DNA of 38,006 nt. Source: Chloroflexota bacterium. GTDB lineage: Bacteria > Chloroflexota > Anaerolineae > Aggregatilineales > J027. Every line of letters begins with the position of its first letter. Position 1 is the first letter of the stretch. This document shows positions 1 through 38,006 of the stretch, in pieces. Both the position numbers and the translations under genes were made by a program. The notes under the pieces are model-generated. The model did not search any database, was not told where the DNA came from, and saw nothing but the letters and a program-made list of their open reading frames with translations. The stretch covers positions 1 through 38,006 of the forward strand of contig RFGP01000011.1 in the NCBI GenBank assembly GCA_003697365.1, written 5' to 3'.

Positions 1-527
1 ACGATCAAAACGCGCTCAACCCCTATACCACGACGTTGCAAACGATACTTCACGGTACGCAGGATAAGCCGTGCCCCACCAAGCAACAGCACCGTTAGCA
101 CAACAGCCTGTAAGATCAATAAACGTGAAAAAACAAGCGGTTGTAGGAGAAAGCTCAAAGCCATCACCACCAAGCCTGCATTAGCCGAGTTGTTCACAAT
201 ACGAAAAAGTTCAGTAGCCCATGTACGCCCGCGCTGTTGTTGATAGAGCTTACTCGTCTGATTGGCGACGAGCACCCATCCCATAAAGATTAAGGTATAA
301 GGAATATATGGCGCAAAAGGTGCATTATTCACTTCGTCAACTGGCTGAAAAAGTTGCACGCTATAGCGCAAATAGTATGACAAAAAGAATGCCAACCAAA
401 TTAGCACCGCATCAATCACGAATAATTGATGTTGGCGCTCAGTGAACAGCCAGCGTGTCCATATGTTGAATTCTTTCTGTGAGTTTTGTAATTCCACTTG
501 TTCGTGAGAAGTTGCTGATGTTGTCAT
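1..527 (-). CDS. Polyprenyl-phosphate sugar transferase (WcaJ/WbaP-like), N-terminal part, truncated by window edge
   Basis: Reading the minus strand from an ATG at 527 gives about 175 residues with no stop before the window edge. The start of the protein is polar, followed by hydrophobic segments near residues 34-48 (LFVIDAVLIWLAFFLSYYLR), 72-86 (PYTLIFMGWVLVA), 110-125 and 130-145, then a basic stretch and VERVLIV, which is the usual entry into the nucleotide/CoA-binding-like domain of undecaprenyl-phosphate sugar phosphotransferases. These enzymes place the first sugar-phosphate on the lipid carrier at the inner membrane. The catalytic bacterial sugar transferase domain would lie beyond the left edge, so the call rests on the topology and the downstream motif start. 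Its ATG overlaps the stop of the upstream GT4 gene as ATGA, indicating translational coupling in a glycan operon. Confidence 0.62.
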   Translation of the reverse strand, partial: MTTSATSHEQVELQNSQKEFNIWTRWLFTERQHQLFVIDAVLIWLAFFLSYYLRYSVQLFQPVDEVNNAPFAPYIPYTLIFMGWVLVANQTSKLYQQQRGRTWATELFRIVNNSANAGLVVMALSFLLQPLVFSRLLILQAVVLTVLLLGGARLILRTVKYRLQRRGIGVERVLI

Positions 528-1639
528 GTAATCGCCTGTTGATAACTGTCAAATATGCGCTGAGCAACACGCTGCCACGTAAATTGTGCTGCCCACGCGA
601 TTGCATCCTGCTGAATTGGTATAGGATATTGATCATAAACTGTCTGTAATGCGTGTGTCCATGCTATCTCATCATCTGACGGTAAAAGTGTTCCGACATG
701 ACCAACCGCTTCGGGTAAAGAAGAACTGTCGGAAGCAAACACTTTTTTTCCGCAAGCCATCGCCTCTACAATAGGCAATCCAAAACCTTCATACAAGGTT
801 GGATACACAAACGCATCGGCAGCATTATACCACCAAACTAATTCCTCAGACGGAATGTATCCCGGCGTGTGCACAGTCTCACTTAGTTGGTATTGCTCTA
901 TGGTTTTGAAAATATCATCATACAACCATCCCTTGCCCCCCCCTAAGACCAGATGCAAATCTTGGCGCACATGAACTGGCAACTGTGCATAGGCACGCAA
1001 CAACATAGAGAGATTTTTACGCGGCTCTAATGTACCAACAAACAAAACAAAGCGTTTTGGAAGATTCTTGCGTACACGAAACGCCTCTATCTCATCGCTT
1101 GGTAAAGGCTGATAAATGGGATCAACCCCAACAGAGGAAACATCAATTTTGTCAGGATCAACATTCCACAACGATATTAAATCACGTTTTGTACTCTCTG
1201 AAATCGCAATAATTCGCGTAGCACGCCGACAACTATTGTGCGTGAAAGTTTGCAAATAAAACTTTCTAGAGCGAGAAAGCACTTGCGGATAATGTACAAA
1301 ACTCAAATCAAATACCGTAACGACCGATGGGACGCGCAGACCATAGGGCATCACAAACGCGCTCGCATGATAAACATCCGGTCGAATTTGGCGAAGAGCT
1401 AAAGGTTGTATAGCCTGTTCCCAAAAAATGCGCCGCCATGCTGAGCTTGTGTTCATGCCAACACGTTGCACAACACGCGGCCATTCTTCTATCAGAGGAT
1501 GGTTCAAAAGTAGCGTAAACGTCGCTGACGGCGCAACTTTGGGCAAGTGAGAAATTACGCCATAAATATAGCGATGAATGCCCGCCTGACGATAACCTTT
1601 TTGCGCCGATAATAAATGCGCATTAATTGCGATATGCAC
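524..1639 (-). CDS. Glycosyltransferase family 4
   Basis: The 371-residue protein has the GT-B layout of GT4 enzymes: an N-terminal acceptor domain opening with MHIAINAHLLSAQ and a Gly-rich turn, and a C-terminal nucleotide-sugar domain with FVGTLEPRKNLSMLLRAY, then a loop PGYIPSEELVWWYNAADAFV and the E-x7-E signature in EGFGLPIVEAMACG. Such enzymes are cytoplasmic or membrane-associated and transfer a sugar from an NDP-sugar (often mannose-like) to a growing lipid-linked glycan. It starts 3 bases after the stop of the substrate-binding protein gene and its stop overlaps the next start, so it belongs to the four-gene minus-strand operon. Donor and acceptor cannot be read from the sequence. 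Confidence 0.9.
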   Translation of the reverse strand: MHIAINAHLLSAQKGYRQAGIHRYIYGVISHLPKVAPSATFTLLLNHPLIEEWPRVVQRVGMNTSSAWRRIFWEQAIQPLALRQIRPDVYHASAFVMPYGLRVPSVVTVFDLSFVHYPQVLSRSRKFYLQTFTHNSCRRATRIIAISESTKRDLISLWNVDPDKIDVSSVGVDPIYQPLPSDEIEAFRVRKNLPKRFVLFVGTLEPRKNLSMLLRAYAQLPVHVRQDLHLVLGGGKGWLYDDIFKTIEQYQLSETVHTPGYIPSEELVWWYNAADAFVYPTLYEGFGLPIVEAMACGKKVFASDSSSLPEAVGHVGTLLPSDDEIAWTHALQTVYDQYPIPIQQDAIAWAAQFTWQRVAQRIFDSYQQAIT

Positions 1640-1642
1640 TTA

Positions 1643-3913
1643 TTACCCACCAAATATCCGATAAGAGACTAATAATGAACCACCTATAACTGACTCTATA
1701 CGTAAAACACCACGCTGCCCTTCATTGGTCACAAGTCCATAAATAGCGCCGCTAAATAGTTGACCGCTATTTAAACTTGTCAGTGTTAGCAGAGCAGGAT
1801 CAATTGATGCCGCCGATGCGGTGTTATAGTCAAGATTTGGAATTATTCCAAAGCGCGCATTCCCTTGCGTTAACAAATTCACACCGTCCCACAAAATATC
1901 AGGCGTTGTGCCTGTAATTGGAAGAGGAATATTGGGCGCAAGTGTCAATCCCTCAACTTGAGCAATAACAGGTGACGTAATGGTATAACTAAACGCATAA
2001 ATATTGTTCGCCTCATTAATCTCAACCACACGATTATCAGGGTCTACTACAAAGTTAATCGTAAACGATCCCGTTCCGCCAACAGAAGCTGAGAGATTGA
2101 TGCCAACAGCGCTGTTTCCCGGCACACCATTTGATGAGCCACTCACAGGAATACCTCCCGGTTGAAATGTTGTACTCACTGAAAAAGGCCCTGTTGCCAC
2201 TGCGCCCTGATTACGTACCAATACAGTGACAGTAAAAGACTGGCCGGGTAGCGGTGAAGGTGGATTTAACAATACGCTATCAATAACAAGATCAGGGCCG
2301 TTTGTATTTGCAGAAGGTGAAGGTAATAGAACTCCGGGAGTTTGTATACTTTCTGCGCTAACAATAGGAAGACTCGTAAGTAAGTTACCCGGATCAACTA
2401 ATTCAACAACACTTGCCGACACCCATACATTGCGCCCTTGATAGTTAATGACATACCATGTGAAATCAGCATTGACCGCTAGAACTCTATACTCTTCTCC
2501 AGCCAGCATTTGCCCTACAATGTCAAAGTTGACGCTTGGGCCAGCTCGTAAATTCACCTGATTAAGCGTTGTAAATACTTTTACGCCATCGGGTGTAGGT
2601 GAAGGCGGTATAGTATTGGATGGTGTAAAAGTGGCCGAAGGCGTATAAGTTTGGGTTGGTGTTAATGAAGGTGTTGGGGTTGGCGTGATTGTCCCAATCA
2701 AAGCCACAATACGCGGCTCTTGTGGTAACAAGTCATCGTCTGGCAAACGAACATCATTAATGTAACGCGCAATAACTTCAGGGCCACCTGTATCACGCAA
2801 GCGATAGATCGTTACATGTCGTGCAACATCCCCATTAGCATATTCTGCGGGGTCAAGGCGACCTTGCACCGTATAAATTGGAGGCGATTGTCGCAAACTC
2901 GCATATAACTCTGATACATCAGGCCCCGCAACCTCAATATAACGGCGTACAATCCACACAGCATCATAAGCGGATGCTTCAACAGCGCTAGGTATACGAT
3001 TATAAGCTGTAACATAGTCTAGTAAAAATGTCTGACTAATTGCATTTGGTATAGTATAGGCCCAAGATGTAGCGCCAATAATTCCAGTACCAAGTCGTTG
3101 ACTAATGACTCCACTGCTCACGCCTTCTAGTGCATCACGATATACGAAATCACCAGCGAATTCTGAAGCGCGCAGATTTTGCAATAAGGTAGCCGCATCT
3201 TCGGGTGGCCCCCACATCACCACAGCCTGAGGGTTTTGTTGAATTATTCGAGCAGCATCTGCTTGTAAAAGCTCTTCATTTGCTTCAGTATATTGAACCT
3301 TCAGCACGGGGCGAATATTTGCAGCATTCATTGCTTGCTCAAATAACACAAGTGCCTCAGTTGACTCAACATCGGTTTGAACAAGCACAATTCGATTATA
3401 GCCGCGTTCGCGAAGCAATACATCAGCCAGTGCCCGACTATAAAAGCGCTCTGCAGCACGTACACGAATAATATGATCGCTTGGGTCAATATCAGTAATT
3501 GTGTCTGATGTGGCTAAGGTCAAAATAGGGATGCCCGCATTGGCAAGCGTTTCAATATTTGGTAAGGTGAGTTCGTTTTTAATAGGGCCAATAATAGCGA
3601 TCACTTCTTGCTCTAATAAACTGTCGAGCACAATGGGCAAGTCTTCAGCAACAACCAGTGGGCGTAAAGGCTGTACCAATGCCAAACGATATTGTGTGCC
3701 ATCTGGCCCCACCACTCCTCCAGCCTCGTTGATTTGCTGAATAGCCAATAAAGCCCCTCTTTCACCTTCTACTCCTCGTCCCTCTATCCAACCAATGTTC
3801 AAAGTCTGAACATCTTGTCGTGATGGCGGGGCTGCTTCACCATTGAATGTGAAAGCCATCATGATTCCAAATAAAAGCAATGTTAACAAAAGTACTTGCT
3901 TCATACGCTGCAT
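1643..3913 (-). CDS. Modular ABC-type (Leu/Ile/Val family) substrate-binding protein with SH3-like and CARDB domains
   Basis: A 756-residue secreted protein. An N-terminal signal peptide (MKQVLLLTLLLFGIMMAF) is followed by a periplasmic binding fold type 1 domain, about residues 35-405, like the branched-chain amino acid receptor family (LNIGWIEGRGVEGERGALLA, IIGPIKNELTLPN, VYRDALEG). A Thr/Pro linker (TPTPTPSLTPTQTYTPS) leads to a bacterial SH3-like domain (VNLRAGPSVNFDIVGQMLAG) and then a CARDB-type Ig domain (DLVIDSVLLNPPSPLPGQSF, RNQGAVATGPF, VVEINEANN). A further beta-rich tail of about 100 residues is not recognised. No permease or ATPase gene is nearby, so a role as a wall-bound sensor or ligand-binding scaffold is as likely as transport. 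It sits between the DUF2723 and GT4 genes with gaps of 9 and 3 bases. A start at 3904 is also possible. Confidence 0.8.
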   Translation of the reverse strand: MQRMKQVLLLTLLLFGIMMAFTFNGEAAPPSRQDVQTLNIGWIEGRGVEGERGALLAIQQINEAGGVVGPDGTQYRLALVQPLRPLVVAEDLPIVLDSLLEQEVIAIIGPIKNELTLPNIETLANAGIPILTLATSDTITDIDPSDHIIRVRAAERFYSRALADVLLRERGYNRIVLVQTDVESTEALVLFEQAMNAANIRPVLKVQYTEANEELLQADAARIIQQNPQAVVMWGPPEDAATLLQNLRASEFAGDFVYRDALEGVSSGVISQRLGTGIIGATSWAYTIPNAISQTFLLDYVTAYNRIPSAVEASAYDAVWIVRRYIEVAGPDVSELYASLRQSPPIYTVQGRLDPAEYANGDVARHVTIYRLRDTGGPEVIARYINDVRLPDDDLLPQEPRIVALIGTITPTPTPSLTPTQTYTPSATFTPSNTIPPSPTPDGVKVFTTLNQVNLRAGPSVNFDIVGQMLAGEEYRVLAVNADFTWYVINYQGRNVWVSASVVELVDPGNLLTSLPIVSAESIQTPGVLLPSPSANTNGPDLVIDSVLLNPPSPLPGQSFTVTVLVRNQGAVATGPFSVSTTFQPGGIPVSGSSNGVPGNSAVGINLSASVGGTGSFTINFVVDPDNRVVEINEANNIYAFSYTITSPVIAQVEGLTLAPNIPLPITGTTPDILWDGVNLLTQGNARFGIIPNLDYNTASAASIDPALLTLTSLNSGQLFSGAIYGLVTNEGQRGVLRIESVIGGSLLVSYRIFGG

Positions 3914-3922
3914 AAATTCACC

Positions 3923-5896
3923 CTACTCTACGACTTGAAACGTGCTACCGAAGATCACCTCGCCATCTGTCTCATGGCGCAAGTTGAGAATTGTCCCATC
4001 TGGCAATTGCCGATACACAATAACGGCCCAAAAATAATTTCCAACAGGCATTTCAGGTGGAATTGCTAATTCATGATAATCATGAACGAGCTCATTTTTC
4101 ACCCATTGCGAAGTCGGATACATTCCGCTCACGGGATGCTGTATATCATTTTGCCAAATTTGTGTCCAATCCTCTCGATAAACACGCACAGAAATCGAAT
4201 AATCCACATCAAGATCATCAAGTGCCCACCAAGACAAAACTAATGGTTGATAGCTTCCTTGTTCATAGGTAGCTTCATCTACCCAATAGCCCGCCAACAT
4301 CAATTGAGGTATCCCTTCCGGTGTACTCAAGGATTTACCAAGTCGTATCACACGAGGTGGCAATTCATCTAAACTATTGATGATAGTTGGCTGATCTTGC
4401 AGGCAAATCAAAGCATCATAGGCAGTAGGATGATAGATGCGCTCACTCAATTCATTCACTCTGACATGGTGTGAGATACACAAGGGGCGACCTGTTGCCT
4501 CATAAATTGGCAAATAACGCTCTACAGGATATTTAATTGTAATATCAGGGCGTATCCCTTCAACTTTTTGGTAATACCATAGAATCGTCGCAGGTTCCCA
4601 TTCAGTCAGTAATACAGCATTGGGTGGCAAATCATCCATACCGCTTGCCAAGCGCTCCCCCATATCACCTGTTTTAATAGTTGTGCGCCAAATTCCTAGC
4701 GGGTAACCATAGTCTGCATCACGAGCACGAATTGGATAAGCATAATTCCATTGTAAGGCGATAACTAGTGCTCCCACTATACCTACAGCCGACGATAAAA
4801 TTAACTTTTGACGTGCAAAAGAAAAAGTTAAACGTTGCTCAGCCCAATTCCATAAAATGTTTAGGCCATGTGCATAAGCATAAACCAGCAAAATAAAAGA
4901 CGGCAAAAAGTAAGTAAACGGACGATCATTATCGCGCCAATTGGCCGCTAAGCCCCCTTGCAACAAATAGGTAAAAATAACGAAAAAACCCGCCCCCAAA
5001 TCTTGACGTGCAAGCTGAACAGCCCCTAAAGCACCAATCGCAACAACAATAATGGTGTAATCATGGAGCATTGTATTTGTATAATTTTCGAGTTGCTCCA
5101 TTATACCCGGTACAACAAAGGCTTCTTTGGCTTCATGGCGATCCATCAGCCATTCTATCCACTGCCCAACAGTCTGAGGTTGCCACTCACTAGGTGCAAG
5201 GTTACGAGATTGGATCCAAGGCAAAAAAAGTGGGTAGGTAATAAGCGCTGGCAACAGCACAAGGCCAAGGCAAACAATTGTTCGCCGCTTGTTTTCCCAA
5301 ATTGCCCAACGCTCATGATATAACACCAAGAAGCCTAAGCAAAAAGCAAAAAGTAGCATAGTCCGATGATGCAATAAACTAATGCCATATACAGCAGAAA
5401 GGACATATAGCAATCGATCAGCATATGGCTTCTCATGATCACGCGCCCACCACAACGCCAACCCAACAACCGCAGACACGAAGATCGTATTAAAAGCATA
5501 TTTATCAGCCAAAACAGCCTGTCCCCAAAAAGTGGCACCAAGCCCGCATGTTAAGCCAGCCAAAATTGCGATGATCCAACGGTTATATAAACGATAGGTC
5601 ATCCACAATAAAATAGCGCTTCCTAAAGCGCCTGATACAGCAGCTAAAAGATTCATGCGATAGGCCACCGTGCCCACCACTACTACTTTTGACCAAAGAT
5701 GTCCTACAAAAATGTACAAGGGCAAACCTGTTGGGTGTGTAAGTGCAAGAATTGGGCCAGCGTACTGCAGTTCTCCTGCATCTCCACCTACTGTACCGGG
5801 CATCAAGGTACGAATATAGAGCCCCAAAAGCCCTATAAACAAGAGCAAAGCCCATAGCCAAGAATTGAAGAAGTATTTCTTCAAGATGTTTGTCAT
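3923..5896 (-). CDS. DUF2723 family multi-pass membrane protein (GT-C-like mannosyltransferase-type)
   Basis: The 657-residue protein has an N-terminal TM segment (WLWALLLFIGLLGLYI) and then the hallmark of DUF2723: GDAGELQYAGPILALTHPTG followed by LPLYIFVGHLW. In this family the acidic residue in the first extracytoplasmic loop (here GGDAGE) is in the position of the catalytic acid of GT-C glycosyltransferases that use polyprenyl-phosphate sugars. About ten more hydrophobic segments run to residue ~380, followed by a large soluble C-terminal region (residues ~400-657) expected outside the membrane. It is the first gene of the minus-strand glycan operon with a promoter at 5942-5969. Activity and substrate are inferred from the family only. 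Confidence 0.85.
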   Translation of the reverse strand: MTNILKKYFFNSWLWALLLFIGLLGLYIRTLMPGTVGGDAGELQYAGPILALTHPTGLPLYIFVGHLWSKVVVVGTVAYRMNLLAAVSGALGSAILLWMTYRLYNRWIIAILAGLTCGLGATFWGQAVLADKYAFNTIFVSAVVGLALWWARDHEKPYADRLLYVLSAVYGISLLHHRTMLLFAFCLGFLVLYHERWAIWENKRRTIVCLGLVLLPALITYPLFLPWIQSRNLAPSEWQPQTVGQWIEWLMDRHEAKEAFVVPGIMEQLENYTNTMLHDYTIIVVAIGALGAVQLARQDLGAGFFVIFTYLLQGGLAANWRDNDRPFTYFLPSFILLVYAYAHGLNILWNWAEQRLTFSFARQKLILSSAVGIVGALVIALQWNYAYPIRARDADYGYPLGIWRTTIKTGDMGERLASGMDDLPPNAVLLTEWEPATILWYYQKVEGIRPDITIKYPVERYLPIYEATGRPLCISHHVRVNELSERIYHPTAYDALICLQDQPTIINSLDELPPRVIRLGKSLSTPEGIPQLMLAGYWVDEATYEQGSYQPLVLSWWALDDLDVDYSISVRVYREDWTQIWQNDIQHPVSGMYPTSQWVKNELVHDYHELAIPPEMPVGNYFWAVIVYRQLPDGTILNLRHETDGEVIFGSTFQVVE

Positions 5897-5941
5897 TCGT
5901 CAATAACCTGTCGGTTCGCATTCCTTCGTTTTTGCGGCAAT

Positions 5942-5969
5942 ATTATAGCATTAAGCAAAAGCATATTAA
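5942..5969 (-). promoter_or_regulatory. Candidate sigma70-type promoter for the minus-strand glycan operon
   Basis: On the minus strand a TTAATA (-35, 5969-5964) and a perfect TATAAT (-10, 5947-5942) are separated by 16 bases and lie 46 bases upstream of the DUF2723 start at 5896. The match to consensus is 4/6 and 6/6. Seen by eye only. Confidence 0.5.
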
Positions 5970-6000
5970 CGGGTGATTGAATAATCAAGGAGTAAACGTC

Positions 6001-7272
6001 ATGTTGCTGCGCCGATTTTGGTGGTTGCTGTCATTGATGCTCATTTTTTCGTGGCCACCGTCCAGAATATCCATCGCACAAACAAGCAACAACATTCGTA
6101 TTTGGTGGCCAGAAGCATTATATGATGAACCATCACGCACCACAATCGATGCCTTATTTACAAACTATAATGCCGCAAGCAATACGCAAATTGAATCACG
6201 GATTTACCTTATGAACTTTCAAGGCATGAATGTCGTAAGTCAACTTCAGCTCGTCAATACAGTAGCACCAAGTGCCCTACCAGATATTGTGTTGATTCGT
6301 CGTGATGACATGAATACGATACTGCAACAAGCAAGCCTAACGAGTGCTAATGCAGACCCCACCGTCTATACACAACGGCCAGTAGAATTACAGCCCCTAA
6401 CAGTGTGGGATACAATTAGCATTACCAACGAGCTGTCTGCACTTTCGCCAACGCTCGTGAGCATGGGTGAGATTAATGGCATACGTTATGGACTTCCTTA
6501 TCTTATTGAAGTTCAGCATGTGCTCTATGAGCCCACAGCTTTCGATGAAGCCCCCCAAACCGCTCAGGACTTGCTCGCTGCAGGAGAACCGATCTTATTT
6601 ACAGCAAGACCAAATACAGGACAAGCCGTAAATGATTTCCTCCTCACTTTATATGTCAGTGCAGGAGGAACATTTATCAATTCAGAAGGCATTCCAATAT
6701 TAGACGAAGTACCTTTACGCCAAACGCTCATTTTTATTGAAGAAGCAACTGCCTCGCAAATCATTAGTGTCGATTTACTCAACTATCGGCAACCAGAAGA
6801 ATATCTAGACCTACTTGTTGAAGGCGAAAGGAATTTTGCTTTTGTCAATTCTTCTCTGTATTTAACACACGAAGAACTCACCCGTTTTACTGTTGAAGCA
6901 GTGCCCACTTTGGATACAGAACCTTCAGTGCTCCTTGATGGTTGGGTTTGGGTACTACTGACCGATGACCCAGAGCGGCAAGCTGCGGCCTTTCAATTTG
7001 TGCGTTGGATGTATGAGACCGATCAAATGGTTGATGTAGCGCTCGCAGTTCATAGTATCCCAGTACAAGAACGCGCGTTAAATGCAATGGACGATCCATA
7101 TTATGAAAGTATTCAGAATTTGATCGGTAATGCTATTTTGGTGCGAGGAAGGCGGAATCCAGCTGCCGTAGCACTTCAAAACGCTTTTGAAGCAGTGTTA
7201 AACGGCGCTTCATCAACTGAAGCTGCTACGACAGCGCTCAATAGCTTAAGTTCCTCAACTACCGATAGCTAA
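6001..7272 (+). CDS. Extracellular solute-binding protein, family 1 (sugar type)
   Basis: I take the ATG at 6001 as the start because AAGGAG at 5987-5992 lies 8 bases before it; an in-frame TTG at 5977 would include the RBS. The 423-residue product has a signal peptide (MLLRRFWWLLSLMLIFSW, cleavage probably after SIAQ) and the features of MalE/UgpB-like receptors: a mature start IRIWWPEALYDEPSRTTIDA, hinge-region segments such as LPDIVLIRRDDM and INGIRYGLPYLIEVQHVLY, and a C-terminal AAAFQFVRWMYE helix. It would bind a carbohydrate outside the membrane. No permease or ATPase is adjacent, so its transport partners are elsewhere or absent. The last codon overlaps the convergent htpG stop. Confidence 0.82.
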   Translation: MLLRRFWWLLSLMLIFSWPPSRISIAQTSNNIRIWWPEALYDEPSRTTIDALFTNYNAASNTQIESRIYLMNFQGMNVVSQLQLVNTVAPSALPDIVLIRRDDMNTILQQASLTSANADPTVYTQRPVELQPLTVWDTISITNELSALSPTLVSMGEINGIRYGLPYLIEVQHVLYEPTAFDEAPQTAQDLLAAGEPILFTARPNTGQAVNDFLLTLYVSAGGTFINSEGIPILDEVPLRQTLIFIEEATASQIISVDLLNYRQPEEYLDLLVEGERNFAFVNSSLYLTHEELTRFTVEAVPTLDTEPSVLLDGWVWVLLTDDPERQAAAFQFVRWMYETDQMVDVALAVHSIPVQERALNAMDDPYYESIQNLIGNAILVRGRRNPAAVALQNAFEAVLNGASSTEAATTALNSLSSSTTDS

Positions 7273-9158
7273 TGCTGTACGGTGGTTGAAGTTGTGGCAA
7301 CTTCCATCAGGCGCTGAATCCGCTGCACCATTTCAGCGGGATTAGGATGCAAGCCATCAATGAGCAATGCATTTTCGTATAATTGTTCAATAGTTGCATC
7401 GATCAAACTTTGATCAGCGCCTGTGGTGATCAAATTCGCCAAATTATGAATAATACGATGGCGCGGATTAAATTCTAAAATCTTACGCGGCACCTCATAT
7501 TCACGATCCAGCAATTGATAGACCTTTTGCGTGTGTCGATCTAATGTGCCTTCAGGCGAGACAAGTCTTGCAGGGTTCGCTGTACCCACTAGAACCTTAC
7601 TCACCCGCACTGAATGAACACGATCTCCCAATACTTTTTCAAAACGTTCTTTCAGCGCTGATAAAGCCTCACCTTCAATAGGAGGTTGTTCGGCTTCATC
7701 AACTTCTTCTGATAATGTCCCTATATCAGAAAGGTCAAGATTTTCATCATCCACATTCTGGAGGCGATGCCCGTTATATTCAAACAAAGAATTAATCAAG
7801 AAGCTATCCACTGTTTCTGTGAAAAACAAAACCTCAATACCACGCGCACGGAAAGGCTCTAGGTGTGGGCTATTCATCACCGTAGACTTATTATCGCCTA
7901 AAATATAATAAATAGCGTCTTGATTTTGCACCTCTTGCATTCGCTCAACGTACTCATCGAGAGAAATAAGTTTGTCAGGACTATGTGTGCTATAGAAGCG
8001 CAACAAGCTAGATAGGCGTTCTTTATTATCGGGATCAATTAAGATACCCTGCTTCAAGAAGGGACCAAATTCTTCCCAAAAAGCAGCATACCCTTCACTA
8101 TCGCGCTTCGCAAAGTCTTTCAGTTCACGTAGTACCTTACCAGTAATAGCTTTCTTGAGGTTAACCATCACACGGTTAGCTTGAACTGTCTCGCGCGACA
8201 CATTAAGGGGCAAATCCTCAGAATCAACGACCCCCTGCATAAAGCTCAGATATTCTGGTAATAGATCGGTGCAATAGTCTTGAATGAGAACTTTACGGGC
8301 ATAGAGTTGCAAGCCCGGCTCCTTACGACGACTAAAAATTGCTGGCTCTCGTTTGGCGGGCACATACAGCAATGCATAATATTGTACAGGCGCATCGGTT
8401 GTTGTATGGATATAGAGACGTGGATTTTCAAAGTCAAAAGTCAAAGATTTATAAAATGTGTAGTACTCTTCTTCAGTTACTTCATTGGGGGAGCGTCGCC
8501 AAATTGCCTGCCGATCATTGATGGGTTCTTCCCCGTCACCTAAATAGATAGGAAAGGCAATATAATTTGAGTGTTTATGAATGATTGTTCGCAAGCGCCC
8601 TTCATCCAAAAACTCATCAGCATCTTCCTTTAGGTAAAGGATCACATCTGTACCGCGAGTTTCGCGATCGCCTTCAGTGACTTCATATGTTTCTGAACCA
8701 TCGGAAATCCACTTCACAGGCTTCGCATCAGGTCGGTAAGAAAGCGTATGAACAACCACGCGATCTGCTACCATGAAAATACTATAAAAACCAACACCAA
8801 ACTGACCGATGAATTCTACGGCATTTGTGGCATTTTTCGCTTGTTCAATAAACGATTTAATACCACTATGAGAGATTGTGCCAAGATTTTCAATCACTTC
8901 ATCGTGGGTCATGCCAACGCCTGTATCGCGAATCGTCAGCGTTCTCGCCTCTTTATCAACCAAAATCCTAATGGCTAGTTCTGCCTCAGGATCGCGCACA
9001 TCGCGTGTTGTCAGCATTTCAAATTGTAGGCGGTTCAACGCATCCGAGCTATTCGAGATCAGCTCACGTAAGAATATTTCACGATCTGTGTATAAGGAAT
9101 GTACCAAAGTATGCAACAACTGCTTTATTTCAGCTTGAAAAGTATAGGTTTCACTCAT
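7269..9158 (-). CDS. htpG: Molecular chaperone HtpG (Hsp90)
   Basis: Start chosen at the ATG at 9158 (MSETYTFQAEIKQLLHTL) because AGGAAGGA sits just upstream at 9168-9176 and Hsp90 proteins begin this way; a longer frame to 9221 adds a non-conserved leader. The 629-residue length is normal for HtpG. The N-terminal GHKL ATPase carries ELISNSSDALNRLQFEML, the ATP-lid motif DTGVGMTHDEVIENLGTI and GQFGVGFYSIFMV; the middle domain has the SRETVQANRVM stretch with the conserved Arg; a C-terminal dimerisation domain follows. It is an ATP-dependent cytosolic chaperone. The protein lacks the eukaryotic MEEVD tail, as expected. It lies 66 bases after the beta-propeller gene on the same strand and converges, with a 4-base overlap, on the solute-binding gene. 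Confidence 0.97.
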   Translation of the reverse strand: MSETYTFQAEIKQLLHTLVHSLYTDREIFLRELISNSSDALNRLQFEMLTTRDVRDPEAELAIRILVDKEARTLTIRDTGVGMTHDEVIENLGTISHSGIKSFIEQAKNATNAVEFIGQFGVGFYSIFMVADRVVVHTLSYRPDAKPVKWISDGSETYEVTEGDRETRGTDVILYLKEDADEFLDEGRLRTIIHKHSNYIAFPIYLGDGEEPINDRQAIWRRSPNEVTEEEYYTFYKSLTFDFENPRLYIHTTTDAPVQYYALLYVPAKREPAIFSRRKEPGLQLYARKVLIQDYCTDLLPEYLSFMQGVVDSEDLPLNVSRETVQANRVMVNLKKAITGKVLRELKDFAKRDSEGYAAFWEEFGPFLKQGILIDPDNKERLSSLLRFYSTHSPDKLISLDEYVERMQEVQNQDAIYYILGDNKSTVMNSPHLEPFRARGIEVLFFTETVDSFLINSLFEYNGHRLQNVDDENLDLSDIGTLSEEVDEAEQPPIEGEALSALKERFEKVLGDRVHSVRVSKVLVGTANPARLVSPEGTLDRHTQKVYQLLDREYEVPRKILEFNPRHRIIHNLANLITTGADQSLIDATIEQLYENALLIDGLHPNPAEMVQRIQRLMEVATTSTTVQH

Positions 9159-9224
9159 AGGATGTTGTCCTTCCTGCCTAATAATAATAGTTTCGTTGGC
9201 TATTATGGCGCGATTATGCAAGAA

Positions 9225-11954
9225 TCACGTTTGAAATTGCCAAAATCGAACGAACATCCATAACCCCAAAATTCCTAGTAACAACAACCCAACTCCTACA
9301 AACCACACCGGCATAGTCGTTTCAGTTTCTGAAGATTTTTGCATCATTAGTTGATATTGCTGAGCACGCATTAACCAGCCCACTTGATCACCTTCAAATA
9401 ACCACAAACCGCTTTGGCTCCGATTACCAAAGGCATCAACTGCAACAATTGACCATGTAAACTGACGACTCTGTGCGTTAAGCAACGGCCAAAGCGTTTC
9501 TGCTGTTGTGCCGATCTTCTTTTGGTTGATCCATACTTCATATTGAACGGGTACACATCCGTCAGCAGAACTGCGCCAGTGTAAGGCATTCGATGTCATG
9601 TGATCTGGTTGCAGCAATATAGATGGTTGTGGCATAGGCATTTCGGGGTCAAAGCCATAAAGCGCTGAAAGGCCATCTAGCATTACATGAATCCCTTCCG
9701 AATCCCATGAAACTTCAGACACTATGCCCGTTTGATCACTAGCAACTAATGTCATGTTGTCTGCTTGATAAATTTGTAAACCACACCGCCCGCGTGCTAG
9801 AGCAAGCCATTTCCCCGATGGATCGGTAACAGCATCAAGCGTAGTAATTTCAACACGGCGAATTGTCTGCCCATTCGTACGATCAAACCAAAACAACCCA
9901 TTTTCGCCACTACTCACTAATAAAATAGAAGGGTCAGCACTTGAGCTAATATTCAAAATAGAACTAGGTACTTGCCCGCGCAAAACTATTTCTTCTGTAT
10001 TAGGCTCCACCTCCCACAGTTGGCCGTCAACTGTTCCCAACCATATATCTTGATCAACTTGAGCATAAACAGTGATACTAGAGGGCACTTTTGCAACAAG
10101 CGATATTGGTATCTCAAATGTTTCTGTTGATGAATTTTCCTCAACAACAAAGCGTCCTAACTCTGTGAACTCAATTTCATCTGTGCCGCGATGTTGAAGC
10201 GAAAAATGTATCAACTGTTGGCCATCACTTATAATCAAATCTTTGCCATGTATAGACACATGTTTTATAACACCTAGCCCTTCGGCCACAATACGATATT
10301 CGCGGAGACGACGAGGTCTGCGCATATCCAACAAAATAGCTCCGTGCTCACTACCAAGTAACACGAGCTCTTGTTCTGCTGCAATATCAGTAAGCTGATG
10401 AATAGTTTGATATGTGTTCTTCAACACAAATTGATCGCCGTTGAGTTGCCAAAAAGCAATTTCATTCTCATTAATCGTGTAGACCCCATTTGAGGAAAAT
10501 TGCATTGTTAGAAGGTTTGGCACAAATTGTTCAATAGACCATTTTTGCACTTCGGGAGAATAGAGGCGCAATTGTTGGCCGTCCTGTATCAGCCATCCTG
10601 CAGAAACAACTTCAATGGCCTTGATGTTGGTATATGCTGGTAATGTATCGAGCAAAAAAGGGGAACGTATATTCTTCATATCGAAAACATGCAACCCTGC
10701 TCGGCCACTGGCGACAAGCAAAAGCTCACCGTCGCGTGCTAATTGATAAGGTTGTCCGGCTACATCGAGATCAGCATAAACAGAAACATCCGAAGGATTT
10801 TTAGGATCGTAACCAATGAACAACAAGCGCCCATCCCCTTGTAACACAGCCCAAGCCGCTGACATTGGTAAGACATCAACAACTGGCCCAGAAAATGGTA
10901 ACGCACGAACAACTTGGCGCTTCTCTAGATCAAGGACTGCAATCCCCCCTTCTTGCAAGGTCACAAGCGCTAGCCCATCTGTAGTAAAGCGCACACGATG
11001 CGGGTTGGCCCAAAGTGGGATAGTTGTATCTAACACCAAGTTTGGTAAGCGACGAGCATTATAAATTTCAAGTTGGCGCGAACGCATATTAAATAGCCAA
11101 CGGCCCGTAGGATCAATCGCCACATTCAAACTAGGGCTATTATTTTGGCTGTTATAATAATGCCAATCTTGATCGTAAACTTTGATCCCATCGTTTTCAT
11201 CAGCAATAATTCGCCACTCGTTAACATCAAGAAGATGAAGAGGTTGATGAACGGGCGCATAAAACCCTATTTCTTGTGGCTGGGAAAGAGAGGACGTTGA
11301 TAACGTAATAACATGATGCTCATCTAAAGCATAAAGATTGCTAGCATCCATCACGATCTTTTTTATACCTATCATAGAAGAAGGCATTTCGCTGGGAACA
11401 TCTGTTATGAACTGTAACCCATTTATACGATCTGCTACTGCTAATTGTTCATCATTTAGCCATTGGACATCAAAAGCATCGCCCAATGTTAAGATTTTTA
11501 GCAAGTTTTGCCCTTCATAGATACGTATGCCCATTTCATGGCTAGCAACTGCCCAATAGTTGTTATGAACATCCAAAGTAGTTCCGCCACCTGCTATAAA
11601 ATTACGGAGTTCCAGAGTATCGGCATCAAATCGATAAACTCCTTTTTCTGTTAAGGCCACTACTTGCGATGAATCTAGCTCAACTTCTATATCAACTACG
11701 GCACCGCTTATAGGTGTTTTGGCTACAATGGTATAAGCTCGTGTTCCATAAAGTGGCATTTTGAAGATAAATTGTCCTTGTGCACCATACAAAATACCCT
11801 CTTGCAGCGTGAAAACGCCTAAAGGACGCTGTGAAGCATCCATTAACCACAGACGACTGCGTTCATCATCTTGGGCGATGGTGGGGCTAATCTCAATCAT
11901 TACAACAAGTAAAAATGTTAAAATAAGCCAATACCGAGACATTGTCTTGTCCAT
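9225..11954 (-). CDS. Large secreted beta-propeller-like protein with C-terminal membrane anchor, function unknown
   Basis: I do not recognise the family. The 909-residue protein has a signal peptide (YWLILTFLLVVMIEISPTIA) and a long body built of short repeated beta-rich segments with phrases such as LFNMRSRQLEIYNARRLPNL, LLVASGRAGLHVFDMKNIRS and LLVSSGENGLFWFDRT. These resemble LVIVD/WD-like propeller blades; two seven-bladed propellers would fit the length. Near the C-terminus a fibronectin-III-like segment (VQYEVWINQKKIGTTAETLW, FTWSIVAVDAFGNRSQS) precedes a single TM helix (WFVGVGLLLLGILGLWMFV) and a short tail. So it is probably a surface-exposed, membrane-tethered protein. A second possible start is the ATG at 11942 (MSRYW). 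No clear RBS decides between them. Confidence 0.6.
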   Translation of the reverse strand: MDKTMSRYWLILTFLLVVMIEISPTIAQDDERSRLWLMDASQRPLGVFTLQEGILYGAQGQFIFKMPLYGTRAYTIVAKTPISGAVVDIEVELDSSQVVALTEKGVYRFDADTLELRNFIAGGGTTLDVHNNYWAVASHEMGIRIYEGQNLLKILTLGDAFDVQWLNDEQLAVADRINGLQFITDVPSEMPSSMIGIKKIVMDASNLYALDEHHVITLSTSSLSQPQEIGFYAPVHQPLHLLDVNEWRIIADENDGIKVYDQDWHYYNSQNNSPSLNVAIDPTGRWLFNMRSRQLEIYNARRLPNLVLDTTIPLWANPHRVRFTTDGLALVTLQEGGIAVLDLEKRQVVRALPFSGPVVDVLPMSAAWAVLQGDGRLLFIGYDPKNPSDVSVYADLDVAGQPYQLARDGELLLVASGRAGLHVFDMKNIRSPFLLDTLPAYTNIKAIEVVSAGWLIQDGQQLRLYSPEVQKWSIEQFVPNLLTMQFSSNGVYTINENEIAFWQLNGDQFVLKNTYQTIHQLTDIAAEQELVLLGSEHGAILLDMRRPRRLREYRIVAEGLGVIKHVSIHGKDLIISDGQQLIHFSLQHRGTDEIEFTELGRFVVEENSSTETFEIPISLVAKVPSSITVYAQVDQDIWLGTVDGQLWEVEPNTEEIVLRGQVPSSILNISSSADPSILLVSSGENGLFWFDRTNGQTIRRVEITTLDAVTDPSGKWLALARGRCGLQIYQADNMTLVASDQTGIVSEVSWDSEGIHVMLDGLSALYGFDPEMPMPQPSILLQPDHMTSNALHWRSSADGCVPVQYEVWINQKKIGTTAETLWPLLNAQSRQFTWSIVAVDAFGNRSQSGLWLFEGDQVGWLMRAQQYQLMMQKSSETETTMPVWFVGVGLLLLGILGLWMFVRFWQFQT

Positions 11955-12077
11955 GTTGTATAGTTATTTTCAACATCTTCACGATACCCTTAAATCCAAA
12001 TTTTTGCGACTATTGCAAATTGTGAAGAATATTCAACAATATAGACTGAACTACAAAAATTGTAAGGATGTAGGGAA

Positions 12078-12320
12078 ATGGCTGTAACACATGGACAAAT
12101 CGTTTTTCGTCATTGGAAAGATGGTGAAGGCTTAAGCGAGGTCACAAAAGAATTTCGTACATTAGAAGAGCTTTTTCAACTTTGCACTGATCCCGATGAA
12201 CATTTGTTAGTTGATCGCGTTTATATTAAAGGCACAACAGAAAAAGGGGCAGCACGTCGATTAGCGCTCGTTTTTCAATCAGTGACTATTCTGAATGCGG
12301 GTGAAGAAAGTTTTGAATGA
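12078..12320 (+). CDS. Small conserved-looking protein (80 aa), function unknown
   Basis: Start ATG at 12078 is preceded by AAGGA at 12063-12067 and GGGA closer in. The product is 80 residues, with no TM segment. Its hydrophobic pattern suggests strand (GQIVFRHW), strand (EVTKEFRT), helix (LEELFQLC), strand (LLVDRVYIKG) and strand (ARRLALVFQSVTIL), a beta-beta-alpha-beta-beta order. The stop overlaps the histidine kinase start as ATGA, so it is translationally coupled to the kinase and may act with it. I recognise no family and assign no function. Confidence 0.7.
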   Translation: MAVTHGQIVFRHWKDGEGLSEVTKEFRTLEELFQLCTDPDEHLLVDRVYIKGTTEKGAARRLALVFQSVTILNAGEESFE

Positions 12321-13918
12321 ATCGGCTTAATATACGGCTATTGGTATCTTTTAGCCTCATTTTGGTTATTTCATTGCTATTGATGTGGCTAGCATTGCTA
12401 CTTGTTCTACGTTCACAACCTCCAAACACTGAAGAAATATCATTAGCATTAGCTTCTATTGTCATCGATACTACACAGATTGCCACAGAGCGCGTCAACA
12501 CTGCACGCCAAGAAAACACTGAGACAATGACCGCGCGCCAACTCTTACGACTTTCTGAGAGCGTGTTATATGAAACCTTGCTTGAACAAGCAGAAAACAC
12601 CAATACTCGCCTAATGATTATTCGTGGCAATCAATGCATCTTGTGGGATAGCCAAGACAATAATGGAGATTATCCCTACTTGCTTGAAAATCCCATTACG
12701 GGTGATCTATTGTTAAGTACAAATCGCCGTTTATCGTCAAATATTATCACAGGCATTTTTATTGATAATAGCGGAGAAGAGTGGTTATACTCAGCCCTAC
12801 CAGTACCTAATGTTGAAAACCTACTCGCCTCTCTTGCACCTGAGCGCATTCGCAATACAGGCAGAACTTGTGGCAGCCTGCTAGAAGAACAACCTACAAT
12901 ATCCTACATCGCTGCTCTAGAACCCTATCCCCAACAATCGATCCGTAATGTGATAGATACGTATCGTGACGATGGATTGTTTCTGGCACTTATTCAAGCC
13001 GTTATTGTGGGACTGTTTTTCGCCCTTGTGGCATCTTATGCCATAGTCCGCTGGGTTTCAAATCCTCTCAACGATCTCGCCAACGCTGCAAAAGCTATTG
13101 CTGCTGGACGTTATGAGGAACGAGCACGCCTTTATGGCCCTGAAGAGGTACAAATCGTTGCCGAAAGTTTTAACCAAATGGCCGTTCAAGTACAAGCCTC
13201 TCGGCAAGCACAACAAGATTTTTTCGCCAATGTTTCACACGATCTGCGAACACCACTCACGAGTATTCAAGGTTTTGCCCAAGCTATTGCTGAAGGGATT
13301 ACAGATGGTGAAAGTGCACGTCGCTCAGCAGCAGTCATTCATTCAGAAGCCGAACGTATGAATCGTATGGTGAATGATTTATTGGAACTTGCAAAAATTC
13401 AAGCTGGGCGTATCTCAATGGCTAAACAACGTGTCGATATTACGCAATTACTTCAGTTTGTCGGTGAAAGTCTTTCGCTGAAAGCAAAACAAAAAGGCAT
13501 AACCTTAAATATAGAGATTAACAAACTTCCCCACATTTATGGTGATGGAGACCGCTTAGCACAAGTTTTCACTAACCTCGTAGACAACGCACTCAAACAT
13601 ACAGAATCAGGCGGCATAATATGGTTGCGCGCTCAAGTAGATGCTGATGGTGTATTAGTACAAGTTGAAGATACGGGGGAAGGAATACCGCCAGAAGATT
13701 TGCCACGCATTTTCGAGCGCTTTTACCAAGTTGATAAAAGCCGAGCTAAATTACAAGGTACAGGATTGGGGCTTGCTATCTCTCAAGAGATCATCCTAGC
13801 TCATCAAGGCAAGATATGGGTTGAAAGCACTTATGGTGAAGGCACGTGTTTTTCAGTTTGGTTGCCTGTTGATAAAAAAACACGTGCCACTTATACCACA
13901 AATCGCCCATCTTCCTAA
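12317..13918 (+). CDS. Membrane sensor histidine kinase (HAMP-HisKA-HATPase)
   Basis: A 533-residue two-TM kinase: TM1 near residues 8-30 (SLILVISLLLMWLALLLVL), an extracytoplasmic sensor region of about 185 residues, TM2 near 218-242 (LIQAVIVGLFFALVASYA), HAMP to about 293 (NPLNDLANAAKAIAAGRYEE), then HisKA with phospho-acceptor His308 in NVSHDLRTPLTSIQG, and HATPase_c with N box FTNLVDNALKH, G1 box DTGEGIPPEDLPRIFERFY and G2 GTGLGLAISQEI. All catalytic motifs are intact. No response regulator gene follows; the next gene is convergent. The only receiver in the window is the single-domain protein at 32756-33169. The input signal is unknown. Confidence 0.93.
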   Translation: MNRLNIRLLVSFSLILVISLLLMWLALLLVLRSQPPNTEEISLALASIVIDTTQIATERVNTARQENTETMTARQLLRLSESVLYETLLEQAENTNTRLMIIRGNQCILWDSQDNNGDYPYLLENPITGDLLLSTNRRLSSNIITGIFIDNSGEEWLYSALPVPNVENLLASLAPERIRNTGRTCGSLLEEQPTISYIAALEPYPQQSIRNVIDTYRDDGLFLALIQAVIVGLFFALVASYAIVRWVSNPLNDLANAAKAIAAGRYEERARLYGPEEVQIVAESFNQMAVQVQASRQAQQDFFANVSHDLRTPLTSIQGFAQAIAEGITDGESARRSAAVIHSEAERMNRMVNDLLELAKIQAGRISMAKQRVDITQLLQFVGESLSLKAKQKGITLNIEINKLPHIYGDGDRLAQVFTNLVDNALKHTESGGIIWLRAQVDADGVLVQVEDTGEGIPPEDLPRIFERFYQVDKSRAKLQGTGLGLAISQEIILAHQGKIWVESTYGEGTCFSVWLPVDKKTRATYTTNRPSS

Positions 13919-14136
13919 TACCATGCGCGTCTCTTTTTCAATACGACACCTCCACGCGAAGGTTCGGCATAATGCCGATTTGGGCGTACACGACCACGTG
14001 GATCAATATGAATTTCACCATTTTGCCGCAAATGCGCAAACTCCTCTGGGGAAATTTCGGGGGCGGGCTCTCCGCCTAATCGTTCAAAATGTTGTCGTTC
14101 ATCATTGTTAGGATCGTAAGGTGATCCTTTAATCAT
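13915..14136 (-). CDS. Small protein (73 aa) ending the E1/E2/JAB operon; function unknown
   Basis: The ATG at 14136 lies inside the end of the E1-like gene (8-base overlap) and has an AGGAGCAGGAAG-type RBS just upstream, so I prefer it to a longer frame opening at 14181. The product is short, polar and probably partly disordered, with N-terminal SPYDPNNDERQHFERLGG, a possible beta hairpin GEIHIDPRGRVRP and a tail SRGG at residues 60-63 followed by ten residues rich in Lys/Arg and ending AWY. It does not look like a ubiquitin fold (no clear ubiquitin-length strand-helix pattern), but the internal Arg-Gly-Gly near the C-terminus is noted because ubiquitin-like precursors are trimmed to Gly-Gly. 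Last gene of the conjugation operon; its stop overlaps the convergent kinase gene. Confidence 0.7.
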   Translation of the reverse strand: MIKGSPYDPNNDERQHFERLGGEPAPEISPEEFAHLRQNGEIHIDPRGRVRPNRHYAEPSRGGVVLKKRRAWY

Positions 14137-15043
14137 CTTCCTGCTCCTCTTCTTGTGCTGATGGTCGAACAGTATGCTCACTCTTTAGCAGTTCATCTAA
14201 TGATAAAGCATTCTCTAAACTTTTTAATTGTGTTCTCGTGCCACACACAAGGCAATCAGGATTACGCGGAATATTCACCCATTCTACACCGAAAGGGGGA
14301 ATATGATGTCCTTCAGCAATCTCCAACCATTGATTAGCAATAATCACCGTATTAGATGGTAACTCTCGATAAGCTGATGTCCCTTGCAAAAGAATATTAA
14401 GCGCCATGTTGGCTTGTGTGTTTGCTACTCTTACAACATCTAACCATAAAGCCGGCTCGGCTTTGAGTGTACCCTCTGGCCCAACTTGACCATAGTCTAA
14501 AGATTGATGATCACTCACATCGGAAAAAGAAATCTCTTCACGCAGGCTTTCTGCCCAACAAGCATAACATGGCCCCTGATTAGGAGAGATTATGACTACA
14601 TCCCCACCTTCACCGCGTTCGTAAACACCACCATAGATTGCTGTCAGATATTGAGCTAGACAAAATTCGTTTATCACATACTTTGTTGGCTCGTTATCTA
14701 CTCCTACAATAAGTAAATCTATGTTCAGCAAGGCTTTCAAATGTTCCTCTACTCTACCTTGATAAGCCAACACTTGTGCTGACGGGTTACGGTGTAGAAT
14801 TAAGTCTTTTATTGCTGCCACTTTAGGCTGATCAATATATCGTTTATCAGCGACATGCCGTATTATATTTTGAACAGAAAGTTTGTCAGGATCAATCAAG
14901 ACAAAGCGCGATACACCACACATGGCTAACGCTAACGCCACATATCCACCACCTGAGCCAAGACCGACAATGCCAACTTGTTTTTGTTGAAGCAAAGCAA
15001 GGTTTTCTGTACCTAATAACTGTTGTACTCGATCCCAACTCAT
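14129..15043 (-). CDS. E1-like (ThiF/MoeB/HesA family) adenylating enzyme
   Basis: The 304-residue protein shows the E1-superfamily Rossmann domain: GIVGLGSGGGYVALALAMCG (ATP loop, residues 24-43), LIDPDKLSVQNIIRH with Asp51, Asp53, Asn59 and Arg62 in the nucleotide-binding positions, and LIVGVDNEPTKY with Asp116. Two Cys pairs, GPCYACW (159/162) and PDCLVCG (264/267), match the structural zinc site of MoeB/ThiF-type enzymes. Family members adenylate the C-terminal Gly of a ubiquitin-like protein and may pass it on as a thioester. The tail is acidic (EEEQEDD). The start ATG overlaps the JAB gene stop as ATGA. With an E2-like gene in the same operon the role is probably modifier activation for protein conjugation rather than sulfur transfer, but no thiamine or molybdenum cofactor genes and no modifier gene are visible. 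Confidence 0.9.
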   Translation of the reverse strand: MSWDRVQQLLGTENLALLQQKQVGIVGLGSGGGYVALALAMCGVSRFVLIDPDKLSVQNIIRHVADKRYIDQPKVAAIKDLILHRNPSAQVLAYQGRVEEHLKALLNIDLLIVGVDNEPTKYVINEFCLAQYLTAIYGGVYERGEGGDVVIISPNQGPCYACWAESLREEISFSDVSDHQSLDYGQVGPEGTLKAEPALWLDVVRVANTQANMALNILLQGTSAYRELPSNTVIIANQWLEIAEGHHIPPFGVEWVNIPRNPDCLVCGTRTQLKSLENALSLDELLKSEHTVRPSAQEEEQEDD

Positions 15044-16059
15044 GATGAATAATACTCCTGAATCTTTTTCACCCCATCAATTAAATACATTTGATGGTGC
15101 CAATCAATGAGCGTTTGTACAGGTGATGAGGCGTTATAACACATTGCAAAAAAATCTTCGTCACCACTTGGACGTATTAAAGGCGCAATGCGCCACTGTG
15201 GTTGCCGATGAGGATAGGCAGTGGGTGTAAGCACTATGATAATGTAATGCGCGCCTGTTGGGTGTAATATCCATCCAATATCCAACGGTGGATGAGCGCG
15301 CGTCCCCCATGGAGTAATATCCACTACGCTAATATTGTGATATTCTAACATCAACAATTCTTTATCATAGCGTGCTGTATTCTCAAGATACCACGCAATG
15401 GGAGGCAAACGTGGTACATTTGCATCATCGATAACTTCAACGGCTAATGCTTCAAAATGATTTGGTCTATCAGAGAATATTCCCCAAAAATCAATACGCA
15501 AGTTTTGTTCTTGATAATGTATTGATAGAGTGTTATATGAAGGCACTTGTTCTGCTTGGCTGGCAAAATTCACAATAGGGAGTAACAAATAATCAAGATG
15601 ATTTTGGCGTAATAATCGCTGTGCTGTTTTCATATCACCTTGAGAAGGCCGTACTAGTCCCGGTTGTTTATGCCAATCACCAAGATATGCGAGTGGAAAA
15701 TCCCATTGGGTAGATATGATATTTTTTTCAGAAAAAGCCTGCTTCCTGCGCCGATAGTATTGCCAATTTGCGTACCACCATTCAAAAACTGCATGTTGCC
15801 AAGTATCGCCCAATTCCACTTGGCCCCAATTGCGCACCGCTTCAGTAGAGGGGATAGTTTCAAGAATAACCCACTGCTTCAGTAGCTTTGTGGGCTGTTG
15901 CATCGCTAAACCTACCAATGCCTCGCCCGTTTCAAGATGCGGATATTGCAATGCATGAACCGCTATTTTTTCTAAAATACGCGGTGTAATTTTGACGAGC
16001 GGCGACGCTATAGATGGTTTGAAAAATGGTGACGTGTAAGCAATCGAACGTTCAGACAT
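15040..16059 (-). CDS. JAB/JAMM-like protein with altered metal motif and C-terminal extra domain
   Basis: Start taken at the ATG at 16059, which overlaps the E2 stop as TAATG and has GGAAG a few bases upstream; an ATG at 16080 would add seven residues. The N-terminal ~165 residues fit a prokaryotic JAB/MPN metalloprotease: helix, then HLETGEALVGLA with Glu43, and YLGDWHKQPGLVRPSQGD with His130, Ser139 and Asp142. The usual H-x-H-x7-S-x2-D is here H-x-Q-x6-S-x2-D: the second His ligand is Gln132 and one residue is missing. Known JAB enzymes cut ubiquitin-like proteins from precursors or targets; this one may be inactive or differently liganded. Residues ~185-339 form a second region (YIIIVLTPTAYPHRQPQW) that recalls an RWD/E2-type fold. 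It lies between E2 and E1 genes in the operon. Confidence 0.72.
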   Translation of the reverse strand: MSERSIAYTSPFFKPSIASPLVKITPRILEKIAVHALQYPHLETGEALVGLAMQQPTKLLKQWVILETIPSTEAVRNWGQVELGDTWQHAVFEWWYANWQYYRRRKQAFSEKNIISTQWDFPLAYLGDWHKQPGLVRPSQGDMKTAQRLLRQNHLDYLLLPIVNFASQAEQVPSYNTLSIHYQEQNLRIDFWGIFSDRPNHFEALAVEVIDDANVPRLPPIAWYLENTARYDKELLMLEYHNISVVDITPWGTRAHPPLDIGWILHPTGAHYIIIVLTPTAYPHRQPQWRIAPLIRPSGDEDFFAMCYNASSPVQTLIDWHHQMYLIDGVKKIQEYYSS

Positions 16060-16535
16060 TAACGCTTCCAAGAAAACCATCGGTGTTTGGACTTGGCAAT
16101 GCTACCCTCTACACCGGGCCAAATTCCCGTTGCTCGCCACGTATAATAGGCATACAGCCACTCAATTGCCCACCCTGCAACTGTGACTGCGGTTGATGTG
16201 GAGGGATTCCAACCATATTGGCTGCCGTCTTTAGGATTAAATAGACATAATTGCCCATCTTCAAACTGATGTTTATTGCTATAAATCTTTGGGGCAACAA
16301 CATACGCTTCCGGTGGATGATTAGGGTAATATTTGGGGTAGATGATTTTTAACGTATGGTGCCGATAGCGCATCTGGCTTAAATTTAGCTCTATCGTACC
16401 AATCCAATATAAACGTTCTGGTGGTTCCCACTCTAAGCGGAAAGTATCACCAAATGTACGGCCCATATACTCAACTTCTAGTTGTAAGCGTGGCGATATG
16501 CTTGCGCGTGTCCCCCACCAGTATTTTTCACTCAT
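16059..16535 (-). CDS. E2-like ubiquitin-conjugating (UBC-fold) protein
   Basis: Start chosen at the ATG at 16535, with GGAG six bases upstream; an in-frame TTG at 16550 is less likely. The 158-residue product follows the bacterial E2 pattern: strands LYWIGTIELNL and HTLKIIYPKYYP, the NHPPEAYVVAP loop corresponding to the YPxxPP motif, then HQFEDGQLCLFNP with the putative catalytic Cys97 after the conserved His, and a C-terminal GWNPSTSTAVTVAGWAIEWL helix ending TGIWPG. That tail with Trp-Pro-Gly is typical of prokaryotic E2 relatives described with E1 and JAB genes. It would accept a modifier from the E1 as a thioester and pass it to a target. It sits 17 bases after the two-TM protein gene and overlaps the JAB start by one base. 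Target and modifier are unknown. Confidence 0.88.
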   Translation of the reverse strand: MSEKYWWGTRASISPRLQLEVEYMGRTFGDTFRLEWEPPERLYWIGTIELNLSQMRYRHHTLKIIYPKYYPNHPPEAYVVAPKIYSNKHQFEDGQLCLFNPKDGSQYGWNPSTSTAVTVAGWAIEWLYAYYTWRATGIWPGVEGSIAKSKHRWFSWKR

Positions 16536-16552
16536 TTGAAGCTCCAGCAATA

Positions 16553-17314
16553 TTATAGTTTTGCTCCGCTATTTTGTTGAGCTAATACTTCCTCTAGAGA
16601 GATAGGCATTGGCTCTTGAGAAACTTGTGTAAGTGGTACTTCACCATCTGCACTTGCATTAGTAGTTTTTTCTGTCGCATAAACCATAAACTGGTGTGAG
16701 GCGACCAAGCCACCATCCACCCAAACATTCAGCAACCATTGCCCACTTGAACCCAGCTTAGCATTCCCTTTTAATGGCAGACGATAATTGGGCACAATTG
16801 CATTTTCACCAAATCGGAGAAAGTGCTCAGTTTCATATACATACTGTAGTTGCCCTTGATGGTCAATCATCTCAAAACGTAATAAAATCGGAGAAGGTTC
16901 ACCTTTTTTATCACAGCCTAAAATCACATAAGGGCGTAGAGCATGGCCTGCTGTTGAAACGCTTTTCACACGCCGAACATATAAACCATTACGTTGATAT
17001 TCATCAAGCAACAAGCCAATATCTAACAGCGAATAAGCAATGCTAAAATCAGGGTGATGCATTGCTTGATTCTGTGCAATCTGAGCAGCTTGGCTCATGT
17101 TTTTAGGCATGGCAAGGCGCTCTCGACGTTGGCGATGATGAGCTGCTGAACGTAACAGACTCATCAGCACAGCTCCTCCCATTAAGAATGCCACTAATAC
17201 AGCAAGCGCTGATGCATCAGCAAGCGCAAAACCTATCATTGTGGCAATCATCAAAAACGCCCAAATTTGATTACCTCGTAAGCTCATCTGTTGCACTTTA
17301 TGATCAATAAACAT
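16553..17314 (-). CDS. Two-TM membrane protein, first gene of the E2/JAB/E1 operon; function unknown
   Basis: I place the start at the ATG at 17314 (MFIDHKVQQ), giving 253 residues; a longer frame opens at 17422 but runs through the TATAAT at 17342-17347 and has no RBS support. Residues ~17-55 hold two hydrophobic segments (IWAFLMIATMIGFALADA and LAVLVAFLMGGAVLMSLL) joined by a very short turn, so both ends should be cytoplasmic. A basic stretch (HHRQRRERL) and a helical linker lead to a beta-rich domain (residues ~100-220: GLYVRRVKSVSTAG, PILLRFEMIDHQGQLQYVY, QWLLNVWVDGGLVASHQFMV). The family is not recognised. Its place at the head of the overlapping operon suggests a membrane anchor or substrate for the conjugation system. 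Confidence 0.65.
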   Translation of the reverse strand: MFIDHKVQQMSLRGNQIWAFLMIATMIGFALADASALAVLVAFLMGGAVLMSLLRSAAHHRQRRERLAMPKNMSQAAQIAQNQAMHHPDFSIAYSLLDIGLLLDEYQRNGLYVRRVKSVSTAGHALRPYVILGCDKKGEPSPILLRFEMIDHQGQLQYVYETEHFLRFGENAIVPNYRLPLKGNAKLGSSGQWLLNVWVDGGLVASHQFMVYATEKTTNASADGEVPLTQVSQEPMPISLEEVLAQQNSGAKL

Positions 17315-17447
17315 CAATCTACAACCTGTACTTTTATAAACATTATACGAAAACCACAATTCATAGTTGCACAAAAACCCTAAAAAATGGGTAATAATTA
17401 TGACTGCGAAACGAGACATCACAACGAGACATTAAGGAAAAATACGA

Positions 17448-19037
17448 ATGAGTTTTCGGGTTATTGTGGCAACCACACTGTCTGATTCAGGGTTAACACT
17501 GTTGCGTGGAGAGATCGGTGGTCTTGCCCAAGTGGTTCAACCTGAGCATTTACATACACACCCAGATTTAGCCAATGCCGAAGCCCTGATCATCCGCGAC
17601 GAAACAGAAATCAATGCCGAATTACTAGCTAAAATGCCTAAACTGCGCGTCATTGGACGTGCTGGGGCCGGTATTGCTGGCATTGATATTGAAGAAGCCA
17701 CACGTCGCGGCATTATTGTTATGAACACACCGGGCATCAATGCAATCAGCGTCGCTGAGTATACCTTCGCGCTAATCCTCGCGCTAGCACGCTATGTTAT
17801 CGACGCGCATAACCAGCTCGAAAAACAGCAATGGCAACGCGATAATTTTATAGGTATTGAACTCAACAGAAAAACCTTGGGCATCATTGGCTTAGGGCGC
17901 GTAGGTCGAGAAGTTGCACGCCGCGCTAATTGTTTTGGAATGCGTGTTTTAGCCTATGATCCTTATGTGGATGAGGAACAACTTAGCAACGTAAACGTTA
18001 AACTTGTAGGAATGCCCGAACTAGTGACCAGTAGTGATATTATAAGCGTTCATGCTGCCTATACTCCCGAAACAGAACATCTATTAAATGTCGGGATGCT
18101 TTCCATGTGCAAACCTAACGCGCTTCTTATTAACACAGCACATGGACGTATTATAGATGAACAAGCACTTCTCACCTATCTTGACAATGGACGTTTAGCT
18201 GGTGCAGCACTTGATGTATTCGCACACGAACCGATTGACATGAATCATCCTTTGCTCCAACATCCAAGAGTTATACATACCCCCCATATAGGTGATAGCA
18301 CCCGTGAAGCACAGCACGATCTGGGATTGATGATCGTACAGCAAGTGTTAGATGCACTTTCAGGGCACGACTATCGCAATGTAGTTAATATGCCGATTGT
18401 TGAAGGTAATGCATTCACTGCAATTTTGCCTTATATGCAGCTCGCCGAGAGTATCGGTAAGCTACAACATCACCTTGCAGGTGGGCCAATTCAGCGCGTT
18501 ATTGTTGAGTTTAAGGGCGAAGAATTTCAACGCTTGCTTAAACCAATGACAGTTGCTCTATTACGTGGCTTATTAATGCCTGTATTGGGAGCAGAAAGCG
18601 TAAATTATATTAATGCTCCTATTCTCGCACACGAACGCGGCATTTTTGTTACGCAGGCAAAAGGAATCGGCAGTGCTCACTATACCAATCTACTCACCAG
18701 CAAAGTTCAATGGGCTGGTGGCGAAATACTAGTATCAGGTGCGCTTTTCAATCACACCGATCCTCACATCGTACAAATCGATCAGTATCGCACAGATATT
18801 GTGCCAAGTGGAACACTACTCATCATGGGTAGTTATGACATTCCGGGCGTTATCGGACGCATCGGAACAATTTTAGCCGAAAATAATATCAATATTGCGG
18901 ATTGGCGAACAGGTCGTGCAGAACCCGGCGGACATACGTTATCCGTCGTTACACTTGACCAACCATTAACAGATGAAGTCCTAGAAAAAATTCGACAACA
19001 GGAATATATACGACACGCAAAACAAATCGCACTCTAA
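17448..19037 (+). CDS. serA: D-3-phosphoglycerate dehydrogenase
   Basis: ATG at 17448 with TAAGGAA at 17433-17439. At 529 residues it is the long, three-domain form: a catalytic/NAD domain with GLGRVGREVARRANCFGMRV (Rossmann motif), NTAHGRIIDEQALL with the catalytic Arg, FAHEPIDMNHPL with the Glu, and HTPHIGDSTREAQ with the His; an intervening domain (~320-450); and a C-terminal ACT domain (GSYDIPGVIGRIGTILAENN) that binds serine in many homologues. It oxidises 3-phosphoglycerate, the first step of serine synthesis, in the cytosol. Other ser genes are not adjacent. The usual HLGAST motif reads HIGDST, a mild variant. Regulation by serine through the ACT domain is inferred from the family. Confidence 0.95.
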   Translation: MSFRVIVATTLSDSGLTLLRGEIGGLAQVVQPEHLHTHPDLANAEALIIRDETEINAELLAKMPKLRVIGRAGAGIAGIDIEEATRRGIIVMNTPGINAISVAEYTFALILALARYVIDAHNQLEKQQWQRDNFIGIELNRKTLGIIGLGRVGREVARRANCFGMRVLAYDPYVDEEQLSNVNVKLVGMPELVTSSDIISVHAAYTPETEHLLNVGMLSMCKPNALLINTAHGRIIDEQALLTYLDNGRLAGAALDVFAHEPIDMNHPLLQHPRVIHTPHIGDSTREAQHDLGLMIVQQVLDALSGHDYRNVVNMPIVEGNAFTAILPYMQLAESIGKLQHHLAGGPIQRVIVEFKGEEFQRLLKPMTVALLRGLLMPVLGAESVNYINAPILAHERGIFVTQAKGIGSAHYTNLLTSKVQWAGGEILVSGALFNHTDPHIVQIDQYRTDIVPSGTLLIMGSYDIPGVIGRIGTILAENNINIADWRTGRAEPGGHTLSVVTLDQPLTDEVLEKIRQQEYIRHAKQIAL

Positions 19038-19044
19038 CGTTTTC

Positions 19045-19074
19045 TTGACACAGAACACAAGTTCGCCTTATAAT
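19045..19074 (+). promoter_or_regulatory. lexA promoter
   Basis: TTGACA (19045-19050) and TATAAT (19069-19074), both perfect to consensus, are 18 bases apart, 56 bases before the lexA start codon. The LexA-type operator at 19053-19064 lies entirely in the spacer, so bound repressor would block RNA polymerase. Confidence 0.85.
19053..19064 (+). promoter_or_regulatory. LexA operator (SOS box, GAAC-N4-GTTC type)
   Basis: GAAC ACAA GTTC is an exact copy of the Gram-positive/Chloroflexi-style SOS box core GAAC-N4-GTTC and sits between the -35 and -10 elements of the lexA promoter, pointing to autoregulation. The box identity is from known consensus; the site is read directly. Confidence 0.82.
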
Positions 19075-19088
19075 CAAACATAATAAAC

Positions 19089-19100
19089 GAACATCTGTGC
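19089..19100 (+). promoter_or_regulatory. Possible second, imperfect LexA half-operator
   Basis: GAAC ATCT GTGC has a perfect left half and a right half with one mismatch to GTTC. It lies 24 bases after the first box, downstream of the -10 element and in the 5' leader of lexA. Could be a weak secondary operator or chance. Confidence 0.35.
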
Positions 19101-19129
19101 GATGTCTATTAAAGATAGGAATATTTTTT

Positions 19130-19840
19130 ATGAAGTCTAGGAAACGACGTACAGGCTCAAAATTATCTGAGCGGCAAAAGAAGATATTACAGTTTATAGA
19201 AAAAACATATCTTGAAACCGGATTCCCCCCGACTATTCGTGAAATTGGCGAAGCAGTAAATATCGGCTCAACTTCTGTCGTGAACTATAACCTCAACAAA
19301 CTCGAACAAGCCGGTTACATCAAACGCGAACGTAATGTCTCACGAGGCTTAAGGCTGATTCGTACTTATAAAGATCAACCTTTTAACCCTCTAAATGTTC
19401 AACTTCAAGAAGATGACACCAATACTGTTAAAGTACCATTAGTCGGGCATATTGTTGCGAGTGAGCCTCTCGAATTGCCAGAAGGCAACGATCTTGCTTA
19501 CCCAGATGAAGAAGATTTACTTCCGCTGCCAACAAGTTTATTGGGTAAATATAGCGGACGAAAGCCTGTCTTCGCCCTACGGGTCAATGGGGATTCAATG
19601 ATCGACGCTTTAGTTGGGGATCAAGACATTGTGATTCTAGAACAACAAGAAACAGCCCAGAATGGTGATATGGTTGCTGTTTGGCTTGTAGGAGAAAACA
19701 AGACAACGCTAAAGTATTTCTATAAAGAAGGTGAGCGCGTGCGTCTACAACCTGCCAACGCAACGATGCAACCTATTTACGTAGATGCTCGGCAGGTGCG
19801 TATTCAAGGGCGCGTGTTAGCTGTCATTAGGCAGATATAA
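19130..19840 (+). CDS. lexA: SOS repressor LexA
   Basis: Start at the ATG at 19130 because GATAGGA ends 9 bases upstream; a frame opening at 19097 runs over the operator region. The 236-residue product has the winged-helix DNA-binding domain (LSERQKKILQFIEKTYLETG, PPTIREIGEAVNIGSTSVV) and a C-terminal S24 peptidase domain with catalytic Ser156 in RVNGDSMIDALVGDQD and Lys195 in KTTLKYFYKEG. The self-cleavage region reads PLVGHIVASEPLELPEG, so the scissile bond is Ala110-Ser111 where most LexA proteins have Ala-Gly. Between cleavage site and Ser there are about 11 more residues than in the E. coli protein. It represses SOS genes until RecA-promoted self-cleavage. Its own promoter holds a matching operator. 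Confidence 0.95.
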   Translation: MKSRKRRTGSKLSERQKKILQFIEKTYLETGFPPTIREIGEAVNIGSTSVVNYNLNKLEQAGYIKRERNVSRGLRLIRTYKDQPFNPLNVQLQEDDTNTVKVPLVGHIVASEPLELPEGNDLAYPDEEDLLPLPTSLLGKYSGRKPVFALRVNGDSMIDALVGDQDIVILEQQETAQNGDMVAVWLVGENKTTLKYFYKEGERVRLQPANATMQPIYVDARQVRIQGRVLAVIRQI

Positions 19841-19852
19841 ACAATCATCAAG

Positions 19853-20683
19853 CTACTGTCCACCATTGACAACGGCGAGTACAGCAATAATTGCCGCGCT
19901 CATCACAAAAGGGACATAAACCCAATCACGCAAGGGGTTCGTGTCTTGCATATAAACTGCATCAGGGATCATGCGCGCTATGAGCGTGTTTTCTTCAGGA
20001 GCTCTGAAATATGAAAGTATTTCATAGCTTTTGTCCCGATTATATGAACCAATTACAAATTTAGGACTAATAAGCCACGCCAATAGAAAACCCACCGATA
20101 ACCCACCAATGTGTGCAGCATTATCAATATAGGTGTTGGGCGCAAAACCATAAGCAATATTGAGTGCGCCTAAAACAACAAGATTACGCACTCTAATACG
20201 TGCTATTGGGCCTAAGACATCGATATGTAAATAGTAGTACACTGCTACCGCGCTAAAAATAGCAAAGATCGCGCCTGACGCTCCCAATGAGATATTGTCT
20301 AGCCAAAGCAAGCTAGCAATACTGCCTGATATGCCGCCTAAAAAATAGATGATGATGAAACGTATATGCCCAAACGTTCGCTCTACTTCACGTCCAAATA
20401 AATACAACGCAAGTCCATTAAATAACAAGTGCGTTAGGTCAGCATGTAAAAACATTGCTGTTATTAGACGATAATATTCGCCATCATAAATAGCTTGATT
20501 GACCTTTGCCCAGCGCAACACAAACAAGTTTTGTTCAAAAGGGTTAAGCGACTGTTGATAGAAAAAAACGGCTGTAATGATGGCTAAGATTACATATGTT
20601 ATCCACGGTTGAACGGTTGGATAGTAAGCAGGTATGCGACGGGGTGGTGTTGGTGATGTTGAGATAGGTATTTGATCATTCAT
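19853..20683 (-). CDS. Rhomboid family intramembrane serine protease
   Basis: ATG at 20683 with AAGGAAG upstream. The 276-residue protein has six or seven hydrophobic segments and the rhomboid signature: HADLTHLLFNGLALYLFG in the L1/TM2 region with the conserved Asn, GREVERTFGHIRF, LGASGAIFAIFSA with catalytic Ser136, and NAAHIGGLSVGFLLAWL with catalytic His191. It should cleave TM segments of membrane proteins inside the cytoplasmic membrane. The last helix near residues 256-272 is an extra segment after the catalytic core. It converges on lexA with only 12 bases between them and follows the FHA genes on the same strand, but a strong terminator separates it from them, so it likely has its own promoter. 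Substrate unknown. Confidence 0.93.
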   Translation of the reverse strand: MNDQIPISTSPTPPRRIPAYYPTVQPWITYVILAIITAVFFYQQSLNPFEQNLFVLRWAKVNQAIYDGEYYRLITAMFLHADLTHLLFNGLALYLFGREVERTFGHIRFIIIYFLGGISGSIASLLWLDNISLGASGAIFAIFSAVAVYYYLHIDVLGPIARIRVRNLVVLGALNIAYGFAPNTYIDNAAHIGGLSVGFLLAWLISPKFVIGSYNRDKSYEILSYFRAPEENTLIARMIPDAVYMQDTNPLRDWVYVPFVMSAAIIAVLAVVNGGQ

Positions 20684-20780
20684 CGAAACTTCCTTGCTGG
20701 AAACCGCCCGACTTTAGCGAGTGGTAATTAACAGTTCTATTATGTGCCTAGTATAGAGGTATTTCAAGTTAATGAATCAT

Positions 20781-20818
20781 AAAAATAGCACTACTTCTAA
20801 TCAAAGAAGCAGTGCTAT
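20781..20818 (-). terminator. Rho-independent terminator of the FHA gene pair
   Basis: A 14-base stem (20785-20798 with 20805-20818, one mismatch) and a 6-base loop are followed on the minus strand by five T residues (20785-20781). It lies just after the stop of the 226-residue FHA protein gene. Confidence 0.82.
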
Positions 20819-20837
20819 GAAGCAGTTAGCTGCTCAT

Positions 20838-21518
20838 TTAGGCACAAGCAGTCGGGTCAACAGAATAGCCAAGCGCATCTACAATGCTCGATAAAACAGG
20901 AATATCATCCCAAGCGCAAGATTGATCAATGATGATAATGGCTATCACACTTGTGACGATGCAAAGCACAAGAAACACACCACAACCCAAAAACAACCAA
21001 CGCGCTATTCCGCCACCTTCAACATAATATTCATCATCTTCATAATAATCTTGGCCGGCAACAGGTGGCGGGCCATATTCCCCACCAACGGGAGCTTGAC
21101 CTTGTTGCCCATAATAGTCAATGGGCGCACCCTGTGGCATACCCGCTAGTTGTGTGGGGTAAGGTTGTTGAGCAGGCGCACCATACTGCCCTTGCGGTTG
21201 AGGAGGCACCATACTTAGTGATTCATACACTAGCTCAACAGTTTCACCTAAGCCTATCACATCTCCTACACTGAGTGGACGACTACCTGTAACTCGTTGA
21301 CGATTCACAAAAGTACCATTCGTTGAGCCAAGGTCTTCAATAACATATCCCCCAGCACTGCGTCGCAAACGGCAATGATGACGACTGACTTCAACATCCG
21401 GGACTACAATATCAGTGCCTGATTCACGCCCAATCGTCACAACATCACGATTCAGTTCAAATACAACGCCGGGTTGTGGTCCGCGTCGCACAACAAGTCG
21501 ATAACCACCACCTTGCAT
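20838..21518 (-). CDS. FHA-domain membrane protein (226 aa)
   Basis: ATG at 21518 preceded by GGAGAG. The N-terminal ~100 residues form a clear FHA domain: VTIGRESGTDIVVPDVEVSR, HHCRLRRSAGGYVIEDLGST and NGTFVNRQRVTG with the phosphothreonine-binding Arg, Ser and Asn positions intact. A Gln/Pro/Gly/Tyr-rich linker (residues ~105-165) leads to one TM helix (WLFLGCGVFLVLCIVTSVIAIIIID, given here as residues ~172-195) and a short extracytoplasmic tail with two Cys. FHA domains read phosphothreonine, usually placed by Ser/Thr kinases; no kinase gene is in the window. It is a paralogue of the 318-residue protein 18 bases upstream and probably co-transcribed with it. Confidence 0.9.
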   Translation of the reverse strand: MQGGGYRLVVRRGPQPGVVFELNRDVVTIGRESGTDIVVPDVEVSRHHCRLRRSAGGYVIEDLGSTNGTFVNRQRVTGSRPLSVGDVIGLGETVELVYESLSMVPPQPQGQYGAPAQQPYPTQLAGMPQGAPIDYYGQQGQAPVGGEYGPPPVAGQDYYEDDEYYVEGGGIARWLFLGCGVFLVLCIVTSVIAIIIIDQSCAWDDIPVLSSIVDALGYSVDPTACA

Positions 21519-21536
21519 ACCGATACTCTCCTATCT

Positions 21537-22493
21537 TTATTCGTTCGTGCCCGTTGAAGGTGTTTCAAAACTGATCACAATACCGCAGATTTGACCATTT
21601 TTGATATTGAACGTAATTTCATCCGCTTGGCCTTCAGGTGGGGTTAAGTCACAAGTAACATCATTGCCATTTGCACGACAATCAACATTCACTCCAGTTA
21701 AGGCCCCACACAATCCTGTAGAAGTATTGGGATTATCTAAAAAGGCTGCTTCATCTTCACATACAAAAGATTTTGCTTCTTGCACATTGCAATTATTTTG
21801 GAGGGCATCTACAAAATTCTCAACATTATCTACGCTGCTGCCCGGAAGAGGCACGGCATTTACAGCATCCGAGATACCGCGCACATCATCCAATGGACTA
21901 TCAATTACCACAATCGCTACAATCCAAGAAACAAGCGCCAATACCACAAAAATACTGCATCCAATCAAAACACCGCACCCGCGATTGCCACGCGCTTGAT
22001 CATCGTAGTTATAATAAGGGGCAGGCTGAGCAAAAGCAGGTTGTGGCTGTGAACCAAATCCTACTGGTGGTGGCGCATAATAAGGGTCTTGTGGTGGTGG
22101 TGGTGCAGCATAACCACCTTGCGGAGCAGATGCTGAAGGCGCATAAGCCGATGGTGCCGGTGCGGGTGCAGCACCGCCGCCCACGCTAGTCTCATAAGCT
22201 AGCGTTACAGTTTCACCAAGTCCAATTAAATCTCCCGGATTTAGAGGCTGTGCACCAGTCAAGCGCCGCCCATTGACAAATGTACCATTGGTAGAGCCTA
22301 AATCTTCAATGGTATAGCCACTTGGGCCGCGTGTTAAGCGGCAATGATGACGACTGACTTCGGGATCATTGACCGTAATCTCATTGTTTACGTCGCGCCC
22401 TATCGTCATCATATCCCGATTGAGTTCATATACTTGATTCGGTTGGGGGCCACGTCGCACAACTAAGCGAAACCCACCGCCATAATTCATCAT
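21537..22493 (-). CDS. FHA-domain membrane protein (318 aa)
   Basis: GGAGA precedes the tandem ATG codons at 22493. The N-terminal FHA domain (MTIGRDVNNEITVNDPEVSR, HHCRLTRGPSGYTIEDLGST, NGTFVNGRRLTG) closely matches the downstream paralogue. A linker rich in Ala/Pro/Gly/Tyr (about residues 105-170) precedes a TM helix (GVLIGCSIFVVLALVSWIVA). The outer part of ~115 residues differs from the paralogue: it holds six or more Cys and ends with a beta-rich segment (NDVTCDLTPPEGQADEITF, NIKNGQICGIVISFE), so it may be a disulfide-stabilised ectodomain. The pair looks like a tandem duplication with divergent outer parts. Cytoplasmic phosphothreonine sensing linked to an outer domain is inferred. Confidence 0.9.
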   Translation of the reverse strand: MMNYGGGFRLVVRRGPQPNQVYELNRDMMTIGRDVNNEITVNDPEVSRHHCRLTRGPSGYTIEDLGSTNGTFVNGRRLTGAQPLNPGDLIGLGETVTLAYETSVGGGAAPAPAPSAYAPSASAPQGGYAAPPPPQDPYYAPPPVGFGSQPQPAFAQPAPYYNYDDQARGNRGCGVLIGCSIFVVLALVSWIVAIVVIDSPLDDVRGISDAVNAVPLPGSSVDNVENFVDALQNNCNVQEAKSFVCEDEAAFLDNPNTSTGLCGALTGVNVDCRANGNDVTCDLTPPEGQADEITFNIKNGQICGIVISFETPSTGTNE

Positions 22494-22638
22494 TCACGCC
22501 GTCTCCTTAAATCGAGCACAAGCACTTAAGGGGCCAAAAAAACCTACTTATCAATGCTTCATAAAAGTATAATGCAAAGCGAGTATACTACGATGCGGTA
22601 TTTTCCGACAAGCGACAGCCCAAATTAAAGATGATCAA

Positions 22639-23451
22639 ATGAACAAATTTCAAAGTCCACCAAAAGCACTTACTATAGCAGGGTCAGATTCTAGTGGCAG
22701 TGCAGGCATTCAAGCAGATTTAAAAACCTTCACTGCACGAGGGGTATTTGGCACAAGTGTCACAACTATTATAACCGCCCAAAATACAACAGGTGTAAAA
22801 AAAGCATACACGCTTCCATTGGATATAATTCATGCACAAATACACACAGTACTAGAAGATATTGAAGTTGATGTTATTAAAACTGGGCTTCTAGGAAAAG
22901 TTGATGTTGTACTTAAAGTTGCCGAATTGTTGCCCGCTGTGCCGCTTGTGGTTGATCCTGTATTAGTCAATGGGCAAGGACAACTTATCGTTAGTCAAGA
23001 TACTATCTTATCTTATCAACAACACCTCTTCCCTAAGGCCACCATCATCACCCCTAACATAGATGAAACAAAGCTACTTACTAATCTTCCCCAACTAGTT
23101 TCAACAGAAGATTTTGAAAAGGCAGCACGCATTCTTCATGCGCTGGGGCCCAAATTTGTCCTTATTAAAGGAGGGCAATCACCCGATAAGCATATAGTAT
23201 TCGATGTGTTGTATGATGGAAAACAACTAGCCTTTTTGGAGAACCCAAGACTTCCTGTAGAAAACCCACATGGTATTGGGTGTACGTTTGCCTCAGCAAT
23301 AGCCGCAGAAATAGCAAAGGGCAATTCAGTTCCAAAAGCCGTACAAATTGCCCTTCAGTATGTACAACGCGCTTTAGCAGGGGCACTCCACTGGACAATT
23401 GGGCAAGGGCGATTGCCATTAAATCATTTTGCAGGATTAGAGATCATCTAG
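22639..23451 (+). CDS. thiD: Hydroxymethylpyrimidine/phosphomethylpyrimidine kinase
   Basis: The 270-residue protein has the ribokinase-fold ThiD signature: ALTIAGSDSSGSAGIQADLK at the start, TSVTTIITAQNTTGV, IKTGLLG, VVDPVLVNGQG, TPNIDETKLL and the anion-hole motif NPHGIGCTFASAIAAEIAKG near the C-terminus. It phosphorylates HMP and HMP-phosphate in thiamine pyrophosphate synthesis, in the cytosol. ATG at 22639 has only a weak RBS (AAAGATGAT). I looked for a TPP riboswitch in the 145 bases upstream and saw none. No other thi gene is adjacent. Its 3' end overlaps the convergent small acidic protein gene by 15 bases. Confidence 0.95.
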   Translation: MNKFQSPPKALTIAGSDSSGSAGIQADLKTFTARGVFGTSVTTIITAQNTTGVKKAYTLPLDIIHAQIHTVLEDIEVDVIKTGLLGKVDVVLKVAELLPAVPLVVDPVLVNGQGQLIVSQDTILSYQQHLFPKATIITPNIDETKLLTNLPQLVSTEDFEKAARILHALGPKFVLIKGGQSPDKHIVFDVLYDGKQLAFLENPRLPVENPHGIGCTFASAIAAEIAKGNSVPKAVQIALQYVQRALAGALHWTIGQGRLPLNHFAGLEII

Positions 23452-23778
23452 TCGCCCTTTATCCAACGCAATTTGAAATGCTCGCCCGATCATTAAAATC
23501 TCTTGCACCCATAGAATAAGGGCTTCTTGGCTTTCGTCATTCAGTTCCAGCGTTGACAATAAAACTTCTGGCATATCAGTGAGTACTTCTGTGCTCAAAC
23601 AAGCAATGGCTTGTAATACAGAATCACGAGAAGGGGGCGGTTCATCATTCATGAGTTCGGTATACCATGCTTCGATCATTGGGTGTATCTGTTCACACGC
23701 TGATCCCTCTGCCAACTCTCGATTGGCTAAATCTTCAAATTCTTCAAGCCAATCTGGACGCATATTTTCATCATCCAT
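23437..23778 (-). CDS. Small acidic helical protein (113 aa), function unknown
   Basis: Start at the ATG at 23778 (MDDENMRPDWLEEFEDLANR), with GGAGAG about ten bases upstream; the frame is open to 23847 inside rsmH but that part is not needed. The product is acidic, has no signal or TM segment, and appears to be all-helical (IHPMIEAWYTELMNDE, SVLQAIACLSTEVLTDMPEV, SQEALILWVQEILMIGRAF). The family is not recognised. It follows rsmH by 19 bases on the same strand and is probably co-transcribed. Confidence 0.65.
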   Translation of the reverse strand: MDDENMRPDWLEEFEDLANRELAEGSACEQIHPMIEAWYTELMNDEPPPSRDSVLQAIACLSTEVLTDMPEVLLSTLELNDESQEALILWVQEILMIGRAFQIALDKGRLDDL

Positions 23779-23797
23779 GTTAAAAAAACTCTCCGTG

Positions 23798-24727
23798 TTA
23801 ACTCGTTGGCAAACGCTCGACAACGCGCAATTTGGCGCTGCGAGCACGTTGATTATCCTTGATTTCAGTCTCAGATGCTACTATGGGTTTTCGATTAATC
23901 AAACGTACCGTTGCTACATGTCCACAAGTGCAGAGCGGTTGCTTAGGTGGGCACAAGCAATCTGTTGCCGCTTGTTTAAAGGCTTGTTTTACAAGGCGAT
24001 CTTCTAAGCTATGAAAAGTTAATACAGCCAAACGTCCACCTGTGCGTAAACATGCTATTGCCATAGGAATCACCGCTTCAACTGCCTTCAATTCATCATT
24101 TACGGCGATTCGTAATGCTTGAAAAGTACGTGTGGCTGGATGAATTTTTTCTCGGCTATGCGGCAGTTTTTCAATCAGTGTGGCTAATTGGCGTGTGGTA
24201 TAAATCGGGCGAGCTTCTACAATTGCCCTCGCAATACGCCGACTTTGCTTCTCTTCACCAAAACGATAAAGAATATCCGCCAAAGCATCCGCTGGTAATT
24301 CATTTACTAGATCAGCAGCAGTAGGGCCATCACTGCTTGGATCAAATCGCATATCCAAAGGCCCATCCAATCGAAATGCAAAGCCACGTTCTGCTCGATC
24401 AAATTGCATTGAAGAAGCACCTAAATCAAGCAAGATACCATCAGCCAAGCCATCAATATCGTATGAATGCAACACTTTTTGCATACTAATATAGCTATCA
24501 TGAATAATCGTTACATCAAAGCCTTCAAGTCGGCTTTTTGCCAATGCAATAGCCTCTGGGTCGCGGTCAAAAGCAATAATCCGCGCTTGTGGTGCAACGG
24601 AGAGAATAGCGGCAGTATGCCCTCCTGCCCCCAACGTGCCATCAATATAAAGGTGATGGTCTTTAGGGCGCAGCGCATCCAAAATTTCTGCCACCATAAT
24701 AGGTTGATGTGGGATGTTTTCAGTCAT
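23798..24727 (-). CDS. rsmH: 16S rRNA (cytosine-1402 N4) methyltransferase RsmH
   Basis: The 309-residue product is a standard RsmH (MraW): HQPIMVAEILDALRP at the N-terminus, SAM-binding YIDGTLGAGGHTAAILS, LDLGASSMQFDRAERGFAFR, GPLDMRFDPS, a helical insert domain, and LTFHSLEDRLVKQAFKQA near the end. It methylates N4 of C1402 in the decoding centre. Unlike most bacteria, no mraZ, ftsL or mur gene is adjacent. The ATG at 24727 has no Shine-Dalgarno sequence and lies in a short inverted repeat (24726-24741 region), so initiation may be weak or leader-independent. A downstream small protein gene probably shares the transcript. Confidence 0.95.
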   Translation of the reverse strand: MTENIPHQPIMVAEILDALRPKDHHLYIDGTLGAGGHTAAILSVAPQARIIAFDRDPEAIALAKSRLEGFDVTIIHDSYISMQKVLHSYDIDGLADGILLDLGASSMQFDRAERGFAFRLDGPLDMRFDPSSDGPTAADLVNELPADALADILYRFGEEKQSRRIARAIVEARPIYTTRQLATLIEKLPHSREKIHPATRTFQALRIAVNDELKAVEAVIPMAIACLRTGGRLAVLTFHSLEDRLVKQAFKQAATDCLCPPKQPLCTCGHVATVRLINRKPIVASETEIKDNQRARSAKLRVVERLPTS

Positions 24728-24744
24728 GTTAGCACTAACATATT

Positions 24745-24778
24745 AAAAAACAGATGCCCTGTATTATATAGCATCTGT
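24745..24778 (-). terminator. Rho-independent terminator after the sugar dehydrogenase gene
   Basis: Perfect 8-base stem (24750-24757 with 24771-24778), 13-base loop, and six T residues on the minus strand (24750-24745). Confidence 0.75.
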
Positions 24779-24791
24779 CATCAGTTCTTAA
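24763..24791 (-). promoter_or_regulatory. Candidate rsmH promoter embedded in the terminator
   Basis: Minus-strand TTAAGA (24791-24786) and perfect TATAAT (24768-24763) have a 17-base spacer. The -10 lies in the loop of the upstream gene's terminator. It would give a leader of about 25-30 bases for rsmH. Confidence 0.5.
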
Positions 24792-24809
24792 GATTAATCA
24801 ACTAGTTGC

Positions 24810-25958
24810 CTATTCAGGCACAATTTGGTAAATGCCACCACGATAGTCAAGAATGTAAATCTCGCCACTCAAGTCTTGAGCAAAAGCGCTAATCTGCATA
24901 TCTGTATCAAATAAAAGCGCTGTCTCCCAACGCCCTTCTTCATTGCGCTTTAGCCACCAAACTGTCCCCTGACAATAATCCCCATAGAGGTAATAGCCGT
25001 CAAGATCGGGCATCGTCTCACCACGATATACATACCCCCCTGTCACAGAACACCCCTTACTATGATCATATTCTGCAACAGGCATCGTTGCCCCACCAAT
25101 CAGATCGCCACGATAAGGATGAGAAGCCTCATAGACATTCCAACCAAAGTTAAGACCGCCCGCTGTGCCAGCTTCCACAAAGTTAATTTCTTCGTATTTG
25201 TTTTGCCCCACATCAGCGATATACAAATCATTAGTTTCAATGTCAAAACTAAAGCGCCACGGGTTACGCAAACCATAAGCCCACACTTCAGGTGCGCCAT
25301 CTACACCATCAACAAAAGGATTATCTTCTGGAATGGTATAGGGTTCACGAGAAACAGGATCAATCCGAAGAATCGAACCCAGCAATGTACGTGGATTTTG
25401 CCCATTATTGAGAGGGTCGCCAGCTGAACCACCATCACCAAGTCCTATATACAAATAACCATCCGGCCCAAAAGCCAACTGACCACCATTATGATTATCA
25501 TAAGGTTGAGCAACAGTTAGCAAAACATATTCGCTATCAGGATCAGCAACATTGGGATCGTCATCAGAAACTTGGTAACGTGCAATAATGGTTGCGCTAT
25601 CCTTCTGCCGCGTGTAATTCAAGTAAAAATAGCCATTTTCAGTGAAGTCAGGATGCAACGCCATTCCAAGCAAACCACGCTCATCGTAATTGTTAAGCAC
25701 AGTAACTCGATCCATAATATTCAAAAACGGGGTTGATAGCACTTCGCCATCTTGAAAAATATGAATTACGCCACGTTGTTCAACGACAAAGAAACGTCCC
25801 GTATCATCAGGAGCTTGAATGAATTCGATAGGACGTTGAAATCCTGTCACAACAGCTTCTAAAGTATAATCGTTGGTGGGTTGCGCCAACACAGACCGCT
25901 CTACTGTAAGCGCCAAACCAAGTAATAATCCAATTACCAGTACTATTCTACGCAACAT
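24810..25958 (-). CDS. Secreted PQQ-dependent sugar dehydrogenase-like protein (GSDH/YliI family)
   Basis: The 382-residue protein has a signal peptide (MLRRIVLVIGLLLGLALTVE, cleavage near SVLAQ) and a six-bladed propeller typical of soluble aldose dehydrogenases: LEAVVTGFQRPIEFIQAPDD, GRFFVVEQRGVIHIFQDG, ERGLLGMALHPDFTENGYFY, DNHNGGQLAFGPDGYLYIGL GDGG, VWAYGLRNPWRFSFD and NKYEEINFV. The His in HNGGQ and the Arg of YGLRNPWR fit the PQQ and substrate site of the family. It would oxidise sugars outside the membrane using PQQ and calcium. No PQQ synthesis genes are visible. RBS AAGGA precedes the ATG. It ends with its own terminator before rsmH. Confidence 0.9.
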   Translation of the reverse strand: MLRRIVLVIGLLLGLALTVERSVLAQPTNDYTLEAVVTGFQRPIEFIQAPDDTGRFFVVEQRGVIHIFQDGEVLSTPFLNIMDRVTVLNNYDERGLLGMALHPDFTENGYFYLNYTRQKDSATIIARYQVSDDDPNVADPDSEYVLLTVAQPYDNHNGGQLAFGPDGYLYIGLGDGGSAGDPLNNGQNPRTLLGSILRIDPVSREPYTIPEDNPFVDGVDGAPEVWAYGLRNPWRFSFDIETNDLYIADVGQNKYEEINFVEAGTAGGLNFGWNVYEASHPYRGDLIGGATMPVAEYDHSKGCSVTGGYVYRGETMPDLDGYYLYGDYCQGTVWWLKRNEEGRWETALLFDTDMQISAFAQDLSGEIYILDYRGGIYQIVPE

Positions 25959-26115
25959 TTTGTGTCCTTACTGTTATACAAACACATCAAACTTCAAGCC
26001 TCATTTTAACAAAATTAAGTGCTACCATAAGTACGTTTGCCCAACACTCTTGATACACTTATACTCTACTTATATTTATGCGGGTGTTCTCAACAATAAA
26101 AGATGAGGTATTATA

Positions 26116-26397
26116 ATGAGCCAACAACGTTTGAATGCTGATGAACTAATCGCTGAGTTTCGCGAACTACTAACGCCAGAAGTTGCATATCGTATTGAGC
26201 GTTTGCTGCATACTTATGTCGCTAATCCTGTTACAGGGATATTTACACAAGTAGAGATTATTAAGCGCACAGCTGAACGTCGACCTGAAAACTTATCTGC
26301 AGAACTTGATAATCTACAACATCAAGTGCGACGCGCATCAGATAACATCGTGACAGTTGTACGAGCATTAGCTGCTGCTTTTCCTAAAGAAGATTAG
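26116..26397 (+). CDS. Small helical protein (93 aa) resembling a kinase dimerisation domain without the His
   Basis: ATG at 26116 with TGAGGT six bases upstream. The product has no TM or signal. It reads as a long helical hairpin: ADELIAEFRELLTPEVAYRI, then YVANPVTGIFTQVEIIKRTA, then LDNLQHQVRRASDNIVTVVR. The second and third parts look like the DHp (HisKA) helices of sensor kinases (NPLTxI..., RRAxxIV) but no phospho-acceptor His is at the usual place. It could be a stand-alone dimerisation module or an unrelated coiled-coil protein; I recognise no family. Its stop overlaps the convergent SLOG-like gene by 4 bases. A TTGATA/TATATT pair at 26050-26076 (15-base spacer) is a weak promoter candidate. 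Confidence 0.68.
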   Translation: MSQQRLNADELIAEFRELLTPEVAYRIERLLHTYVANPVTGIFTQVEIIKRTAERRPENLSAELDNLQHQVRRASDNIVTVVRALAAAFPKED

Positions 26398-27140
26398 TGC
26401 TCAAAAAGCATTTTTTTCAGCAAGTCGTAGAGATCTCTAGGTGTTTGTTTCAATACGTCAAAAGTGCGCACTTTTGTTCCCATCGGATAAGTTAACCGTA
26501 TGCGGCCTGATGTGAGGTTATTCGCCAATTCATCAGCAAAGCGCAAACTGCCTTTAATCGTAATAATGGGGGTGCCTTGTTCGGCATGACGTTTTGCTTC
26601 TTCTTCCACAATAGAGCCACCATTTACGACAAGCGCTACACGTGGAACAGGTCGTGCTGTGGCAAGCCCCACCAATAGGTCGGATTCTGCTCCAAAAGAC
26701 TCACTTTCAACTAGTACAAAATGAGAGTGTCCATCATTTAACGGAAAGCGCCCTTGTTCAGGTTGTGGGCCATTAGGATAGCTTACTTTTCCGGTTACAG
26801 AAACACCTAAAAGCGGAAAAGTTCCTTTGATAGCACGCCGCGCCTGCCCAATAAGGTGCATTCCCCCTACATCTGTGCCGCCATCTGCGATCAAGATATT
26901 ATGATCTTGTGCAAAACGCGCTAGGCCTTCTGTAAAGGCAAGTTGCAAACGATCTAAGTCAACCTCAATCATCTCAGCAGCACCACTGTGCAAAAAAATA
27001 GCTGCCCGATAGCTGAGGAGATTCAATTGTTGAAGAACCGTCATTGGTTTAATAGTTGGCGAAACTTTCAGTACCACTGCTTGGGATTCATCGTTAAAAT
27101 GAATAACTTCAGCAGAATTCATCATAAAAATATCTTTCAT
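26394..27140 (-). CDS. SLOG superfamily protein of the LSDAT (TRPM-associated) type
   Basis: The 248-residue cytoplasmic protein contains the LSDAT_prok features: AAIFLHSGAAEMIEVDLDRL, ADGGTDVGGMHLIGQARRAI (Rossmann-like GG-Thr-x-x-Gly loop), FPLLGVSVTGKVSYPNG, HSHFVLVESESFGAESDLLV and ALVVNGGSIVEEEAKRHAEQ. SLOG domains bind NAD-derived or other nucleotide ligands; LSDAT is the bacterial relative of the ligand-sensing domain in TRPM channels. Here it is a stand-alone domain with no pore or effector in the same protein. The start is ambiguous between 27140 and an ATG at 27125, since no good RBS is visible. It converges on the 93-residue helical protein gene. Ligand unknown. Confidence 0.75.
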   Translation of the reverse strand: MKDIFMMNSAEVIHFNDESQAVVLKVSPTIKPMTVLQQLNLLSYRAAIFLHSGAAEMIEVDLDRLQLAFTEGLARFAQDHNILIADGGTDVGGMHLIGQARRAIKGTFPLLGVSVTGKVSYPNGPQPEQGRFPLNDGHSHFVLVESESFGAESDLLVGLATARPVPRVALVVNGGSIVEEEAKRHAEQGTPIITIKGSLRFADELANNLTSGRIRLTYPMGTKVRTFDVLKQTPRDLYDLLKKMLFEH

Positions 27141-27215
27141 CCTAGCTCGTTATTATGATATTGATTCTATTCAATTTACTTTTTCCGACAAGAACGCAAG
27201 GAGTGAAAAACACGA

Positions 27216-28574
27216 ATGGCTAAAATTACTGCCCGCACGCCCAAAGGAATGCGCGATCATCTACCCGCTGATATGATTAAGCGAAACTATGTGATTAACA
27301 CCATTAAAAGCGTATTCGAGAGTTTTGGCTTTGAGCCCATTGATACCCCTGTTTTAGAGTTAAAACAAACGTTACTTAACAGTGAATTAGGATCAGAAGC
27401 CGAGAAACTAATCTATTATGCTCAGCACGCTGGTGGGAAAGAAGAGCTAGCATTACGTTATGATTTGACTGTGCCGCTTAGTCGCTTTTTCGCTGAACAT
27501 GAGCACCAACTTAAGCTCCCTTTTCGGCGTTATCACATTGCGCCAGTTTGGCGGGGCGAGCGCCCTCAAAAAGGCCGCTATCGCGAATTCTACCAATGCG
27601 ATGCGGATATTGTCGGTATTAAAGAAATCACAGCTGATGCTGAAGTAATGAGCATCGTCTATACGGCACTACGGCGCTTGGGCTTCACAGATTTTTCCAT
27701 TAAAGTCAATAACCGTAAATTGATCACAGGAATAGGCATTTATGCGGGAGTGCCTCAAGAAAAGCTACCAGACCTCTATCGCCTGATCGATAAAACAGAC
27801 AAAATAGGGCTCAATGGCGTTTTAGATGCTATGCGTGAAGAAGGCTTCCAAGAAGAGACTATTCATCGCCTTGCTGATCTCTTAAGTCTAAAAGGACAAG
27901 GAACACTCCAACAACGTTTAGCAGCCTTAGAAGACGTACGCCAAATTTTAGGCGACATCGCCATTGCCCAAGAAGGAATTGAAGAGTTAGAAGCCCTTCT
28001 TCAAACCGCAGATGTACTCGGAATTGATAGTGACCATACAGAACTGGATTTCACGATGGTACGCGGGTTGGGATACTATACTGGCCCTATTTTTGAGACA
28101 GTCATCACCAAGCCCGACAACTTGGGAAGTGTGCAAGGTGGTGGGCGATATGATGAGCTGATTGGCCGCTTCCGTCGACAAAGCCTTCCTACAACAGGCA
28201 TTAGCTTGGGCATTGAACGCATTATCGACTTAATGGAGATGCTCAACCTTTACCCTGAAAGCGTCCATACTACTGTGGTACAAGTATTAGTCACAGCTTT
28301 TGATGATACCTTGCAAAATGAATCTCTACGCGCTGCGATGGAGCTACGTCATGCTGGTATTCGCACAGAGGCGTATTTAGAACCACGCAAAAGTCTAGGC
28401 AAACAAATCGGATATGCTGACAGTAAAGGCATTCCTGTTGTGGTAATTTTAGGTCCCGATGAGGTTGCACAAAATCTTGTACAATTAAAACGCTTAAGCG
28501 ATAGTCATGAAATGATCGTACCACGTTCAGAGCTCGTCAAAGCTGTAGAACAATTATTGAATAATGAGGCATGA
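27216..28574 (+). CDS. hisS: Histidyl-tRNA synthetase
   Basis: ATG at 27216 with AAGGAG upstream (near 27199). The 452-residue class II synthetase has motif 1/2 regions (ELALRYDLTVPLSRFFAEHE, RRYHIAPVWRGERPQKGRYR, EFYQCDADIVG), the histidine-specific MVRGLGYYTGPIFET (more often GLDYYTG), motif 3 TTGISLGIERIIDLM and a C-terminal anticodon-binding domain (VQVLVTAFDD, ELRHAGIRTEAYLEP). It charges tRNA-His in the cytosol. No T-box or attenuator was seen upstream. It is followed after 15 bases by an infC promoter. Confidence 0.97.
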   Translation: MAKITARTPKGMRDHLPADMIKRNYVINTIKSVFESFGFEPIDTPVLELKQTLLNSELGSEAEKLIYYAQHAGGKEELALRYDLTVPLSRFFAEHEHQLKLPFRRYHIAPVWRGERPQKGRYREFYQCDADIVGIKEITADAEVMSIVYTALRRLGFTDFSIKVNNRKLITGIGIYAGVPQEKLPDLYRLIDKTDKIGLNGVLDAMREEGFQEETIHRLADLLSLKGQGTLQQRLAALEDVRQILGDIAIAQEGIEELEALLQTADVLGIDSDHTELDFTMVRGLGYYTGPIFETVITKPDNLGSVQGGGRYDELIGRFRRQSLPTTGISLGIERIIDLMEMLNLYPESVHTTVVQVLVTAFDDTLQNESLRAAMELRHAGIRTEAYLEPRKSLGKQIGYADSKGIPVVVILGPDEVAQNLVQLKRLSDSHEMIVPRSELVKAVEQLLNNEA

Positions 28575-28589
28575 GCAAACGATTCTACG

Positions 28590-28618
28590 TTGACTTGCCC
28601 TCAGTAGAATGCTATACT
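28590..28618 (+). promoter_or_regulatory. Promoter of infC-rpmI-rplT
   Basis: TTGACT (28590-28595) and TATACT (28613-28618) with an ideal 17-base spacer, 52 bases upstream of the infC start codon. Confidence 0.8.
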
Positions 28619-28670
28619 CGGCCAACAAAGTCGTACATTCAAATTTGAGACAGATGAAAGGAACCTAGCC

Positions 28671-29198
28671 ATAGCTGAGGAATATCGGGTTAATGAACAA
28701 ATTCGGGCGAAAAAAGTACGCCTTATCACAGATGACAATGATAATCGAGGCATTGTCTCGTTGGCGTATGCCCTAGAGTTAGCAGCAGAGCGAAACTTAG
28801 ACTTGGTCGAAGTTGCGCCCGGAGCTGACCCACCTGTCGTGCGTATCATGGACTATGGAAAGTTCATGTATCAGAAGCAAAAGCGCGAGCGTGTCGCCCG
28901 CAGCCAACAAAAACAAGTAGAAGTCAAAGAAATTCGCTTACGTCCAAAAACCGATGATCACCATCTTAGCTTCAAAATCCGAGATGCTCGACGCTGGCTG
29001 GAAGATGGCATGAAGGTGAAAGTGCGAGTACGTTTTCGGGGACGTGAAATCCAATACCCTGATATTGCTCGCGAAATGCTAGATAAGATATGGGCAGAGT
29101 TGCAAGATGTTGCAGAGCTAGAAAAACCCCCTAGCATGGAAGGCTCAACGATGCTCATGATCTTAAGTCCTTTATCGGAGTCTAATAAAAAGAAATAG
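28671..29198 (+). CDS. infC: Translation initiation factor IF-3 (AUA start codon)
   Basis: The IF-3 reading frame is conserved from AEEYRVNEQIRAKKVRLITD, upstream of any ATG, GTG or TTG in frame until the TTG at 28761, which would remove 30 conserved residues. In frame just before this stretch is ATA at 28671, preceded by AAAGGA (28657-28662) with 8-base spacing, and the frame upstream has no ATG, GTG or TTG before the TAG at 28606. I therefore call AUA as start, 175 residues. N-domain, linker and C-domain (LDLVEVAPGADPPVVRIMDY, KEIRLRPKTDDHHLSFKIRD) are normal. E. coli infC uses AUU, which lets IF-3 repress its own synthesis; AUA here suggests the same control. First gene of the ribosomal operon. 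Confidence 0.92.
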   Translation: MAEEYRVNEQIRAKKVRLITDDNDNRGIVSLAYALELAAERNLDLVEVAPGADPPVVRIMDYGKFMYQKQKRERVARSQQKQVEVKEIRLRPKTDDHHLSFKIRDARRWLEDGMKVKVRVRFRGREIQYPDIAREMLDKIWAELQDVAELEKPPSMEGSTMLMILSPLSESNKKK

Positions 29199-29205
29199 CG
29201 CCAAA

Positions 29206-29272
29206 GTTGCCGTTGTTTTGGCAACGAATGATGTATAACATTCAAAAGTGGCCGCATAACTTATAATGCGGC
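29206..29272 (+). promoter_or_regulatory. Three consecutive hairpins in the infC-rpmI intergenic leader
   Basis: In 123 bases between infC and rpmI there are three inverted repeats: 29206-29211 with 29220-29225 (6 bp), 29226-29230 with 29239-29243 (5 bp), and 29251-29257 with 29266-29272 (7 bp, GC-rich). None has a U-run after it. Ribosomal protein L20 represses rpmI-rplT in several bacteria by binding leader RNA, so a similar leader is possible; it could also be a weak terminator or processing site. Confidence 0.4.
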
Positions 29273-29321
29273 ATTCGTTTGTCTATAAAAATTAGGCATT
29301 GATTGAAGGAGTTTAGAAACC

Positions 29322-29573
29322 GTGCCGCGCAAACCACGTAAAGGCAAATTCAAATTGAAGACGCACAAGGCCACCGCAAAACGTTTTAAAGTAACGGGGA
29401 GCGGCAAGGTCATGCGTACTAAGGGCGGTAAAAGTCACTTGCGCCGTCGTAAGTCTGCACGGGTCAAGCGGAAGTTTGACCGTATGCTAGAGTTAAGCAA
29501 TAGCTCTGAAGTAAAACGGGTTAAGAAGCTAGCACCCTACTTGGGGCGCTATAAAGCAAACCCACCCGGTTGA
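29322..29573 (+). CDS. rpmI: 50S ribosomal protein L35
   Basis: GTG start at 29322 with AAGGAG at about 29306. The 83-residue, highly basic protein carries the L35 core [36 protein letters not shown] and a terminal [13 protein letters not shown]. The family is normally 64-67 residues; here there are about 8 extra residues before the core and about 10 after it. It lies between infC and rplT in the standard order and is co-transcribed with them. Confidence 0.96.
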
Positions 29574-29598
29574 TAGAATAAAGGAGTATAGAGGTTAA

Positions 29599-29946
29599 AT
29601 GGCTCGTGTAAAAGGTGGCACCCGCACACGTCGTCGCCACAAAAAAGTATTGAAACTCACCAAAGGGCATCGTGATACTAAGCACAAGCTCTATCGCCGT
29701 GCTCATGAATCAATGCTCAAAGCGCTAACTTATGCTTATCGTGATCGCCGCCGCCGTAAGCGTGATTTTCGTCGCTTATGGATCACGCGAATCAATGCTG
29801 CAGCTCGGCAACACGATATGACCTATAGCACATTGATTCATCAACTGCACAAAAACAACATTGAACTTGATCGCAAAATTCTGGCAGATATTGCTGTGCG
29901 CGATCCTGAAACCTTTGCCAAAATCGTGCAAGTAGCAGCACAATAA
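29599..29946 (+). CDS. rplT: 50S ribosomal protein L20
   Basis: ATG at 29599 with AAAGGAG upstream. The 115-residue product has the L20 pattern: [20 protein letters not shown] with the basic N-terminal extension, [40 protein letters not shown] and [16 protein letters not shown]. It is an early-assembling 23S rRNA-binding protein and a known translational repressor of its own operon in other bacteria. Followed by a terminator at 29979. Confidence 0.98.
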
Positions 29947-29978
29947 GCTGTTGCACAAAACAGGCTAAATATCATAGT

Positions 29979-30008
29979 AAAGGTGGAGCAGCGTCCACCT
30001 TTTTAGTT
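29979..30008 (+). terminator. Rho-independent terminator of the infC-rpmI-rplT operon
   Basis: Perfect 9-base stem (29979-29987 with 29994-30002), 6-base loop GCAGCG, then TTTTTAGTTTT. Lies 32 bases after the rplT stop. Confidence 0.85.
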
Positions 30009-30031
30009 TTAGATTCTGCGGGAAATTTAAG

Positions 30032-30808
30032 ATGTTAGAAATCATCACATCTCCACAAAATAGCCGTGTAAAGCAAGTACGTCTTTTGCTGTCTTCATCC
30101 AAGCGTAGACGCAACGAGCAAAAAATAGTTTTAGAAGGAACACGCCTTGTTCAGGATGCTATCGAAGCAGGTGCTACACCTGATTATGTTTTAATACGTG
30201 AAGACATAGACTCTGAGCAATGGGAAGTTATCTCATATCAATTGAAAGCCCAACAAGTGCCGATATTGTCCGTAGAGCAAACACTTTTCAATACTTTAAG
30301 TGATACGCAAAACCCACAGGGGCTATTAGCGGTGTTTCCCACCCCTGAACTTCCCATACCTACAAATCCTACACTATTCCTTATCGTTGATCATGTCAGT
30401 GATCCGGGTAATTTGGGGACAATATTAAGGAGCGCCGTTGCTGCAGGCGTAGACGCTATTTTGCTTCTCAGCGGAACAGTTGATCCTTATAACCCTAAAG
30501 TTGTGCGGGCTGCAATGGGGGCGCATTTTCGCATTCCAATTTTACGCACCAATTGGGAATATATCAAAACATTAGGTGTGCAAATCGTGGGTGCTGATGC
30601 ACAAGGCGAACAGAACATCTTCTCAATAGATTGGACAAAATCCACAGCCCTCATTATTGGCGGAGAAACCTATGGGCTTTCTGAGCAAGCACGCGAAATT
30701 GCTGACACAGTGACGAATATACCTATGCTAGGTGGAGAATCGCTCAATGCAGCAATGGCAGCAACGGTGATCCTTTTTGAAATTATGCGCCAACGTTTTT
30801 TTGCGTAG
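30032..30808 (+). CDS. SpoU/TrmH family RNA 2'-O-methyltransferase
   Basis: The 258-residue protein has an N-terminal substrate-binding domain (ITSPQNSRVKQVRLLLSSSK, RRNEQKIVLEGTRLVQDAIE) and the SPOUT knot with motif 1 VDHVSDPGNLGTILRSAVAA, motif 2 LIIGGETYGLSEQA and motif 3 MLGGESLNAAMAATVILFE. Such enzymes methylate a ribose 2'-OH in rRNA or tRNA using SAM. The N-terminal layout is that of RlmB/TsnR-like 23S rRNA enzymes, but the target nucleotide cannot be read. It starts 30 bases after the ribosomal terminator and has only a weak RBS (GGGAA), so its promoter is unclear or it is read through. Confidence 0.92.
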   Translation: MLEIITSPQNSRVKQVRLLLSSSKRRRNEQKIVLEGTRLVQDAIEAGATPDYVLIREDIDSEQWEVISYQLKAQQVPILSVEQTLFNTLSDTQNPQGLLAVFPTPELPIPTNPTLFLIVDHVSDPGNLGTILRSAVAAGVDAILLLSGTVDPYNPKVVRAAMGAHFRIPILRTNWEYIKTLGVQIVGADAQGEQNIFSIDWTKSTALIIGGETYGLSEQAREIADTVTNIPMLGGESLNAAMAATVILFEIMRQRFFA

Positions 30809-30812
30809 CTTC

Positions 30813-31178
30813 TCATTCAAAGGCGAGCTGATCACCAATCGAGACTCGTTCAAGAAGATCAACATTAGCTTCAATAAAATATTGAGCTGGTTTTTGGGGT
30901 ACATAGGATAATCGCCAAGGCTTTGCCAATTTAGCATCAACCACAACTAACTGACTATCTAACCAAATAACTGCTATGGGGAAAAAACAAAAGAGCATAT
31001 GAATGCTTGTGTTTACAATGCTCATGCCCTTTCTCACAAAAATTAAGCCTTCATCAGATGGTAGACTAGGACGAAACATAAGCCCTTTGAAGCGACACCA
31101 TGAACTGGCACACCATCTGCCACGCGGCAAAATCTCTTGATTAGTTGTCAGGTTAATTACTCGTCGAAATTGAGCCAT
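30813..31178 (-). CDS. DUF192 family protein
   Basis: The 121-residue protein fits DUF192: CRFKGLMFRPSLPSDEGLIF, the central NTSIHMLFCFFPIAVIWLDS, VVDAKLAKPWRLSYVPQKPA and ERVSIGDQLAFE. DUF192 proteins are short beta-rich proteins, often secreted in other species; no signal peptide is seen here. No biochemical role is established. It converges with the RNA methyltransferase gene with 4 bases between stops. A two-Cys pair (WCASSWC) near residue 22-28 is unusual and may bind metal or form a disulfide. Confidence 0.85.
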   Translation of the reverse strand: MAQFRRVINLTTNQEILPRGRWCASSWCRFKGLMFRPSLPSDEGLIFVRKGMSIVNTSIHMLFCFFPIAVIWLDSQLVVVDAKLAKPWRLSYVPQKPAQYFIEANVDLLERVSIGDQLAFE

Positions 31179-31189
31179 GATATTTGTTG

Positions 31190-31217
31190 GAGGGTGCTCA
31201 GCTTAAGCGGCACCCTC
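31190..31217. repeat. Inverted repeat between the LysM and DUF192 genes
   Basis: GAGGGTGC (31190-31197) pairs with GCACCCTC (31210-31217) over a 12-base loop. No T-run follows on either strand, so a terminator call is weak; it could be a Rho-independent terminator remnant or an RNA processing site. It lies directly upstream of the DUF192 start on the minus strand and may hide its ribosome binding site. Confidence 0.5.
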
Positions 31218-31251
31218 ACATTCCCCTGTGTTAGCGCGGAATAATCAGCTG

Positions 31252-32736
31252 TTATCCAACAAAAATCACATTGGGATTTACAAGGCCATTTGCTCGTGCG
31301 ATAACATCCCACGTCAAATTATAACGCAACCCAATACGGAAAATATTTTCTCCCGGTTGAACAACATGGATGATATAGTTTCCTGTTGATGGTGGCATAG
31401 GTTGCCCCACAATCGGCGTAGCAGGAGCGGGCGTACTACTTGGTACAGTTGTCGTTGGCGGAATACGGATTTCTTGCCCCACTTGGATATAGGCAGGATT
31501 CAAAATATTGTTATAACGTGCCAATGTTTCAACGGTGAGGTTATAGCGCAAGGCAATACGGAAAAGATTATCACCGGGCTGAACAACTACTACTTGCTCA
31601 CCAGTTGTGACTTGGGTATCTGGGCCACCACCAGCACCACCTTCTACATCAACGCTGCCACCTTGTCCTTCAGGAACAGGCTCTCCAGCACCTTCAGGAA
31701 CAGGCACTAATAAAGTCTGATTGATGAAAATAAGGCCATTCTCATTTAAGCCGTTATATTCAATGATAGCTTCAGGATCGCTAGCAAAACGTTGAGCAAT
31801 AGAGCCAATAGTATCACCGGGTTGTACGACATAAACGACTTGATTCGGTAATTCAGCAGAGAATGGGCCACGAGCAACTGCTGTGGGTTCGCTACCATCA
31901 TCAACTTGTGGAGCAGGCGTGGTCGCCGGGGGAGGTGTGGTCGCAGTCACATCACTTGGTGCAGGAGTTGTTGCAACCGATGTTGCAGTCTCCTCAGTTT
32001 GCACTGGTTCTGATGTTGTTGTCACCTCAGGCGTTTCTGTGACCACCGTCGCTGTTGATTCTGGCGCAGGGCCTTCACCGGGCACAAGCGTTAAAGAAGC
32101 GTCATCAACAAACACCTGATGCAACCCCGCTGCTCCTTCTACTGTACTGCGCACAAAAACCGTTATTGTTGTGCCTGCTGCAGTCGTAGAAACCGTGAGT
32201 TCACGATATTCGTCATAATATTCAACGGGCTCTGACCAAATAATCGTATTGCTATCGCCATCAGTTCCGCCATTTGGATCGATCCCAACGCTCACTTCAA
32301 GGCCTTGAGGATCGATAGATTGATTAATGTCTTCAAATGAAAGCGACGAATACGGATACACCCATACGCTAAATGTTACAGTACCTGTCTGTGGCAATGT
32401 CACCTGCTGATAAATGCCGCCTGTATGGGTTGCAAAAAAAGTATCATACTGCTGGGCAGCATCTCCGCTTCGGACGCGCGTCGGTGGTGCTGGTTGATAA
32501 TCAGGACGCAAATTCGTTGAACCATCGGAGTTTGGCGGTGGAGGCAAGTGCCAAGGTTGCCAACCTTCAGCCACCCGCAAGGTATTATCGCCACCAATAG
32601 CGATAAACTCGCCCTCAAAGCCCGGATTGGTTAGTAAGTTTTCACTATCTTGCGCAAAAGTCGGTGTATGAGTGGGAACAAGAATGCCCCCTATTATCAA
32701 ACAAATTAGTACAAAAATAGTCAAAAAACGATTCAT
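31252..32736 (-). CDS. Secreted carbohydrate-binding-like protein with LysM repeats, third repeat cut by a stop codon
   Basis: Start at the ATG at 32736 gives a signal peptide (MNRFLTIFVLICLIIGGILV, cleavage near TFAQ) and 494 residues; upstream in-frame sequence overlaps the preceding gene. Residues ~35-215 look like a jelly-roll carbohydrate-binding domain (NLLTNPGFEGEF at the start, HQVFVDDASLTLVPG at the end). A Thr/Pro/Glu linker follows, then three LysM repeats, each with VQPGD or VQPGE: VVYVVQPGDTIGSIAQRFAS, VVVVQPGDNLFRIALRYNLT and IHVVQPGENIFRIGLRYNLT. The last repeat ends VIFVG at a TAA (31254-31252) and the frame continues after it with QLIIPR and a second stop at 31233-31231, completing the LysM pattern. 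So it probably binds peptidoglycan or chitin-like glycans at the surface. It follows the receiver protein gene by 19 bases. Confidence 0.88.
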   Translation of the reverse strand: MNRFLTIFVLICLIIGGILVPTHTPTFAQDSENLLTNPGFEGEFIAIGGDNTLRVAEGWQPWHLPPPPNSDGSTNLRPDYQPAPPTRVRSGDAAQQYDTFFATHTGGIYQQVTLPQTGTVTFSVWVYPYSSLSFEDINQSIDPQGLEVSVGIDPNGGTDGDSNTIIWSEPVEYYDEYRELTVSTTAAGTTITVFVRSTVEGAAGLHQVFVDDASLTLVPGEGPAPESTATVVTETPEVTTTSEPVQTEETATSVATTPAPSDVTATTPPPATTPAPQVDDGSEPTAVARGPFSAELPNQVVYVVQPGDTIGSIAQRFASDPEAIIEYNGLNENGLIFINQTLLVPVPEGAGEPVPEGQGGSVDVEGGAGGGPDTQVTTGEQVVVVQPGDNLFRIALRYNLTVETLARYNNILNPAYIQVGQEIRIPPTTTVPSSTPAPATPIVGQPMPPSTGNYIIHVVQPGENIFRIGLRYNLTWDVIARANGLVNPNVIFVG

Positions 32737-32755
32737 AATGCTCTTATAGACCCCC

Positions 32756-33169
32756 TTAGAGTAGTCCGTTCTCACGTAAAACACGTTCAACACTATCAAT
32801 AAGTTCTTGTGGCCCAAACGGCTTCGTCACATAATCATTGACGCGGGCAATATGCAAGCCCAACAATTTATCAATGCTCTGTGCCTTAGCTGTTAGGATA
32901 ATAACTGGTATATCACTGGTTTCGGTATTGTTTTTAATTTCTTGATAAACTTCCCAGCCATCAACATCAGGCATCATGAGATCAAGTAAGATCAAATCGG
33001 GCTGAATCTCTTTGATCAGCTCGATCCCTTCTCGCCCTCCATTTGCGCCGTGTACTTCAAGCGTAACACCATCGCTCCGTTTACGCGACAAAATCATTTT
33101 TACTAGCTCGATCATTTCAGCTTCGTCTTCTACGCAGACGATGCGAATGAGCTTTTGTTTTTCTGACAT
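32756..33169 (-). CDS. Single-domain response regulator (CheY-like receiver)
   Basis: A 137-residue protein made only of a receiver domain: acidic pair in VCVEDEAEM (Glu14/Asp15), phospho-acceptor Asp63 in LILLDLMMPDVDGWEVYQE, Thr93 in VIILTAKAQ and Lys116 in YVTKPFGPQEL. All signature residues are present. There is no output domain, so it must act by protein contact or phosphotransfer. GGAG lies ahead of the ATG. No kinase is adjacent; the histidine kinase at 12317-13918 has no partner either, but linking them is speculative. It is immediately upstream of the LysM gene in the same direction. Confidence 0.95.
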   Translation of the reverse strand: MSEKQKLIRIVCVEDEAEMIELVKMILSRKRSDGVTLEVHGANGGREGIELIKEIQPDLILLDLMMPDVDGWEVYQEIKNNTETSDIPVIILTAKAQSIDKLLGLHIARVNDYVTKPFGPQELIDSVERVLRENGLL

Positions 33170-33242
33170 ATTTACTCCATATATGCAGCATACATTTACG
33201 CTATGTTTTTGATGCTGATGTGAAACAGTTTACCATAGCAGT

Positions 33243-35513
33243 CTATTTTGCAAAAACGATTGGTAAGAAAAATTTATAGAACAACATTGCTAATATCAGA
33301 AACCAGCCAAGGCCGCCCAATACCAAAGCAAAGAAAAACGTGGTAGGTCGATAAGAAAATTCAACAGTTGATGCACCATCAGGCACACATACCCCCCGAA
33401 AAGTTGTGTTCACGCGCAAAAGTTGTGCCTCTTGCCCATTCACCCTCACCATCCAATCAGGATCATATTGATCTCCTAAGACCAATATACCTGCTCCATC
33501 AGCTTCAACTTCAACGACCACTTGGTTAGGTTGATAATCCACGATAGTTGCTGTGCCACCGCGCCCTGAAGGCGTGCAATTTGGCATTTTGTCTAACAAG
33601 ATGACATCGCCACGATCCACTTCACCTTGCAAAATTCGCTGAATGGCTGCTTGGTCATTTTCTTCAATTTCATAGCGTTGGGTAATGTAGGCTCGTGCTA
33701 GTGTTGTAGGATTTTCATAAAAAAAGTACTGACTCTCTGGCAAGATTTGATTGAAATATTGTGCACTTCCAAAGCCATAATTTTCGAGTGGTTGCCCTGC
33801 CACAACATACCGCACCCCAAATAATCGATTTGTTGCACTTGCCGCATCTTGAATATATATTCCTGTGGCATCCATCAAAGTAAACCAACCATTAGGCGCA
33901 ATTGGATCATAGCCTTGTGAACTATAATGACCAGTCCAGCTAGAACCATTGATAATGCCAATCGGTGTGCCAATTTGAGCAATACGTCCATAAGATGTTG
34001 TTGGGATATTCGTGGCATCTTGCCAAACCTCAGAAAGTTGTACATCTTCAGCTATCAACAAAGGTTGAGAGTAGAACAACACGTTTAAGAATGCAATCAA
34101 ACCAATCAAGCCCAACACAAATTGTGCCTTGCTATAACGCCAAGCCCATAATGCAATCAATGCAAGGAACAGAAAACAAGTAGCCCATGCCAGCTGTTCT
34201 GCTAAAAAGTCGGCTTGCTGAGGCTTTTCAGCAAGAGCATCACCAAATATTGCAAAAGCTATTGCTGCCCCACTACAAATAATCAGCAAAGGCAAGCCCA
34301 AACGACGTGAAACAAGCATCACAAAGTGAGTTGTTTTTTCTTGAGGATATTGTAACGCTGTCATACCAAGCGCCAGAATCATGCCAAAGCCAATACTAGT
34401 AAAGATTAGAAAACGACCCGGAGCACGAAAACCTCGCGCAGGTGGCACAAGATAATATTGCAAGGCATAAAGTCCACCATATGCACCAAGTGCCATCACA
34501 ACACCAAAGAAAATCAAAGCTAAGGCAAACCGTTTTTGAGGCCATGCTCCACCCAAAAATAAAAAGAGAAAAGGCAACCACCCAACATATCCTGTCATTT
34601 CTTCATAAAATGGTTCTCCCCAATACCCCACATCGGCATTTGGTACACCAAAAGTGTTGGGCACAACCAATGCCACCAGCTGACGGAGAGGGACAGCATG
34701 TTGATTGGCAAAATCCAGAGTTCTCTCAGCCTGACCGCGCACTGTTTGGTCTTGATAGTCCAAAGTTGGCAGCCACGAGCCAATACCGAGCAACAACCCT
34801 AAAACAACAACTAAAATAAATTGGCGAGTCACACGTAGCCTAGCTTGGTTGTTATCGCGCATGAAAAGGGCATGTAGCCAAAGCAGCCCTAAACCCACAC
34901 CGCCCAAATAGGCAAATTGTGGGTGTCCAGCCAAAATAGCTAAGCCCAATGCTATTCCTCCCCAAATAGCGCTTTGCCATGTACCCTTTTGATATGCGTA
35001 GCAATACCCCGCCATCATCCATGGCAGCCAAGCCACTGTCAGCAAAACAGCATAATGGCCTGCATAGATTTTAGAGCCCACGAATCCGCCGAATGCTACC
35101 ACAATGGCACCAACACACGCAGCAAATTTGCTTGCCCCCCACTGTTGATAAAAAATCGTCAAACCATAAGCCATCCACCAAACGTGTAAAGCAACAATGA
35201 ATGCCACGCCGCTATAAATATCATTTCTGAAAATGAGTAATAGCCAATTGGGAGGATACAATAATCCATATTGCGGATTGCCAACAACGCTATAGCCTAA
35301 AAATTGGTGTGGATTCCAAAGCGGAATTTCACCTGTATATACACTGTTGACCACGAATTTTAATAGTGGATAATGTATCTGCTCAAAATCGCTGCCACCT
35401 AGATCATTATTTGTTAGCAAAACAGGCGCGAAAAAAAGCACTGTCAGCAAGGCAAGCCCAAGCGGCACAATTATACGCTGCAAAAAAGTTGTGTTTGATT
35501 TGGCTTCTGGCAA
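33243..35513 (-). CDS. YfhO-family multi-pass membrane protein
   Basis: The 756-residue protein starts at a TTG (35513), preceded by AAGGG; no ATG or GTG start is nearby. It has about 12-13 TM segments (IIVPLGLALLTVLFFAPVLL first) and the YfhO pattern: a first loop DFEQIHYPLLKF followed by NPHQFLGYSVVGNPQYGLLY. The acidic DFE in the first outer loop is at the position of the GT-C catalytic acid. A large outer C-terminal part (residues ~500-735) ends with a beta-sandwich (TIVDYQPNQVVVEVEADGAG, FSYRPTTFFFALVLGG) and a last TM. YfhO in Gram-positive bacteria glycosylates lipoteichoic acid; here the substrate is unknown. Divergent from rmlD. Confidence 0.85.
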   Translation of the reverse strand: MPEAKSNTTFLQRIIVPLGLALLTVLFFAPVLLTNNDLGGSDFEQIHYPLLKFVVNSVYTGEIPLWNPHQFLGYSVVGNPQYGLLYPPNWLLLIFRNDIYSGVAFIVALHVWWMAYGLTIFYQQWGASKFAACVGAIVVAFGGFVGSKIYAGHYAVLLTVAWLPWMMAGYCYAYQKGTWQSAIWGGIALGLAILAGHPQFAYLGGVGLGLLWLHALFMRDNNQARLRVTRQFILVVVLGLLLGIGSWLPTLDYQDQTVRGQAERTLDFANQHAVPLRQLVALVVPNTFGVPNADVGYWGEPFYEEMTGYVGWLPFLFLFLGGAWPQKRFALALIFFGVVMALGAYGGLYALQYYLVPPARGFRAPGRFLIFTSIGFGMILALGMTALQYPQEKTTHFVMLVSRRLGLPLLIICSGAAIAFAIFGDALAEKPQQADFLAEQLAWATCFLFLALIALWAWRYSKAQFVLGLIGLIAFLNVLFYSQPLLIAEDVQLSEVWQDATNIPTTSYGRIAQIGTPIGIINGSSWTGHYSSQGYDPIAPNGWFTLMDATGIYIQDAASATNRLFGVRYVVAGQPLENYGFGSAQYFNQILPESQYFFYENPTTLARAYITQRYEIEENDQAAIQRILQGEVDRGDVILLDKMPNCTPSGRGGTATIVDYQPNQVVVEVEADGAGILVLGDQYDPDWMVRVNGQEAQLLRVNTTFRGVCVPDGASTVEFSYRPTTFFFALVLGGLGWFLILAMLFYKFFLPIVFAK

Positions 35514-35524
35514 TTCGTTATAAT
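35495..35524 (+). promoter_or_regulatory. Candidate promoter for the rmlD-glycosyltransferase genes
   Basis: TTGATT (35495-35500) and a perfect TATAAT (35519-35524) with an 18-base spacer, 30 bases ahead of the start codon at 35554. It overlaps the start of the divergent YfhO-type gene. Confidence 0.6.
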
Positions 35525-35553
35525 CCCTTACGCATAAACAGGGAGTAAGATGA

Positions 35554-36417
35554 ATGAAAATTTTAATTACAGGTGCCTCTGGTCAATTAGGGCGTGTATT
35601 ACTCGAACAGCTTTCAAATAATGACACATATGAAGTCTTTGGATGTGATAGAGACACCTACGACATCACAAATGTTGATAGCATGATGACCTTAATTACG
35701 CAACAATTCCAGCCCCAATTGGTCATTCATTGTGCAGCGCTCACAAAAGTTGACTATTGTGCAGAGAATCCAGATGAAGCGTTACGAATCAATGGCTATG
35801 GGACGCGCAATATAGCACTAGCTTGCCAAAAAATTGATGCAGCAATGCTATATGTTAGCAGCAACGAAGTCTTTGACGGCACAAACCCCAACGTTTACCT
35901 TGAATATGATAAGACACATGCCATTAATCCATATGGCTATAGCAAACTAGTGGGCGAACAAATTGTTCGCGATCTTGTGCGACGACATTACATTGTGCGG
36001 ACATCATGGTTGTTTGGACATGGTGGCAGAAACTTCATTCATGCCATATTAAATCGTGCTAAAGATGGTCATCCTTTACGTGTGGTCATTAATGAAGTTG
36101 CTACGCCGACATACGTCAACGATTTAGCAACGGCTATCATACAACTTATCGCCACTGAACTTTATGGCGTTTATCATTTAGTAAATGAAGGACGCGCTTC
36201 TCGGTGGGATTTTGCCCGTTATGTCTTGGACATCACAGGCTTTCGTGAAACCCCGATTGAGCGCATCACATCCTACGAATATCAACGTGCATCTACACCA
36301 CCCGAATATTCTGTGCTACGGAATTTTGCAGCAGCACAAGCGGGGATCGTCTTACGCCATTGGCAAGAAGCGGTCAAGGCTTTTTGTAAAATTGAGGGTT
36401 TGCTGAAGGAAGAATAG
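35554..36417 (+). CDS. dTDP-4-dehydrorhamnose reductase-like SDR (RmlD family)
   Basis: ATG at 35554 with GGGAG about nine bases upstream. The 287-residue short-chain reductase has the nucleotide loop MKILITGASGQLGRVLLEQL, VIHCAALTKVDYCAENPDEA, SSNEVFDGTNPNVYLEYDKT, the catalytic Tyr-x-x-x-Lys in NPYGYSKLVGEQ and RTSWLFGHGGRNF. This is the RmlD pattern, which makes dTDP-L-rhamnose for surface polysaccharide. The partner genes rmlA, rmlB and rmlC are not in the window, so it could instead be a related sugar-nucleotide reductase. It begins a plus-strand run with two GT2 glycosyltransferases. Confidence 0.87.
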   Translation: MKILITGASGQLGRVLLEQLSNNDTYEVFGCDRDTYDITNVDSMMTLITQQFQPQLVIHCAALTKVDYCAENPDEALRINGYGTRNIALACQKIDAAMLYVSSNEVFDGTNPNVYLEYDKTHAINPYGYSKLVGEQIVRDLVRRHYIVRTSWLFGHGGRNFIHAILNRAKDGHPLRVVINEVATPTYVNDLATAIIQLIATELYGVYHLVNEGRASRWDFARYVLDITGFRETPIERITSYEYQRASTPPEYSVLRNFAAAQAGIVLRHWQEAVKAFCKIEGLLKEE

Positions 36418-36422
36418 ATTTA

Positions 36423-37400
36423 ATGTTCAAAGCACCCATGATCAAAGGGCGAGTTTCGATTGTGATTCCGCATTGGAACGCTAAACCCTTACTACATACA
36501 TGCTTAACTGCATTGCGCAACCAAACCTATTCTGACATCGAGATCATTGTTGCGGATAATGCTTCAACTGATGGTTCACAGGCTTATATTCGCGAGTATT
36601 TTCCGGAAGTCATCATCGAACAATTGCCCACCAATCGCGGATTTACAGGCGCGTGTAATGCTGGAATACGGGTCTCTAGTGGGGAATATATCGCTCTATT
36701 AAACAACGATACAGAAGTTGAACCAACTTGGGTAGCAGAGCTTGTTTCAGCATTTGAACGCCACCCAGAAGCTGGGTTCTTAGCTTCTAAGATGCTTTTG
36801 TTTGATCAACGCGATCATTTTCATACGGCAGGCGATTATTATCGAGTAGATGGTCGTCCCGGCAATCGTGGTGTGTGGCAAAAAGACATCGGTCAATACA
36901 ATCAAGAGGAATATGTGTTTTCAGCGTGTGGAGGTTCCAGCATTTATCGACGCACCATGTTGGAACAAATAGGATTATTAGATGATGATTTTTTCTTTTC
37001 ATGCGAAGATTTAGACCTTGCTTGGCGTGCACAATTTGCAGGGTATAAATGTCTTTACGTCCCCACTGCAATTGTGTACCATCAACTATCAGCAAGTGGC
37101 GGCGGTGTAACTGCTAGCTTTTATGATGGACGCAATAGTTTATTCTTGTTAATGAAAGATTATCCAACGGCTTTGTGGCGCAAGTATTGGCGCTATATTT
37201 TAAAGGCTCAGTGGCAAGAAACAAGCGCAGCCATAAAAGCATGGCGTGGCAAAGCGGCACGTGCCACATTGCGTGGAAAATTAAGCGCAATTCGCTATAT
37301 GCCAAAAATGTTGGCTAAACGACGACAAGTTCAACGAAATTGGCAAGTAACACTTGATTATATTGAATCAATTTTAACGCCAATCGAGGCAGATTTATAA
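36423..37400 (+). CDS. Glycosyltransferase family 2 (rhamnosyltransferase-like)
   Basis: ATG at 36423 follows the SDR stop by 5 bases; AAGGAAG is 12 bases upstream. The 325-residue enzyme has the GT-A features: VSIVIPHWNAKPLLHTCLTA, IIVADNASTDGSQAYI, YIALLNNDTEVEPTWVAELV with the metal-binding acidic motif, and FFSCEDLDLAWRAQFAGYKC, where ED is the likely catalytic base. The sequence pattern resembles WbbL-type rhamnosyltransferases, which fits the neighbouring reductase. Acts on the cytoplasmic side of the membrane; acceptor unknown. The C-terminal ~80 residues are basic and helical. Confidence 0.92.
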   Translation: MFKAPMIKGRVSIVIPHWNAKPLLHTCLTALRNQTYSDIEIIVADNASTDGSQAYIREYFPEVIIEQLPTNRGFTGACNAGIRVSSGEYIALLNNDTEVEPTWVAELVSAFERHPEAGFLASKMLLFDQRDHFHTAGDYYRVDGRPGNRGVWQKDIGQYNQEEYVFSACGGSSIYRRTMLEQIGLLDDDFFFSCEDLDLAWRAQFAGYKCLYVPTAIVYHQLSASGGGVTASFYDGRNSLFLLMKDYPTALWRKYWRYILKAQWQETSAAIKAWRGKAARATLRGKLSAIRYMPKMLAKRRQVQRNWQVTLDYIESILTPIEADL

Positions 37401-37443
37401 TGAGCATATTATCCCTGATGCGAACCCCTATGAGGAGCATTGC

Positions 37444-38006
37444 GTGAGCCAGAAGCCTTCTCTTTCGATTGTGATTCCCGCCTACAATGAAGCGGATGAA
37501 GATCGTCTACCAAGCAGTCTAGAGCAAATTATCGCGTTCGTAGAACAACAAGACTTCCCTATTGAAGTCATTATTGTCAATAACAATAGCACTGACAATA
37601 CACAACAGATTATTGAAAAAGCAGCATCACAACATAGCTTCATCGTACCAATGTTTGAGCAGATACAAGGTAAAGGCGCTGCAGTTAAAACGGGAATGCT
37701 AGCTGCTAAAAATGATTACGTTTTTATATGTGATGCAGATTTATCCATGCCTATTGAGCAAGTATTAAAATTTTTACCCCCAAACATCGAAGATTATGAT
37801 GTCGCCATTGCCAGCCGTGAGGGTCCCGGTGCAAAACGCATCGGCGAACCTGAATTTAGACATATCATTGGGCGAGTGTTTAATTTAATTGTCCAAATTT
37901 TTGCGGTGCGGGGTCTTCCGGACACGCAGTGTGGTTTCAAAAGTTTTCGGCGTGAAATTGTACAAGAACTTGTGCCACTACAAACAAGCATGGGTTGGAC
38001 TTTTGA
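37444..38006 (+). CDS. Glycosyltransferase family 2, dolichyl-phosphate glucosyltransferase-like (cut by window edge)
   Basis: GTG start at 37444 has GAGGAG at 37432-37437, six bases upstream. About 187 residues are readable to the window end with no stop. The frame begins MSQKPSLSIVIPAYNEADED, then IEVIIVNNNSTDNTQQII, QGKGAAVKTGMLAAKNDYVF, ICDADLSMPIEQV with the DxD-like acidic site, and DTQCGFKSFRREIVQEL. This order matches polyprenyl/dolichyl-phosphate hexose synthases, which would supply lipid-linked sugar for GT-C enzymes such as the DUF2723 and YfhO proteins here. The C-terminal part lies beyond the window. 43 bases after the preceding glycosyltransferase. Confidence 0.9.
   Translation, partial: MSQKPSLSIVIPAYNEADEDRLPSSLEQIIAFVEQQDFPIEVIIVNNNSTDNTQQIIEKAASQHSFIVPMFEQIQGKGAAVKTGMLAAKNDYVFICDADLSMPIEQVLKFLPPNIEDYDVAIASREGPGAKRIGEPEFRHIIGRVFNLIVQIFAVRGLPDTQCGFKSFRREIVQELVPLQTSMGWTF

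Follow-up and report, generated by a model that had tools for sequence, protein, structure and literature searches.

Organization of the locus

The window (the whole stretch of DNA analysed, 38,006 nucleotides) carries five open reading frames on its minus strand. They encode a membrane protein of 253 aa (16553..17314), an E2-like conjugating enzyme of 158 aa (16059..16535), a JAB/JAMM protein of 339 aa (15040..16059), an E1/ThiF-like adenylating enzyme of 304 aa (14129..15043) and a 73-residue microprotein, p73 (13915..14136). The last four overlap successively by 1, 4 and 8 bases, and 17 bases separate the membrane-protein gene from that of the E2, all exactly as originally predicted. Relatives with an E2 of 62–68% identity repeat the gene order, so the operon is far beyond chance. 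As anticipated, E2, JAB and E1 genes are kept together in relatives; those for the membrane protein and p73 are sometimes relocated but nearly always retained. Beyond the five, no gene is conserved at the module in the neighbourhoods of 20 relatives. The picture of an operon with a membrane partner but no recognizable ubiquitin fold is also supported, as none of the five proteins gave a ubiquitin-fold match.

The predicted conjugation enzymes

Profile comparisons bear out the predicted E2, JAB and E1 identities. The E2 matches the PADLOC E2 model (6e-18), and its family profile matches structures of human UBE2L3 (8.5e-6 to 2e-5). Together with a cysteine that is invariant in 88/88 distinct sequences, this places the 158-residue protein inside the UBC superfamily, where the original prediction had put it. 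The predicted active site, Cys97 (codon 16245..16247), lies in DGQLCLF, and DG[QE]LCL is kept in all 88 sequences. An HPN motif is absent ahead of this cysteine; eight residues before it stands H89-Q-F, of which only the His is invariant. E2s of the module cluster with those of CBASS type II-short systems, apart from Cap2 E2 domains.

The E1 matches Pfam ThiF (1.4e-30) and, by profile, the solved structures of UBA5, ThiF and MoeB (1e-17 to 1e-18). Its invariant GxGSGG, D, R and K residues and two CxxC motifs are those of the ThiF superfamily. Both CxxC motifs (CYAC, 14558..14569; CLVC, 14243..14254) had been foreseen; what can be added is that they hold the only invariant cysteines among 82 sequences. 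These four are the zinc cysteines, the next-best cysteine column reaches 84%, and a catalytic thioester cysteine is thus not conserved in this set. Near the C-terminus, SLDELL (14186..14203; S281 and L282 invariant) is a type of motif shared with the membrane protein and with the distant microproteins described below.

The third enzyme matches the PADLOC JAB model (2e-6), and a Foldseek comparison of its AF2 model (pLDDT 87.5) matches an archaeal homologue of Rpn11 in complex with ubiquitin (5.9e-8), which supports a JAB/JAMM fold. Its identity was therefore predicted correctly, but two features had been missed. First, although E43, H130, S139 and D142 are invariant in 84 relatives, the second zinc His is replaced by Gln in the window (residue 132, within WHKQP, 15661..15675) and in 72/84 relatives, with His in the other 12/84. 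The full E…HxH…S..D motif is accordingly lacking in the window protein; HxH occurs in most distant loci. Second, residues from about 223 to 338 form a further domain that may be UBC/RWD-like, an assignment based on predicted topology and a weak match to an E2 profile (P = 0.006); a PDB sequence search gave it no identity.

The membrane protein

The AF2 model of the membrane protein (pLDDT 84.5) has transmembrane helices at residues 12–31 and 34–66, a beta-sandwich domain at 95–212, a linker and a C-terminal helix. The sandwich resembles those of Wzt carbohydrate-binding domains and UNC119 (Foldseek about 1e-5), and positively charged residues after the second transmembrane helix suggest that it is cytosolic. 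The C-terminal helix, SLEEVLAQ (16577..16600), is of the SL[DE][DE]LL type, and all 23 sequences compared keep S239, L240 and L244. Homologues occur in 35/38 good genomes in a pattern like that of the E2, unlinked copies included.

Distribution and inheritance

Bacterial E1-E2-JAB systems have been described as sporadic, mobile and linked to phage defence, and the module had at first been placed among such scattered (Bil-type) systems. Its distribution does not bear this out. The E2 is present in single copy in 114/131 genomes of the Chloroflexota order; an early-branching family (f3) is without it, while outside that family it is single-copy in 86/86 good-quality genomes. As the E2 tree mirrors the rpoB tree, the module was gained once in the order and inherited vertically thereafter. 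p73 accompanies the E2 in 110/114 E2-bearing genomes, cases of unlinked genes included, and was not seen in the other four, one of which is very incomplete. Since both the membrane protein and p73 track the E2 even when unlinked, all five proteins are co-inherited as one module. At unlinked copies a Nudix gene adjoins p73. Residence in the core genome of an order implies that the module probably does a routine job.

Another account of this pattern would be an anti-phage system akin to Bil or CBASS, fixed in the order by happenstance. PADLOC models match E1, E2 and JAB alike, the E2 family is common to CBASS type II-short, and distant relatives of the module are patchily distributed, like defence loci. 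Against this, the module is retained almost universally and in single copy, its tree is congruent, and no cyclase or effector gene is conserved alongside in the 20 neighbourhoods; the defence reading is considered improbable. A core immune function is still conceivable. Plasmids carry only distant E2s, and several of the plasmid regions inspected place these next to CBASS genes; a PHROGs search with the four module proteins other than the E1 gave no match.

The microprotein p73

p73 appears to be mostly disordered and had no significant match in Pfam or PDB searches. Its conservation lies at the C-terminus, GVVLKKRRAWY in the window (13918..13950), for which the family consensus is G[VI]SLRKRRAWY. 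RRAWY is found in 61/61 distinct C-termini, a set that was itself collected by RRAWY; one truncated sequence (L112) is without it. In 48/61 sequences RRAWY is followed by 0–3 variable residues. The residue after RRAWY is Ala or Gly in 34/61 (56%, vs 16% in the N-terminal region of p73), and in five, among them the window p73, none follows. The window protein thus ends in Tyr. RGG at residues 61–63 of the window p73 was considered as a ubiquitin-like di-glycine and rejected, as other p73s have DAG, DPG or EAG there. A few Rhs/toxin-like proteins contain RRAWY internally, which weighs against the pathway proposed below but would also fit a recognition tag.

The original prediction was that the modifier may be divergent or encoded elsewhere, or that another substrate may be used. 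The obligate, co-inherited partnership of p73 with the E2 instead makes this microprotein, encoded within the operon, the best modifier candidate. Alternatively, p73 or the beta-sandwich membrane protein could be a dedicated acceptor for some other, unrecognized donor. Both are obligate partners and both contain lysines, and CBASS of B. cereus offers a precedent in its single dedicated, membrane-associated acceptor, PspA (PMC11153139). Against this, beside the module in 20 relatives, or beside unlinked copies, no other gene is conserved save the Nudix gene next to p73. The invariant p73 C-terminus would also be left unexplained, and an acceptor role of this kind seems improbable.

Searches for a modifier and similarity to CBASS tails

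Among the ubiquitin-like families tested, none follows the module. ThiS/MoaD proteins were rejected as a dedicated modifier, being present in 14/14 genomes tested, non-carriers included, as was YukD, which is patchy. In four distant E2-JAB-E1 loci the gene directly upstream of the E2 encodes a microprotein, and the profile of these four microproteins aligns with p73 over 48 columns, a result equalled by 0/400 column shuffles. A simple HMM search did not link them to p73, whereas profile-profile comparison with shuffles did. Tails taken from 12 cyclases of CBASS type II-short systems also align with p73 (1/400 shuffles as good) and with the distant microproteins (0/400). Matched by eye, all three groups share an aromatic-aromatic-small pattern near the end. 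The likeness of p73 to the cyclase tails lies at the level of profiles and is modest, and weaker than that to the distant microproteins. The distant loci combine a microprotein beside the E2 with profile similarity to p73, and for such loci the provisional grouping "p73-type microprotein systems" is proposed.

p73 might also be an adaptor or regulatory subunit whose helix and C-terminal motif bind the E1, the E2 or else the UBC-like domain, with a MoaD/ThiS-type protein shared with sulfur metabolism as the modifier. The E1 is closest to ThiF, UBA5 and MoeB, every genome tested has two to four MoaD/ThiS-family matches, and [ST]L[DE][DE]L helices recur in the distant microproteins as well as in the E1 and the membrane protein (among the decoy comparisons, over 10–14 columns), as docking peptides would. 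Against this, MoaD/ThiS proteins are no rarer in non-carriers, and p73 resembles CBASS cyclase tails, with conservation that extends to within a few residues of the C-terminus in the manner of a donor tail. The adaptor reading is considered unlikely.

A proposed conjugation pathway

The favoured explanation, to which a probability of roughly 0.55 may be given, is a core, membrane-associated ubiquitin-type conjugation system in which the disordered p73 would serve as the tag and no beta-grasp modifier is used. The E1 would adenylate the p73 C-terminus, after which the activated peptide would move to Cys97 of the E2, perhaps directly from the adenylate since the E1 conserves no catalytic cysteine. 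p73 would then be joined to an acceptor at the cytosolic membrane face, plausibly, if more speculatively, by way of the beta-sandwich protein. The JAMM-UBC protein could trim the short variable tail after WY, detach the tag, or both; this step is weakened by the His-to-Gln change, which leaves one zinc ligand missing in most species. p73 would thus be the counterpart of the CBASS cyclase C-terminal tail, but free-standing and disordered.

A precedent for such a donor is found in CBASS, where Cap2 conjugates cGAS, a protein without a ubiquitin fold, by a C-terminal Gly/Ala (PMC10097602; PMC11153139); changing the terminal Gly to Trp, Ser, Val or Arg abolishes conjugation (PMC10097602). This speaks against p73 as donor, as p73 is not Gly-ended and here ends in Tyr.

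A housekeeping pathway of the whole order that attaches a microprotein to membrane-associated targets and shares ancestry with CBASS cyclase tails is a more tentative proposal, judged slightly short of even. If p73 is the tag, ubiquitin-type chemistry needs no ubiquitin fold even outside CBASS, and a single donor module would exist in two guises, as cyclase tail and as free microprotein.

Comparison with known systems

The combination of order-wide ubiquitin-type enzymes with a putative microprotein tag appears to have no earlier description in the mostly open-access literature searched. By general analogy with Pup (prokaryotic ubiquitin-like protein), p73 is a small, apparently disordered modifier candidate with its conserved part at the C-terminus. 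Unlike the Pup system, the module has E1, E2 and JAMM enzymes rather than PafA/Dop, and p73 ends in RRAWY and a short variable tail instead of GGQ/E.

BilABCD likewise unites E1, E2 and JAB in one operon. The module differs in having no BilA beta-grasp protein, an E2 without the CEHH motif borne by BilB (PMC11354881), a small, single-domain E1 without a catalytic Cys domain, and presence in 86/86 good genomes outside family f3 rather than a sporadic distribution. E2, JAB and E1 are also neighbours in operon types 6a–6e of Iyer, Burroughs and Aravind (2006), of which type 6e includes inactive E2/RWD-like domains (PMC1779556). None of these types, as described, has a p73-like microprotein, a membrane beta-sandwich protein, a JAB-UBC fusion or order-wide conservation.

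CBASS type II (Cap2, an E1-E2 fusion, and the JAB protein Cap3) also has E1, E2 and JAB without ubiquitin, and the way in which it conjugates a protein lacking the beta-grasp fold by its C-terminus (PMC10097602) may be likened to that envisaged for p73. In the module, by contrast, E1 and E2 are separate, the E1 conserves only zinc cysteines, and the JAB protein bears an additional, UBC-like domain and in most cases HxQ. The membrane protein and microprotein stand in the place of the cyclase; no CD-NTase cyclase or effector was matched among the five operon proteins or conserved in the neighbourhoods of 20 relatives. CBASS type II-short, which consists of a CD-NTase and an E2 only, with a patatin or SAVED effector, shares its E2 family with the module, and its cyclase tail would be a non-ubiquitin donor with a p73-like profile, ending in aromatic-aromatic-Gly and a short tail. 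The module, however, is without cyclase and effector, encodes the tail as a stand-alone gene, has separate E1 and JAMM proteins, and is core and vertically inherited rather than patchy.

Composition of the module

All five minus-strand genes of the original prediction (membrane protein, E2-like, JAB-type, E1-like and a 73-residue microprotein, p73) are present in the window as described. That observation is confirmed, and its interpretation proves partly right. The module consists of five partners, not four. The E2-like protein matches a PADLOC model (6e-18), and the E2 family profile matches human UBE2L3 at about 1e-5 in a profile search. ThiF in E1 (1.4e-30) is the sole Pfam identification among the five proteins. 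PADLOC models also match JAB (2e-6) and E1 (1.6e-26), and a search with the E1 profile gives about 1e-17 to 1e-18 for UBA5, ThiF and MoeB. The predicted structure of the JAB protein (pLDDT 87.5) has an Rpn11-like JAMM domain and matches the Caldiarchaeum Rpn11-ubiquitin complex (Foldseek, 5.9e-8). A second domain follows, with the predicted order helix, four strands, two helices, as in UBC/RWD; it aligns in register with the E2 family in a profile comparison (P = 0.006) and is regarded with moderate confidence as UBC/RWD-like. The membrane protein (pLDDT 84.5) is predicted to have two TM helices, a beta-sandwich and a C-terminal helix, the sandwich being closest among solved folds to the Wzt carbohydrate-binding domain and UNC119 (about 1e-5).

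The E2 cysteine is present in 88/88 distinct sequences and is followed by GWNPS.STAVTV..WA, which by our own comparison resembles the W-S-P-A-L-T segment of classical E2s; where these have HPN, the module E2 has HQF instead. Glu43, His130, Ser139 and Asp142 are invariant in the JAB protein, but at residue 132 (window about 15664-15666) the second zinc-binding His of the JAMM is Gln in 72/84. Because distant relatives and family f8 (as well as genome G038) have HxH, the change looks derived and lineage-specific, and activity of the altered JAMM is uncertain; all other catalytic residues are kept. In E1 (82 sequences) the only invariant cysteines are the four of the CxxC pairs, and therefore no thioester cysteine is conserved. 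Both E1 (14186-14203) and the membrane protein (16577-16600) end in an SL[DE][DE]LL-type segment. A similar helix (SL[DE][DE]L) lies at the N-terminus of microproteins from distant loci, and all three may share it for docking.

Distribution and inheritance

In a first search of 60 relatives, E2 was found in 35 of 38 good genomes, mostly at 62–68% identity. It is single-copy in 114 of 131 genomes of the order, probably Aggregatilineales (class Anaerolineae, phylum Chloroflexota), and is present in 86/89 good ones; the three exceptions among these, G011, G018 and G043, are members of family f3. Within the class (298 genomes), every strong match falls in this order; the five found elsewhere are weak and sporadic. 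An rpoB tree, with other families of the class as its root, has f3 branching first. Next comes f6 (one genome, without the system), in an unresolved position next to f1, f2, f4, f5 and f8, the families that carry it; f7 has no reliable placement. A tree of E2, JAB and E1 recovers the same families in much the same internal order, although support for the deepest fork is weak, and this agreement fits a single gain followed by vertical inheritance. Two loci with this order's operon, L103 and L113, are filed under the names Pleurocapsa minor and Bacteroidetes bacterium and are probably mislabelled metagenome bins.

Across 61 genomes, the profile of p73 and that of the membrane protein both find matches in 35 of the 38 good ones, and neither finds any in f3, f6 or f7. 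E2 and p73 occur together in 110 of 131 genomes and are both absent from 14, a count that sets aside as weak two hits of the p73 motif in f3 (E = 0.02 and 0.04). E2 stands without p73 in four (G004, G702, G704, G738), and p73 without E2 in three (G002, G036, G058), all below 85% completeness. The partners are retained even when separated: p73 lies 12–150 kb away or on another contig in G010, G016, G042, G046 and G057, and the membrane-protein genes of family f2 are located elsewhere in the genome. Flanking genes vary among families, apart from a Nudix (CoA pyrophosphatase-like) gene downstream of p73 in many of them (L189, L192, L032, L040-L043, L047-L049). It adjoins p73 even where p73 is far from E2, and is not beside p73 in the window. 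Two f4 genomes have a second ThiF/MoeB-like gene near the operon on the opposite strand (L041:3446-3907; L042, oriented 5983-6444).

ThiS/MoaD proteins occur in 14/14 genomes tested, non-carriers among them, and YukD is patchy, so neither of these tested beta-grasp families tracks the module. A divergent beta-grasp protein could still be the modifier.

The p73 motif and distant loci

The N-terminus of p73 is variable, acidic and proline-rich; RLGGEPAPDITPEEFARLQQSGQIHIDPRGRVR comes next, and G[VI]SLRKRRAWY lies at the C-terminus. RRAWY is present in all 61 distinct C-termini compared, which were gathered by that motif; one truncated sequence lacks it. In 48 of the 61, 0–3 residues follow; the position right after the motif holds Ala or Gly in 34 and is empty in 5, the window included. 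The motif also lies within larger proteins. In G053 (L193:3937-5070), a polymorphic-toxin-like Rhs-core protein (TIGR03696, 2.3e-15) has GRIRV...GASLRRRRAWY immediately N-terminal to its C-terminal domain, and in G715 (L235:1934-2575) GNSLRQRRAWY precedes a domain that by eye looks like a nuclease. Weaker motifs of borderline significance occur in a 2,600-residue ORF (L236 minus strand, G052) and a phage scaffold-like protein (L237:2701-3417, G706; phrog_4866, 0.0025). Such placement suggests that the motif is recognised by the module or something else in these cells, and is compatible with processing or tagging alike.

Outside the order the JAB protein with its second domain is rare (6 matches in a 400-genome phylum sample, two of them in the order), and in one other family E2 occurs in 4/41 genomes. 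E2, JAB and E1 lie together at four loci of other Chloroflexota (L148, L231, L233, L243), each with an ORF of roughly 50–80 residues directly upstream of E2, its end marked by a motif like LKPQRWFA. p73 aligns with these microproteins over 48 columns (0/400 column-shuffled controls as good). Loci reaching far enough carry RWD/UBC-like segments (the RWD reading by eye) on TM, TPR or SPFH scaffolds (Band_7, 2.5e-8, for the SPFH protein). These loci are patchy and resemble a membrane-linked system of ancestral or sister type.

Relationship to CBASS

Most of the weak, sporadic E2s in the class adjoin a CD-NTase (L150: SMODS, 1.1e-20), and so do plasmid E2s accompanied by a patatin or SAVED effector; these loci are CBASS type II-short. 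Twelve such cyclases from several phyla (L245-L248, L250, L252, L146, L147, L149-L151, L244), most with no JAB gene seen beside them, were compared. In most, the C-terminal tail runs from a G.x.V..xG segment through a linker to aromatic-(aromatic or His)-Gly plus 1–7 residues, an ending that suggests a short pro-tail which may be removed before conjugation. In profile comparison the tails align both with p73, equalled by 1/400 shuffles, and with the distant microproteins, equalled by 0/400. In a tree with one very long outgroup branch, the E2s of the order, of the microprotein loci and of CBASS type II-short separate from the E2 domains of Cap2, the E1-E2 fusion of CBASS type II (100/97).

Set beside the observed gene content, conservation, inheritance, co-occurrence and profile similarity of the module, the simplest account is that p73 would be a free-standing form of a CBASS-type donor tail, on which E1, E2 and the JAMM protein would act close to the membrane. 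Adenylation by E1, thioester formation, isopeptide formation and trimming would be its steps, with an acceptor at the membrane. The main doubts are that p73 ends in Tyr in this species, that its match to cyclase tails is modest and that the JAMM is altered; p73 could possibly be an adaptor instead of a donor. Among known systems, Cap2 conjugates cGAS via a C-terminal Gly/Ala though cGAS has no ubiquitin fold (PMC10097602), and a B. cereus cyclase is conjugated to PspA, which is membrane-associated (PMC11153139).
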